Assembly: GCA_030529235.1 (NCBI GenBank)
Contig: JAUMXF010000001.1
Location: 8,809 to 62,082, forward strand
DNA: 53,274 nt
Source: Pseudomonadota bacterium
GTDB taxonomy: Bacteria; Desulfobacterota; Desulfovibrionia; Desulfovibrionales; Desulfomicrobiaceae
Direction: 5' to 3'
The notes beneath the pieces are model-generated. The model did not search any database. It was not told where the DNA came from and saw only the letters and a list, made by a program, of their open reading frames with translations. This document shows, piece after piece, positions 1 through 53,274 of this stretch; within the stretch, counting starts at the first letter, position 1; each line of letters begins with the position of its first letter. Made by a program: the position numbers and the translations under genes.

Positions 1-93
1 GATGCCGAGCCCGCCGATTCCCGCCACGCCTTTGCCGCGCACGCCGCGCCGGTCTTCCACCCGCAAACTGTCTTCTCTTCCCTGCCAGCGCAT
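1..93 (-). CDS. ypfJ: Neutral zinc metallopeptidase, YpfJ-like (5' end only)
   Basis: Partial gene running off the left edge; only 31 codons are visible. The reverse-strand frame opens with ATG at 93 after a GGAGGG ribosome-binding site and reads MRWQGREDSLRVEDRRGVRG, then a glycine-rich stretch (VAGIGGLGI). From memory, this start (MRW-GR--S-NVEDRRG followed by Gly-rich sequence) is typical of the YpfJ/KPN_02809 family, which carry an HExxH zinc site further on and are membrane anchored. Neither the anchor nor the zinc site is in the window. The call rests on the N-terminal signature alone. Confidence 0.6.
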   Translation of the reverse strand, partial: MRWQGREDSLRVEDRRGVRGKGVAGIGGLGI

Positions 94-232
94 GATCCCT
101 CCGGGGTTGCCGGTCGCGCCCGCCAGTGCATTTCTGGAGGGGGCCGGAATTCAAAGATGAAAAATGGCGATCCCTTGATAGCAAGAAAACGGTGCGCGTA
201 TCAATCCAAAGTATGGCTCTTCCGGACATGGC

Positions 233-264
233 AAAAAAATCCCCCGCCAACAAGGACGGGGGAT
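233..264 (-). terminator. Intrinsic terminator of the frd-fum-mae operon
   Basis: Inverted repeat ATCCCCCG (239-246) / CGGGGGAT (257-264) with a 10-base loop. On the minus strand it is followed at once by seven T (239-233). It begins 28 bases past the maeB stop codon, where the frdC-to-maeB transcript should end. Confidence 0.85.
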
Positions 265-292
265 AGGCTTACGCGGATTTTGAGCTGAACGG

Positions 293-1615
293 TCAGAATA
301 TCTGCGGATACATCTGCACGAAGGCGTCCAGACGTTTGCGGGAGGCTTCGATGCGCTTGCGCAGCAAGGCCCGGTAGGCGTCCATGTCGGCTATGGACTT
401 TCTGGCCACGCCGGTTTTCATGGCCGCCTCGGCCACGGCGGCGGACTCGAACTCGATGAGGCGCAGATCCACGGGCTTGGGAATGATGTAATCCGGCCCG
501 AATTCCATTTTGTCCGCATTATAGGCTTTGAGCACGTAGTCCGGCACGGGTTCCTTGGCCAGCCGGGCCAGGGCCTTGGCCGCGGCCAGTTTCATTTCCT
601 CGTTGATTTCCGTGGCCATGACATCCAGCGCGCCCCGGAAAATGAAGGGAAACCCCAGCACGTTGTTGATCTGATTGGGAAAGTCCGAACGGCCCGTGCC
701 GATGATGGCGTCGGGTCGTACGGCCTTGGCGTCGGTGTAGGAAATTTCCGGCACCGGGTTGGCGCAGGCGAAAATGATCGGGTCCTTGGCCATGCTCTTG
801 ACCATGTCCTGCGTGACCAGTCCGGCCGTGGACAATCCCAGAAACAGATCCGCGCCCTTCATGGCCTCGGCCAGTGAAGCGTAGGCTTTCTGCGTGGCGA
901 ATTCGCGTTTCTGGTCGCTCAAATCCGTGCGGCCGGCGTGGATATGACCTTTGGAATCGAACATGGCGATGTTTTCCAGACGCATCCCCAGCGCCATGTA
1001 CAGCCGGGTGCAGGACACGGCCGCCGCGCCCGCGCCGGACACGACCATGCGCAGATCGCCGATCTTCTTGCCGGTGATGTCCAGAGCGTTAAGGAGCCCC
1101 GCAGCGGAAATGATGGCCGTGCCGTGCTGGTCGTCGTGAAAGACCGGAATGCCCATCTCCTTTTTCAGCTTGTCTTCGATGTAAAAGCATTCCGGAGCCT
1201 TGATGTCTTCCAGGTTGATGCCGCCAAAGGTCGGCTCCAGAGCCTTGACGATCTCGCACAGCTTGTCCGGATCAGTCACGTTCAGGTTGATGTCGTACAC
1301 GTCCACATCGGCGAAAATCTTGAACAGCAGGCCCTTTCCTTCCATGACCGGCTTGCTGGCGTAAGCTCCGATGTTCCCCAGGCCGAGCACGGCCGTGCCG
1401 TTGGAAACCACGGCCACCAGATTGCCCCGGCCCGTGTATTTGTAGGAAAGCTCCTTGTCCCCGGCGATTTCCATGCAGGCTTCGGCCACGCCGGGACTGT
1501 AGGCCATGGTCAGGTGCTTCTGGGTGGAATAGGGTTTGACCGGCACCACTTCCACTTTTCCGGGCCTGACTTCGGAATGGTAATCCAGGGCCTCCTGTTT
1601 GGTGTAAAGCGCCAT
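293..1615 (-). CDS. maeB: NAD(P)-dependent malic enzyme
   Basis: Oxidative decarboxylation of malate to pyruvate and CO2, or the reverse. The 440-residue protein has the malic-enzyme N-terminal core (YSPGVAEAC near residue 40), the conserved [12 protein letters not shown] segment near 73-84, a catalytic-lysine region ([12 protein letters not shown]) and [11 protein letters not shown] Rossmann NAD(P) domain follows (VVSGAGAAA). It is the short form, without the C-terminal phosphotransacetylase-like domain of E. coli MaeB. The ATG at 1615 follows a strong AGGAGG. It is the last gene of the frdCAB-fumAB run, 90 bases after fumB, so malate made by fumarase can be passed straight to pyruvate. Cofactor preference (NAD or NADP) cannot be read with confidence. 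Confidence 0.93.
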
Positions 1616-1705
1616 GTGTTCCTCCTGTGATTGGTTCTCGTGTTGCGGCGTGGTTTCCGCGTCGCCGGACTTCGAAAAGTGGAAGGGAGCCTCGCGGCCC
1701 CTCCC

Positions 1706-2263
1706 CTATTCCAGACCGGCGGCCGCGCGGTCGGGCTGCACATACAGCTCGCCGCCGTAACAGTCGTTTATGACCAGAAGCGGAAAATCCTCCACCGTCA
1801 GTTCCCGCACCGCCTCGGGCCCCAGTTCCTCGAAAGCGATGACCCTGGCCGAAGTGATGCATTTGGAGAGCAGCGCCCCGGCCCCGCCCGTGGCCCCGAA
1901 ATACACGGCTTTGTGATCTTTCAGGGCCTGACGCACGGCGTCGTTTCTGCGGCCTTTGCCCACGGAAGCCTTGCAGCCCAGAGCGTGCAGACGCGGAGCA
2001 TAGCTGTCCATACGGTAGCTGGTGGTGGGACCGGCCGAGCCGATGGGCCGGCCCGGAGGCGCGGGGCTCGGCCCTACATAGTAAATGACCGACCCCTTGA
2101 GATCGAAGGGCAGAGCTTCGCCCTTGTCCAGCAGATCGCACAGGCGTTTGTGGGCCGCGTCACGGGCCGTATAGATGGTGCCGGTCAGGCGGACCACGTC
2201 CCCGGCCTTGAGCTGGAGAATGTCCTCATCCCGCAGCGGCGTGTTGAAAGAATGTTCAGCCAT
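1706..2263 (-). CDS. fumB: Class I fumarate hydratase, beta subunit
   Basis: C-terminal half of the oxygen-sensitive [4Fe-4S] fumarase; with the alpha subunit it interconverts fumarate and malate. About 185 residues. The GPTTSYRMDSYAPRLHALG and GKGRRNDAV segments are typical of the beta domain. The start is ATG at 2263, which overlaps the alpha-subunit stop (ATGA) and has AGGAGGTGG in front; an upstream frame extension to 2299 lies inside the alpha gene and is rejected. Two-gene class I fumarases are common in anaerobes. The symbol is descriptive and does not refer to E. coli FumB. Confidence 0.92.
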   Translation of the reverse strand: MAEHSFNTPLRDEDILQLKAGDVVRLTGTIYTARDAAHKRLCDLLDKGEALPFDLKGSVIYYVGPSPAPPGRPIGSAGPTTSYRMDSYAPRLHALGCKASVGKGRRNDAVRQALKDHKAVYFGATGGAGALLSKCITSARVIAFEELGPEAVRELTVEDFPLLVINDCYGGELYVQPDRAAAGLE

Positions 2264-3102
2264 CAGAGTTCCACCTCCTGATGCCGGGACGAATGGCACT
2301 GGATGTTCACGGCCAGAGGGAGACTGGCGATGTGGCAGGGGCTCATGGCGATTTTCACGTCAAGGGTGGTGGTCCTGCCGCCCAGGCCCATGGGGCCTAT
2401 GCCCAGCTTGTTCAGGTCCGCCAGCAGTTCCTTTTCCATGGCGTGCAGCCTGGGGTCCGGATTGGTGTCGCCGAGTTTCCGCATAAGCGCCTTTTTGGCC
2501 AGAATGGGCGCGTAGTCGAAGGTTCCGCCCACGCCGATGCCCACCACCGTGGGCGGGCAGGGATTGGGCCCGGCTTCGGCCACGCGCTCCAGCACGAACT
2601 TCCTGATGCCCGGCCAGCCCTGAGCCGGAGCCAGCATGGTCACGCGGGACATGTTTTCGCTGCCCCCGCCCTTGGCCATGAAGGCGATTTTCAGCCTGTC
2701 TCCCGGCACGATGTCGAAGTGGATGACGGCCGGAGTGTTGTCCCTGGTGTTGGCCCGGGTCAGCGGATCGCAGACGGATTTGCGCAGGAAGCCTTCGGTG
2801 TAGCCCTTGCGCACGCCCTCGTTGATGGCCTCGCGCAGGTTCATGCCCTCCACCCGCAGATCCTCGCCCACATCCACGAAGAACACCGCCAGACCCGTGT
2901 CCTGACACAGAGGCAGGCCGGTTTCCTCGGCCAGCTGGTAGTTTTCGGTCAGCTGCCGGAAAACCTCTCTGGCCGCAGGAGTGTCTTCCCCGGCCGCACA
3001 CTGCGCGAACCGCTCCCGGACGTCCTCAGGCAGATAGCGGTTCGCGTCCACGCACATTCTGGCCACAGCATCGACAACGTCATCAGCGTTGAGCGTGCGC
3101 AC
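2263..3102 (-). CDS. fumA: Class I fumarate hydratase, alpha subunit
   Basis: Iron-sulfur-carrying N-terminal half of class I fumarase, 279 residues. It contains LPLCQDTGLAVFFVDVG (near 80-96), the segment GGGSENMSRVTML, and NPCPPTVVGIGVGGTFD, whose cysteines with the earlier C in LCQDTG are the family's cluster ligands. The start is GTG at 3102, preceded by AGGAGGTGACCC; no ATG fits better. It lies 3 bases after the frdB stop and overlaps fumB by 4 bases, so the subunits are translationally coupled. It hydrates the fumarate made or used by the neighbouring Frd complex. Confidence 0.93.
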   Translation of the reverse strand: MRTLNADDVVDAVARMCVDANRYLPEDVRERFAQCAAGEDTPAAREVFRQLTENYQLAEETGLPLCQDTGLAVFFVDVGEDLRVEGMNLREAINEGVRKGYTEGFLRKSVCDPLTRANTRDNTPAVIHFDIVPGDRLKIAFMAKGGGSENMSRVTMLAPAQGWPGIRKFVLERVAEAGPNPCPPTVVGIGVGGTFDYAPILAKKALMRKLGDTNPDPRLHAMEKELLADLNKLGIGPMGLGGRTTTLDVKIAMSPCHIASLPLAVNIQCHSSRHQEVEL

Positions 3103-3105
3103 GGG

Positions 3106-3843
3106 TCACCTCCTGAAGATCTGCTTGAGGGCGGTGATGCCCATCTTCCGCCGCAAAAATCCCAGCTGGTTCTGAAGCGGCAGCTTCTTGGGACAGACAT
3201 CCTCACAGGCGAGCAGACCCATGCAGCCGAAAATGCCGTAGTCATTGCCGATGATCTCGAAGTACTCCCTGTCCGTACGCTGATCGCGGGGATCGATCAC
3301 AAACCGGGCCACGCGGTTCAGCGAGGCCGCGCCCAGAAAGTCGTCGCGCATCCTCGCCGTGCCGCAGGCCGCGATGCAACAGCCGCATTCGACACAGCGT
3401 TCCAGTTCGTAGATCTGCTCGGCCACGGCGTTGTCCATGCGCTCCTCTTCCTTGGTCGGATCGAAAACCTTGTTGGTATGAATCCAGGATTCGGTCTTCT
3501 GATACATCTCGCGGAACCACACGCCGGTGTCCACGGACAGATCGCCGATGAGCTTGAACACGGGCAGGGGCAGAAGAGTGATCTGCTCCGGCAGATCCGC
3601 GGTTTTGGTCTGGCAGGCAAGGCCCGGACGGCCGTTTATGACCATGGCGCAGGATCCGCAGATGCCGGCGCGGCAGCAGAAGTCGAAGATAAGACCGGGG
3701 TCCTGTTCCTCCCGCAGACGGTTCAGAACGATGAACAGGGTCATGTTGGCCGTTTCCTCCAGCACAAAGCTCTGCATGTGCGGAGTGCTGCCTTTTTCCT
3801 CAGGATTGTAGCGGAATATCTCGAATTGCAGCAGTCGTCCCAT
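3106..3843 (-). CDS. frdB: Fumarate reductase/succinate dehydrogenase iron-sulfur subunit
   Basis: Electron-transfer subunit that links the flavoprotein to the membrane haems; 245 residues. Three cluster motifs are visible. CCRAGICGSC plus a distal C (GLAC) binds [2Fe-2S] near residues 57-78. CVECGCCIAACG (about 148-159) and CMGLLACEDVCPKKLPL (about 208-224) hold the [4Fe-4S] and [3Fe-4S] centres. The length and spacing fit the Wolinella/Desulfovibrio quinol:fumarate reductase. ATG at 3843 follows GAGGTG. It sits between frdA (15-base gap) and fumA (3-base gap). Confidence 0.93.
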   Translation of the reverse strand: MGRLLQFEIFRYNPEEKGSTPHMQSFVLEETANMTLFIVLNRLREEQDPGLIFDFCCRAGICGSCAMVINGRPGLACQTKTADLPEQITLLPLPVFKLIGDLSVDTGVWFREMYQKTESWIHTNKVFDPTKEEERMDNAVAEQIYELERCVECGCCIAACGTARMRDDFLGAASLNRVARFVIDPRDQRTDREYFEIIGNDYGIFGCMGLLACEDVCPKKLPLQNQLGFLRRKMGITALKQIFRR

Positions 3844-3858
3844 GTTGGTGCACCTCGT

Positions 3859-5721
3859 TTATTTGGCGTTGCGCTGGATGGTCTTGGCTTCGATTTCCTT
3901 GGGGTCGGCATGAATGATCTTGCCGCCGCCATAGCCGCGTTCTCCCGGCGGAATCTCATAGACGGGCGTGGCGTCCTCGTACTTGAGATCGGGCAGCACC
4001 GCGCCTTCGGGCCAGTAGGCCAGGGTGCGGTTCAGCCATTCCTTGTCGTTTCTGGCCGGATAGTCCTCGCGGTTGTGACTGCCGCGGCTTTCCCGGCGTT
4101 CCAGCGCCGCCTTGGCGATGCACAGGGCCAGACGGACCTGGCCGCGCAGTTTCAAAGCGGCGGCCAGTTCATGATTGGCGCCCGCGCCGCTGGAAACCAG
4201 CCCGACTTTCTCGGAGCGCTCCAGTATGCCCTGAAGCGTCTCCACGCACGCGGTCAGGTCCGTTTCATTGCGGAACACGAAGCAGCCTTTCATCAGCGCT
4301 TCCTGCATTTCGGCGCGCACCTTGTAGACGTTCTCGCGGCCCCATTTTCCGGCCACCAGACCGTCGATGCGCTCCCGCTGCCGCTTGGCCTCGGCCTTGA
4401 CGGCCGCCGTGCTGAAGACCGTCTCGTACCCTTTGAGGAACTCCACGATCTTGGTTCCGATGATGCCGCCGGCCACCACGGTTTCGGCCAGAGAGTTGCC
4501 GCCCAGCCGGTTGAAGCCGTGCATGTCCCAGCACGCGGCCTCCCCGGCCGAGAACAGGCCTTTCAGGCCGTAGGCCGCGCCGTCCTTGTTGGTGCGGATG
4601 CCCGCCATGGTGTAGTGCTGGGTGGGCCGCACCGGAATGAGCTGGGTGCGCGGGTCGATGCCCAGAAAATGACGGCAGATTTCATCCACTTCGCGCAGCT
4701 TGGTGGAAATGTGCCGGTCGCCCAGATGGCGGATATCCAGCCACAGGTGCTCTCCGTAGGCCGACTGCACACCCTTGCCCGCGCGCATGTGCTCGGTCAT
4801 GCGCCGGGCGACCACGTCGCGGGAGGCCAGCTCGGCCTTTTCCGGCTCGTAGATGTGCATGAAGCGTTCTTCGTTCACGTCCAGCAGCGTGCCGCCGTCG
4901 CCGCGGCATCCTTCGGTGACCAGGATGTCCGTGGGCACGATGCCCGTGGGATGGAACTGGATGGATTCCGGATTGCCGATGGGAACCAGACCCGTGTCCT
5001 GCGCGATGACATGTCCGCCGCCGTCGCAGATGACCGCGTTGGTCGTGGCCTTGTAGATGCGGCCGAAGCCGCCGGTACAGATCACCGTGGCCTTGGCCAG
5101 GAAGATTTCCAGCACACCCGTGCGCAGACAGCGCACGACGGCTCCCATGCATTTCTCTCCGTCGTGAATGAGAGAAATGGCCTCCTTGCGGTCCAGAACA
5201 TCAATGCCCAGCTGGGCGCACTTGTTGTCCATGGTGCACATGACCGCGTGCCCCGTGCCGTCGGAGGTGTAACAGGTCCGCCATTTGGCCGTGCCGCCGA
5301 AAGAACGGGCGGTGATCAGCCCCTCTTTCTCGGGCTTTTCGAATTTTTCGAATTTTTCCCCGCCCTTGAAGTAAAAAGACGATCCCGGCACCACACGGTT
5401 CCACGGCACGCCCCAATGGGCCAGACGGCGCATCTCGATGGGCGCGGCGTCGGCGAACAGCCGGGCCACTTCCTGGTCACAGCCCCAGTCGGAGCCTTTG
5501 ACCGTGTCGGCGAAATGCACGTCCACATTGTCGCCCTCGCCCATGGCACAGTTGCCCAGAGCGGCCTGCATGCCGCCCTGAGCGGCGGAGGAGTGGGAAC
5601 GCCTGGCCGGCACGATGGACAGACAGGTGACGCTGAAACCGGCCTCGGCCGCTTCCACGGCCACGCGTTCGCCCGAGAGTCCGGCGCCGATGACCAGCAG
5701 ATCAGAAGTATGGGTATACAT
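3859..5721 (-). CDS. frdA: Fumarate reductase/succinate dehydrogenase flavoprotein subunit
   Basis: Catalytic subunit, 620 residues, cytoplasmic face of the membrane. The dinucleotide fold GAGLSG (12-17) is followed by RRSHSSAAQGG, where His43 is the expected covalent FAD attachment site (the same number as in Wolinella, from memory). The substrate region contains IQFHPTGIVPTDILVTEGCR with downstream GDGG, and PTQHYTMAGIRTN. The tail GERGYGGGKIIHADPKEIEAK is long, as in the dihaem-cytochrome-b type. ATG at 5721 follows GGGAG. Whether the complex runs as fumarate reductase or succinate dehydrogenase in vivo cannot be read from this subunit. Confidence 0.94.
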   Translation of the reverse strand: MYTHTSDLLVIGAGLSGERVAVEAAEAGFSVTCLSIVPARRSHSSAAQGGMQAALGNCAMGEGDNVDVHFADTVKGSDWGCDQEVARLFADAAPIEMRRLAHWGVPWNRVVPGSSFYFKGGEKFEKFEKPEKEGLITARSFGGTAKWRTCYTSDGTGHAVMCTMDNKCAQLGIDVLDRKEAISLIHDGEKCMGAVVRCLRTGVLEIFLAKATVICTGGFGRIYKATTNAVICDGGGHVIAQDTGLVPIGNPESIQFHPTGIVPTDILVTEGCRGDGGTLLDVNEERFMHIYEPEKAELASRDVVARRMTEHMRAGKGVQSAYGEHLWLDIRHLGDRHISTKLREVDEICRHFLGIDPRTQLIPVRPTQHYTMAGIRTNKDGAAYGLKGLFSAGEAACWDMHGFNRLGGNSLAETVVAGGIIGTKIVEFLKGYETVFSTAAVKAEAKRQRERIDGLVAGKWGRENVYKVRAEMQEALMKGCFVFRNETDLTACVETLQGILERSEKVGLVSSGAGANHELAAALKLRGQVRLALCIAKAALERRESRGSHNREDYPARNDKEWLNRTLAYWPEGAVLPDLKYEDATPVYEIPPGERGYGGGKIIHADPKEIEAKTIQRNAK

Positions 5722-5736
5722 GACAGCTCCCTGAAA

Positions 5737-6387
5737 TTAGACGGTCATAGTGGCGTAGCGGGCCAGGGCGACAAGGGCCAGAACGGTGACGCAGCAGAAG
5801 ATGACAGTCAGGATCTTCACCGCCTTGGGCCGCAGGGCGTCGGTGATGAAGCCCCACTTCACGCCGATGCGGTACACGCCGATGAAGACATGCAGTTGTA
5901 CCAGCGGCACCAGCACCAAGTAGAAAAGCGTCCAGCCGCCGCTTTGCACGCGGGCCGTGGAGGTGACCGCCAGAATGGCGCCGTCGTTGATGTTGGTCCA
6001 CATGTGGATGGCGCCCAGAACGAGGATGATCATGGCCGACACGGCCTGCACGACCCAGAGCCACGTGTCGCGGTGATGCAGGAGTTTCGCGTCGCGCCAG
6101 ATGGCGAGCTGCCCCTCGCTTCTGAAAGGAATCTTGCGCGCGGCGACGACAAAGTGGGTGAAGAAAAGAATGGGCACGAAGAAGTGGGCCAAAGTGTCCA
6201 GATGCAGGGTTTCCAGAAAACCCGCGACGCCGTCCAGAGCTTCCGCCCCGAATATGATGGACGAGGTAAGCAGGGTGTGGAAGGCCATGAACAGGACCAG
6301 ACCGAGACCCGTGAGCATCTGGACCCAGTCGAGGTATGCGTCCCGCCGTCCGGGGCACGTGGCGAACAAACTGGCGTCAACGGACAT
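5737..6387 (-). CDS. frdC: Fumarate reductase dihaem cytochrome b subunit
   Basis: Membrane anchor, 216 residues, about five transmembrane helices, with quinone and two b haems. The four haem-ligand histidines are readable: H37 (MAFHTLL), H78 (FFTHFVV), H128 (GAIHMW) and H166 (VQLHVF). Their spacing matches Wolinella FrdC H44/H93/H143/H182. Gln164 occupies the place of Wolinella Glu180, two residues before the last histidine. The start is ATG at 6387 with AGGAG (TGGAGGAGAAGAC); the frame stays open upstream, but that part overlaps an inverted repeat and lacks a ribosome-binding site. First gene of the operon frdC-A-B-fumA-B-maeB. Confidence 0.92.
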   Translation of the reverse strand: MSVDASLFATCPGRRDAYLDWVQMLTGLGLVLFMAFHTLLTSSIIFGAEALDGVAGFLETLHLDTLAHFFVPILFFTHFVVAARKIPFRSEGQLAIWRDAKLLHHRDTWLWVVQAVSAMIILVLGAIHMWTNINDGAILAVTSTARVQSGGWTLFYLVLVPLVQLHVFIGVYRIGVKWGFITDALRPKAVKILTVIFCCVTVLALVALARYATMTV

Positions 6388-6442
6388 GTCTTCTCCTCCA
6401 TCTGTCTTGCGGACCGTTCCCGGCCCTGGGTTAAACGGCCTG

Positions 6443-6465
6443 ATGTGTATCTCATCGATACACAT
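6443..6465. promoter_or_regulatory. Perfect 9-bp inverted repeat, candidate operator of the frd operon
   Basis: ATGTGTATC (6443-6451) and GATACACAT (6457-6465) are exact reverse complements separated by five bases. The centre is about 67 bases upstream of the frdC ATG and about 25 bases downstream of the start point predicted from the promoter at 6487-6515. That position suits a repressor. There is no T tract, so a terminator is unlikely. I do not recognise the regulator; the GT...AC core would fit a GntR- or TetR-like dimer. Confidence 0.6.
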
Positions 6466-6486
6466 ACCTGTTATTTTTCGAGCTAA

Positions 6487-6515
6487 AGGATAATCGATTC
6501 AATTTTTCCGGTCAA
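6487..6515 (-). promoter_or_regulatory. Candidate sigma-70 promoter for frdC
   Basis: Minus strand: TTGACC (-35, 6515-6510), 17-base spacer, TATCCT (-10, 6492-6487). The predicted start near 6480 gives a leader of roughly 90 bases that contains the inverted repeat at 6443-6465. Confidence 0.6.
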
Positions 6516-6842
6516 TTGGAGGACGGAAAAACAGAAGCAGCCCCAAAAATGTAAGACAGCAAAACACACACGGATGGAGATCGGATGTTCCCGGCGGAGA
6601 AAGTCTGCCAAGACTTGGAAGGATACACGCATGAAGCAGCCCGGAACAGAGCCGGCCGGCCCCCGGTCGCCCCATACGAAGTTGTACAAAAATCTGCGCT
6701 CTGAATATTTCCGGGCAAAGGATGACGTATGATTTTCAGAGCGGCGTCAGACATCCGCTCAGAAATTTCCACATGCTCCGAAGTTTTCTATTGAGAGCTT
6801 CGTGTCCGGTTCAGACATGATTCCGTACGGCCCGCGAAGTCT

Positions 6843-8879
6843 TCATTCTTCCCAGGCTTCGGCAATGCGGATTTCTCCGGCCAGCGGGTCCACTTTGCCC
6901 ACACGCACAGAAAAACGCTGGCCGGGATGGAACTTGTCGCCGAAAATCTTGCGCGGCGCTTTCAGAAAAAGCTGCAGTTCCGGCAGGGCTATGGTCACCA
7001 GAACGGGGCCTGCGTCCACCAGAACGCCGGACCAGCGCATCTTTTTGTAATTCTGGCGGAAGTACTCGTATTTCCAGTACCGCACCCGCAACCGCTGCAC
7101 CTGATTTACGGCTTCGGCCCGACCGGACAGAACCGGCAACAGATTTTCCAGTCCGGCCCGGTCCAGAAGACGCCCTGTTCCGGTCAGCCGGGCCAGAATC
7201 TGGGCCATGTTGATGAAATCGGAATAGCGCCGCAGGGGGGAAGTCATAGGAGCGTAAGCTTCGGCCCCGATGGTGGCGTGCCGCCGGGGTTCACATTCCA
7301 GAATGGAAGGGCCCATGTTGTTGATGATCCGGTAGATATCCACCGGATCGCGCCAGACTCCGGCGCACTCGGCGGGCAGGGTGATGTTCTGGGTGCGGTA
7401 CAGAAGAGGCAGGTCTTCCGCGAGGCCCCAGGCTCCCATGGCCTTGTTCGCCAGAATCATGAACTCGGACACGATCATCTGGGCATCGGGAGCCGGGCTG
7501 GGTTCGCCCACAGCCACCTCCGGGTGTCCGGGATCTCCGCACAGGATCAGATACGGATCCGGCTGTTCCAGAATCACGGCATGTTCGCGGATGCGGGCGG
7601 CCCGCAGAAGTCCGGCCAGACGCCGGGCCTCCTCCATCATGGGAGAGCCGCCGCGGGCGAGATCCTCTTCCACCCCCGCGTAGGTCAGATTGGCCGCGAC
7701 GCGCACCCAGGCCATTTCCGGCGTGACCCGCCGCAAACCGGCCTCACGGTCCAGATCGAAGGTGATGACCAGGGCCGGACGTTCCGTGCCGCCGGCCAGA
7801 CTGAAAAAGTCCGTCCCCAGTTCTTCGGGGAGCATATGACTGGTGCCCTCGGGCAGATACAGCGAGGAAAAGCGGTGCTGTACGGCGCTGTCCAAGGGGG
7901 AGCCGAATTCCCAGCCAAGCGGCGGGCAGGCCAGCGCCTGGCGCAGAATAAAACCGTCCGCCGTGGCTTCAAGGCTGAAGCCGTCGTCAATGTCCCTGGT
8001 GGTGGGGGCATCGATGGTCACGATTTCCGCCACCGGAGCGGTCTTCAGCTTTTCCACGCGCTCCCGCAGGGCGCGCAGCTCCGCCGCGTGTTCCTCCCAG
8101 CGGGGCTCCCAGTCGTACTGGGCTCTGGCCAGATACACATTGAAGTGGGCGGGTACGAGCCCCCAGGCCTGGGCCAGATACAGGGGAAGGAAGGGATCGT
8201 CGGGCAGCCCCTGACTCATGGTCCGCCATAGCATTTCCGAATCCCGGTCGTCGGGACTGACAATGCGGGTCATGAGCAGCTTACCTATGCGCTCGGCCTG
8301 CTCCTCGTCCGGCTGCGGGGCCGTATTCTTGCGGTTGCAGAAGGCCTCCCACAGGCCGCGCAGAAAAACCTGACCGAAGCCCACCAGACGCTCGCGCTCC
8401 TGAGCCTTGCGCAGTTCCTCCTGTCTGCGGGCCACCACCTCCTGAGAATAAATTTCGAACCTGGGCGGCGAAAACCTGAAATGTGTCTTGGTTTGCAGAA
8501 GCTTGCGTCCCAGACCGGCCATCTGATCCGGCCCGGGGTCCTCGAAAACGAGACTCGCGAACCAGCCGATTTCAGCCTCGGCCAATTCACCCTGGGCCAG
8601 CTCCCAGATTTCCAAAGCGTCCACTTCCTCGGCCACACGCTCGCGGCGGCCGTGATGGGTTCGCAGAAGGTCGAGCATGTCCTGACGGCTGGCTCCAGGC
8701 GCGCACTGCGGCCCCACCCAGGGCAGAACACGGGTGGCGGGCAGTTTCATCTCCCGCTGGCCGATGGTGAAGACACGCAGCCGGGGGCCCTGGATGTCCA
8801 GTACCCAAGCTGTGATGGGCTGGTTGTCCTGCAGAAACTCCACAATGCAGCCTGGCTGGAGTGGAGAAGGGATCAGCAT
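6843..8879 (-). CDS. RNase II/R family 3'-5' exoribonuclease
   Basis: 678-residue protein with a central RNB catalytic domain starting near residue 290. The metal-site motif IDAPTTRDIDDGFSLE matches the family DAxxTRDIDDA signature, and YAPMTSPLRRYSDFINMAQI is the conserved C-terminal part of the RNB domain. The C-terminal 60 residues could be a small S1-like fold; the N-terminus (IVEFLQDNQPITAWVLDIQG) looks like a cold-shock-type barrel. Residues 60-280 are a longer helical insert with no motif I recognise. It degrades single-stranded RNA in the cytoplasm. ATG at 8879 has only AAGGCG in front. It is not clearly RNase II or RNase R, so no symbol is given. Confidence 0.88.
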   Translation of the reverse strand: MLIPSPLQPGCIVEFLQDNQPITAWVLDIQGPRLRVFTIGQREMKLPATRVLPWVGPQCAPGASRQDMLDLLRTHHGRRERVAEEVDALEIWELAQGELAEAEIGWFASLVFEDPGPDQMAGLGRKLLQTKTHFRFSPPRFEIYSQEVVARRQEELRKAQERERLVGFGQVFLRGLWEAFCNRKNTAPQPDEEQAERIGKLLMTRIVSPDDRDSEMLWRTMSQGLPDDPFLPLYLAQAWGLVPAHFNVYLARAQYDWEPRWEEHAAELRALRERVEKLKTAPVAEIVTIDAPTTRDIDDGFSLEATADGFILRQALACPPLGWEFGSPLDSAVQHRFSSLYLPEGTSHMLPEELGTDFFSLAGGTERPALVITFDLDREAGLRRVTPEMAWVRVAANLTYAGVEEDLARGGSPMMEEARRLAGLLRAARIREHAVILEQPDPYLILCGDPGHPEVAVGEPSPAPDAQMIVSEFMILANKAMGAWGLAEDLPLLYRTQNITLPAECAGVWRDPVDIYRIINNMGPSILECEPRRHATIGAEAYAPMTSPLRRYSDFINMAQILARLTGTGRLLDRAGLENLLPVLSGRAEAVNQVQRLRVRYWKYEYFRQNYKKMRWSGVLVDAGPVLVTIALPELQLFLKAPRKIFGDKFHPGQRFSVRVGKVDPLAGEIRIAEAWEE

Positions 8880-8971
8880 GAAAACGCCTTAGGCGGCGGA
8901 AGAAAACCGCCGGGTAGAAAATTATCGAAACCGGTCCGGCCGCTGCGCCGGAATTTCAGTCCGAGGGCTTT

Positions 8972-10246
8972 TCAGTGTTTGAAGGACCGCTGTCCGGTGA
9001 ACACCATGGCCACCTGCGGCGTGGCCTCGTTCACGGCCTGAATGATCTCCGCGTCGCGGATGGAACCGCCGGGCTGGGCTATGGCCGTCACCCCCTGGGC
9101 AAGGGCCAGCTCCACGCCGTCGCGGAAAGGAAAAAAACCATCGGAAACCAGCACAGAGCCGGGCAGGCCGCCCCGGTCCGCCTCGGTTCTGGTCTGAATC
9201 CCGGCCAGGGATCCGGCCAGCGCCTTGTCCGACACCGCCCGCTGCTTCAGTTCGTACAGAGACAGACCATGACGCTCGAAGGCCAGTTTATCCGCATATT
9301 TGGTATAAGCCTTCTGGATGGTCAGTTCCACGCAGCCCACCCGGTCCTGCTCGCCCGTGCCGATGGACACGGTGGCCCCGTTCCGGGCGAAAATGATGGA
9401 ATTGGATGTCACGCCCGCTTCCACGGCCCAGGCGAAAAGCAGATCGTCCGCCTCTTCCAGAGTCGGCTTTCTGGCCAGCAGAGTTGTGCCGTCCTTGGTG
9501 GCTTCGGCCGGAAGAAAATCTTCCGGACCGAGAATACGGTTCTGAAAAGACACCTGAACGATGAGGCCGCCGTCCGTCAGGGATTTGATGTCCAGAAAAG
9601 GCGTGCCGACCATTTTCTCCAGCCGGGCCAGGGCCGGGATGCGGATGACCCGCAGATTTTTCTTTGCGGACAGAATTTCCAGAGCCCGCTCTTCGAAATC
9701 GGGCGCGGCCACCACCTCGAAGTAGCGTCCGGCGATGAATTCCGCGCATCCCGCGTCCAGCGTCCGGTTCACGACAATGGTCCCGCCGAAGGCCGCAATG
9801 CGGTCGGCGAAAAACGCGCGGCTCAGGGCCGCTTCCAGGCCGTCCTCCGTCCAGGCCGCTCCGCACGGGTTGTTGTGCTTCAATATGACCGCCGCGGGCT
9901 TGGCCGCGAGGTACTGAAGGATATTGATGCCGTTATCCACATCCGTCAGGTTGATCTTCCCCGGATGTTTGCCTGACTGTATCAGATTTTCCTCCGTCAG
10001 GCCCGAGACAAGCTTGTGCTGCCCCTGCTGAAAACGCACGCCGTCCAGAGAGAAAGTCCCCTCCCGCACCTCGTACAGCGCCGCCGGCTGGTCCGGGTTT
10101 TCGCCGTAGCGCAAGCCTTTTTCCTCTCCGTCGATACACCAGGTCTTCTTGGCGTACCGGATGACCTGATCTCCGATGGTCAGCGTCAGTTCGGCCGGAA
10201 AGGAATCACGATTCAAGGTATGATACATTTTTTTGAGATCGCTCAT
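8972..10246 (-). CDS. purH: Stand-alone AICAR transformylase (C-terminal half of PurH)
   Basis: Transfers the formyl group of 10-formyl-tetrahydrofolate to AICAR in purine synthesis. About 424 residues. The whole chain matches the transformylase domain: RYGENPDQPAALY near the start, catalytic ILKHNNPCGAA (Lys-His pair), AFGGTIVVNR, and the C-terminal FFPFRDGVELALAQGVTAIAQPGGSIRD. The N-terminal IMP cyclohydrolase (MGS-like) domain of normal bifunctional PurH (about 520 residues) is absent and its 5' space is non-coding. IMP cyclohydrolase must therefore be encoded elsewhere, possibly by an unrelated PurO-type gene. The start is ATG at 10246 (MSDLKKMYH); the frame extends to 10294 but that covers a leader hairpin. 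Confidence 0.9.
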   Translation of the reverse strand: MSDLKKMYHTLNRDSFPAELTLTIGDQVIRYAKKTWCIDGEEKGLRYGENPDQPAALYEVREGTFSLDGVRFQQGQHKLVSGLTEENLIQSGKHPGKINLTDVDNGINILQYLAAKPAAVILKHNNPCGAAWTEDGLEAALSRAFFADRIAAFGGTIVVNRTLDAGCAEFIAGRYFEVVAAPDFEERALEILSAKKNLRVIRIPALARLEKMVGTPFLDIKSLTDGGLIVQVSFQNRILGPEDFLPAEATKDGTTLLARKPTLEEADDLLFAWAVEAGVTSNSIIFARNGATVSIGTGEQDRVGCVELTIQKAYTKYADKLAFERHGLSLYELKQRAVSDKALAGSLAGIQTRTEADRGGLPGSVLVSDGFFPFRDGVELALAQGVTAIAQPGGSIRDAEIIQAVNEATPQVAMVFTGQRSFKH

Positions 10247-10269
10247 ATTTTTCCCCGGAAAAGAGGTGT

Positions 10270-10300
10270 CCGCCAAGGTGCAGGCCCTTAGCACAGGCGG
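10270..10300 (-). promoter_or_regulatory. Leader hairpin upstream of the AICAR transformylase gene
   Basis: On the minus strand CCGCC-T-GTGC, a nine-base loop, GCAC-CTT-GGCGG. It lies within the predicted 5' leader, 23 bases before the ATG at 10246. It could affect ribosome access. It contains CCGCCTGTGC, one base from the CCGCCTGGGC hallmark of the ZTP riboswitch, but the rest of that fold is missing. Confidence 0.4.
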
Positions 10301-10369
10301 TACCGGACAGCAAATGCCGTGGAGAAAGGCTATCTTGAGACATGTACAGAGCGGAAGACCAGAAGGAAT

Positions 10370-10398
10370 AAGATAGAATCAGACGGATTTCATGTCAG
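10370..10398 (-). promoter_or_regulatory. Candidate sigma-70 promoter for the AICAR transformylase gene
   Basis: Minus strand CTGACA (-35, 10398-10393), 17-base spacer, TATCTT (-10, 10375-10370). The predicted start is near 10363, giving a leader of about 117 bases with the hairpin at 10270-10300. The 311-base gap 10247-10557 otherwise holds the hairpin at 10478-10514 and no convincing gene. Confidence 0.5.
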
Positions 10399-10477
10399 GA
10401 GCAAAAACGGCACCGTGGCTGCGGGAATCTCCATACAGACGCTCCCCGAAAAAAGAACCCTGGAAAAAGACAGCTCC

Positions 10478-10514
10478 TCGGACAGGTGGGATCGAAACAG
10501 ATCCCACTGTCCGA
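10478..10514 (-). terminator. Long hairpin downstream of sppA, probable terminator
   Basis: TCGGACAG-G-TGGGATC (10478-10493), loop GAAACA, GATCCCACTGTCCGA (10500-10514): a 15-bp stem with a single bulged G. It starts 43 bases after the sppA stop on the minus strand. T runs follow only after a nine-base gap (TTTTT), so it is an atypical terminator or an mRNA 3'-end stabiliser. Confidence 0.5.
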
Positions 10515-10557
10515 TCAACTCCGAGCACCACTCATGAGTATCCCGGAGAAGCAGGTC

Positions 10558-12396
10558 TTAAAAAACAGCGGCCTCGCACTCCAGACTGCGTACATAAATG
10601 TGGTTGGGGTCAGCAAACGTATCCAGAAACTTCAGTTTGTCCTGAGCCAGACCGAGCAGCCTGGAAGACGGGCTTGAATGCCGAAAGAAGGCTTGTTCCG
10701 AAGAAGCGAGGCTCTGCATGAGCTTCTCCCTCGGCGACAGTTTCCGCCGCAGTTCCTTGACCTGCACGGAATCCAGACCAGCCAGGTCGCCCGCGCTGGC
10801 AATGGCATCGTCCAGATCTCCCAGTTGGTCCACAAGCTTGCGGTTAAAAGCCTCCTGTCCTGTGAAAACACGGCCCTGAGCGGATTTTTCCACTTCCTCC
10901 GGAGGAATTTTGCGGCCTTCCGAAACCCGGGTGATGAACATGTCGTACCCGCTTTGCAGAATGCTCTGGATGGCCGCCCCGGCCTGAGGAGAAAGCGGCC
11001 GCAGGGGATTGCCCATGTCCGCGAAGGGCGTGGTTCCGAGACCATCGGTGGTTATTCCCCACTCCTTGGCCGTGTTCTCGAAGGTGGGGATCACGGCGAA
11101 AATGCCGATGGAACCCGTCAGAGTGGTCGGTGCGGCCACAACACGGTCGGCGGCGGTGGCGATCCAGTATGCCCCGGACGCCGCCACGCTGCCCATGGAG
11201 ATCACCACTGGTTTGCCCGCTTCCCTGGTGCGGATGATCTCACGGTGAATTTCCTCCGAGGCCGAAGCGCTCCCGCCCGGACTGTCCAGACGCAGAACAA
11301 TGGCCGCGATGGAATCGTCTTCCCGCGCGTTTTCCAGCAGATCCCCCACAGACAGACTCCCGATCATGTCTTCAGTCTGCTCTCCGGGCACAATGGCCCC
11401 CCTGGCGCGGATAATGCCTACATATTTCTTCTCGTCGGATTCGGCGGATTTCGGCGGAGAAACGCGCACATAGTCGCGGAAACTGACATAATTGAGATGA
11501 TCAGGGTCTTCCCCGATTCTTCCCGCCAGTACCTCTTCCACCTTGTCGGAGGGAAGAACCTCATCGGCGAGTTTCGCGGACACGGCCAGACGGGAAGCGT
11601 CTCCGCCCTTGCCATTTAAGTGCAGATGAATGTTCTCCGCATAACCGGCGATATCCGCAGCAGTAAGCTCACGATTTTTCGCCACTTCGTCCAGATACGT
11701 CCCCCACAGCGCGTCCAGCCACTCCTTGGTGGTCGATCTGGCCTGCTCGGACATGGATTCGCGTACCAAAGGTTCGGCAGCAGTCTTGTACTCTCCCACT
11801 CTGAACAGGTGAAATGTGACACGGGCCTTATCCAGCAAACCTTTGAAATACGTCTGGTACGCTCCAAATCCGTTGATGAGCACGCCGCCTAATGGATTGA
11901 CGTAAACGCTGTCGGCATAGGAGGCCAACAGGTACTGCCCCTGGGTGAACAGCGTGGACTCGGCAATGACGGGTTTGCCGCTTTCCTTGAAAGCGCGGAT
12001 GGCCTTGCCGATCTCCAGCAGCTTGACCGTATCGCATCCTTCCAGATCCTGAGGCGTGATATACATGCCCTCTATCCTGGAATCTTCCGCCGCGCTGCGG
12101 ATGGCGTCGATCATGTCCTGTACTTTGGTTTCACTGTTCTTTTCCCGCTTACTGCCCATGCCGCGCAAAAAAGCCTCCGCCGGATCGGGGGCCGGCAGCT
12201 CTTCCACCAGGATGCCCTCGGGATCGAGCACCAGAACGGAATTATGTGAGAGGCTGTCTTTTTTCTCCGAGGTAACGGCCGCAAAAACAGCCGCAATGAT
12301 GAACAGAAAAAGAAGATTGGCCAGGAGATGACGAATCGCAGTCAGCAGAGACCAGAGCCATTTCAACAGAACCCAGAGGGAGGAAAAGATATTCAT
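10558..12396 (-). CDS. sppA: Signal peptide peptidase SppA, long (67K) type
   Basis: Membrane-bound serine protease that degrades cleaved signal peptides. About 612 residues, two ClpP-like repeats as in E. coli SppA. One membrane helix near residues 17-40 (LLANLLFLFIIAAVFAAV). The Lys of the catalytic dyad is in VGEYKTAAEPLV in the first repeat; the nucleophile Ser is in SVAASGAYWIATAADRV in the second, with upstream LRLDSPGGS. The start is ATG at 12396 (MNIFSSLW), overlapping the hypF stop (ATGA), preceded by GGAGCG. It is translated as the last gene of the rhodanese-DUF362-hypF-sppA group, with no obvious functional tie to hypF. Confidence 0.92.
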   Translation of the reverse strand: MNIFSSLWVLLKWLWSLLTAIRHLLANLLFLFIIAAVFAAVTSEKKDSLSHNSVLVLDPEGILVEELPAPDPAEAFLRGMGSKREKNSETKVQDMIDAIRSAAEDSRIEGMYITPQDLEGCDTVKLLEIGKAIRAFKESGKPVIAESTLFTQGQYLLASYADSVYVNPLGGVLINGFGAYQTYFKGLLDKARVTFHLFRVGEYKTAAEPLVRESMSEQARSTTKEWLDALWGTYLDEVAKNRELTAADIAGYAENIHLHLNGKGGDASRLAVSAKLADEVLPSDKVEEVLAGRIGEDPDHLNYVSFRDYVRVSPPKSAESDEKKYVGIIRARGAIVPGEQTEDMIGSLSVGDLLENAREDDSIAAIVLRLDSPGGSASASEEIHREIIRTREAGKPVVISMGSVAASGAYWIATAADRVVAAPTTLTGSIGIFAVIPTFENTAKEWGITTDGLGTTPFADMGNPLRPLSPQAGAAIQSILQSGYDMFITRVSEGRKIPPEEVEKSAQGRVFTGQEAFNRKLVDQLGDLDDAIASAGDLAGLDSVQVKELRRKLSPREKLMQSLASSEQAFFRHSSPSSRLLGLAQDKLKFLDTFADPNHIYVRSLECEAAVF

Positions 12397-14678
12397 GTCC
12401 GCTCCGATGAAGTTGTAAGAACAAGACTGCCGTAAAACGCCTGTCCAAGGGAGACGCATCCGTCTCCGGGAGGCAGCAGTTTGTGAGTGAGTACACGCAG
12501 GCCACGCTCTTCAAGAGCGCGTGGAAGACGGCGAGCGATGGTCATATTATGCATGACGCCGCCGCTCAAGGCCACGGTTTGGCAGGAATACTCGCAGCAC
12601 AGCCGGAAGGCCAGTTCATCCAGCCCGGCCACCAGACCCATATGAAAACGCCGGCTGATGACCGGTGCAGGCACGCCGCTGTGCCACTCGCCGTAAACCT
12701 GTGCGAAAAGTTCCAGAGTGTCCAGTTCCAGAAGGCCGTCTCTTTCAATCAAAGGACACCTGTAAACACCCTCTGAACTTTTATCCTGCATGGCCTCCAG
12801 ACGGATGGCGGCCTGACCTTCATAGGAAATGCGCCGACACAGACCGAGCAGAGCCGCCACAGCATCGAAAAGGCGGCCACAGCTGGAAGTCCAGGGTGCG
12901 TTCAGACCGCGTTCAAGCATCCGGACAACGACAGCATCTGCCGGAGCATACTGTTCAAGCCAGGGGACGGATTCCTGGTCCATTACTCCTAAAGCGTACA
13001 GATAGGCCCTGCCCATCCGCCACGGCTCGCGCACGGCCTCATCTCCTCCGGGCTGGCGGACCAGGGAAAAACGGCCCAGCCGCTCCTGACTGATCCCATC
13101 CACCAGCAGAGCTTCCCCCCCCCAGATGGTGCCATCTGTCCCCAGTCCGGCTCCATCCAGCGCCAGACCCACGACTTTTCCCTCGACCCTGTTTTCGGCC
13201 AAGGCCGCGTAGATATGCGCGAAATGGTGTTGCAGGGAAAAACATGGCAATCCTGTCCGGCGGGCGTACCGCGTGCCTGGAAAATCCGGATGCAGATCAT
13301 GGACCACGGCAACCGGGGAAACCTGCAGAATATCCGTCAGGTGGGCGATGGTTTCCTCGAAAAAATCCTGGGTTTCCATATTTTCCAGATCGCCGATGTG
13401 CTGGGAAATAAAAGCCTGACTGCCTTTAAGCAGGCATACGGTATTCTTGAGCAGAGCTCCGGTGCCAAGAACCGGCGGACATTCCCGGCCAAGATCCACG
13501 GGAGCCGGCGTATAACCTCTGGCCCGGCGAATGAACTGGGGGGTTTCATCCACACAGCGGAGTACGGAATCGTCGCAGCGGACCAGAATATCCCTGTCGT
13601 GAAGCAGAAAATACCCGGCCATGGAGTGGATACGGCGCAAAGCTTCCCTATTACCCAGACAAATGGGCTCGGAAACGGCATTGCCGGAGGTCATGACCAG
13701 AGCCGAGCCCGAAGGCAGTGCCGCGAAAAGGACATGATGCAGCGGCGTGTAAGGCAGCATCACGCCAAGCCAAGCCGTATCCGGAGAAAGACCGGGTGCA
13801 AGACCCGTGTGTTCCATGGCCCGAAGCAGCACAATGGGCCGTTCCATGCCTGAAAGCAGAGTTCCTTCCGCTCTGGAAACAATACACAGATGCCGCACTG
13901 TTTCCAGATCAGGAAGCATGATGGCCAGGGGCTTGTCCGGGCGTTTTTTGCGCTGGCGCAAAAGTTCCACAGCATTCTGATTGCGTGCGTCGCAGGCCAG
14001 ATGAAATCCACCCAGACCCTTCATGGCCAGAATTTCTCCCCGACTCAGCAGATACGCAGCCCGTTCCATCGCCAAATTATTTTCGGCTATTTCTATTCCT
14101 TTCCCGTCCGTAAGCCACAGACGAGGACCACAGACCGGGCAGGCATTGGGTTGGGCGTGAAACCGGCGGTCCAGAGGATTTTCGTATTCCTTCCGGCATT
14201 CGGCACACAAAGGAAAACAGGACATGGATGTGGAGGCACGGTCGTAAGGGATGGAGCGGATGATGGTGTAGCGCGGCCCGCAATTGGTGCAGTTGGTGAA
14301 GGCGTAGCCATGGCGGCGGTTTGCCGGATCACGCAGATCTTTAAGACAATCAGCACACACAGCCACATCAGGACTGATCAGCACCTGATGCCCGGCTCCT
14401 CCGGTGCTGGGCAGAATGTGAAATCCGGTTTCACCTGCGCGGGGCGGCAGAATTTCCCGCTTCCACGTCGCGATACGGGCCAATGGCGGCAGATTGGCCG
14501 TAAAAATATCCTCGAATGCGGCCAGATCTTCCATGCTGCCCTGAATTTCAACGACTACTCCGGAAGAAGTGTTGGCCACCTGGCCGGTGACTCCCGTTGC
14601 CTGTGCAGTCTTGTAAACAAAAGGTCTGAAGCCCACTCCCTGAACAGCTCCGGTAAGAACCCAGCGCCAGCGGTTCAT
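12393..14678 (-). CDS. hypF: Hydrogenase maturation protein HypF (carbamoyltransferase)
   Basis: Uses carbamoyl phosphate and ATP to carbamoylate the HypE C-terminal cysteine, the first step of making the CN ligands of [NiFe] hydrogenases. About 761 residues. Domains in order: acylphosphatase (GAVQGVGFRPFVYK near 10-23), two zinc fingers (CADCLKDL...CTNCGPRYT and CAECRKEY...CPVCGPRL), a YrdC-like domain (MKGLGGFHLACDA, RKKRPDKPLAIM), and a Kae1-like C-terminus with the metal-binding HHFAH and LALDGAGLGTDGTIWGGE. The start is ATG at 14678 (MNRWRWVL) after AGGAG; the frame is open further upstream without a ribosome-binding site. A client hydrogenase, Ech, lies about 20 kb away in this window. 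Other hyp genes are not present here. Confidence 0.95.
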   Translation of the reverse strand: MNRWRWVLTGAVQGVGFRPFVYKTAQATGVTGQVANTSSGVVVEIQGSMEDLAAFEDIFTANLPPLARIATWKREILPPRAGETGFHILPSTGGAGHQVLISPDVAVCADCLKDLRDPANRRHGYAFTNCTNCGPRYTIIRSIPYDRASTSMSCFPLCAECRKEYENPLDRRFHAQPNACPVCGPRLWLTDGKGIEIAENNLAMERAAYLLSRGEILAMKGLGGFHLACDARNQNAVELLRQRKKRPDKPLAIMLPDLETVRHLCIVSRAEGTLLSGMERPIVLLRAMEHTGLAPGLSPDTAWLGVMLPYTPLHHVLFAALPSGSALVMTSGNAVSEPICLGNREALRRIHSMAGYFLLHDRDILVRCDDSVLRCVDETPQFIRRARGYTPAPVDLGRECPPVLGTGALLKNTVCLLKGSQAFISQHIGDLENMETQDFFEETIAHLTDILQVSPVAVVHDLHPDFPGTRYARRTGLPCFSLQHHFAHIYAALAENRVEGKVVGLALDGAGLGTDGTIWGGEALLVDGISQERLGRFSLVRQPGGDEAVREPWRMGRAYLYALGVMDQESVPWLEQYAPADAVVVRMLERGLNAPWTSSCGRLFDAVAALLGLCRRISYEGQAAIRLEAMQDKSSEGVYRCPLIERDGLLELDTLELFAQVYGEWHSGVPAPVISRRFHMGLVAGLDELAFRLCCEYSCQTVALSGGVMHNMTIARRLPRALEERGLRVLTHKLLPPGDGCVSLGQAFYGSLVLTTSSERT

Positions 14679-14762
14679 ATTCCGCTCCTGCACCAGAAAC
14701 CTGCCAAACATGTTGTATTGCCGGAATACATGGGATTTAATTTTCTTAGCGCTCAAACACCG

Positions 14763-15671
14763 TCAATTTCGCCTCATGGACAGCCACAGACGTTTGAACA
14801 GACTTTTGACCAGTACATCGGGGCGAAAAGATTCAGGTTTGAGTGTGCCGGGCAGAATGAAACCCTTCGCGTCGAAATCTTCGGGCGAAAGAAATGGAAA
14901 ACGCAGATTCTCCGGCCTGGCCCCAGAAAATTCCATCCGCAGACATTGGTCCCAGACAGGGATCTCTTCAGGCGAGACGCGCAGGATCATGCCTGCCGCC
15001 GTGTCCAGAGCCGATACATCGGTACTCGCGCCAATCATGCCCAGAAAAAACTTCCGGCCGGCAATGGGACCTGTGACATGCATGGCTTCCACTCCGTCCA
15101 TGATGCTCACTGCTGGGGGTAAAATGCGCGGTAAATCACAGATCAACCCGGTGAATGCGTGGCCTTTGTCTCCATGCAGAGCGTGCAGCCAAGCTTTACG
15201 CACTCCTGTCACGCAGCCGAACAGATTTTTCACCGCTCCGGTAAGACGCATCTGGGAATGCGCCTTGAGTTTGGGCAGATTGAGGATGAGGTCCGCTTCC
15301 AGAGCGTCGGCGGAAACATACAGCCCGGGATGAGCGGTAATTCGCCGTGGCCGGGACAAAGTGATCAGCCTCACGCCCAGCTCTTTGAGGATGGGTGTAA
15401 GTTTAATTTTCGATGCAATGGCCTCCGCAGTGCCAAAGGCCGGTGAATCGCCCACAGTGACACGGGCTCCGCGATCACGCAGATGCCGCGCAGCCGCTGC
15501 GATGACTGCCGGATGGGTACAGGACAGCTCAGCATTGCGCAAAGCCACGAAGTTGGGCTTGATCAGGATTTTAAGGCCAGCCGGGGAAGGGAGGATACGG
15601 TCCAGCAGATCGGGAAGAGATTGCACCGCCTGAGGATAATCGGAAACCCGGCGCAGAAAAACATCAATCAC
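14763..15671 (-). CDS. DUF362 domain protein
   Basis: 302 residues. The pattern KPNFV (39-43), a TVGDSPAFG segment near 97, LILNLPKLKAHSQMRLTGAVK (about 149-170) and NLFGCVTG is that of DUF362, a family of unknown biochemical role often found with iron-sulfur proteins in anaerobes. No ferredoxin-like cysteine motif is present in this copy, unlike many relatives. The start is GTG at 15671, inside the last codons of the upstream rhodanese-ferritin gene (8-base overlap) and without a Shine-Dalgarno, so it probably depends on translational coupling. hypF follows after 84 bases. Confidence 0.8.
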   Translation of the reverse strand: MIDVFLRRVSDYPQAVQSLPDLLDRILPSPAGLKILIKPNFVALRNAELSCTHPAVIAAAARHLRDRGARVTVGDSPAFGTAEAIASKIKLTPILKELGVRLITLSRPRRITAHPGLYVSADALEADLILNLPKLKAHSQMRLTGAVKNLFGCVTGVRKAWLHALHGDKGHAFTGLICDLPRILPPAVSIMDGVEAMHVTGPIAGRKFFLGMIGASTDVSALDTAAGMILRVSPEEIPVWDQCLRMEFSGARPENLRFPFLSPEDFDAKGFILPGTLKPESFRPDVLVKSLFKRLWLSMRRN

Positions 15672-16494
15672 GGAAAATGCGGGCTAAGGCTTTGGAGATG
15701 ACCCGCACGTGAGCTTTCTCCTGTTCCGCCAGCATGAAGAAAATCTCGGCCTCGCCGGGATCCTGGCTCCGTCGGCCAAGGCCGCGGTACAGATCGTAGG
15801 TATAGTATTCGATTTCACAGGCCAGCTCCAGCAGGCGCAGCACGCGGTCGCGCGGATTCCGGCCCAGATGGGCCGCCCAGGCCGAAATGGGTTTTCCCCC
15901 TTCCATGATTCGTCCGTCCAGACGTTCAAACACTTCCTCGAAAGATTCCTGAACCGGTGCTGCGGAATACTTCTTCCAGTATCTAAAAAGAGTCTGGGCA
16001 TGCTTTTTTTCCAGATCTCCCAGCTCCTGAATCATCTCTCCCAGTTCGGATTCGGCATATTCCCTGACGAGATCGTTATAGAAAATCCAGGCGCCCTTCT
16101 CCATGTTCATGGCTCTGTAAAGGGTCTGTCTGCGGGGTATGTCTCTCGGAAAAAGTTCCAGATGGGGAATATCCTTGAGCTTCTTGCCCTGCCATCCGGA
16201 AATGCCGCCCACCAAGTTATAGATGAGTCCCTCCCGGGTTCCTGTATCCTTGACCAAGGCCGCCGCCACGGCAGATCGGCCGCCGGTGCGGCAGTACAGA
16301 ATCAGATTTGTTTCCGGAGAGATTTCATGCACCCGCTCCTCGATTTCCGGCAAAGGGATGAGCTGCGCGCCGGGAATGTGCTCGGCCTGGTATTCCCACG
16401 GCTGACGGACATCGATGACCAGATATTTCTGTTCCCTGGTCTTGGCTCTGTACTCTTCCAATTCGTCGGGAAAAATGTCGATCACATTTCTCAT
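15664..16494 (-). CDS. Rhodanese / ferritin-like (rubrerythrin-type) fusion protein
   Basis: 276 residues, two domains. Residues about 5-105 are a rhodanese fold: VIDVRQPWEY and the active-site loop LYCRTGGRSA with Cys68, then GGISGW. Residues about 120-270 look like a four-helix ferritin-like domain with two ExxH motifs, E162-K-K-H165 and E259-K-A-H262, plus E132 and E229, a set that could bind a di-iron centre. A sulfur-transfer or peroxide-related role is inference. The start is ATG at 16494 with GAGGCGG; a GTG at 16515 is an alternative. It heads a minus-strand group overlapping DUF362 and followed by hypF and sppA. The preceding 16495-16683 is AT-rich and likely carries its promoter, although I cannot name clear boxes. 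Confidence 0.82.
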   Translation of the reverse strand: MRNVIDIFPDELEEYRAKTREQKYLVIDVRQPWEYQAEHIPGAQLIPLPEIEERVHEISPETNLILYCRTGGRSAVAAALVKDTGTREGLIYNLVGGISGWQGKKLKDIPHLELFPRDIPRRQTLYRAMNMEKGAWIFYNDLVREYAESELGEMIQELGDLEKKHAQTLFRYWKKYSAAPVQESFEEVFERLDGRIMEGGKPISAWAAHLGRNPRDRVLRLLELACEIEYYTYDLYRGLGRRSQDPGEAEIFFMLAEQEKAHVRVISKALARIFRD

Positions 16495-16683
16495 GAAATC
16501 CGCCTCGCTTGGCACATATTACCGTCGGATACTCCTTCTACGGCAAAGGCGGATATAAATCCATAGGTGGGAGGCTCCGCCAAAAGTATATATAACTAAC
16601 CAGAAAAAAAGAATATTTTTGAATAGAAAAAACATCTTGTTTTCTACATCTACAGGGAACTTGCAGGGTTTCTGGCATTGGTT

Positions 16684-17409
16684 TCACGTCAGAATGCCGC
16701 CATTGACGGAAATTACCTGCCCCGTGATGTAGGATGATCCGGGAGAACAGAGAAAGGAAACAACATCCGCCACTTCGCGCGGTGTGCCAACACGACCCAT
16801 GGGGATACGCCCGCGGATTTCCTCCAAAGGCAGACCATCCAGCATATCCGTGTCGATAAACCCAGGAGCAACGGCATTGACCAGTACATTGCGCTTGGCC
16901 ACTTCCACGGCAAGGGACCGGGTTGCGCCGATAAGCCCAGCCTTGGCCGCGGAATAATTGACCTGCCCCGGCACTCCTGTTTCCCCGGACGTGGAGGCTA
17001 TGTTGACAATGCGCCCCCGCCGCTTACGCAGCATAAACGGCAGAATAAGATGAGTGATATGGAAGAAGCCGTTTAAGTGCACATCAATGACATCACTCCA
17101 GTCCTCGGGCTTCATCCAGATCATCAGACCGTCACGGGTAAAACCGGCATTGTTGATTACGGCGAAGGGAGTGCGTTCCTCCAGAAGAGAAGTGAGCGCT
17201 GTGGCGCAGGCATGACCGTCAGCCACATCAAAAGGAAGCAGCACGCAATCCCGGCCCATACCCAGAACACGCTCCCGGATACTCTCCGCCCGCTGATGAT
17301 CGCTGCGGTAATTGAGCCAGAGATCGAAGCCGTCCTCCGCAAGACGCAGGGCAACCGCCTCGCCTATGCCTTTGCTCCCACCGGTGATCAAAGCCAAAGG
17401 GTTGTTCAT
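16684..17409 (-). CDS. fabG: 3-oxoacyl-ACP reductase-like SDR (FabG-like)
   Basis: NADPH-dependent short-chain reductase, 241 residues. It has the cofactor motif TGGSKGIG (9-16), NNAG, the catalytic Ser in [15 protein letters not shown] (Tyr and Lys), the PGFIDTDM segment and the C-terminal GQVISVNGG. These are FabG-like, but it stands alone without fab or acyl-carrier genes, so it may serve a dedicated pathway rather than bulk fatty acid synthesis. ATG at 17409, 20 bases after the small lipoprotein gene, with a weak GGGCGG. Confidence 0.85.
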
Positions 17410-17429
17410 ATCAGAATCCGCCCTATGTA

Positions 17430-17609
17430 TCAGCGTCTTTTCGTCTTGGCCTTTTCCTCGGAATATCCCCGGTGATAGCCGTCTTTCACCGCGTGGACCT
17501 TTCTTTCGATCTTAGCCTGGGCCTTTCCAGCGGTAGAGCCCACTTTGGCGCATCCGGAAGAAAAAATCACGGTGATGAAGACAGGCAGCATCACGATTCG
17601 TATAAACAT
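17430..17609 (-). CDS. Small predicted lipoprotein, 59 residues
   Basis: Short reverse-strand gene: ATG at 17609 preceded by AGGAGA at good spacing; stop at 17430-17432. The product begins [16 protein letters not shown], followed by SSGC, a lipobox-like site with Cys20, and then a charged, lysine-rich tail ([20 protein letters not shown], ending KTKRR). I read it as a secreted, lipid-anchored peptide. No family is recognised. It lies 20 bases before the FabG-like gene and is probably co-transcribed with it. The -3 position is Ser rather than Leu, so lipidation is not certain. Confidence 0.6.
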
Positions 17610-17850
17610 CGGCTGTCTCCTGTTTTTCGGGAATGCCTTCCAGCAAAAGAAAAAAATTTATTAGAGATTATTAGTTTGCCTTGTTTGTTATTTTTCATAT
17701 TATCTATTTGAAATAATAAATTTTTATTTTTACTTTTTTTGTTTCACAGATTCATTCGAAGTCATGCTTTTCATGAAAGCAGGGGACAGAGGAACAGAAG
17801 GGAAAATAGAAAACATATTTTTCCACAGGATTGTAACTAAAATCATATCT
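17610..17850. other. AT-rich intergenic region between rmlA and the small lipoprotein gene
   Basis: 241 bases, strongly AT-rich, with long A and T runs. On the minus strand it follows the rmlA stop and precedes the lipoprotein-fabG pair, so it probably holds that pair's promoter. A weak stem (TGCTTTtcatgAAAGCA type near 17765-17780) is present. No gene is seen. Confidence 0.5.
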
Positions 17851-18729
17851 TCATGAATTTAAAGGAGATTCAGATAGTTCAAGCAAGTATTTGCCGTAGT
17901 CGTTTTTGTTATATTTGAGGGCCAGAGATCTGAGGGTATGTGAATCAATATAGCCTTTGAGGAATGCTATTTCTTCGATGCAGGCGATCTTGAAGCCCTG
18001 CCGTTCCTGGATCGCCTGAACGAAACTTCCCGCCTGCTGGAGGGATTCATGAGTTCCGGCATCAAGCCATGCGTACCCTCGTCCAAGAAGTTCCACACGT
18101 AGTGTTTTGCGGCGCAGATACTCCTTGTTGACATCGGTGATTTCCAGTTCTCCTCTGGCCGAAGGACGAAGAGAGGCAGCGATATTCACGACATCGTTAT
18201 CGTAAAAATAGATGCCGGGAACAGCATATTTTGACTTGGGCCGCTGCGGTTTTTCTTCGATGCTGATCACCGTTCCGGAATGGTCGAATTCCACTACTCC
18301 ATAGCGCTCGGGATCGCGCACAGGATAGCCGAAAATGATTCCTCCGGTGGTGAGCCGGGCACAGTCTTCCAGAATTTCAGACAGTCCCACACCATGAATG
18401 ATATTGTCGCCGAGAACCAAGCAGACGCAGTCATCTTCGATGAATTCGCGGCCGATGAGAAACGCCTGCGCCAGACCATCTGGGGCGGGCTGAACAAGAT
18501 AGGAAAACCGAACGCCCAGATTTTCTCCCGTACCGAGGAGATCCTTGAAGCGGGGAAGATCGCTTGGAGTCGAGATAATCAGAATATCACGGATTCCTGC
18601 CAGGAGAAGAACCGAAAGGGGGTAATAGATCATGGGTTTGTCGTAGACGGGAAGCAGCTGTTTGCTGGTGCCGATGGTCAAGGGATAGAGCCGGGTACCG
18701 GACCCGCCGGCCAGGATGATGCCTTTCAT
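17851..18729 (-). CDS. rmlA: Glucose-1-phosphate thymidylyltransferase
   Basis: Makes dTDP-glucose from glucose-1-phosphate and dTTP, the first step towards dTDP-rhamnose and related surface sugars. 292 residues, the usual family length. The nucleotide loop is [18 protein letters not shown] at the very N-terminus; [23 protein letters not shown] and [10 protein letters not shown] follow as expected. The start is ATG at 18729 with AAGGA eight bases before it; the longer frame to 18771 adds residues outside the conserved domain. It is an orphan: rmlB, C and D are not adjacent. Confidence 0.93.
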
Positions 18730-18896
18730 CGTTATTTCCTTGGATAATGAGGTAAACCAAGCGTCCATCATTATCCAAGACGTGGATGGGGGACAAGCCC
18801 TTATGATGACAACACAGACTGGGTTTGGTACGTTGAAACATAAAGACTGAAGCGGATTTTACCACTATTTTAAGGGTTGTGACAAGGAAGCTTCCA

Positions 18897-19661
18897 ATGC
18901 GCATTGTCTGGGATAAGGAAGTAAGAGCAGAGCTTATTGTTTTATCCTCTGCGGACCGGGAAGAACATGCCTGGGCGCATGGACGGGTGACGAGTTTTTC
19001 TTTTTTGCGGATTGGTGACGTCATAGCTTATGAAAATTGTGTGTTGCAGCTTGTTCGGAAAGATCTTTTTTGCGGAGAAGATGGATTATTCCATGTCGGC
19101 TGGAACTGCCGTGTTCTGGAAGGAAATCCTGTCCGGGAAGAGAGGGATTGCTTTCGTGAGCACAGAGGATTGTCTCTGGCCTGGATTACTTTGAGCGATA
19201 AAGGAGCCAGGGGGGAACGTAAGGACGTAAGCGGCCCGGCCATCAGGGAGATCATTTCCGGGGCTATGGAGATTTGCCTGAGCAGAGGAATGATTATTCC
19301 CGATGAACCGGACATTTTCAAACATATCTTGACGGATTTTTGTCTGTTTCAAGGGTTTGATCTGGTGATCACCACGGGCGGAACAGGTGTGGGGCCTCGG
19401 GACATCACTCCTGACGTGACATGCATGCTGCTGGACAAGCGTCTGCCGGGTTTTGAACAGGCCATGATGGCAGCCGCTCTGAAAAAAACTCCTCATGGGG
19501 TCATTTCCAGAGCCGTTGCAGGGACAATGGGCCTGTCTCTGGTCATCAATCTTCCTGGAAGTCTGAAAGCTGTCCGGGAAAATCTGCTTTCTGTGCTTCC
19601 AGCCATCAGACATACGATAGAAAAACTTCAGGGAGACCAAAAAGATTGTGGCATATTCTGA
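18897..19661 (+). CDS. MogA/MoaB-family molybdenum cofactor protein with N-terminal extension
   Basis: 254 residues. The C-terminal 160 residues are a molybdopterin-adenylyltransferase-like domain: WITLSDKGARGERKDVSGPA, the substrate loop TTGGTGVGPRDITPD, RAVAGTMG and LVINLPGSLKAV. The N-terminal 90 residues (with RIGDVIAYENCVLQLVRKDL) are not part of MogA and could be a reduced MOSC-like barrel; this is uncertain. ATG at 18897 follows AAGGAAG; a GTG six codons earlier overlaps that site. It starts the long plus-strand group and overlaps the histidine kinase by 14 bases. Anaerobes of this kind need molybdopterin for formate dehydrogenases and similar enzymes. Confidence 0.82.
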   Translation: MRIVWDKEVRAELIVLSSADREEHAWAHGRVTSFSFLRIGDVIAYENCVLQLVRKDLFCGEDGLFHVGWNCRVLEGNPVREERDCFREHRGLSLAWITLSDKGARGERKDVSGPAIREIISGAMEICLSRGMIIPDEPDIFKHILTDFCLFQGFDLVITTGGTGVGPRDITPDVTCMLLDKRLPGFEQAMMAAALKKTPHGVISRAVAGTMGLSLVINLPGSLKAVRENLLSVLPAIRHTIEKLQGDQKDCGIF

Positions 19662-21294
19662 ATTGAAGTTTTCTCCTGAGTTCAAAGTTTTTTTCTCAAG
19701 AGTTTCCATGGTTCGCTTGGGGATCATGATGCTCCTTTTCGGATTATTTATTCTGGAGACATTCAATTTTTTCAATAGGGGAATGCAATTTGAACTCTAT
19801 AGAGATATTCAATGTATTTATTTTTTTGTAATTGGATTTTCTTTTGTAATATTTCATATATTTTATGTTCATAAATTATATTATTCTATTTATTTTTTTA
19901 TATTTCAATTTATCACAGATTTATTTCTGATAACATGGTGGGTTATACTGACAGGTGGGGTTTTTAGCGGTTTTTATTTTTTGTATATAGTTCTTATATT
20001 ATTTTATGGAAGAATAATCGGTTTCAAAGAATCTTTAATTTCTTCATTTTTAATATGTTTTGTTATTTTTTTAGTATCATGTATTCAGTTTTATTATCCA
20101 TATTTATGGGGTCAGAATAGAATAAATGGTTCAAGTATAGCTTATAATTATGTTTTATTGAATATCGCACTTTTTCTTGTTCTTATTCTTGTTAAGATGA
20201 GCAGATATGAAGAAGGAAGGTTGACTCATAAAATTATTGAAAAAGAAAACGCACTTTATAATGCGGAAAAGTTAAAACTCCGTGTTTTTGATTGGATTGA
20301 ATCAGGTTTGATGGTCGTCAATATGCAGGGTAGAATTACGACCATCAATCAACGTGCTTTGGAATGGATACCCGGAGAAAGCCGTAACAGTGTTCTTGGA
20401 ATGTCCTTTACTGATTTTTATCCGGAATTTGCTTCATTCTGGAATGAGCGGCAGGTGGTTTCCGTTTACAGGAAAATGGTATGGAGTGAAAAAAGAGATG
20501 TTGTTTTTGGCTTCAAGATGACGGAACTCCCCGAAGATCAAGGCTGGATGTTTCTTTTTTCGGATATAACCGAAGTACAGCGGTTGGAAAAACAGCTCAG
20601 AGAAATGGAGAAAATGGCTACGGTAGGGGAACTGGCCGCCGGACTCGCCCATGAGATGAAAAATCCATTGGCCGGGATCAAGGCCAGTCTCCAGCTTCTT
20701 CTTTCCGATGGCATGGATTCGGAATTCTTTGAACGCCTTTCCAATGTCATTATCAGGGATGTGGACAGATTGGATGTACTACTCAAGGAATTTCTGGTTT
20801 TCGCCCACCCCAGAAAGGCTTCTCCCATAGCTCTCGATTTGCGGGAAGAAACGGCTCATATTCTTATGCCTTTGAAACTTCGTTATCCGCAGGTACAGTT
20901 TATCGTAGAGGTAGGTACGGAACTTTTTCATTTTGACAGAAATCAGTTGCATCAGATCCTGGTCAATATCCTGATCAATGCCTGTCAGGCTCTGGATGGA
21001 AGGGAGAATCCGAAAATCCGCATTTTTGAAATCTGGGAACAGGGAGAACGAGGGTTGGCCATAGAGGATAATGGCCCGGGAATACCGCCGGAAATCATGG
21101 AAAAATGTTTTGTTCCGTTTATTACCTCCAAACCGGTGGGCTCGGGTCTTGGGCTGTCCATAGCCCAGCGTCTGGCGGCACAGAATAACGCCCGCATTGA
21201 TCTTACTACTTCCAAAGAAGGCACACGATTCACTCTCGTTCTAGAAGATGTTCCCGCGCGGAAAGACATTCCAGATTCCCGGGAAACAACATGA
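19648..21294 (+). CDS. Membrane-bound sensor histidine kinase (PAS-HisKA-HATPase)
   Basis: 548 residues. Residues about 18-190 form roughly six membrane helices rich in Phe, Ile and Tyr. A PAS domain spans about 214-315 (LMVVNMQGRITTINQRALEW). The phosphoacceptor is His335 in GLAHEMKNPLAGIKAS, and the ATPase has NILINACQAL, IEDNGPGIP and GSGLGLSIAQRLA. Architecture is NtrB/PilS-like. The start is GTG at 19648, inside the mogA-like gene; ATG at 19708 is an alternative. The last four bases overlap the next gene (ATGA). No response regulator is adjacent. The membrane half is extremely AT-rich (19801-20280 about 23% G+C by hand count) compared with the kinase half. Confidence 0.9.
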   Translation: MAYSELKFSPEFKVFFSRVSMVRLGIMMLLFGLFILETFNFFNRGMQFELYRDIQCIYFFVIGFSFVIFHIFYVHKLYYSIYFFIFQFITDLFLITWWVILTGGVFSGFYFLYIVLILFYGRIIGFKESLISSFLICFVIFLVSCIQFYYPYLWGQNRINGSSIAYNYVLLNIALFLVLILVKMSRYEEGRLTHKIIEKENALYNAEKLKLRVFDWIESGLMVVNMQGRITTINQRALEWIPGESRNSVLGMSFTDFYPEFASFWNERQVVSVYRKMVWSEKRDVVFGFKMTELPEDQGWMFLFSDITEVQRLEKQLREMEKMATVGELAAGLAHEMKNPLAGIKASLQLLLSDGMDSEFFERLSNVIIRDVDRLDVLLKEFLVFAHPRKASPIALDLREETAHILMPLKLRYPQVQFIVEVGTELFHFDRNQLHQILVNILINACQALDGRENPKIRIFEIWEQGERGLAIEDNGPGIPPEIMEKCFVPFITSKPVGSGLGLSIAQRLAAQNNARIDLTTSKEGTRFTLVLEDVPARKDIPDSRETT

Positions 21295-24200
21295 AAAAAT
21301 TTATCGCCGATTTACATGTTCATTCCAGGTTTTCGCGGGCCACGAGCAAAAATCTGACTCCCCGGAATCTGGCGGCCTGGGCTTCGGTAAAGGGAATTCA
21401 GCTTCTGGCCACCGGAGATTTTACCCATCCAGGCTGGCTCGAGATGATCTCTGATCAGCTGGAGTCCGTGGAAAACGGATTTTTCCGGCTTAAAGATCAA
21501 AGCGGCCTGGATCAGGAATTACCATGGTTTTCCGGCACTGCTGGAACGGAGGATATCCGTTTCGTTCTGTGTACGGAAATCAGTTCCATCTACAAAAAAG
21601 GGGGAAAAGTCCGGAAGATACACAATCTGGTGTTCATGCCGGGACTGGAAGCGGTACAAAAATTCAATATTCGTCTGGAACAGGTGGGGAATCTGGCTTC
21701 AGACGGAAGGCCCATTCTGGGTCTTCCCGCCCGGGATCTGCTGGAAATGGTGCTGGAAACCGATCCTCTGGCTTTTCTTGTTCCCGCGCATATCTGGACT
21801 CCGTGGTTTTCTCTTTTTGGCTCCAAATCCGGATTCAACCGTCTGGAAGATTGCTTCGAGGATTTGAGCTCCGAGATATTCGCTCTGGAAACAGGGCTGT
21901 CTTCGGATCCGGAAATGAATCAGTTATGGAGCGCTCTGGACCGGTATACGCTCATTTCCAATTCCGACGCCCATTCCGGCGAGAAGCTCGGCCGGGAGGC
22001 GAATCTTCTGTCCGGAGAAATGTCTTTTCCGGCCCTGCGTGCCGCATTGCGCAGGGATTCAGGTCCGGCCCGTTTCGAGGGCACCCTTGAATTCTACCCG
22101 GAGGAAGGCAAATACCATCTGGATGGGCATCGAAAATGCGGCATTGTTTTGGAACCGGCCGAAACAGCACGGCTTAAGGGTATCTGCCCTGTCTGCGGCA
22201 AGGAACTGACCATCGGCGTATTGAACCGGGTCTTTGAACTGGCCGACCGCGAAACTCCCGCTCTTTCCGCCGCCCAGAAGTTTTCTTCTCTGGTTCCGTT
22301 GACCGAAGTATTGTCCGAGATTCTCGGTTCAGGGCCCGGAACCAAAAAAGTAATGGGTATGTATAGCCAGCTGCTTCGGGACTTCGGCTCGGAGCTCGAT
22401 ATTTTGCGGCGGGCTCCTGTGGAAGACCTGAAAAAGTCATCCGCGCTTCTGGCCGAGGCCGTGGACAGAATGCGCAAGGGACAGGTGCGCAGACATTCCG
22501 GATATGACGGCGAATATGGCCGGATATCCATGTTTACGCCCAGAGAATTGCTGGAGTTCAGGCATGGCCGTACTTTTTCCCTGGGCGGTGAAGCGGAGAA
22601 GGACGAGGAAATCGGCCAGAAATGGAGAAAACCGGTTTCCACTGTTCAGGACAGGGATTTGGCCGAGGATTTTTCCCCCAACGAGATGCAGGTTTCAGCC
22701 ATGGTGGCCGGGCCGGGTCCTGTTCTGGTGCTGGCCGGGCCGGGTACGGGCAAGACCCAGACTCTGATGGGACGGATCCGGCGTCTGGAAGAACGGGGAG
22801 CGGATTTTGGGCGCATGCTGGTTGTGACATTCACACGCAAGGCCGCCCGCGAACTGAAGGAACGCTTGGAAAAGACCTGCCGGAAATCTCTGCCCCGGAC
22901 AGATACGCTGCATGCGTTGGCGCTGGAATACTGGACGGAAGTTCTGGGCGAGTCCCCCACTCTTCTTTCAGAGGAAAGCAGCCGCAAACTTTTCGCCGCG
23001 GCCAATCCCGGCTTGCAGGGCAAAACCCTGAAAACGGCCTGGAACGAACTTTCTCTGGCCAGGGAAAGCGGACGGCGCATCCCCAATGAATATGCTAGGC
23101 GGTATCTGGAGCAGAAAACCCGCTTTCATCTTGTGGACTACACGGATTTGCTGGAATTCTGGATGGAAAAGGTGAAATCCGGCAGCTACGGGCAGCGTTT
23201 CGACCATGTACTGGTGGATGAGGTGCAGGATCTTTCCCTGCTGCAGCTGAATCTTGTGATGGGGCTTGCGGGGGAAGGAGGAACAGGGTTTTTTGCCATC
23301 GGTGATCCCAATCAGTCCATTTACGGCTTCCGCGGGGCTGTCCGGGGCTTGGAAGAGCGGATCAGGCAGTCATGGCCTGATCTGAAGCGCATCCGGCTGA
23401 GCAGAAATTACCGGTCGGCACAGGATATTCTGGATTTGAGCTCGGCGCTTCTGCCTGAACGGCAGACTCTTGTGGCGTCGAAAAATCTCACGGCTTCCAT
23501 TTCTCTTTTCGAGGCAAAAAGTGCCGAGCAAGAGGCCGACTGGATCGCCGCGAGGATACGCGATCTGCTCGGCGGAACGGGCCATTGGCAGGCGGACCGG
23601 AATACGCGGGATACCATCGGCCCCGGAGATATCGCCGTACTGGTCCGTTTGAAGGCTCTGACCGCTCCCATTGCCAGAAGGCTGCACGCCGCCGGAATAC
23701 CGGTCAGCGTACCGGAGGATGAGCCTTTTTTCGCGGATTCCAGAGTGGCCCTTCTTTTATCCATGGCCGGCCGGATGCTGGGTCTGCCCGACACCGCTTC
23801 GGACGCACCCGAGTGCCCGGAAGAGATCATAAAAAAGGGTCCCCTGGCCCTGGCCGCGCATCTTTCCGAAACCCCTCCCTTCGATGGGTTGTTCTGGAAA
23901 AATTCGGCCTTTCTCGGTCTGGTCAAAGCCTTTCAGACTTACGGCGGCTGGCAGGGAGTGATGAACATGACGCAACTGGAAACGGAACTGTGCGCCATCC
24001 GCGCCAGAGCCCAGAAGGTGCAGATCATGACGTTGCACGGATCCAAGGGCCTGGAGTTCGATACGGTTTTTCTGCCCTGCCTGGAAGAAGGCATCGTACC
24101 CTTTGCAGGCATGGACATGCTGCTGGGCAAACCCGCGGCGGAGACCCTTCCGGATATGGATGAAGAACGCAGGCTCTTTTATGTGGGTCTGACCAGAGCC

Positions 24201-24365
24201 AAAACCGGAATTTTCATGAGCCACTGCTCCAGCCGGAAGCTCTATGGCAAAACCCGAACGTCTTTTCTGTCTTCCTTCGTGCGCGGACTGCCGCAGGACA
24301 TGATCCGGAAAAGCGCGCTGAAACAGCATGTCCGCCGCGACGAGCGGCAGCTCTCCCTGTTCTGA
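21291..24365 (+). CDS. Endonuclease Q-like PHP domain fused to UvrD/Rep-type helicase
   Basis: 1024 residues. Residues 1-420 resemble endonuclease Q, which nicks DNA 5' of deaminated bases and abasic sites: PHP metal motif DLHVHSRFS (7-15), TGDFTHPGW (41-49), CTEIS, PAHIWTPWFSLFG, SNSDAHSGEKLGREANLL, and a zinc-finger region from HRKCG to CPVCGKELTIGVLNRV. Residues about 465-1010 are an SF1A helicase: Walker A GPGTGKT (483-489), DEVQD (643-647), GDPNQSIYGFRG, LSRNYRS, MTLHGSKGLEF and EERRLFYVGLTRAK. The last five residues, QLSLF (1020-1024), match the bacterial sliding-clamp-binding consensus. ATG overlaps the kinase stop; its own TGA overlaps cbiR. A role in repair of deaminated DNA, nicking then unwinding, is inference. 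Confidence 0.85.
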   Translation: MKKFIADLHVHSRFSRATSKNLTPRNLAAWASVKGIQLLATGDFTHPGWLEMISDQLESVENGFFRLKDQSGLDQELPWFSGTAGTEDIRFVLCTEISSIYKKGGKVRKIHNLVFMPGLEAVQKFNIRLEQVGNLASDGRPILGLPARDLLEMVLETDPLAFLVPAHIWTPWFSLFGSKSGFNRLEDCFEDLSSEIFALETGLSSDPEMNQLWSALDRYTLISNSDAHSGEKLGREANLLSGEMSFPALRAALRRDSGPARFEGTLEFYPEEGKYHLDGHRKCGIVLEPAETARLKGICPVCGKELTIGVLNRVFELADRETPALSAAQKFSSLVPLTEVLSEILGSGPGTKKVMGMYSQLLRDFGSELDILRRAPVEDLKKSSALLAEAVDRMRKGQVRRHSGYDGEYGRISMFTPRELLEFRHGRTFSLGGEAEKDEEIGQKWRKPVSTVQDRDLAEDFSPNEMQVSAMVAGPGPVLVLAGPGTGKTQTLMGRIRRLEERGADFGRMLVVTFTRKAARELKERLEKTCRKSLPRTDTLHALALEYWTEVLGESPTLLSEESSRKLFAAANPGLQGKTLKTAWNELSLARESGRRIPNEYARRYLEQKTRFHLVDYTDLLEFWMEKVKSGSYGQRFDHVLVDEVQDLSLLQLNLVMGLAGEGGTGFFAIGDPNQSIYGFRGAVRGLEERIRQSWPDLKRIRLSRNYRSAQDILDLSSALLPERQTLVASKNLTASISLFEAKSAEQEADWIAARIRDLLGGTGHWQADRNTRDTIGPGDIAVLVRLKALTAPIARRLHAAGIPVSVPEDEPFFADSRVALLLSMAGRMLGLPDTASDAPECPEEIIKKGPLALAAHLSETPPFDGLFWKNSAFLGLVKAFQTYGGWQGVMNMTQLETELCAIRARAQKVQIMTLHGSKGLEFDTVFLPCLEEGIVPFAGMDMLLGKPAAETLPDMDEERRLFYVGLTRAKTGIFMSHCSSRKLYGKTRTSFLSSFVRGLPQDMIRKSALKQHVRRDERQLSLF

Positions 24366-25087
24366 TGCGCTGGAAACTGGCCGCTCCATCCTGCGTGATT
24401 CCCGACCGTGTGGGCGCCAATTGTCACGCTCTCGCGGGCCTGGTGGATGAAGTCGCTCTCATGCTGCTGGAAACGCGCTCCTGCCTGGACTATGGCGAAG
24501 CCGACCTGCCTTCGGATCTGCCGGAGCTTGGTCTTTCCTTTCATGCCCATCTGCCTCTGGATCTGCCCTGGAGTTTCGGGGCGGAGAGTGTGGCGCGGGC
24601 TCTGGCCGGTCTTGAAGAGAAAATTTCTTTCCTCCGGCCGGAGGCATATGTGCTTCATCCGCCCCTTCCCGGAGAATTGTCCCGGTTACTGGAAACATAT
24701 CCCGCCTCAGGCTCGCTTCTTTGTCTGGAAAATGTCCGGCATGGCGATCTGTGGGACATCTGGGATGAGATAGCGGCTCTGGACCTGGGCGTCTGCCTGG
24801 ATCTGGGGCATCTCTTCAGCTACGGTCAGGAGCGGATTCTCGATCTGCCCGGATTTTTCGGCCGGGTGCGGATGCTGCATGTGTACGGAGGCGAATCCCC
24901 AAAAGGGCATGCGGGTCTGTCCGAGTTTAAGGACCCGCATTTGCTGCACGACATTTTTTCCCGTCTGGAAAGGGATGTGACCATGGTGGTGGAAGTTTTC
25001 CATCTGGGAGAGCTGCGCCGCTCGCTGGCCCTGCTGCGCGGGTGGCTGGCCCGGTGGGGCATGCCGGTTGGAGAGGGGCATGATTGA
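24365..25087 (+). CDS. cbiR: Probable cobamide-remodelling phosphodiesterase CbiR
   Basis: 240 residues, AP-endonuclease-2/sugar-isomerase TIM barrel. Likely metal-binding residues are visible: SFHAHLPLD, YVLHPPLPG, CLENVRHGD, VCLDLGHLFSYG, MLHVYGGESPKGH and VVEVFHLGE. CbiR (described in Akkermansia) is a member of this superfamily that hydrolyses the nucleotide loop of cobamides so the corrinoid can be rebuilt with another lower ligand. The assignment here rests on the fold, the size and the 8-base overlap with cobU, which rephosphorylates the released cobinamide. TGATG coupling with the helicase gene upstream. It could instead be an unrelated isomerase-fold protein. Confidence 0.7.
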   Translation: MRWKLAAPSCVIPDRVGANCHALAGLVDEVALMLLETRSCLDYGEADLPSDLPELGLSFHAHLPLDLPWSFGAESVARALAGLEEKISFLRPEAYVLHPPLPGELSRLLETYPASGSLLCLENVRHGDLWDIWDEIAALDLGVCLDLGHLFSYGQERILDLPGFFGRVRMLHVYGGESPKGHAGLSEFKDPHLLHDIFSRLERDVTMVVEVFHLGELRRSLALLRGWLARWGMPVGEGHD

Positions 25088-25595
25088 TCTGGTTCTTGGC
25101 GGCAATAAATCCGGAAAATCCGACTTCGCCCTCGAGCTTCTGGCCTCGTCTCCAAAGCCCTGGACTTTCGTGGCCACGGGCAAGGCCAGAGATCTGGCCT
25201 TCCGGGAGCAGATCCGCATCCACCGGCAGGAGCGGGATCCGGAGATCACGGTGGTGGAGGTGGACACGGAGCTTCCGGAAACGCTGGCTTCATTGTCCGG
25301 GCGGGAAGGCGGCATTCTGGTGGACAGTCTGGATTTCTGGCTTTTTTCCGTGAATTGCGCCTTTACGGATGCGGCGGCCCGTGGCGCGGCGCGGAGCAAA
25401 CTGATGTCGGAACTGACGGCCTGGAGGGGCGGGCGGCTTATTCTCGTCTCCACGGAAATGGGCTTGGGGCCGCTTGCCTTTGACGGGGAAACACGGGCTT
25501 TTGTCCGCGATCTGGGCGGGCTCAACCGCGAAATTGCCAGGGTGGGAACAAGCGTGTATCTCTTGGTTGCGGGGCTGCCCCAGAAACTCAAGTGA
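25080..25595 (+). CDS. cobU: Adenosylcobinamide kinase / guanylyltransferase
   Basis: Phosphorylates adenosylcobinamide and transfers GMP to it, in assembly and salvage of B12-type cofactors. 171 residues. P-loop GGNKSGKS is close to the N-terminus, followed by TFVATGKA, HRQER (a variant of the family HRxxR site where GMP is attached), GGILVDSLDFWL in place of the usual DCLT-like segment, and VSTEMGLGPLA near EVGxGxVP of other members. The ATG at 25080 lies within cbiR and follows GAGAGGGGC; an upstream TTG is rejected. Confidence 0.85.
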   Translation: MIDLVLGGNKSGKSDFALELLASSPKPWTFVATGKARDLAFREQIRIHRQERDPEITVVEVDTELPETLASLSGREGGILVDSLDFWLFSVNCAFTDAAARGAARSKLMSELTAWRGGRLILVSTEMGLGPLAFDGETRAFVRDLGGLNREIARVGTSVYLLVAGLPQKLK

Positions 25596-25602
25596 GAGAG
25601 CC

Positions 25603-26628
25603 ATGGCGTATTTTCGGAAGCTCGGTCCAAAACTGGAAAAACTTCTGGAGCTGTTCAGGAAACAGCAACGGTGGCTGATTCTCATCAACGCCGATCCGGA
25701 CGCTCTGGCCTCGGCCATGGCTTTGAAACGCATTCTGGCCGGACGGGTGGAGCTGGCGACCATCGCCTATGTGAACGAGATTTCCCGGCCCGACAATCTG
25801 GCCATGATCCGCTATCTGCGTATCCCCATCACCCGGCTGACACCGCCGCTCATCGCACAGTACGACCATTTCGCTCTGGTGGATTCCCAGCCGCACCATC
25901 ACCCGGACTTCGCGGGACTGCATTTTTCCGTGGTCATCGACCATCATCCCAAGGTGGCGGGCATGCCCGTGGACGCCGATTTCGTGGAAATTCTGGCGGA
26001 ATACGGCTCCAACTCGACCATCATGACGGAGTATCTCTACAATCTGGGGCTCCGGCCCGGAAAGCTTCTGGCCACGGCTCTTCTCTACGGCATCAAGACG
26101 GACACCCAGAGTTTCGAGCGGGAATTCCACGACAACGACATGAAGGCCTTCCGCTATTTATCGAAATTCTACAACAAGCCGCTGCTGCACAAGATCATCC
26201 GCTCGGAATTCCGTCTGGAATGGCTCAAGTATTTCACCCAGGCTTTCCGCAAAATGCGGATAGTCGGCAAAACCATCACTATTTTCATGGGGAAGGTGGA
26301 TTCCTCGGACATTCTGGTCATTCTGGCCGATTTTTTCCTGCGGGTGCACGGCCTGTCTTCCACCATGATAAGCGGTATCCACGAGGACAAGCTGGTCGTG
26401 GTCTTCCGGGGAGACGGGCTGCGCCGGGACATGGGCAAGTTCGCCAAGCGCCTGTTCGGGGACGTGGGTTCCGCCGGAGGGCACAAATCCATGGCCCGGG
26501 CCGAAATTCCCATAGAGAAGCTGGAAGGGTTGTCCGCCAGCCAGTTTGTATGGGACCGGCTGCATGCCGGCAGCGAATCCGGGAAAAAGAAGGACCAGGA
26601 AAGCGGCCAGCCCGGGCTGAAAGCATAG
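25603..26628 (+). CDS. DHH-family phosphoesterase (NrnA-like)
   Basis: 341 residues. DHH-family motifs: LINADPDALASAMAL (about 25-39; Asn replaces the usual His), DSQPHHHPD (about 90-98), VIDHHPK (the DHH signature) and GIKTDTQSF, then a DHHA1 domain with GSAGGHKSMARAEIP. These point to a Mn-dependent phosphoesterase of the NrnA/pAp-phosphatase group acting on short oligonucleotides or 3'-phosphoadenosine 5'-phosphate. pAp removal would be useful where sulfate is activated through PAPS, but the substrate is not determined. ATG at 25603, seven bases after cobU, with GTGAGAGAG in front. The frame is open upstream within cobU but has no start signal. Confidence 0.85.
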   Translation: MAYFRKLGPKLEKLLELFRKQQRWLILINADPDALASAMALKRILAGRVELATIAYVNEISRPDNLAMIRYLRIPITRLTPPLIAQYDHFALVDSQPHHHPDFAGLHFSVVIDHHPKVAGMPVDADFVEILAEYGSNSTIMTEYLYNLGLRPGKLLATALLYGIKTDTQSFEREFHDNDMKAFRYLSKFYNKPLLHKIIRSEFRLEWLKYFTQAFRKMRIVGKTITIFMGKVDSSDILVILADFFLRVHGLSSTMISGIHEDKLVVVFRGDGLRRDMGKFAKRLFGDVGSAGGHKSMARAEIPIEKLEGLSASQFVWDRLHAGSESGKKKDQESGQPGLKA

Positions 26629-26758
26629 CGGGGCATTTTCCGGCAATCCCGCTGGCGCCCGATTTTCCGGTCCGGCTTTTGAGGAAGCTGATCCGTTTGA
26701 ATCCCTGACGGAAACGAATTTCACGGAAATCAAGTTCAACCGCCACGGCGGAGGCCGT

Positions 26759-29305
26759 ATGACGCTTCAGGCGCGGCTCGGGCTGAAAGCCGGGCCTCTT
26801 TTTTTGATTGACGGACACGCCTTCATCTACCGGGGGTTTTACGCCTATCCCGATTTCAAGCGCGCCGACGGATTCCCGACCAGTGCCATGTTCATGGTCT
26901 TCAAGCTGGTTCTGAAGCTGTTGCGGGAAGAGCGCCCCGCTTACCTCGCTTTTGTGGCCGACGGCCGGGGGCCGACCTTCCGGAACAGTCTTTTTCCGGA
27001 CTACAAGGCCAACAGGCCGGGTATGCCCGAGGCGCTGGCCGCCCAGATCGAGCCCCTCAAGGAAGGCTTGCGTCTGCTGGGCGTTCCGGTGGTCGAGGCC
27101 GAAGGAGTGGAGGCCGACGACTGCATCGCCTCCCTGGCCGGGCGGTTCAAGGGGGATCTCAGCGTGGTCATTGTCGGCGCGGACAAGGATCTGCGCCAGT
27201 GTCTGGATACGGATGTGATCATGTGGGATCCGTCCCAGAGCAGGGAAAAGATCGTCACTCTCGATGGCTTCATGGAGGAAACGGGGCTGACCCCGGATCA
27301 GTGGGCCGATTACCAGGCCATGATCGGAGATTCGGCGGACAATATTCCGGGCATCCCCAAGGTCGGCCCCAAAACGGCCATGGGACTTTTGCGCCGCTTC
27401 CCGAACCTTGACCTGTTGCGGGAGAATTTCGACAGGCTCACGGCCAGAGAGCAGACTCTGCTTGGCCCGCACATGGAGACGGTTTTCATGTACCGGGAGC
27501 TGACCGCCCTGCGTACGGACCAGTGCGCGGAGGCGAAGCTGGAAAACCTTGCCGTGAAGCCCGTCGATCAGGTCGGCGCGGCCCGTTTTCTGCACGAATA
27601 TGAATTCCGTTCCTTGTCAGCGGAACTGGAAGCCCTGGTCGGACGATCCAACGCTTCAGCGGACCCGCCTCCTGTGGAAACGCTTCCGGCGGAATGGACG
27701 GCACCGGCCAGGGTTGACCGTCTGGAGAATCTGACCGGCCGGGAAGCGGCCCTTTGCGCTGTGGAGGACGGTTGGCTGCTGGGAACGGACAGGGACGATT
27801 TCATGTTCACGGGCGGCGTGGGCGAGCTGGCCCGGGCTCTGGAAGGAGCTACGCTCTACGTGCCTTCCTACAAGACTCTGCTCGAAGCCGATGTCTTTGA
27901 CGCGGGCCGGTGCGCCGAAATCTTCGATATCGAGCTGGCCGCCTATCTGCTGAGCCCCGAGGAGCGCAATTATTCTCTGGAACGCATCCGCGACGGGCTG
28001 GAGGAAGAGCTTGGCTTGCATCCGGATGGCCTCGGGCAGATGGTTCTGGCCGTAGGCCGGATATTGCGGTCCAGGCTGGCGGCCTCGGAGCTGCTTGCGC
28101 TCATGCGCGATCTGGAGACGCCGCTTACGGATGTGCTGGTCCGGATGCAGCGGCGCGGTGTGCGCATTTCCAGGGAACGGTTCGGGGAATTTCTGGATCA
28201 GGTGCAGGCGGAGCTGGACCGCCTGAGCGCTTCCATTCACGAACTGGCGGGGGAAGAGTTCAACATCCGCTCCAGCCAGCAGCTCGGCGACATCCTGTTT
28301 TCGAGGCTCGGCCTGAGCAGCAGGCAGAAGACTCCCGGAGGTGCCCAGTCCACTTCCAGCGCGGTGCTGGAAAGCCTGGCCGGAAAACACCCCATTGTGG
28401 ATCAGGTGCTGGAATTTCGGATGTACGAAAAACTGCGCTCCACCTATCTGGAGCCCCTGCCCCGGCTGGCCGATGACCGGGACCGCGTGCATACCACCTT
28501 CAACCAGCTGGCCACGGCCACGGGCCGTCTTTCGAGCAGCAATCCCAACCTGCAGAACATTCCCATCCGCGGCGCTCTCGGGCCGAAGATGCGTTCCTGT
28601 TTTGTGGCCTCGCCGGGAAATCTGCTGGTGGCGGCGGACTATTCGCAGATCGAGCTGCGGGTGTTGGCCCACATGTCCGGCGATCCGACCCTGCTGGCGG
28701 CCTTTGCCGAAGGAGACGACATTCATGCGCGCACGGCCAGGCTTTTGTTCGACAAGACCGAAGTCAGCACCGACGAGCGGCGGCGGGCCAAAACCATCAA
28801 TTTCGGGTTGCTGTACGGGATGGGTCCGCAGAAACTGGGGCGGGAACTGGGCATAGGGCTCAAGGAGGCCAAGGAGTTCATCGCCGTGTATTTCGAAAAA
28901 CTGTCCCGCGTCCGGCGGTTTTACGAGGAGATCGAGGAGAGCGCCAAAGCCCTGGGCTATGTGACGACTCTGGCCGGACGGCGGCGCATGCTGCCGGAAA
29001 TTCATTCGCGCAACGCCAATCTGGCGCAGCAGGCCCGGCGTATGGCCATCAACACCGTGGTGCAGGGATCGGCGGCGGACATCATCAAGAAAGCCATGCT
29101 GGAAGTGGACAAAAGCCCGGTTATCGATCAAGCAGGCGGAGTCCTGATTTTACAGGTACATGACGAGCTGCTGCTGGAAGCGCCGGCGGAGACGGCCCGC
29201 CAGGTCGGAGAGGCGGTGGAGGGCCTCATGTCCTCCGTCTATGCCCTGAATGTCCCTCTGGCCGTGGACTGGGGCACGGGCCCGAGCTGGAACGAGGCCC
29301 ACTGA
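26759..29305 (+). CDS. polA: DNA polymerase I
   Basis: 848 residues. The 5' nuclease domain (1-300) has LIDGHAFIYRGFYA, EADDCIA, DSADNIPGIPKVGPKTA. The polymerase domain has motif A VAADYSQIELRVLAH, motif B RRAKTINFGLLYGMG and motif C VHDEL. The middle region (about 315-490) lies where the 3'-5' exonuclease sits, but its first metal motif (DTE in E. coli) is replaced by AVEDGWLLG, and only an Asp in FDIELAAYLL is recognisable; proofreading is probably lost. ATG at 26759 with GGAGG. The 130-base gap before it contains no gene; a separate promoter is possible. Confidence 0.95.
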   Translation: MTLQARLGLKAGPLFLIDGHAFIYRGFYAYPDFKRADGFPTSAMFMVFKLVLKLLREERPAYLAFVADGRGPTFRNSLFPDYKANRPGMPEALAAQIEPLKEGLRLLGVPVVEAEGVEADDCIASLAGRFKGDLSVVIVGADKDLRQCLDTDVIMWDPSQSREKIVTLDGFMEETGLTPDQWADYQAMIGDSADNIPGIPKVGPKTAMGLLRRFPNLDLLRENFDRLTAREQTLLGPHMETVFMYRELTALRTDQCAEAKLENLAVKPVDQVGAARFLHEYEFRSLSAELEALVGRSNASADPPPVETLPAEWTAPARVDRLENLTGREAALCAVEDGWLLGTDRDDFMFTGGVGELARALEGATLYVPSYKTLLEADVFDAGRCAEIFDIELAAYLLSPEERNYSLERIRDGLEEELGLHPDGLGQMVLAVGRILRSRLAASELLALMRDLETPLTDVLVRMQRRGVRISRERFGEFLDQVQAELDRLSASIHELAGEEFNIRSSQQLGDILFSRLGLSSRQKTPGGAQSTSSAVLESLAGKHPIVDQVLEFRMYEKLRSTYLEPLPRLADDRDRVHTTFNQLATATGRLSSSNPNLQNIPIRGALGPKMRSCFVASPGNLLVAADYSQIELRVLAHMSGDPTLLAAFAEGDDIHARTARLLFDKTEVSTDERRRAKTINFGLLYGMGPQKLGRELGIGLKEAKEFIAVYFEKLSRVRRFYEEIEESAKALGYVTTLAGRRRMLPEIHSRNANLAQQARRMAINTVVQGSAADIIKKAMLEVDKSPVIDQAGGVLILQVHDELLLEAPAETARQVGEAVEGLMSSVYALNVPLAVDWGTGPSWNEAH

Positions 29306-29343
29306 GGCACCGGTTTTCGCGTCAATTCTTTTGCAACGGGAAT

Positions 29344-30534
29344 ATGCTTATGCTCAACAAGCCGCGTCTGCTCACTCCCGGCCCCACGCCCCTGCCTGAA
29401 GAGGTGCGTCTGGCGCTGTCGCGGGACATGGTGCATCATCGCAAGCAGGACTTCATACAGGTCATGGAGGGCATCCAGCCCGGCTTGCGGTATCTTTTCG
29501 GCACGTCGCAGCAGGTGCTGCCTCTTTCCTGCTCCGGCACCGGGGCCATGTACGCCGCCGTATGCATGCTTTTTTCTCCGGGGGAGCGGGTGCTGGTGGT
29601 GGAAGGCGGGAAATTCGGCGAGCGGTGGCGGGAGATCGCCGCGGCTCACGGGCTTGAGACCACATCCATACAGCTTGAGCCCGGCCGGGCCGTGGCGGCG
29701 GAGCAGGTGCGCGCCGCGCTGGCCGCAAGGCCGGAGATCCGTGGCGTCTTGGTGCAGGCTTCGGAAACCTCCACGGGCGTCCTGCATCCCGTGCGGGAAC
29801 TGGGCGAAGTGACGGCCGGAACGGATGTGCTGCTGGTGGTGGACGGCATCTCGGCCGTGGGTGTTTCGCCCTGCCCCATGGATGCCTGGAATGTGGACTG
29901 CCTGCTGACGGGCTCCCAGAAAGGACTCATGCTGCCGCCGGGACTGGCTCTGGTCAGCCTGAGCTCCCGGGCCTGGGACAGGGCCAGGGAGGCGCGTTCC
30001 GCCAATTTCTATTTCAATCTGCTGGCCGAAAAGGAAAAGAACGCGGGCAACCAGACGCTTTTCACCTCTCCGGTCAATCTGCTGCAGGGGCTGGCCGTAA
30101 GCCTCGACATGTTCCGCAGGGAAACACTGGAAGCCGTATATCGCAAGCAGTGGGCCATGACCCGCATGGTCCGGGCGGGCGTCCGCAGTCTGGGGCTGGA
30201 GCTTCTGGCCAAGACGCACTTCACCTGGGGGCTGACATCCATCGCGCTGCCTGGGGGTGTGGACAGCGGGCGCATTCTCAAAATCGCGGCCGACTCCTGC
30301 GGAGTGATCATGTCCGGCGGGCAGGGGGCATGGAAAAAGACTATGCTCCGTTTCGGGCACATGGGCCATGTGGACTGGAGCGACGTATTGGGTGGACTGT
30401 ACGCCCTGCGCAAAGGGCTGGTGGAATCGGGCGGACATGCCGCGTCCCGGGCATATCTCGAAGATGCTATGGATGCCTATGAAGACGCTCTGAAAACCGG
30501 CTACCCTCAACAGGGAGGGGGGAACAATGAGTGA
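29344..30534 (+). CDS. Class V aminotransferase, alanine-glyoxylate/serine-pyruvate type
   Basis: Pyridoxal-phosphate enzyme, 396 residues. Conserved parts: LLTPGPTPLPEEV (9-21), MVHHRKQDF, SCSGTGAMYAAV, LLVVDGISAVGV with the cofactor-binding Asp, and the Schiff-base lysine in TGSQKGLMLPPG (about 195-206). The C-terminal GGQGAWKKTMLRFGHMG matches the family end. Substrates (alanine, serine, phosphoserine or hydrogenase-type donors) cannot be separated from sequence. ATG at 29344 with a weak GGGAA; it overlaps the DUF1844 gene by eight bases. Confidence 0.88.
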   Translation: MLMLNKPRLLTPGPTPLPEEVRLALSRDMVHHRKQDFIQVMEGIQPGLRYLFGTSQQVLPLSCSGTGAMYAAVCMLFSPGERVLVVEGGKFGERWREIAAAHGLETTSIQLEPGRAVAAEQVRAALAARPEIRGVLVQASETSTGVLHPVRELGEVTAGTDVLLVVDGISAVGVSPCPMDAWNVDCLLTGSQKGLMLPPGLALVSLSSRAWDRAREARSANFYFNLLAEKEKNAGNQTLFTSPVNLLQGLAVSLDMFRRETLEAVYRKQWAMTRMVRAGVRSLGLELLAKTHFTWGLTSIALPGGVDSGRILKIAADSCGVIMSGGQGAWKKTMLRFGHMGHVDWSDVLGGLYALRKGLVESGGHAASRAYLEDAMDAYEDALKTGYPQQGGGNNE

Positions 30535-30817
30535 AGACGGCCAGGATGATCTGAAGTGCGTCTGTTCGGATTTGCCGCAGCTCGATTTCGGCACGTTCGT
30601 TCTGTCCATGAGCTCTTCGGCTCTGGTGCATCTGGGAGACGTGCCGGAGCCTGAGAGCGGGCGGATTGTGAAGAACATTCCGGCGGCCAAGCAGACCATC
30701 GATATTTTGTGCATGCTTGAGAGCAAAACCAGGGGCAATCTCACCGATCAGGAAAGCCGGCTGCTGCGGGACATGCTTTTTGAGCTGCGCATGAAATACG
30801 TGCAGCATACGGACTAG
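30527..30817 (+). CDS. DUF1844 family protein
   Basis: 96 residues, cytoplasmic, no signal or membrane segment. The core DFGTFVLSMSSSALVHLGDV (about 22-41) with the following PEPESGRIVKNIPAAKQTIDIL segment and LTDQESRLLRDMLFELRMKYV is the DUF1844 signature. Function is unknown. ATG at 30527 inside the aminotransferase gene follows GGGAGGGGGGAAC, so the two are coupled. Confidence 0.85.
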   Translation: MSEDGQDDLKCVCSDLPQLDFGTFVLSMSSSALVHLGDVPEPESGRIVKNIPAAKQTIDILCMLESKTRGNLTDQESRLLRDMLFELRMKYVQHTD

Positions 30818-30876
30818 AAGCCGTCTCATAATTAAGTTTGGAACAGAAACGGCTTCAGTCTGAAATTCAGATGGCT

Positions 30877-30897
30877 CGGCGGCATGGCTGCCGTTTT
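30877..30897 (+). terminator. Weak intrinsic terminator after the DUF1844 gene
   Basis: CGGCGGC (30877-30883), loop ATG, GCTGCCG (30887-30893, one G-T pair) and TTTT. It lies in the 169-base gap between DUF1844 and argC. The short T tract makes it leaky at best. Confidence 0.45.
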
Positions 30898-30986
30898 CAG
30901 CGAAGCGATTTTCACGGGTTCCAGATGGCCGTATTCCGGGTGGAGGCGCGAAGCGCTTTCCTACAATGCAACAACGGGAGAAAGGA

Positions 30987-32033
30987 ATGAAGCGTGTCGG
31001 GTTGGTGGGTGTGACGGGCTATACGGGCATGGAGCTTGTTCGTGTTCTGCTCGGCCATCCGGACATGCGGCTGACGCAGGTCACGTCCCGCAAGGAGGCG
31101 GGGCGTATGCTGCGGGGTATTTACCCGTTTTTGCATGGAATGGAGGCGGGAGAGATACGCATCGCCGCGCCGGACAGCGGTTTTCTGGCGGAACACTGTG
31201 ATCTGGTTTTTTTGGCCGTTCCTCACGGTGCGGCCATGGAGATGGCCGCAGAGCTGCGGGAAAAAGGAGCGCGGGTGGTGGATCTGAGCGCGGATTTCCG
31301 CCTGCGCGACCGGGGAACATACGAAAGCTGGTACAAGCAGAAACACACCCGGCCGGAAATGTTGTCCGAAGCCGTGTACGGCCTGCCGGAACTCTATGCC
31401 CGGGAGATCGCCGACGCGGACTTGGTGGCCAATCCGGGCTGCTACCCCACCTCCGCTATTCTGGCTCTGTATCCGGCTCTGCGGGCAGGGCTCATTTCGG
31501 GCGACGATCTGGTCATCGATTCCAAGTCCGGTACTACGGGCGCGGGGCGGGGGGCCAGCGTGGGCACGCTTTTCTGCGAGGTGTCGGATACGTTTCGGGC
31601 CTATAATCTGGGCAGACACCGGCATACTCCCGAGATCGAGCAGGAATTGAGCCTGGCCGCGGGCAAGGACATCCGTCTGTCCTTCAACACGCATCTTTTG
31701 CCTATCAACCGGGGCATCCTGACCACGGCCTACGCCAGGCTCTCGGCTGGAGCCGGACTGGAGCAGATTCGCTCCTGCTACGAAGAATTTTACGCCCACG
31801 CGGGATGGGTCCGGCTGCTGCCCGACGGAGTGCTCCCGGAAACACGCTGGGTTCGGGGCACGAACTTCTGCGATATCGGTCTGGTGGTGGACCCGCGTAC
31901 GGACCGCCTGATCGCGGTTTCGGCCATTGACAATCTGTGCCGTGGCGCGTCCGGCCAGGCCGTGGCCAACGCCAACCTGATGCTCGGCCTTGAGGAAAGT
32001 TCCGGCCTGCCTTTCGCCCCCCTTGTCCCCTGA
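30987..32033 (+). CDS. argC: N-acetyl-gamma-glutamyl-phosphate reductase
   Basis: NADPH-dependent reduction in arginine synthesis. About 348 residues. Nucleotide-binding VGLVGVTGYTGMELVRVL at the N-terminus, the catalytic cysteine in VANPGCYPTSAIL, and typical SGTTGAGRG, HRHTPEIEQE and FNTHLLPINRGIL segments. The start is ATG at 30987 (MKRVGLVG) after GGGAGAAAGGA; an ATG seven codons earlier has no ribosome-binding site and adds non-family residues. No other arg gene is adjacent. The next gene follows after six bases. Confidence 0.95.
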   Translation: MKRVGLVGVTGYTGMELVRVLLGHPDMRLTQVTSRKEAGRMLRGIYPFLHGMEAGEIRIAAPDSGFLAEHCDLVFLAVPHGAAMEMAAELREKGARVVDLSADFRLRDRGTYESWYKQKHTRPEMLSEAVYGLPELYAREIADADLVANPGCYPTSAILALYPALRAGLISGDDLVIDSKSGTTGAGRGASVGTLFCEVSDTFRAYNLGRHRHTPEIEQELSLAAGKDIRLSFNTHLLPINRGILTTAYARLSAGAGLEQIRSCYEEFYAHAGWVRLLPDGVLPETRWVRGTNFCDIGLVVDPRTDRLIAVSAIDNLCRGASGQAVANANLMLGLEESSGLPFAPLVP

Positions 32034-32039
32034 TACATC

Positions 32040-33281
32040 ATGAACCAGGAAACAGCTCCTCTTTACGAAAAAATATTTGTGGCCCGCCAGCCGGTATTCA
32101 CTTCGGATATGAAAATCTGGGGTTATGAACTGCTGTTCCGGCATGGCGAAAAAGCCCAGGCGGCCATGGTGACGGATGGGGATCAGGCGACGGCCCAGGT
32201 CATCGCGGACGGTTATGCCATCGCCAGCGCAGGCTTGCGCGCCGAGGCCAAGGCGCTGATCAATTTTCCGCGCAACCTGCTGGTGAATCTCGCTCCCTAT
32301 GTGTTGCCGGCGGACAGATGTGTGGTGGAGATTCTGGAGACCGTGCAGCCGGAAAAGGACGTCCTGGCCGCATGCAAGGAACTGAAAAGCCAGGGCTATG
32401 TTCTGGCTTTGGACGATTTTGTCGGCCAGCCCGGATTTGAGCCCCTGCTTGAGATAGCTGACCTCGTGAAGGTGGATATCCTGCACAAACGCCCGGCCGA
32501 AGTGGCCGGCATTGCACGGAATCTGGCCAGATACGGGGTCGTCCTGCTGGCGGAGAAGGTGGAAAACCAGGACATGTTCAAGGTCTGTCAGCGCCTCGGG
32601 TTCACTTATTTTCAGGGATTCTTCTTCAGCAAACCGGAAATCGTCCCCGGGCGCAAACTTGCCTCGGGGGAAACGACCAAGATCAAGCTGCTGAAGGAAC
32701 TGGCTTCGCCCGATACCAACATCGACAGACTCGAACAGATCATCCAGACGGATCTTTCCATCTCCTACAGGCTGCTGCGCTACATCAATTCGGCCAAATT
32801 CGGCTTGCGTACCCCCGTGGAATCCATCCGGCGGGCCGTATCCATGCTGGGACTGCAGAATCTCCGCCAGTGGCTGCAGGTCATTGTTCTTTCAGACATC
32901 AGCACCACGGACAGGGCCCACGAACTGGTCCGGCTGTCCGCGCAGCGCGGGCGCTTTCTGCAGCTTCTGGCCGAGGAGCACTCCGCGCCGTTTGAGCCCG
33001 ACAGCATGTTTCTGCTGGGTTTTTTCTCCCTGCTTGACGCCATTCTCGATCAGCAGATGGGGCAGGTGCTGGAAGAGATTTCTCTGGACCCCATGCTCAG
33101 GTCCGTCCTTTCCAAGGCCGGGAATGCGGATTCCGAATGGATCATATTGCTGGAGAAACTGGACCGCGGGGACTGGTCAGGACTGGAGGCCGGAGCGAGC
33201 CATCTGGGACTGCCCTTCGACCTCGTGGACAAAGCCGTGATGGAATCTTCCACCTGGACGCATGAGATCATGGCCGGATGA
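32040..33281 (+). CDS. EAL-HDOD signalling protein
   Basis: 413 residues. The N-terminal half is an EAL-like domain, with the signature changed to YELLFR, yet the other positions usually needed for c-di-GMP hydrolysis are readable: LVNLAP, VVEILETV, LDDF, VKVDIL, AEKVEN and QGFFFS. The C-terminal half (about 200-400) is an HDOD domain (QIIQTDLSISYRLLRYINSA, RAVSMLGLQNLRQWL). Such proteins are usually regulators, many without enzyme activity. Six bases after argC. Location cytoplasmic. Target unknown. Confidence 0.88.
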   Translation: MNQETAPLYEKIFVARQPVFTSDMKIWGYELLFRHGEKAQAAMVTDGDQATAQVIADGYAIASAGLRAEAKALINFPRNLLVNLAPYVLPADRCVVEILETVQPEKDVLAACKELKSQGYVLALDDFVGQPGFEPLLEIADLVKVDILHKRPAEVAGIARNLARYGVVLLAEKVENQDMFKVCQRLGFTYFQGFFFSKPEIVPGRKLASGETTKIKLLKELASPDTNIDRLEQIIQTDLSISYRLLRYINSAKFGLRTPVESIRRAVSMLGLQNLRQWLQVIVLSDISTTDRAHELVRLSAQRGRFLQLLAEEHSAPFEPDSMFLLGFFSLLDAILDQQMGQVLEEISLDPMLRSVLSKAGNADSEWIILLEKLDRGDWSGLEAGASHLGLPFDLVDKAVMESSTWTHEIMAG

Positions 33282-33335
33282 CCTGTCCGCCCTGGCGGGC
33301 CAGGAAAGAATAATCTGTGAACAAAGGCCGCCCTC

Positions 33336-34115
33336 ATGATTGATATTCTCGCCGAGCCGTATTTTTTTCCCGTGTCCGCCCTGATTCTGGGGCTTTGCCT
33401 GGGCAGTTTCTACAATGTCTGCGTGCACCGCTACCTGAGCGGACAGTCTGTGCTCTGGCCGGCCTCTCATTGCCCGGCCTGCGGGCATGTTCTTTCCTGG
33501 TGGGAAAATATCCCCCTTCTCTCCTATGTCCTGCTGCGGGGCCGGTGCCGGTCGTGCAGGCAGCACATCTCGTGGCGTTACCCTCTGCTGGAGCTCCTTT
33601 CCGGTATTCTGGCCATGCTTTTCGCCCTGACATACGGTTTGACCCTGCAGTGGGTCGTATACATGGTGTTTCTGGGCATCTTTCTGGTGGCCAGCTTCAT
33701 CGATCTGCACTCGTTTACTCTGCCGGATACCCTGACTTATCCGGCGGCCTTGCTGGCCCTGTCCACACCGCTTTTTTTCCCGGTGGACTGGCTTGAAACC
33801 GTGTTTGGAGCTCTCGCTGGCGCGGGCAGCTTTCTGCTGTTGCAGCAGGCATATCTGCGTCTGAGGAAGCTGGAGGCTCTGGGCATGGGGGATGTCAAGC
33901 TCATGCTCAGCCTGGGCGCTCTGGTGGGTGTTTCCGGACTGCCGGTTATGGTGTTTCTCTCCTCTCTCTCGGCGCTTCTCGCTTTTCTGCCCGCGTTGTT
34001 TCAGTCCGGAAAGGGACTGCACATGAAGATTCCTTTTGGCCCCTTTCTATGTCTGGGAGCGATCCTGACGCTTCTTTTTGGAGAAAGCATGTTGTTTCCG
34101 ATTTTCTGGACGTAA
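33336..34115 (+). CDS. pilD: Prepilin peptidase (A24 family)
   Basis: Bifunctional inner-membrane aspartic protease and N-methylase that processes type IV prepilins and type II secretion pseudopilins. 259 residues with about eight membrane helices. The N-terminus has LGLCLGSFYNVCVHR, and the zinc-binding cysteines CPACG and CRSCR lie about 24 residues apart. The two catalytic aspartates are in SFIDLHSFTLPD and GMGDVKLML. ATG at 33336. No pilus gene is adjacent, so it serves systems encoded elsewhere. Confidence 0.93.
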   Translation: MIDILAEPYFFPVSALILGLCLGSFYNVCVHRYLSGQSVLWPASHCPACGHVLSWWENIPLLSYVLLRGRCRSCRQHISWRYPLLELLSGILAMLFALTYGLTLQWVVYMVFLGIFLVASFIDLHSFTLPDTLTYPAALLALSTPLFFPVDWLETVFGALAGAGSFLLLQQAYLRLRKLEALGMGDVKLMLSLGALVGVSGLPVMVFLSSLSALLAFLPALFQSGKGLHMKIPFGPFLCLGAILTLLFGESMLFPIFWT

Positions 34116-34367
34116 TATCACATTATATACATTGATTGAACAAACAGTATTTCTTTAACTTTCATGTGCGTTTGATTCTGCTGTTTTGTCTTTCGTTTCC
34201 TGGTATTGACGCTGCCTCTTTCTTAAACTAGCCAAGCCTTTCTGTTCGATATTATAAATAGAGCATTCCCCTGCCTGGTATAGACAAGCATATCGGCCAA
34301 TCGTTCCAGTTGATTCCTGATAAATGTGTGCCGGTAACTGGAGTTAACGCAAGGAGGTTCCCTGTCT
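34116..34367. other. Non-coding region upstream of echA
   Basis: 252 bases between the prepilin peptidase gene and echA. AT-rich at 34116-34260. It holds the candidate sigma-54 site listed separately. echA has a strong AAGGAGG about ten bases before its ATG. No gene or obvious terminator is seen. Confidence 0.5.
34201..34216 (+). promoter_or_regulatory. Candidate sigma-54 promoter for the ech operon
   Basis: TGGTATTGACGCTGCC keeps the invariant GG and GC at the sigma-54 spacing (TGG-N10-GC). It differs from TGGCAC-N5-TTGCW at three of the less strict positions. The expected transcript start near 34227 gives a leader of about 140 bases. No enhancer-binding protein gene is in the window. Confidence 0.35.
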
Positions 34368-36302
34368 ATGCTCATCCCGCAGATGCTGGCGGTCAGCGTC
34401 ATCCTGCCGTTTATCACGGCGGGATTATGCCTGATCAATATCCCCGCTCTGAGAACCATGCTGGTTGTGGGAACCGGTGTGACAGTCTCCCTGGCGTCAC
34501 TTTTTCTGGTGCGGGGGGAGGCCTTTTCCCTGACTCCCGGGAGTTTTCTCGGGATCGATCCGAATGCGCTGCTCGCTTTTCTCGATTTCGCCCTGCTGTT
34601 CGTGATTCTGGGCATCAGTTACCAGCTCAGGAATAAACTGGTGGCGGGGCTGACCCTGCTGCAGATCGTTCCTCTGGCCTTTCTCGAATTCTTCATGAAG
34701 CCCACGGAAAACATGGGCGCGGCCCTGTACGGCGACCAGTTCTCCATGATCATGTGTCTGATCATTTCCATCATCGGCTCCCTGATCTGCGTTTACGGCC
34801 TGTCCTACATGAAGGAGCATGAGCATCATCTGAAGCTGGAGACCTCGCGGCAAGGCAGGTTTTTCTTTTTCGTGGTCCTTTTTTTAGGGGCCATGAACGG
34901 TCTCGTTTTCGCCAACAATCTGCTGTGGCTCTATTTTTTCTGGGAAGTCACCACATTCTGCTCCTTTATGCTCATAAAGCATGACGGTACGGACATCGCG
35001 GTCAAGAATGCCACCAGAGCCCTGTGGATGAACATGCTGGGTGGGGTGGCCTTTGTTTTCGCCATGCTTTTTTTCCGCTCTCAGGGGCTGCCCCTGTCCC
35101 TGCAGGAAATCATCGCATCCGGTTCCACTGCCAAGCTGGCATTGCTGCCCATCGGTTTCCTGTGTTTCGCCGGTTTCACCAAAGCCGCTCAGGTACCCTT
35201 TCAGAGCTGGCTGTGCGGAGCCATGGTGGCGCCCACGCCGACATCGGCCCTGTTGCACTCGAGCACCATGGTCAAGGCCGGGGTGTATCTGGTCATCCGC
35301 TTGGCCCCGGCCTTCGCGGGCACCCTTTTCAGCAACTATGTGGCGTTGTTCGGGGCTTTCACCTTTCTGATGGCCGCTGTGCTGGCCCTTTCCCAGAGCA
35401 ACGGCAAAAAGATTCTGGCCTATTCCACCATCAGCAATCTGGGCATGATCATCGCCTGTGCGGGCATCAACACGCCGGCGGCCATGGCCGCGGCCATTCT
35501 GCTTATCGTCTTTCACGCCATTTCCAAGGCGCTCATGTTTTTGTGCGTGGGCACTATCGAACAGAAAATCGGCAGCCGTAACATCGAGGACATGCGCGGG
35601 TTGATCGGTGTCATGCCGGTGACGACGCTGTTGGCCGTTGTGGGCATCGTAACCATGTTCCTGCCTCCCTTCGGGGCCCTGCTTTCCAAGTGGATGGCCG
35701 TGGAGGCTTCGGCGCGTCTGCCTCTGGTGGTGCTCATGCTGGCCATCGGCTCGGCGCTGACCATGGTTTTCTGGGGGCGTTGGCTCGGTCTGCTCATGAC
35801 TTCCGTTATTTCGGAAAAAAACCTGCTTCAGGAGGAGCAGTCCGGGCTGGTGCGCATCCCTCTGGTCAGTCTGGCGGTCATGGCCGTGGTGGTCAGCTTT
35901 GTGGCTCCGGGACTCTATACATCCATGGTGCTGCCGCTTCTTGAGCGCTTTTACTCCACGGACCTCTATGTTGCGGCACGCGGAGTCATCTCCAACAATA
36001 TCGGCATGTTCGCCCTGTATCCGATCTTCGTGGTCCTCGCTTTGGGCGTCACTTACGCTGTGCGGGCCTCGTCGGCCAAACGCCTTTTCCGGCGCGGGGC
36101 GTACTCCACGCCCTATGTCTGCGGACTTCAGGATGCGGATCAGCCCGCCCGGCTGGGTTTCAAGGGCCCCTTGGGCGTGTGGTCGGACTTCAAGACCGAA
36201 AATTACTATATGGAGAACCTCATCGGCGAGGAGAAAATTTCCGGCTGGGTCAATCTCGTGGCCCTCGGCATACTGACCGTTCTGCTGGCGGGAGTGTTCT
36301 GA
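34368..36302 (+). CDS. echA: Ech hydrogenase subunit A (proton-pumping membrane subunit)
   Basis: Antiporter-like NuoL/M relative, 644 residues with about 15-16 membrane helices. Ion-translocation features are readable: FFWEVTTFCSFMLI with a helix Glu, the Lys in GFTKAAQVPFQSWLCGAM, APTPTSALLHSSTMVKAGVYL, and the later LAYSTISNLGMI and HAISKALMFLCVG. The C-terminal YVCGLQDADQP segment is also seen in EchA-type subunits. ATG at 34368 follows AAGGAGG. First gene of echABCDEF, 2 bases before echB. Couples ferredoxin-linked H2 chemistry to ion movement across the inner membrane. Confidence 0.93.
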   Translation: MLIPQMLAVSVILPFITAGLCLINIPALRTMLVVGTGVTVSLASLFLVRGEAFSLTPGSFLGIDPNALLAFLDFALLFVILGISYQLRNKLVAGLTLLQIVPLAFLEFFMKPTENMGAALYGDQFSMIMCLIISIIGSLICVYGLSYMKEHEHHLKLETSRQGRFFFFVVLFLGAMNGLVFANNLLWLYFFWEVTTFCSFMLIKHDGTDIAVKNATRALWMNMLGGVAFVFAMLFFRSQGLPLSLQEIIASGSTAKLALLPIGFLCFAGFTKAAQVPFQSWLCGAMVAPTPTSALLHSSTMVKAGVYLVIRLAPAFAGTLFSNYVALFGAFTFLMAAVLALSQSNGKKILAYSTISNLGMIIACAGINTPAAMAAAILLIVFHAISKALMFLCVGTIEQKIGSRNIEDMRGLIGVMPVTTLLAVVGIVTMFLPPFGALLSKWMAVEASARLPLVVLMLAIGSALTMVFWGRWLGLLMTSVISEKNLLQEEQSGLVRIPLVSLAVMAVVVSFVAPGLYTSMVLPLLERFYSTDLYVAARGVISNNIGMFALYPIFVVLALGVTYAVRASSAKRLFRRGAYSTPYVCGLQDADQPARLGFKGPLGVWSDFKTENYYMENLIGEEKISGWVNLVALGILTVLLAGVF

Positions 36303-36304
36303 AG

Positions 36305-37165
36305 ATGGAAACGAAAACCATATGCTACGTCATTGCCGCGGTTCTTCTCAGCCCCGTTGCCGGCGGCCTGCTGGCAGGCATCGATCGCCGTCTGACGGCG
36401 TGGTTCCAGGGCCGGTATGGGCCGCCCATCCTTCAGCCCTTCTACGATGTGATCAAGCTCATGGGCAAGGAACCGGCCGTTGTGAACTACTGGCAGATTT
36501 TTTGCGTGCATGTGTATCTTCTGGCCTCGGTCCTGTGCATCGCGCTTTTCGCCATGCAGGGCGACCTGCTCATGATCTTTTTTGTCATGACCATCGGCGC
36601 CGTGTTCATGGCCGTGGGAGCCCTGGCCGTCCCTTCCCCCTATTCCCAGCTGGGGGCCCAGCGTGAACTGATTCAGATGCTGACCTACGAGCCCCTGCTG
36701 GTCATCGTGTTCGTGGGCATCTATTTCGTCACGGGCAGCTTCAAGATCGCGGACATCCTGGCCTACGACCGGCCCATCTTCCTGATGCTGCCGCTTCTTT
36801 ATCTGGTGTTGACATTCGCTTTGACCATCAAGCTGCGCAAGTCGCCCTTTGATATCTCGACCAGTCATCACGCCCATCAGGAGGTCGTCCGAGGCGTGCT
36901 GACCGAATACTCCGGCCCGTACCTGGCCATACTGGAAATCGCGCACTGGTACGACATCGTGCTCGTCCTGGCCATCTGCAGCCTGTTCTGGAGCACCAGC
37001 TGGACCGGAATCATCGTACTCATGGTGGCGACGTACATGGCTGAAATCGTTGTGGACAACATCACGCCCAGAATGACCTGGAAGTGGATGCTGACCTATG
37101 TGTGGGCGGTGGGCATCAGTCTGTCGTTTTTCAACATGGCGCTGCTGTTCGCCAAACCCCTCTAG
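36305..37165 (+). CDS. echB: Ech hydrogenase subunit B (NuoH-like)
   Basis: Membrane subunit that contacts the soluble arm, 286 residues with about eight helices. NuoH-like signs: RLTAWFQGRYGPPILQPFYD with downstream KLMGKE, GAQRELIQMLTYEP, RKSPFDISTSHHAHQEVVRG and the C-terminal TPRMTWKW. Start ATG at 36305; the frame is open further upstream inside echA but without a start signal. echC follows after 20 bases. Confidence 0.93.
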   Translation: METKTICYVIAAVLLSPVAGGLLAGIDRRLTAWFQGRYGPPILQPFYDVIKLMGKEPAVVNYWQIFCVHVYLLASVLCIALFAMQGDLLMIFFVMTIGAVFMAVGALAVPSPYSQLGAQRELIQMLTYEPLLVIVFVGIYFVTGSFKIADILAYDRPIFLMLPLLYLVLTFALTIKLRKSPFDISTSHHAHQEVVRGVLTEYSGPYLAILEIAHWYDIVLVLAICSLFWSTSWTGIIVLMVATYMAEIVVDNITPRMTWKWMLTYVWAVGISLSFFNMALLFAKPL

Positions 37166-37185
37166 CGGGCGAGTGGAGTGTGCGT

Positions 37186-37710
37186 ATGGGCTTTTTCAAG
37201 AACTTTCTGCATAAAGCCAGAGTCAAATCTCCATGGCTCGTCCATTTCGACTGCGGGAGCTGCAACGGCTGCGACATTGAAATTTTGGCCTGTCTGACCC
37301 CGGTGTACGATGTGGAGCGGTTCGGCATCCTGAATATCGGCAATCCCAAACATGCGGATATTCTGGTGGTTTCGGGCGCGGTCAATTACCGCAACGCCAA
37401 GGCCCTGAAAAACATTTACGATCAGATGCCGGAGCCTCGGGCCGTGGTGGCCGTCGGGGCATGCGGAACGGCGGGAGGCATTTTCCGCGACTCCTTCAAC
37501 GTGGTGGGCGGCGTGGACAAGGTGCTCCCCGTGGATGTGTATGTTCCGGGGTGTCCGCCCAAACCGGAAGCCATCATTGACGGCATTGTCCTGGCCCTGG
37601 ACCGGCTCAAGGAGTGCCGCCCCGGCAGGGACGATGTTCCGCTGATGGAGAGATTGCGTCAGGCCCGGGAGTTTTACGCCAACAGAAAAGCGCGCCAGGT
37701 AACGGAGTAG
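37186..37710 (+). CDS. echC: Ech hydrogenase small subunit (EchC, NuoB-like)
   Basis: Carries the [4Fe-4S] cluster next to the [NiFe] site. 174 residues. The four cluster cysteines lie in CGSCNGCDIE, GACGTAGGIF and YVPGCPPKP. No signal peptide, as expected for a cytoplasmic-facing group 4 hydrogenase. The start is ATG at 37186 (MGFFKNFL) after TGGAGTG; a GTG two codons upstream is possible. echD follows after three bases. Confidence 0.93.
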   Translation: MGFFKNFLHKARVKSPWLVHFDCGSCNGCDIEILACLTPVYDVERFGILNIGNPKHADILVVSGAVNYRNAKALKNIYDQMPEPRAVVAVGACGTAGGIFRDSFNVVGGVDKVLPVDVYVPGCPPKPEAIIDGIVLALDRLKECRPGRDDVPLMERLRQAREFYANRKARQVTE

Positions 37711-37713
37711 GAA

Positions 37714-38094
37714 ATGGCTCTTGAAGCGAAGAATCTGACGGCTGCGGAATTGCTGGACGAGGCGCGGGCCATGAAGCGGCGGGGCTACCGTTTTGTCACG
37801 CTGTCCTGTGTCGATCTTGGAGAGGCTTTGGACCTCATCTATCACTTCGACAAGGAACTGCAGCTGCTTCATGTGCGTCTGACCGTTGCCAAGGGCGAGA
37901 GCGTGCCCAGCATTTCCGGAGTCTATTTCGCGGCCCTTCTGATTGAAAACGAAACCCAGGACCATTTCGGCGTCACGTTCGACGGACTGGTGCTCGATTT
38001 CGGCGGCCGTCTCTATCTTGAGGAAGAAGTGGAGAAATATCCGTTCTGCAAGGTCAGCATGGAGAAAAAGGAATCCGCCAGGGAGGGAGCGTAA
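37714..38094 (+). CDS. echD: Ech hydrogenase subunit D (NuoC-like)
   Basis: 126-residue soluble subunit, weakly conserved across the family. GYRFVTLSCVDLGEALDLIYHFDKE and FAALLIENETQDHFGVTFDGL are NuoC-like, with the ENE(T)xDxFG stretch at about residues 84-93. Its role is structural, bridging the large subunit. It lies between echC and echE with 2-3-base gaps. ATG at 37714 follows GGAGTAGGA. Confidence 0.9.
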   Translation: MALEAKNLTAAELLDEARAMKRRGYRFVTLSCVDLGEALDLIYHFDKELQLLHVRLTVAKGESVPSISGVYFAALLIENETQDHFGVTFDGLVLDFGGRLYLEEEVEKYPFCKVSMEKKESAREGA

Positions 38095-38096
38095 TC

Positions 38097-39170
38097 ATGG
38101 CGACCATCGTTCCCTTCGGACCTCAGCATCCGGTCCTGCCCGAACCATTGCATCTGCGGCTGGTGCTGCAGGACGAGATCGTCACGGAAGCGCTGCCGAC
38201 CCTCGGCTATGTGCATCGCGGCCTGGAGACGCTGGTGACCCTCAAGGATGTGGACCAGATGGTCCAGGTGGTGGAGCGCGTCTGCGGCATCTGCAGCTGT
38301 ATTCACGCGCACAACTACTGCATGTGCATCGAAGATCTGCTGGGCGTGGAAGTGCCGCCCCGGGCTGATTTTCTGCGGATCATCTGGTCGGAGCTGCACC
38401 GCATGCATTCCCATCTGCTCTGGCTCGGGCTGCTGGCCGACGCTTTCGGGATGGAGAGCCTGTTCATGCATTGCTGGCGCATTCGCGAGCGGGTGCTGGA
38501 CGTGATGGAGGCCACCGCCGGCAACCGGGTGATCATGTCCGTGAACCGCGTGGGCGGCACGCGCCGGGACATGAGCGATGACCAGCTGCGCTGGGTGCTG
38601 CAGGTGGCCGATGAACTGGAACAGGAGCTGGACAGAATCAAGCCGGTGCTGACCAACGATTATACGGTCAAGAAGCGCACCGTGGGCAAGGGCGTGCTGA
38701 CCCGGGACCAGGCGTACGAGCTGGGAGCCGCCGGCCCGCAGCTGCGGGGCTCCGGCGTGGCCCAGGACATCCGCATGACCGGGTACGGCGGCTACAAGTA
38801 TGTGGATTTCGAACCCGTGGTGGAAACGGACGGCGACAGCTACGCGCGCACACTGGTGCGTTTCCGTGAAATCTACCAGGCCATCGACATCGTCCGCCAG
38901 CTGGTTTCAAAAATTCCCCGGGGAGATATCTGGGCCAAGCCCAAGGGCAGACCCGAAGGTGAAATCGTCCGCCGCACGGAGCAGCCGCGCGGGGAGCTCA
39001 TGTATTATGTGAAGGCCAGCGGCGGAAAATTTCTGGACCGGGTGCGCATTCGCACCCCCACATTCGCCAATGTGCCGCCGCTTTTGGCCATGCTGCCCGG
39101 ATGCGAGATGGCCGACGTGCCGGTCATCGTCCTGTCCATCGATCCGTGCATCAGCTGCACCGAGCGCTAA
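38097..39170 (+). CDS. echE: Ech hydrogenase large subunit (EchE, NuoD-like)
   Basis: Holds the [NiFe] active site; 357 residues. The two Ni-ligand motifs are present: RVCGICSCIHAHNY (about 62-75) and DPCISC close to the C-terminus. The chain ends DPCISCTER, only three residues after the last cysteine, so there is no C-terminal peptide for a maturation protease to remove. The group 4e assignment follows from the six-gene order. CN ligands would come from the HypF/HypE route; hypF is at 12393-14678. ATG at 38097, two bases after echD. Confidence 0.95.
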   Translation: MATIVPFGPQHPVLPEPLHLRLVLQDEIVTEALPTLGYVHRGLETLVTLKDVDQMVQVVERVCGICSCIHAHNYCMCIEDLLGVEVPPRADFLRIIWSELHRMHSHLLWLGLLADAFGMESLFMHCWRIRERVLDVMEATAGNRVIMSVNRVGGTRRDMSDDQLRWVLQVADELEQELDRIKPVLTNDYTVKKRTVGKGVLTRDQAYELGAAGPQLRGSGVAQDIRMTGYGGYKYVDFEPVVETDGDSYARTLVRFREIYQAIDIVRQLVSKIPRGDIWAKPKGRPEGEIVRRTEQPRGELMYYVKASGGKFLDRVRIRTPTFANVPPLLAMLPGCEMADVPVIVLSIDPCISCTER

Positions 39171-39181
39171 GGGGAAGTTCC

Positions 39182-39547
39182 ATGCTTGATATGACTGCGA
39201 CCATTGTGAGGAATTTTCTGGCCAGGCCCCATACCCGGCTCTACCCTGCAGAGGTCAGGGAAATCTTCGAGAACGTCCGGGGAAACCTGGAAATCGAGAT
39301 CGAAGAATGCATCATGTGCGGCATGTGTCAGAGAAAGTGCCCTTCGGAATGCATCACCGTGGACAAGGTGGGCAAGACATGGACGGTGGACCCGTATGCC
39401 TGCGTGTACTGCGCCATTTGCGTGGACAACTGCCCGGTGAACTGCCTGCACATGGACAAACATTACCGCAAGCCGGTCCAGATCAAAGAAATGAATCGGC
39501 AGCTTCAGCTGAAAGGGCCGGAGAAAAAAAAGAAGAGCAAGGAATAA
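39182..39547 (+). CDS. echF: Ech hydrogenase ferredoxin subunit (EchF, NuoI-like)
   Basis: 121 residues with two [4Fe-4S] motifs, CIMCGMCQRKCPSE (about 41-54) and CVYCAICVDNCPVN (about 72-85), which pass electrons between soluble ferredoxin and EchC. The lysine-rich tail (EKKKKSKE) is unusual but short. ATG at 39182 follows GGGGAAG. Last gene of the ech operon; an intrinsic terminator starts 49 bases after its stop. Confidence 0.94.
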   Translation: MLDMTATIVRNFLARPHTRLYPAEVREIFENVRGNLEIEIEECIMCGMCQRKCPSECITVDKVGKTWTVDPYACVYCAICVDNCPVNCLHMDKHYRKPVQIKEMNRQLQLKGPEKKKKSKE

Positions 39548-39595
39548 GATTTTCCCGGCTCGGCGCGTCGTCGGCCGGGAATGGACCATGCACAG

Positions 39596-39617
39596 GCCGC
39601 CTTCGGGCGGCTTTTTT
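39596..39617 (+). terminator. Intrinsic terminator of the ech operon
   Basis: GCCGCC (39596-39601), UUCG tetraloop (39602-39605), GGCGGC (39606-39611), then six T. The last T is also the last base of the stop codon of the convergent gene at 39617. The minus-strand side has no T run after the stem, so it acts for the ech transcript only. Confidence 0.92.
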
Positions 39618-40432
39618 CATGGGAGATAGGCTTTGGCGATGAGATAAAGGTCGTCGAAGGGCGTTCCGGCCTTGATTCCCGCCATCATGTACATGGAAAG
39701 GTCCAGCTTGGTTTCCGTGGCGGCCAGAAATTCTTTTTTGACCAGATTCAGGCGGAATTTGACGAAATCGTAGTCAAAACCGTCGCAGATGAGGGCCAGG
39801 CCGTCCTTGAAGTAGCGGGACGCGATGTATTCCCGGAAATCGAGCAGGAATTTCGGACCGTTGCGGCGGGCCAGCATGCAGTAAAAAATGAGGTTGATGA
39901 TCAGGGCCTCGATGCTCAGCTTGTGGTCGATATTCAGGAACTTGGCCTTATTCAGCTCGGTGTTTTCCAGGTTTCTGAGCATGACCTGGGCCACCTCGAA
40001 GACCTGTTTTTCGAAAATGGGCGCGATGTGGAATTTGGACAGAAAGCGGATCATGACTTTCTGCGGGTTTTCCTTGGACACGATGCCGAGCAGGGCGATG
40101 GCCATGAGCACGTATTTCCGGTGCAGCTCGGACAGGATGTTGTTTTTGCGGATGGCGGCCAGGGTTTCGCAGCGTTCCGGAGAAAAGGACGAAGAAGCCA
40201 GTTCGAGCAGGAAGCGGATATGGGGTTCACGGGTATGGCGGGCTTCCTCCTGCAGGAAGGAATGGCCTTTTTTCTTGGTATCCAGGGTTTTTTTTATGGA
40301 CAGCCAGAACGCGGCCACGCCTTCAAGCGGCATTTCCAGAATGTCGAATTCGGCCGGAGCGGTCTGCAGCGGATTTTTGGCCCCAAGCAGCAGCTGGGCC
40401 ACCTGGTCGTTGATGTTGCCCGTTTCGCTCAT
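39617..40432 (-). CDS. Uncharacterised helical protein downstream of cheX
   Basis: 271 residues, no signal peptide and no certain membrane helix; mostly predicted helix, with conserved-looking stretches LHRKYVLMAIALLGIVSKEN (about 113-132), KAKFLNIDHKLSIEALIINL and FREYIASRYFKDGLALICDG. I do not recognise the family. The start is ATG at 40432, seven bases after the cheX stop; a TTG at 40447 overlaps that stop. The pairing with CheX suggests a role in chemotaxis or phospho-signalling, but this is position-based only. Confidence 0.7.
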   Translation of the reverse strand: MSETGNINDQVAQLLLGAKNPLQTAPAEFDILEMPLEGVAAFWLSIKKTLDTKKKGHSFLQEEARHTREPHIRFLLELASSSFSPERCETLAAIRKNNILSELHRKYVLMAIALLGIVSKENPQKVMIRFLSKFHIAPIFEKQVFEVAQVMLRNLENTELNKAKFLNIDHKLSIEALIINLIFYCMLARRNGPKFLLDFREYIASRYFKDGLALICDGFDYDFVKFRLNLVKKEFLAATETKLDLSMYMMAGIKAGTPFDDLYLIAKAYLP

Positions 40433-40439
40433 CCGGTTT

Positions 40440-40898
40440 TCAGGCAAAACAGAATTCGAGGGTGAAGGTGCCGGCTTCGCAGGAAAAGGGAATGGCCATG
40501 ACCGGAGCCGAAACCATGTGGGTGATGGTATGCCCGTCCCCCATGATGACCGACGGCGTGGAGCCCTGGAGCTTCAGGCCCATGTCCACAAGGCCCACCC
40601 TGGCCTGCCCCGAGATCATGTTGGTGATTTCGCCCACCGCGTCCTGAACGTCCTGCACGATGTCCTCGATGGCGTCGCCGAGCATCTGCTTGGTGAGGTG
40701 GATGGCTGTCTTGCGGTCGAAGGAAATGGAAAACGAGCCGCTTTTGTCTCCCGTGATGCCGATCACGGCGGACACGTCTCCCGCGCCCTTTCTGTCTTTT
40801 TTGAGGTATGGCGTATCCGCCGTGATGTTCAGGGCGGCCATGGCGGAAAGAACGTCCTGCGTCGCTTTGATGAACGGTTTGGCCAGTGCGGGATCCAT
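40440..40898 (-). CDS. cheX: CheX-type chemotaxis phosphatase
   Basis: Removes phosphate from CheY-like response regulators. 152 residues. The CheC/CheX catalytic pattern E-x2-N is present in AVGEITNMISGQAR (about 86-99), with the family GDGHTITH and a C-terminal strand LEFCFA. The start is ATG at 40898 with AAGGAG. The two neighbours on the same strand are an uncharacterised helical protein (7-base gap) and, upstream, lipoate ligase (137-base gap). No che operon is adjacent. Confidence 0.87.
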   Translation of the reverse strand: MDPALAKPFIKATQDVLSAMAALNITADTPYLKKDRKGAGDVSAVIGITGDKSGSFSISFDRKTAIHLTKQMLGDAIEDIVQDVQDAVGEITNMISGQARVGLVDMGLKLQGSTPSVIMGDGHTITHMVSAPVMAIPFSCEAGTFTLEFCFA

Positions 40899-41035
40899 GC
40901 GGTTCTCCTTGAGCGGACTGATTTCCTGAAATGAATCAGTCAATTCGGGCAAGGATAAAGAAAGTTGGTGGGGCGGGCAACTCTTCCGGGAAGGATTTCA
41001 TGCCGGAGGGCGGCTGCTCCGGAAAAAGGCGCGCG

Positions 41036-42010
41036 TCAGAAGAAGCAATGCAGCACGTCCTGCGGCTCCACGCCGCTTATGTAGTCTCCGATGTGCACAT
41101 GCCCGAGGCGTTCTTCAATGGCCTTTCGTTCATGCGCGCATCCGGCCAGCAGCCGTTCGAGTTCCTCCACGGGCCGCACGCCGAAAAAATCGCCGAAGAT
41201 TCTGGCCTCGGCGATGATTCCCCGCGAGACGTCCAGATGCACCTCCACCACGCCGCCCGCGGTGCGCGTGGCGCGGGTGAAGGCGTAGGCCGGGGACGCG
41301 CCGAAATTCCATTCCCAGGTGCGGTATTTGGCATCCGCCAGGGCGGAGATGTCCGCCTCCTCCCCGGAAGAGATATCCTGCCGGAAGCCGGGAATGCCCG
41401 CCGCGACATGCCGCATGACGTGAGCGATGAAATCCTCCACGGAGAGGGGCTCTTTCAGGTGGCTGGAGATATTCGTGACCCGCTTCCGGACGCTTTTCAC
41501 GGCCTTGTCCGCATACTTGGCCTGATTGACCTTGAGCACGCCGGACAGGTCGGCCATTTCCGCCGAGAAGAGGAGCGTGCCGTGGTGCAGAACCCGGTCC
41601 TTCTCGATGGTCTGGGCATTGCCCGAAAATTTCCGCCCGTCGATGATCAGGTCGTTGCGCCCCTCGAACCGGCAGTCTATGCCAAGAGCGCGCAGGGCTT
41701 CCAGAATAGGCCGGGTGAAGCGGTGGAAATCCAGGCTGGTGCGCTGTCCGAGCTGGATGAAAGTGAAGTTGACATTGCCCAGATCGTGGAAGACGGCTCC
41801 GCCTCCGGTCAGGCGGCGGATGACCCTGATGCCGCGCTGGCGGGCGAAGTCCTCGTCGATTTCGGCGGAGGTGTTCTGGTTGCGTCCCACGATGACGGCC
41901 GGGGCATTGCGCCAGAGCATGAAAACATCGGTCTCTGTATGGCGCAGGAGCCATTCCTCGGCGGCCAGGTTGAAGGCCGGATCCGTGCTGGTATTATGGA
42001 TGAAGCGCAT
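41036..42010 (-). CDS. lplA: Lipoate-protein ligase A
   Basis: Activates free lipoate with ATP and attaches it to lipoyl domains. 324 residues, catalytic domain plus the small C-terminal accessory domain. Motifs: WRNAPAVIVGRNQN (about 33-46), RRLTGGGAVFHDLGN (about 66-80) and LIIDGRKFSGNAQ with the lysine expected to contact the adenylate. Possible clients are glycine cleavage H protein or a 2-oxoacid dehydrogenase, not in this window. ATG at 42010. Confidence 0.93.
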   Translation of the reverse strand: MRFIHNTSTDPAFNLAAEEWLLRHTETDVFMLWRNAPAVIVGRNQNTSAEIDEDFARQRGIRVIRRLTGGGAVFHDLGNVNFTFIQLGQRTSLDFHRFTRPILEALRALGIDCRFEGRNDLIIDGRKFSGNAQTIEKDRVLHHGTLLFSAEMADLSGVLKVNQAKYADKAVKSVRKRVTNISSHLKEPLSVEDFIAHVMRHVAAGIPGFRQDISSGEEADISALADAKYRTWEWNFGASPAYAFTRATRTAGGVVEVHLDVSRGIIAEARIFGDFFGVRPVEELERLLAGCAHERKAIEERLGHVHIGDYISGVEPQDVLHCFF

Positions 42011-42031
42011 GTGTCTGCCTAAGCCGCCTGT

Positions 42032-43576
42032 CTAAAAAGTTTTTCCTTCCTGTGCGGGCCATTGGCCGGTGTACCCCCGGCACGGGAAGAGGAGAAAAGT
42101 CTGCCCCTGGCGGGGCCCTTGGGTTGTGGTCAGCATGACGGGTTCTCCGACACTGGCGAACATGCTTCGCACCGAGTCCGGTACAGTGGGCTTCCTGCCC
42201 TTGATCACGAGAACCGCATTGGTTTGTTCCGCGTCCGGGCCGGGCCAGAAGTCATACTGATTCATTTTGCGGCTTCCGGCCGCGCAGAAGGCCCGTTTCT
42301 GTCCCGGCACGTAAAAGGAAAGTTCGGCCGTGACGCCGTACTCGTCGCTCAGGGTAAAAGCCGGTCCGCCCAGCTCCTCCTGCATTTTCGCCACTGCGGA
42401 GCCCAGCTCTTCCCAGCCCAGCAGGCGATGTACGGGATTTTTGGGTCCGTCCCATGGAATGTACCCCGGCAGATGCAGGCCGAGAAAGACCAGCACGCCC
42501 AGAGCGGGCCATACGAAGACGCGCCTGCGTCCGGCGTTTCCGGCCATGAACCGCTCCACGGCCAGCCCGGCCATGACCATTCCCGCGGGATAGGCGGCGG
42601 CGGACCAGTTGGCCTCGATTTTGGTGTGCAGGCTCCACAGAAGAAAAAAGAGCCACACGGGCCAGAAGAAAACCGTGAGGATGATGGCCGTGCTTCGGGA
42701 AAGGCCGCACTCCCCGGTGCCGCCGGAGAAAATTTTCCGGCCCGTCAGCCACGCTCCAAGCAGAAGAAATACCAGCCACCACGGAGTGATGACGCCCAGC
42801 TGGCCACCCAGATATTCAAAAAAATTTTCCGGATCGAACAGGACGCGGGCTTTTTCTCCGGCCATGCCGCCCCGGTAGAGGACATGCTTGATGCCTGCCC
42901 AGCCGTTGCCGGCGTTCCAGGCGGCGATGGGCAGAAAACCCGCGAACCCGCCGATGGCCAGGGCTTTTCCGAGCCGGGGTCGGAAGCCGTCCGGCAATTT
43001 CTGTTTTCTTCCGATCCACCATCCGGCTCCCAGTGCCAGGGGAATGAAAAGGAGCATGGTGTATTTGGCCGTGATCCCCACGGCCAGGAAAACGGCCAGC
43101 AGAACGAAGGCCGCCCGCCAGCCCTTGTCCACGGCCAGATGAAGGCAGATCAGGGCGGCGATCCAGCAGGTCAGCAGAGGATTGTCCGTGGTCATGAGCA
43201 CGCTTCCGGCCGCGAAGAGAGGAGTGGTGTTGAGGGCGAAAAGCGTCCAGAACGCCGTGCGGATACGGCCCATGTACAGACCGACCCAGCCCAGCACGGC
43301 CAGCTGCATGACGGCCGAGCCGAACACGGCCCCGGCCCGCACGCCGGCCTCCGTGGGGCCGAGAAGAGCCGTGCCCGCCATGTTGATGACGGCGATGAGC
43401 GGGCCTTTGGAGTAGTAGGACCACTGCGGAGTCCGGCTCCAGTCCCAGTACTGCGCCTCGTCCGGGGAAAGCCCCACCTGTCCCGAACCTATGAACCAGC
43501 ATCTGATCAGGGTGGTTGCGGTCACAAGGAGCAGGGCCGCGCACCAGTAGGCGCTCTGCGTGCGATGTTCCGTCAT
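42032..43576 (-). CDS. ArnT/PMT-like glycosyltransferase (GT39 family)
   Basis: Polyprenyl-phosphate-sugar-dependent transferase of the inner membrane, acting on the periplasmic side. 514 residues with about 11-12 membrane helices in the first 400 residues and a soluble C-terminal part. The conserved first-loop acidic motif is in GLSPDEAQYWDWSRTPQWSY (about 34-53). The target (lipid A, protein or glycan) is not readable. The start is ATG at 43576 with GAGAGGAC, overlapping the stop of the rluA-like gene (ATGA). Confidence 0.85.
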   Translation of the reverse strand: MTEHRTQSAYWCAALLLVTATTLIRCWFIGSGQVGLSPDEAQYWDWSRTPQWSYYSKGPLIAVINMAGTALLGPTEAGVRAGAVFGSAVMQLAVLGWVGLYMGRIRTAFWTLFALNTTPLFAAGSVLMTTDNPLLTCWIAALICLHLAVDKGWRAAFVLLAVFLAVGITAKYTMLLFIPLALGAGWWIGRKQKLPDGFRPRLGKALAIGGFAGFLPIAAWNAGNGWAGIKHVLYRGGMAGEKARVLFDPENFFEYLGGQLGVITPWWLVFLLLGAWLTGRKIFSGGTGECGLSRSTAIILTVFFWPVWLFFLLWSLHTKIEANWSAAAYPAGMVMAGLAVERFMAGNAGRRRVFVWPALGVLVFLGLHLPGYIPWDGPKNPVHRLLGWEELGSAVAKMQEELGGPAFTLSDEYGVTAELSFYVPGQKRAFCAAGSRKMNQYDFWPGPDAEQTNAVLVIKGRKPTVPDSVRSMFASVGEPVMLTTTQGPRQGQTFLLFPCRGYTGQWPAQEGKTF

Positions 43577-44478
43577 ATGTCCTCTCGTCCGGGAAAATTT
43601 CCCGCCAGCAGACTGAAGATTTCTTCCTCGCAGCCTTGTTCCGGCGCGAAGGGACCGGGCCATTTGGGCAGCGCCGAGAAGGAGTGCCCTGGCCAGCGCA
43701 GCACCGCCGCGTGCAGCAGAAGCCCCCGGCCGCGTCCGTATTTGGCGTCACCCACGATGGGGTGTCCGCTGTCCGCCAGATGCACCCGGATCTGATGGGT
43801 CCGCCCCGTTCCCAGCACCACCGCGAGAAGTGTCCTGCCGTCCTTTTTCTCCAGCGGATGGACATGGGAAACAGCCCGCCTGCCCTGGCCGCTGCACATC
43901 CGCTCGCCGCGCGGCGTGCCCGTCTTGCTCAGCTCCGAAATCACGGTATGCCAGGAGCCATGCGGCCAAAGCCCTTCCACCCAGCAGACGTACGCCTTGG
44001 TCACCGTATGCCAGATGGAGTGCATGGACCGCAGAAACCTGTGGGTTTTGGCGCACAGCAGCAGTCCGGAGGTATCCCGGTCCAGCCGGTGCACGGGGAT
44101 GGGGCGGGGCTGCCAGACATCCAGCCGGCCGTGCACGGAGTCCGTCCAGCCCGTTCCGGGATGCACGGGCAGCCCGGCGGGCTTGTCGATGACCAGCATG
44201 TCGCCGTCCTCATGGACAATGGCAAGGCTGCCCTGTGGCGGAGCTTCTTCTTTCCGCTCCACCTCCACCGGCGGAATGCGCACCTTCTGCCCGGTCTGAA
44301 CGCGGTCAAAGGGTTTGCAGCGGCGGCCGTCCAGGCGAATCCGGCCGCTTCGCACCAGACGCATGTACAGGCCCGAAGGCAGGTGCCCCAGGCGGGCTTC
44401 CAGAAAGGAGAGCAGCTTGCGGCCGTCCTCCTCGGGGCCGACCTCCACCACCCGCACCTGGGTTCTGATCCGTTCCAT
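43573..44478 (-). CDS. RluA-family pseudouridine synthase
   Basis: 301 residues. An N-terminal S4-like RNA-binding part (LLSFLEARLGHLPSGLYMRL, SGRIRLDG) is followed by the catalytic domain. HRLDRDTSGLLL contains the catalytic Asp; DKPAGLPVHPG, GRTHQIRVH and HPIVGDAKYG are the other RluA motifs. Target RNA (23S position or tRNA) is not determined. ATG at 44478 (MERIRTQ) has GGAGG four bases ahead; ATG at 44535 is possible. Confidence 0.9.
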   Translation of the reverse strand: MERIRTQVRVVEVGPEEDGRKLLSFLEARLGHLPSGLYMRLVRSGRIRLDGRRCKPFDRVQTGQKVRIPPVEVERKEEAPPQGSLAIVHEDGDMLVIDKPAGLPVHPGTGWTDSVHGRLDVWQPRPIPVHRLDRDTSGLLLCAKTHRFLRSMHSIWHTVTKAYVCWVEGLWPHGSWHTVISELSKTGTPRGERMCSGQGRRAVSHVHPLEKKDGRTLLAVVLGTGRTHQIRVHLADSGHPIVGDAKYGRGRGLLLHAAVLRWPGHSFSALPKWPGPFAPEQGCEEEIFSLLAGNFPGREDI

Positions 44479-44555
44479 GCCGCCTCCGCCATTTTTGACA
44501 GGACTTTTCTTGATGGCTAGTGCGGGGCTTGTCAAATATCCCTCCAGAATGCCTC

Positions 44556-45803
44556 ATGAAAAACACTCATCGTTCTTTCCGGCTGGTCTGCGCGCCGAAG
44601 CAGGTTGCGGATGTGGAGGCCCTGCTCCGGGCCGAGGGCTTTTCCTTCCATGGGGAGGAGTTTTTCGACGGCGCGCGGGTGCTGACCGGGGAACCCATAC
44701 CCCTGGGCCGCAGTCTGGCCGCGCGCTTCGGCTACATCTACATTCAGGACAAATCTTCCATGCTGCCGCCTCTGGCGCTGGCTCCGGCGCGGGATGCCGT
44801 GGTGCTGGATCTGTGCGCCAGTCCGGGCAGCAAGACCGGCCTTCTGTCCCAGCTGGTCGGTCCCGGCGGCGTGGTGCTGGCCAATGAGCCGAGCCCGGAC
44901 CGTCTGGCCACGCTGCGCGCGAACATGCGGCATCTGGGATGCTTCAATGTGGCCACCTGCCGTTACGAGGGCCAGCGGCTCCCTCTGCGTGAGGGCGCAT
45001 GGCCGTGGATTCTGCTGGATGCGCCGTGCAGCGGGTGGGGCACGGTGGAAAAAAATCCGGCTGCGGCGCGCATGTGGCGCGGAAAGAAAACCGTTCCGCT
45101 GGAGGTGCTGCAGCGGGAGCTGCTGCGCAAGGCGGCCGCGCTTTTGGCTCCCGGCGGTCGGCTTTTGTATTCCACCTGCACCACGAACCGGCGCGAAAAC
45201 GAGGATCAGGTCCGCTTCGCCGTGGACCATCTGGGTCTTGCGGTGGCGGAATTGCCGCCTTTTGCCGGGTTTTCCTTCGCCCCGAGCCTGCCGGGCTGCC
45301 TGCTGGTAGACGGGGCGGGCAGCGGGGCTCAGGGTTTTTTTCTGGCCTGCCTGACTAGGCCCGGAGAATATGCCGTGGAAGAGGAAAATGCTTTCCCGCC
45401 GTTGCCCGGCGTCATCGTTTCTTCGGCGCAGTTCCGGGCCCGCACGGGCCTTGACAGCGGCCCGCGGTCTCCGCACGAATTTCTCTGCGCCGGGGGCCGG
45501 GCTTATCTGATTCTGGAGAAAGCCCGCCGCATTTTTCCGGAAGCACTTCGCTGGCAGGGTTTCGGAGTGGGCAAGGCGTCGGGGGCTTCCCTGTGCGTGG
45601 ACCCGGCGCTGCGGCTGTTCGTTCCCCCGGAGCCGGACGGCGGCGCTCTGGTGCTGGACGAGGTGCTCCCCATCCACGCCCTGCTCTCCGGTCAGAGCAT
45701 GCCTTCAGGCGGAACGGCCGGACGCCGGGCGATGTATTACAGAAGTCTTCCGCTGGGATTTCTGACAGTCAAGGGAAACCGCTGTCTGTGGTCGGACAGA
45801 TAA
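44556..45803 (+). CDS. RsmF/NOP2-type rRNA cytosine-C5 methyltransferase
   Basis: SAM-dependent m5C methyltransferase, 415 residues. Motifs: VLDLCASPGSKTGLLSQLVG (SAM loop), ANEPSPDRLATLRANM, the two cysteines typical of the NOL1/NOP2/sun family in LLDAPCSGWGTVEKNP and LLYSTCTTNRRENE. The C-terminal 170 residues resemble the extra domain of RsmF/YebU. Start ATG at 44556; no good Shine-Dalgarno is visible. The aldolase gene follows after 12 bases. Confidence 0.9.
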   Translation: MKNTHRSFRLVCAPKQVADVEALLRAEGFSFHGEEFFDGARVLTGEPIPLGRSLAARFGYIYIQDKSSMLPPLALAPARDAVVLDLCASPGSKTGLLSQLVGPGGVVLANEPSPDRLATLRANMRHLGCFNVATCRYEGQRLPLREGAWPWILLDAPCSGWGTVEKNPAAARMWRGKKTVPLEVLQRELLRKAAALLAPGGRLLYSTCTTNRRENEDQVRFAVDHLGLAVAELPPFAGFSFAPSLPGCLLVDGAGSGAQGFFLACLTRPGEYAVEEENAFPPLPGVIVSSAQFRARTGLDSGPRSPHEFLCAGGRAYLILEKARRIFPEALRWQGFGVGKASGASLCVDPALRLFVPPEPDGGALVLDEVLPIHALLSGQSMPSGGTAGRRAMYYRSLPLGFLTVKGNRCLWSDR

Positions 45804-45815
45804 AGGAGAAAGACC

Positions 45816-46580
45816 ATGATCGGACATTTGCGCAAGGCCGCCCGCCTTTTTCACCCCGAATCCAGACGGACGGTCATTCTGCCGCTGGACCACGGCCTTT
45901 CGGAGGGCAGCATCGCCGGACTGGAAGATCCCGGCGAGGTGCTGCGGGCCGCGCGCGCCCTGCCCATCCAGGCGGTGGTGCTGCACAAGGGCATGACCAT
46001 GGCTCACGGCGGGGAAGTGCGACTGGACCAGTCGCTGGTGGTGCATCTCTCGGCGGGCACCCGCCACGGTCTGCCGCCGTACAGCAAGGCTCTGGTCTGC
46101 TCCGTGCCCGAGGCGCTGCGGCTCGGCGCGGACATGGTGTCCATGCACATCAATATCGGCAACGACCTCGAAGACCGCATGCTCGCGGATCTGGGAGCGT
46201 GCGTGGAAGACGCGCATCAGCTGGGCCTGCCGCTGCTGGCCATGATTTACGCCCGCGGCGGACAGATCGTGAACGAGACGGACCCGGTTCTGGTGGCGCA
46301 CAGCATCCGCATCGGCGCGGAACTGGGGGCCGATGTGATCAAGGTGCCCTACTGCGGCAATCCCCAGAGTTTCGGTCGGGCCGTGTCGGCTTGCCCGGCT
46401 CCGGTGGTGGTCAGCGGGGGGCCGCGGAACGGGGATTTCCGTGTTTTTGTCCGCACCCTGCGGGAGGCTCTGGACGCGGGCGCGGCGGGCGTATGCGTGG
46501 GGCGCAACGTGTTTCAGCAGGAGAATCCGGCCAAGGCCATGCAGGAGATATGCGCCCTGGTGCACGGCACGACGGCGTAG
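45816..46580 (+). CDS. DhnA-type class I aldolase, probable ADH synthase or FBP aldolase
   Basis: 254-residue TIM barrel. The Schiff-base lysine is K176 in GADVIKVPYCG, with Asp25 in LPLDHGLSEG and Tyr145 in MIYARGG. The D25-Y145-K176 spacing equals that of the archaeal 2-amino-3,7-dideoxyheptulosonate synthase as I recall it (D33-Y153-K184); archaeal FBP aldolases differ slightly. Desulfovibrio uses such an enzyme for the first step of an alternative route to dehydroquinate and aromatic amino acids. Here the partner dehydroquinate synthase II is not adjacent, so FBP aldolase or LsrF-like activity remains open. ATG at 45816 with AAAGGAGAAAGACC. Confidence 0.8.
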   Translation: MIGHLRKAARLFHPESRRTVILPLDHGLSEGSIAGLEDPGEVLRAARALPIQAVVLHKGMTMAHGGEVRLDQSLVVHLSAGTRHGLPPYSKALVCSVPEALRLGADMVSMHINIGNDLEDRMLADLGACVEDAHQLGLPLLAMIYARGGQIVNETDPVLVAHSIRIGAELGADVIKVPYCGNPQSFGRAVSACPAPVVVSGGPRNGDFRVFVRTLREALDAGAAGVCVGRNVFQQENPAKAMQEICALVHGTTA

Positions 46581-46601
46581 ACGCCCAGGGTGGGAACAGA
46601 G

Positions 46602-46629
46602 CCCGGCCTTTCGTTACCCGGCCTTTCGT
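46602..46629. repeat. Two tandem copies of a 13-base repeat
   Basis: CCCGGCCTTTCGT occurs at 46602-46614 and 46617-46629, period 15. It spans the end of the MotA-like gene and the gap to the aldolase gene, so the last codons of the MotA-like gene are part of it. Confidence 0.7.
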
Positions 46630-47531
46630 GTTTCCGGCTGTTTTTCCTTTATGAGCTCGGAAACGGGCACGGCCTCCTGCTCTTCGCGGGGGGCCGCGGC
46701 AGATTTTTGACCGGCCCCGGCGGGTTCCTGCCCGTGCAGGCCGAAACGCTCCTTGATCCGGGCCAGGGAAACCAGCTGGCCTTCCCGCGCCGAGGGCGTG
46801 AGAAAAGACTTGAGCTTTACTTCCAGCACGCGCGGATTCAGCTCGCTCTGGATGGCGCGGATGCCTTCGATGATGATTTTCTGCAGCAGGAGTTCATGGT
46901 CCGTGACCTCGCGCACGCGGGCGGCCATGGGCAGCAGGACGAAGTTGGCCAGAATCACTCCGTACAGGGTGGAGGTCAGGGCGATGGGGATGGTGGAAAC
47001 CACCACGGACGTGTCGTTCACTCCGGACAGCATGCCGATCAGGCCGATGACGCTTCCGGCCAGACCGATGGCCGGGCAGATGTCGGCCATGATCCGCAGC
47101 ACACGCTCGGATTCATCCCGGCGCTGCTTGAAGAAGAACATCTCCGTGTGCAGGATGTCGGCGGTCTGCTCCTGGGAGTAGTTGTCCACCACGAACCCCA
47201 GGGCGCGGCGCAGGAACATGATGGATGTCTCCCGTTCGTCCTCGGCCAGGGTGTGCAGGCCCCGGATGCGGCTCTTAACCGAAAGATCCACCAGAATTTC
47301 CACGATTTCCGACGGCTCCTTCATCTTCGCGCGGTACGAGTTGCGCAGCACCTTCCATACATACGACAGGCGCTGCATGCGGAAGCTGGCGATGGCCGCG
47401 CCGAAACTGCCGCCGAGGACCACCAGCAGCCCCGCCGCGTTGAAATATCTGCTCACATCTCCGCTGCCGGCAAAGCCCGCCGCGAAAATCAGGGCGCACA
47501 GCAACAGCCCGATCCGCGATTTCCAGTCCAT
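46614..47531 (-). CDS. motA: MotA/TolQ-family proton channel (MotA-like)
   Basis: Inner-membrane stator protein, 305 residues with four helices (about 6-26, 33-52, 150-170, 182-202) and a large cytoplasmic loop between helices 2 and 3. The proline positions typical of MotA appear in CPAIGLAGSVIGLIGML and ...IPIALTSTLYGVILANFVLLP. The C-terminal tail is long and charged (about 55 residues). It follows the MotB-like gene by 59 bases on the same strand. It could power flagellar rotation or another energised surface process; Desulfovibrionales often have several such pairs. Confidence 0.87.
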   Translation of the reverse strand: MDWKSRIGLLLCALIFAAGFAGSGDVSRYFNAAGLLVVLGGSFGAAIASFRMQRLSYVWKVLRNSYRAKMKEPSEIVEILVDLSVKSRIRGLHTLAEDERETSIMFLRRALGFVVDNYSQEQTADILHTEMFFFKQRRDESERVLRIMADICPAIGLAGSVIGLIGMLSGVNDTSVVVSTIPIALTSTLYGVILANFVLLPMAARVREVTDHELLLQKIIIEGIRAIQSELNPRVLEVKLKSFLTPSAREGQLVSLARIKERFGLHGQEPAGAGQKSAAAPREEQEAVPVSELIKEKQPETRKAG

Positions 47532-47590
47532 TTTTCCTCCACGTCCGCAAGCCGGGCGCGCTGTTCAATTGAAAAGGCGCTCCGGCCGGA

Positions 47591-48442
47591 TCATCTGGAG
47601 CCGGCGGATTCCTTTTCCGCCACCCAGCTTCTGAATCCGCTTCCGCTCTGGGTGATTTCCGGCACCGGTTCGGTGGGATTGTCCATGCTCAGAACCAGAT
47701 CCACCCGTCTGTTCCGGGCACTGGCCGCCATGTCTTTCCGGAGAGGGCGCTGGTCGCCGTAACCGGCCAGGCTGACGCGGTCGGAAGACACGCCGTCCCG
47801 GATCAGGAATTTCGCCACTTCCCCGGACCGGGCCGTGGAAAGAGTCCACGGTCCGGAGCCGTCCGGCAGGGATTCCCCGGCCGAAGCGTGTCCGGACACG
47901 GCCAGTGAATGCGGGGCTCCGCGCAGGATCCGGGCGAGGGGAGCCAGAGCGTTTTTCCCTTCCGGCCGCAGGGTCGCCGAGCCGGAGATGAAGAAGGCGT
48001 CTCCCGCAAGCGTCACCCGCAGGCTCTTGCCCGGGGTCAGCCGCGCGATCACGCTGTCGCCGAGACCCTCCCGCTGGATCACGTCGCGTATCTGGTCATG
48101 GATGCGGGCCAGGATGGAGCCCGCGTCGTCGGGCCTGGGTCTGACCACCACGGGCATGGGCTCGGACGGAGAGGGCACCGCCCGGCTGACCGGCATCTGA
48201 AAGGCATACAGGGCCGCGAACATGATGAACATGGTCATCATCAGGTCGGACCACCAGATGGCCCAGTTGGCGGATCTGGGCTTCATTTCCCTGTTGAAGA
48301 TGTCAAGGTATTGACTGGCCGGGGGGCTCCCAAGCGTCAGCTCCATGCCGGAGAGACGCCGCGCGGAAGCGTTTTCCGCCTGCGGGGATGGGCGCAGCCG
48401 TGCGTGGGCGTTGCGAATGGTATTGGGTGTGGGCTCGTGCAT
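47591..48442 (-). CDS. motB: MotB-like OmpA-domain stator protein
   Basis: 283 residues. One membrane helix (about 65-85) in WAIWWSDLMMTMFIMFAALY carries the essential-looking Asp at the position of MotB Asp32. After a linker the C-terminal OmpA/MotB peptidoglycan-binding domain has DAFFISGSATLRPEGKNAL, SGHASAGE and LSLAGYGDQRPLR-like YGDQRP with NRRVDL. The N-terminal 60 cytoplasmic residues are longer than in E. coli MotB. ATG at 48442 follows GGAGGA. The gene order, motB before motA, is the reverse of the usual order. Confidence 0.87.
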   Translation of the reverse strand: MHEPTPNTIRNAHARLRPSPQAENASARRLSGMELTLGSPPASQYLDIFNREMKPRSANWAIWWSDLMMTMFIMFAALYAFQMPVSRAVPSPSEPMPVVVRPRPDDAGSILARIHDQIRDVIQREGLGDSVIARLTPGKSLRVTLAGDAFFISGSATLRPEGKNALAPLARILRGAPHSLAVSGHASAGESLPDGSGPWTLSTARSGEVAKFLIRDGVSSDRVSLAGYGDQRPLRKDMAASARNRRVDLVLSMDNPTEPVPEITQSGSGFRSWVAEKESAGSR

Positions 48443-48520
48443 GAAATCCTCCGCCGGGGGCAAAGCCAGAACCATGCCAGATTACGGCGGGCCGCCGGAA
48501 CCAGCCATAATGGATGGCTC

Positions 48521-48566
48521 AAAAAAGCCCCCTCGCCAGTCTGTCTGACGAGGGGGGCGATTTTTT
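48521..48566 (-). terminator. Bidirectional intrinsic terminator downstream of carB
   Basis: GCCCCCTCG (48527-48535) pairs with CGAGGGGGGC (48549-48558) around a 13-base loop. A6 lies on the left (T6 for the minus strand) and T6 on the right (48561-48566). It starts about 38 bases past the carB stop and separates carB from the MotB-like gene. Confidence 0.9.
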
Positions 48567-48596
48567 CTGTCTCCGGAAGGCGCGGGAGATGCCGGG

Positions 48597-51842
<3,246 letters not shown>

Positions 51843-52242
51843 GGGCGTTCGGGGGTTGGGGTTGGAGGGCGGGGCGGAGCCCTGGCGCATGCGCCGTACG
51901 TTGTTCCGCCGATGAAATCGAAAGATTTTAAACGCAGCCTTTCTCAAGGTCAAATACACTGCGGATTATGGAATACCCTGTCGGCGGTTTCCCGGCCTTT
52001 CCGGAACGGGAGCTCTTCTGGCGGAGAGCCGCGCTTCTGCCCGGCAGAATTTATTTCTCCCGGCAGCGGAAAAATATTTGTCGCAACGAATAATTTTCTT
52101 TAGAGTGTCTTGGGGCCAATTCAGAAAATGAAGAATTTCAGAGAGGACGAGGGGAATTTTTACCAGAAAAACTGGTGGATTGGCATGGTGTTCAGGCAGG
52201 TTCTCCTTTATTTCAACACATGATCCCAAGCAGGAGTTTTGC
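51843..52242. other. Divergent intergenic region between carB and the iron-binding protein gene
   Basis: 400 bases between diverging genes. The carB promoter (51925-51953) is on the minus strand. On the plus strand a weaker TTGTCG (52078-52083), 17-base spacer, TAGAGT (52101-52106) could serve the iron-binding protein gene. I see no clear Fur box and no gene. Confidence 0.5.
51925..51953 (-). promoter_or_regulatory. Near-consensus sigma-70 promoter for carB
   Basis: Minus strand TTGACC (-35, 51953-51948), 17-base spacer, TAAAAT (-10, 51930-51925). The predicted start near 51918 gives a 75-base leader to the ATG at 51842. Confidence 0.75.
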
Positions 52243-53274
52243 ATGAAAAGTTGCTTCAGACGAATTTTATGGTCCGGCGTTTTTGCCGCCGCCGCGTTGT
52301 TCTGCGCCTCCGTGGGTTTCGCCGCCGAGGTCAACATCTATTCCGCCCGCCAGGAGCATCTGATCAAGCCGCTTCTTGACGAGTTCTCCAAACAGACCGG
52401 AGTGCAGTACAAGCTGCTGACGGGCGAGGGCCCGGCCCTGCTGGAGCGGCTCAAGGCAGAAGGGAAGAACAGCCCGGCCGACGTGCTGCTGACCGTGGAC
52501 GTGGGCAATCTCGTGGCGGCCAAACAGGCCGGAGTCCTGCAGGCGGTCAAGTCTTCCGCGCTCAACGAAAACATCAAGGAATCCTACCGTGACGCCGAAG
52601 GATTCTGGTACGGACTGTCCGCCAGGGCGCGGGTCATCTTTTACGATCCGAAACGCGTCAAACCCGAACAGATCGCCACTTACGAGGCCCTGGCCGATCC
52701 GGAACTGGGCAAGGTGGTCTGCGTGCGCAGCTCCTCCAACATCTACAATCAGTCTCTGGTGGCGGCCCTGATCGCCCATCACGGAGTGGAGCAGGTGGAC
52801 CGCTGGATCAAGGGCTTCGTCAACAATTTCGCCCGCAAGCCTCAGGACAACGACACCGCCCAGATAAAAGCCGTGGCCTCGGGCGAATGCGCGGTGGCCG
52901 TGGCCAATTCCTACTACTACGCCCGAATGCTGGCCTCGGGCAAACCCGGAGACAAGGACGTGACGGACAAGGTGGCCGTGCTGTGGCCCAATCAGGGCGA
53001 CCGCGGCGCGCACATGAACCTGAGTGGGGCCGGGGTGACGGCCAGCGCGCGCAATGTCGAGGGAGCGGTCAAACTGCTGGAGTTTCTTTCCGGTGAAAAG
53101 GCGCAGGAGATCTACGCCCGCGAAAACAACGAATACCCGGTCAATCCCAAGGTCAAGGCCACGGGGTCGGTGGCGGAGATGGGCGAATTCAAGGCCGACA
53201 ACCTGAATCTGTCCGAGATCGAGAAATACAACGCCGAAGCCGTACGGGCCATGGACCGCGGCGGCTGGAACTAG
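52243..53274 (+). CDS. Iron(III) ABC transporter, periplasmic binding protein (FbpA/FutA type)
   Basis: 343 residues. Signal peptide MKSCFRRILWSGVF followed by a hydrophobic core to about residue 28 (cleavage near GFAA). The mature chain begins EVNIYSARQEHLIKPLL, as in the FbpA/FutA family; ANSYYYARM (about 222-230) has the tyrosines that usually bind ferric iron, and SARARVIFYDP is also typical. The start is ATG at 52243 with GGAG; an ATG-open extension to 52180 would spoil the signal peptide. The stop is the last codon of the window. Permease and ATPase genes, if present, lie beyond it. Confidence 0.92.
   Translation: MKSCFRRILWSGVFAAAALFCASVGFAAEVNIYSARQEHLIKPLLDEFSKQTGVQYKLLTGEGPALLERLKAEGKNSPADVLLTVDVGNLVAAKQAGVLQAVKSSALNENIKESYRDAEGFWYGLSARARVIFYDPKRVKPEQIATYEALADPELGKVVCVRSSSNIYNQSLVAALIAHHGVEQVDRWIKGFVNNFARKPQDNDTAQIKAVASGECAVAVANSYYYARMLASGKPGDKDVTDKVAVLWPNQGDRGAHMNLSGAGVTASARNVEGAVKLLEFLSGEKAQEIYARENNEYPVNPKVKATGSVAEMGEFKADNLNLSEIEKYNAEAVRAMDRGGWN

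Follow-up and report, generated by a model that had tools for sequence, protein, structure and literature searches.

The window analysed here, 53,274 nucleotides of contig JAUMXF010000001.1, contains a gene encoding an endonuclease Q (EndoQ) domain and a UvrD/Rep-like helicase in a single polypeptide chain, which terminates in QLSLF, a candidate motif for binding the beta sliding clamp. From this combination we infer, with a probability of roughly 0.6, a glycosylase-independent excision repair of deaminated bases by a clamp-tethered enzyme that nicks and unwinds. The fusion with a helicase, the forms in which the two halves are encoded by adjacent genes, and the almost complete lack of UDG and EndoV among the Desulfovibrionales, the order to which the organism belongs, all appear to be undescribed.

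Domain structure of the fusion protein

The gene is located on contig G000:C70 of a 2.3 Mb genome that is 99% complete. The open reading frame, its coordinates and the C-terminal QLSLF were exactly as claimed in the preliminary description of this DNA (Table 1).

Table 1. Coordinates of the fusion gene, of the segments of its product and of the neighbouring genes (positions refer to the window)
Feature	Residues	Position	Strand	Remarks
Sensor histidine kinase gene		19648..21294	+	directly upstream; overlaps the ATG of the fusion gene by 4 nt (ATGA)
Whole EndoQ-UvrD fusion gene	1-1024	21291..24365	+	1024 aa, ends ...RDERQLSLF, stop
EndoQ domain (PHP nuclease and zinc domain)	1-426	21291..22568	+	phmmer, TIGR00375, VIA, invariant ligands
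Zinc-binding residues	H280, C283, C299, C302	22128..22196	+	HCCC vs archaeal CCCC
Disordered linker	427-460	22569..22670	+	AlphaFold pLDDT < 50
UvrD/Rep-like SF1A helicase	461-1011	22671..24323	+	PF00580/PF13361, Foldseek, VIA, invariant motifs
Disordered C-terminal tail	1012-1024	24324..24362	+	pLDDT < 50
QLSLF, candidate beta-clamp-binding motif	1020-1024	24348..24362	+	extreme C-terminus; consensus QL[S/D]LF / QxxLF
CbiR		24365-25087	+	cobamide gene; its ATG overlaps the TGA of the fusion gene (TGATG)
CobU		25068-25595	+	cobamide gene following CbiR
DHH-family phosphoesterase		25474-26628	+	start uncertain; downstream of the fusion in most order genomes sampled
DNA polymerase I		26759-29305	+	downstream of the fusion in most order genomes sampled

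The N-terminal half is an EndoQ. In a phmmer search of the PDB residues 6-417 aligned with residues 5-383 of Pyrococcus furiosus EndoQ (PfuEndoQ, E 2.3e-49), and the EndoQ entries (5zb8, 7k30/31) were the sole PDB family matched by this half. The NCBIfam model TIGR00375, which carries no name and which we take to be the EndoQ family, matched at 7e-52, with a score under its equivalog cut-off of 326.6 bits. When the AlphaFold model of the whole protein (mean pLDDT 82.7) was compared with 5zb8_B, VIA gave a Z score of 47.3 and an rmsd of 2.3 Å over 385 residues. Profile search, phmmer and fold thus agreed with the assignment of residues 1-420 to EndoQ made in the preliminary description, and no other PHP family fitted better.

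In the phmmer alignment H8, H10, D42, E76, H84, H139, D193 and H195 of PfuEndoQ correspond to H9, H11, D43, E96, H111, H167, D226 and H228 of the fusion protein; in the base pocket, G169 and S171 are matched by G202 and S204. PfuEndoQ mutants in E76, H84 or H139 have no activity, and H139, G169 and S171 serve to keep out T and A (PMC8307549). Every catalytic ligand was present in the alignment, and the metal, base-pocket and zinc ligands of the domain were invariant in all 38 aligned fused homologues. The PHP metal motifs and the zinc-finger region noted earlier are both there; the zinc site is, however, of the HCCC rather than the CCCC type, since C283 and the CPxCG element (C299-P-x-C302-G) are kept and the first cysteine is replaced by an invariant histidine, H280. 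N45 of PfuEndoQ is replaced by H46, which was also invariant among the 38 fused homologues.

The C-terminal half is a helicase of the UvrD/Rep type. It matched the Pfam families UvrD-helicase and UvrD_C (PF00580/PF13361), Foldseek placed it with UvrD, Rep and PcrA, and VIA comparison of residues 460-1011 gave Z scores of 40 to Rep and of 37-39 to UvrD and PcrA. Walker A (residues 483-489), DExQD (643-647) and motifs III-VI were recognized, and the Walker A, DExQD and motif III and VI residues were invariant in the 38 fused homologues. The 2B subdomain of PcrA comprises about 170 residues. Motifs IV and V of the fusion protein are separated by a short stretch, which in the model has about 90 residues of 2B-like helices (817-906), and on this comparison of sizes the 2B subdomain appears reduced. 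The earlier wording "complete SF1A helicase" holds for the core motifs and the fold but is slightly too strong in this respect. Since the 2B subdomain of Rep and UvrD has a regulatory role and holds unwinding in check, a small 2B could mean a differently controlled motor. The fusion helicase scored about 200 bits, far under the equivalog cut-offs of PcrA, UvrD and Rep. Besides the fusion helicase, which is thus an additional motor, the genome encodes a separate UvrD/PcrA (C100) and a RecB/AddA-like protein. No QxxLF-type motif was found in the open reading frame of the separate UvrD.

The C-terminal motif and the sliding clamp

Clamp-binding motifs of bacterial proteins follow the consensus QL[S/D]LF or, more generally, QxxLF, and the C-terminus of Bacillus subtilis PolC is exactly QLSLF (PMC12309361). 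The C-termini of 138 distinct EndoQ proteins of the phylum (87 fused and 51 unfused, all with intact C-termini) were surveyed, with 1446 other long open reading frames of the same loci, unfiltered for true genes, as controls. The motif Q[LM]x[LM]F occurred within the last 16 residues in 52 of the 87 fused and 11 of the 51 unfused proteins, and in none of the 1446 controls. With the looser pattern Q..[LMI][FL] the corresponding counts were 64/87, 25/51 and 15/1446. The Fisher p values of this enrichment over the control frames (~1e-78 and 1e-30) are indicative only, the sequences being related. The strict motif was seldom found at internal positions of the fused proteins. QLSLF was almost invariant in the genus of the window and QLxLF was conserved across much of the phylum, in keeping with the conservation among close homologues that the preliminary description required; in several families of the order it has decayed, for example to REKRPRLF.

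The tail carrying the motif is disordered in the AlphaFold model. The DnaN of the organism is divergent: G174, H175, M362 and P363 are kept, and several other pocket residues differ from those of Escherichia coli DnaN. The DnaNs of the order (L065, L208-L237) have an unusual pocket, with substitutions at R152, T172, R176 and S346, and extend at the C-terminus about 10-15 residues past MPxxx, often with YY(T/S)EE. DnaE of the same genome (G000:C115, L238) contains GQLSFMG in its C-terminal third, where QxxLF would be expected, and QLSFM is presumably its clamp motif. We consider it probable, from the position and conservation of the predicted motif, that the fusion protein docks on the clamp through QLSLF. 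Because the motif is degraded in several families and the clamp pocket of the order is unlike that of E. coli, binding is uncertain in some of the species.

Part of this has precedents. A paper of 2015 (PMC4357722) already pointed out that Bacillus and Desulfovibrio have EndoQ homologues, and beta-clamp consensus motifs at the C-terminus of bacterial EndoQs were reported by the same group in 2016 (PMC4858679). Thermococcus kodakarensis EndoQ binds PCNA through its C-terminal motif with a KD of 55 nM, and PCNA stimulates its activity (PMC4858679), in agreement with the cooperation of archaeal EndoQ and PCNA assumed in the preliminary description. Its other statement, that no study of the fused form was known, needs to be divided: the bacterial EndoQ and its C-terminal clamp motif are published, but no mention of the fusion with a helicase was found in the text of the open-access literature searched, and the EndoQ papers cited here name a helicase only as a separate component of the pathway.

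Distribution and gene arrangement

EndoQ was present in 229 of 345 genomes of the phylum (about two thirds), many of the proteins being fused and many unfused. The UDG superfamily (PF03167) was represented in 317 of the same 345 genomes. Outside the order 316 of 329 genomes had UDG and 155 had EndoV, as compared with no EndoV in the 16 order genomes of the phylum sample. In the sample of 61 order genomes a PF03167 match of any strength was detectable in 19 and a clear one (≥ 59 bits) in five; in family f5 of the order PF03167 was found in 0/15 genomes and EndoQ in 15/15. The near-absence of the UDG superfamily and EndoV sets families f5, f4 and f2 apart from the rest of the phylum. The only UDG-superfamily member of the window genome (G000:C164) is divergent, a weak UDG by Pfam with 26.5 bits to PF03167; in the genus of the window the divergent protein is about 225 aa long (L134:1501-2175, minus strand) and scores 26-27 bits.

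The idea that EndoQ replaces UDG throughout the phylum was rejected, because EndoQ was about equally frequent in UDG-less (18/28) and UDG-bearing (211/317) genomes. In the absence of a phylum-wide association the replacement idea is confined to the order, where it rests mainly on one clade. In the Desulfovibrionales the fusion protein may be the main defence against deaminated bases. As a more tentative proposal, for which we would claim somewhat less than even odds, the order could have swapped UDG and EndoV for one clamp-tethered nick-and-unwind enzyme, and the combination of EndoQ with UvrD, whether in one chain or in paired genes of an operon with a clamp tag on each part, could be a widespread bacterial alternative form of excision repair.

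Most EndoQ-bearing genomes of the phylum outside the order also have UDG, hence uracil is not the sole reason to keep EndoQ. This would fit an enzyme that the clamp directs to a different lesion or intermediate (an AP site, an oxidised pyrimidine, a mismatch or an R-loop) and that combines broad nicking with strand excision in the manner of MutH and UvrD. EndoQ also cleaves AP sites and some oxidised pyrimidines (PMC8307549), and the HCCC zinc site and H46 are unlike the archaeal enzyme. However, the residues of the pocket that reads uracil and hypoxanthine (G202, S204 and H167) are kept, and a bacterial member of the family, Bacillus pumilus EndoQ, acts on uracil, hypoxanthine and AP sites (PMC6202378, PMC8438529) with the specificity of the archaeal enzymes (PMC6202378). 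Another principal substrate is therefore unlikely, and a role in the repair of deaminated bases remains the likely one. As a predicted role, the "self-contained deaminated-base repair machine" of the preliminary description is supported by the EndoQ family membership, the intact ligands and the conserved terminal motif.

Both halves were found in one reading frame in 56 of the 61 order genomes; in the remaining five either the locus was partial, carried a frameshift or ran off the end of a contig, or no EndoQ match was recognisable. In one of the 56 (G005, L013) a lone TAA interrupts the gene between its EndoQ and helicase parts, the locus being otherwise intact. Eight loci (L120, L124, L153, L159, L161, L174, L178, L180) have an unfused EndoQ beside a separate UvrD-like gene, mostly within 50 bp and at most at about 200 bp (the L124 pair occupies L124:6362-9640). 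A clamp-type motif (NQLKFF, KQLSLF, KQMKLF, RQMKLF, KQLTLF) forms the C-terminus of seven of the eight helicases, and in several pairs (L124, L178, L180) both proteins carry one. On an EndoQ tree, a quick tree with a long outgroup and an unsure root, the fused state changes 15 times, at least nine of the changes being forced by well-supported branches, and a single fusion event was rejected.

Such frequent interchange (at least 9-15 times), together with the many standalone EndoQs that have no helicase nearby, could mean that the halves act separately, with the terminal motif serving only to bring the UvrD-like motor to the fork, and with the nuclease as a passenger. We regard this as improbable, since the nuclease ligands are invariant in 38 of 38 aligned fused proteins and the split pairs stay adjacent, often with a clamp motif on each. 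Fusion and splitting have recurred while the genes stayed adjacent, which is strong guilt-by-association evidence for a single pathway of nicking and unwinding.

The gene order moaB-like, (histidine kinase), fusion, cbiR, cobU, DHH, polA was conserved in most order genomes outside f5; most f5 genomes and the other classes have a different neighbourhood. Translational coupling links the cobamide-remodelling genes cbiR and cobU (24365-25595) to the repair gene, and most of the order keeps them in this place. PolA readily suggests itself as the enzyme that fills the gap and removes the flap, to which the linkage gives weak support because the cobamide genes intervene.

One scan of genome contigs for homologues outside the phylum returned one fusion, from the same order, and UvrD-only matches. 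No relatives of the fusion were found in 72,556 plasmids, 50,697 phages, a viral-contig scan or PHROGs. A mobile or defence origin was rejected on this ground and because the matches of the helicase half to GajB profiles (212 bits, PADLOC) span the UvrD core only. An anti-phage enzyme that, in the manner of defence proteins pairing a nuclease with a helicase (GajB-type UvrD), destroys foreign DNA that is deaminated or contains uracil or hypoxanthine is accordingly very improbable, even though an antiviral role has been proposed for Bacillus EndoQ in work cited by PMC8307549: the fusion is near-universal in the order with conserved synteny, its clamp motif points to replication, and no GajA partner was seen among the neighbours (cobamide, DHH and PolA genes).

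Proposed mechanism and relation to known systems

In the proposed excision repair the EndoQ domain would flip out uracil or hypoxanthine (probably also xanthine or an abasic site) and nick the strand directly on the 5' side of the lesion; the cut would yield a 3'-OH primer, and the downstream strand would begin with the lesion at its 5' end. The motor, predicted from its family to move 3' to 5', would load at the nick on the undamaged strand, travel away from the primer and peel off the lesion-bearing 5' strand. SF1A helicases have an established 3' to 5' polarity, and the two activities would fit geometrically, because a motor of this polarity displaces exactly the strand that carries the lesion. 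Through QLSLF the protein would attach to the beta clamp, either at the fork or behind it, and a clamp loaded at the 3'-OH would hold the fusion protein and the polymerase together while the polymerase fills in. The repair would be completed by ligase and by a nuclease for flaps or single strands, which could be PolA or perhaps the neighbouring DHH protein. In the Desulfovibrionales this route would replace the mostly missing UDG and EndoV. Taken as one coupled series, these steps are favoured rather than firmly predicted.

EndoQ, which has been described as an archaeal enzyme that occurs in "a few bacteria", is present in about two thirds of the 345 genomes sampled from a single bacterial phylum, and a helicase is often fused to it or encoded beside it. 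Models of the EndoQ pathway call on a separate helicase (PMC4357722, PMC8438529); if the mechanism is true, the fusion supplies their missing unwinding step, and explains how glycosylase-poor sulfate reducers handle the deamination of cytosine and adenine. Archaea and bacteria would then have acquired clamp docking through unrelated motifs, directed at PCNA and at the beta clamp respectively. If, in addition, the replacement of UDG and EndoV is true, a major bacterial lineage repairs deaminated bases without a dedicated glycosylase.

The EndoQs of P. furiosus and T. kodakarensis (5zb8, 7k30) resemble the nuclease half in fold, in catalytic and base-pocket residues and in having a C-terminal clamp-interaction motif. 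The archaeal enzymes end after about 424 residues with a PIP box for PCNA, whereas in the fusion protein a UvrD helicase is inserted before QLSLF; they also have a CCCC zinc site and N45 in place of HCCC and H46. The EndoQs of B. pumilus and B. subtilis belong to the same family, for which a clamp-type C-terminal motif has been reported (PMC4858679), but have no fused helicase in the EndoQ papers cited. UvrD, Rep and PcrA share the core motifs and the fold of the helicase half (VIA Z 37-40), and differ from the fusion protein in their longer motif IV-V region, the 2B of the fusion appearing reduced, and in lacking the N-terminal nuclease and the clamp motif. In AdnAB, AddAB and RecB a UvrD-family motor is likewise covalently joined to a nuclease; theirs is a C-terminal RecB-type nuclease for double-strand breaks, whereas that of the fusion protein is an N-terminal PHP nuclease of the lesion-specific, nicking kind.
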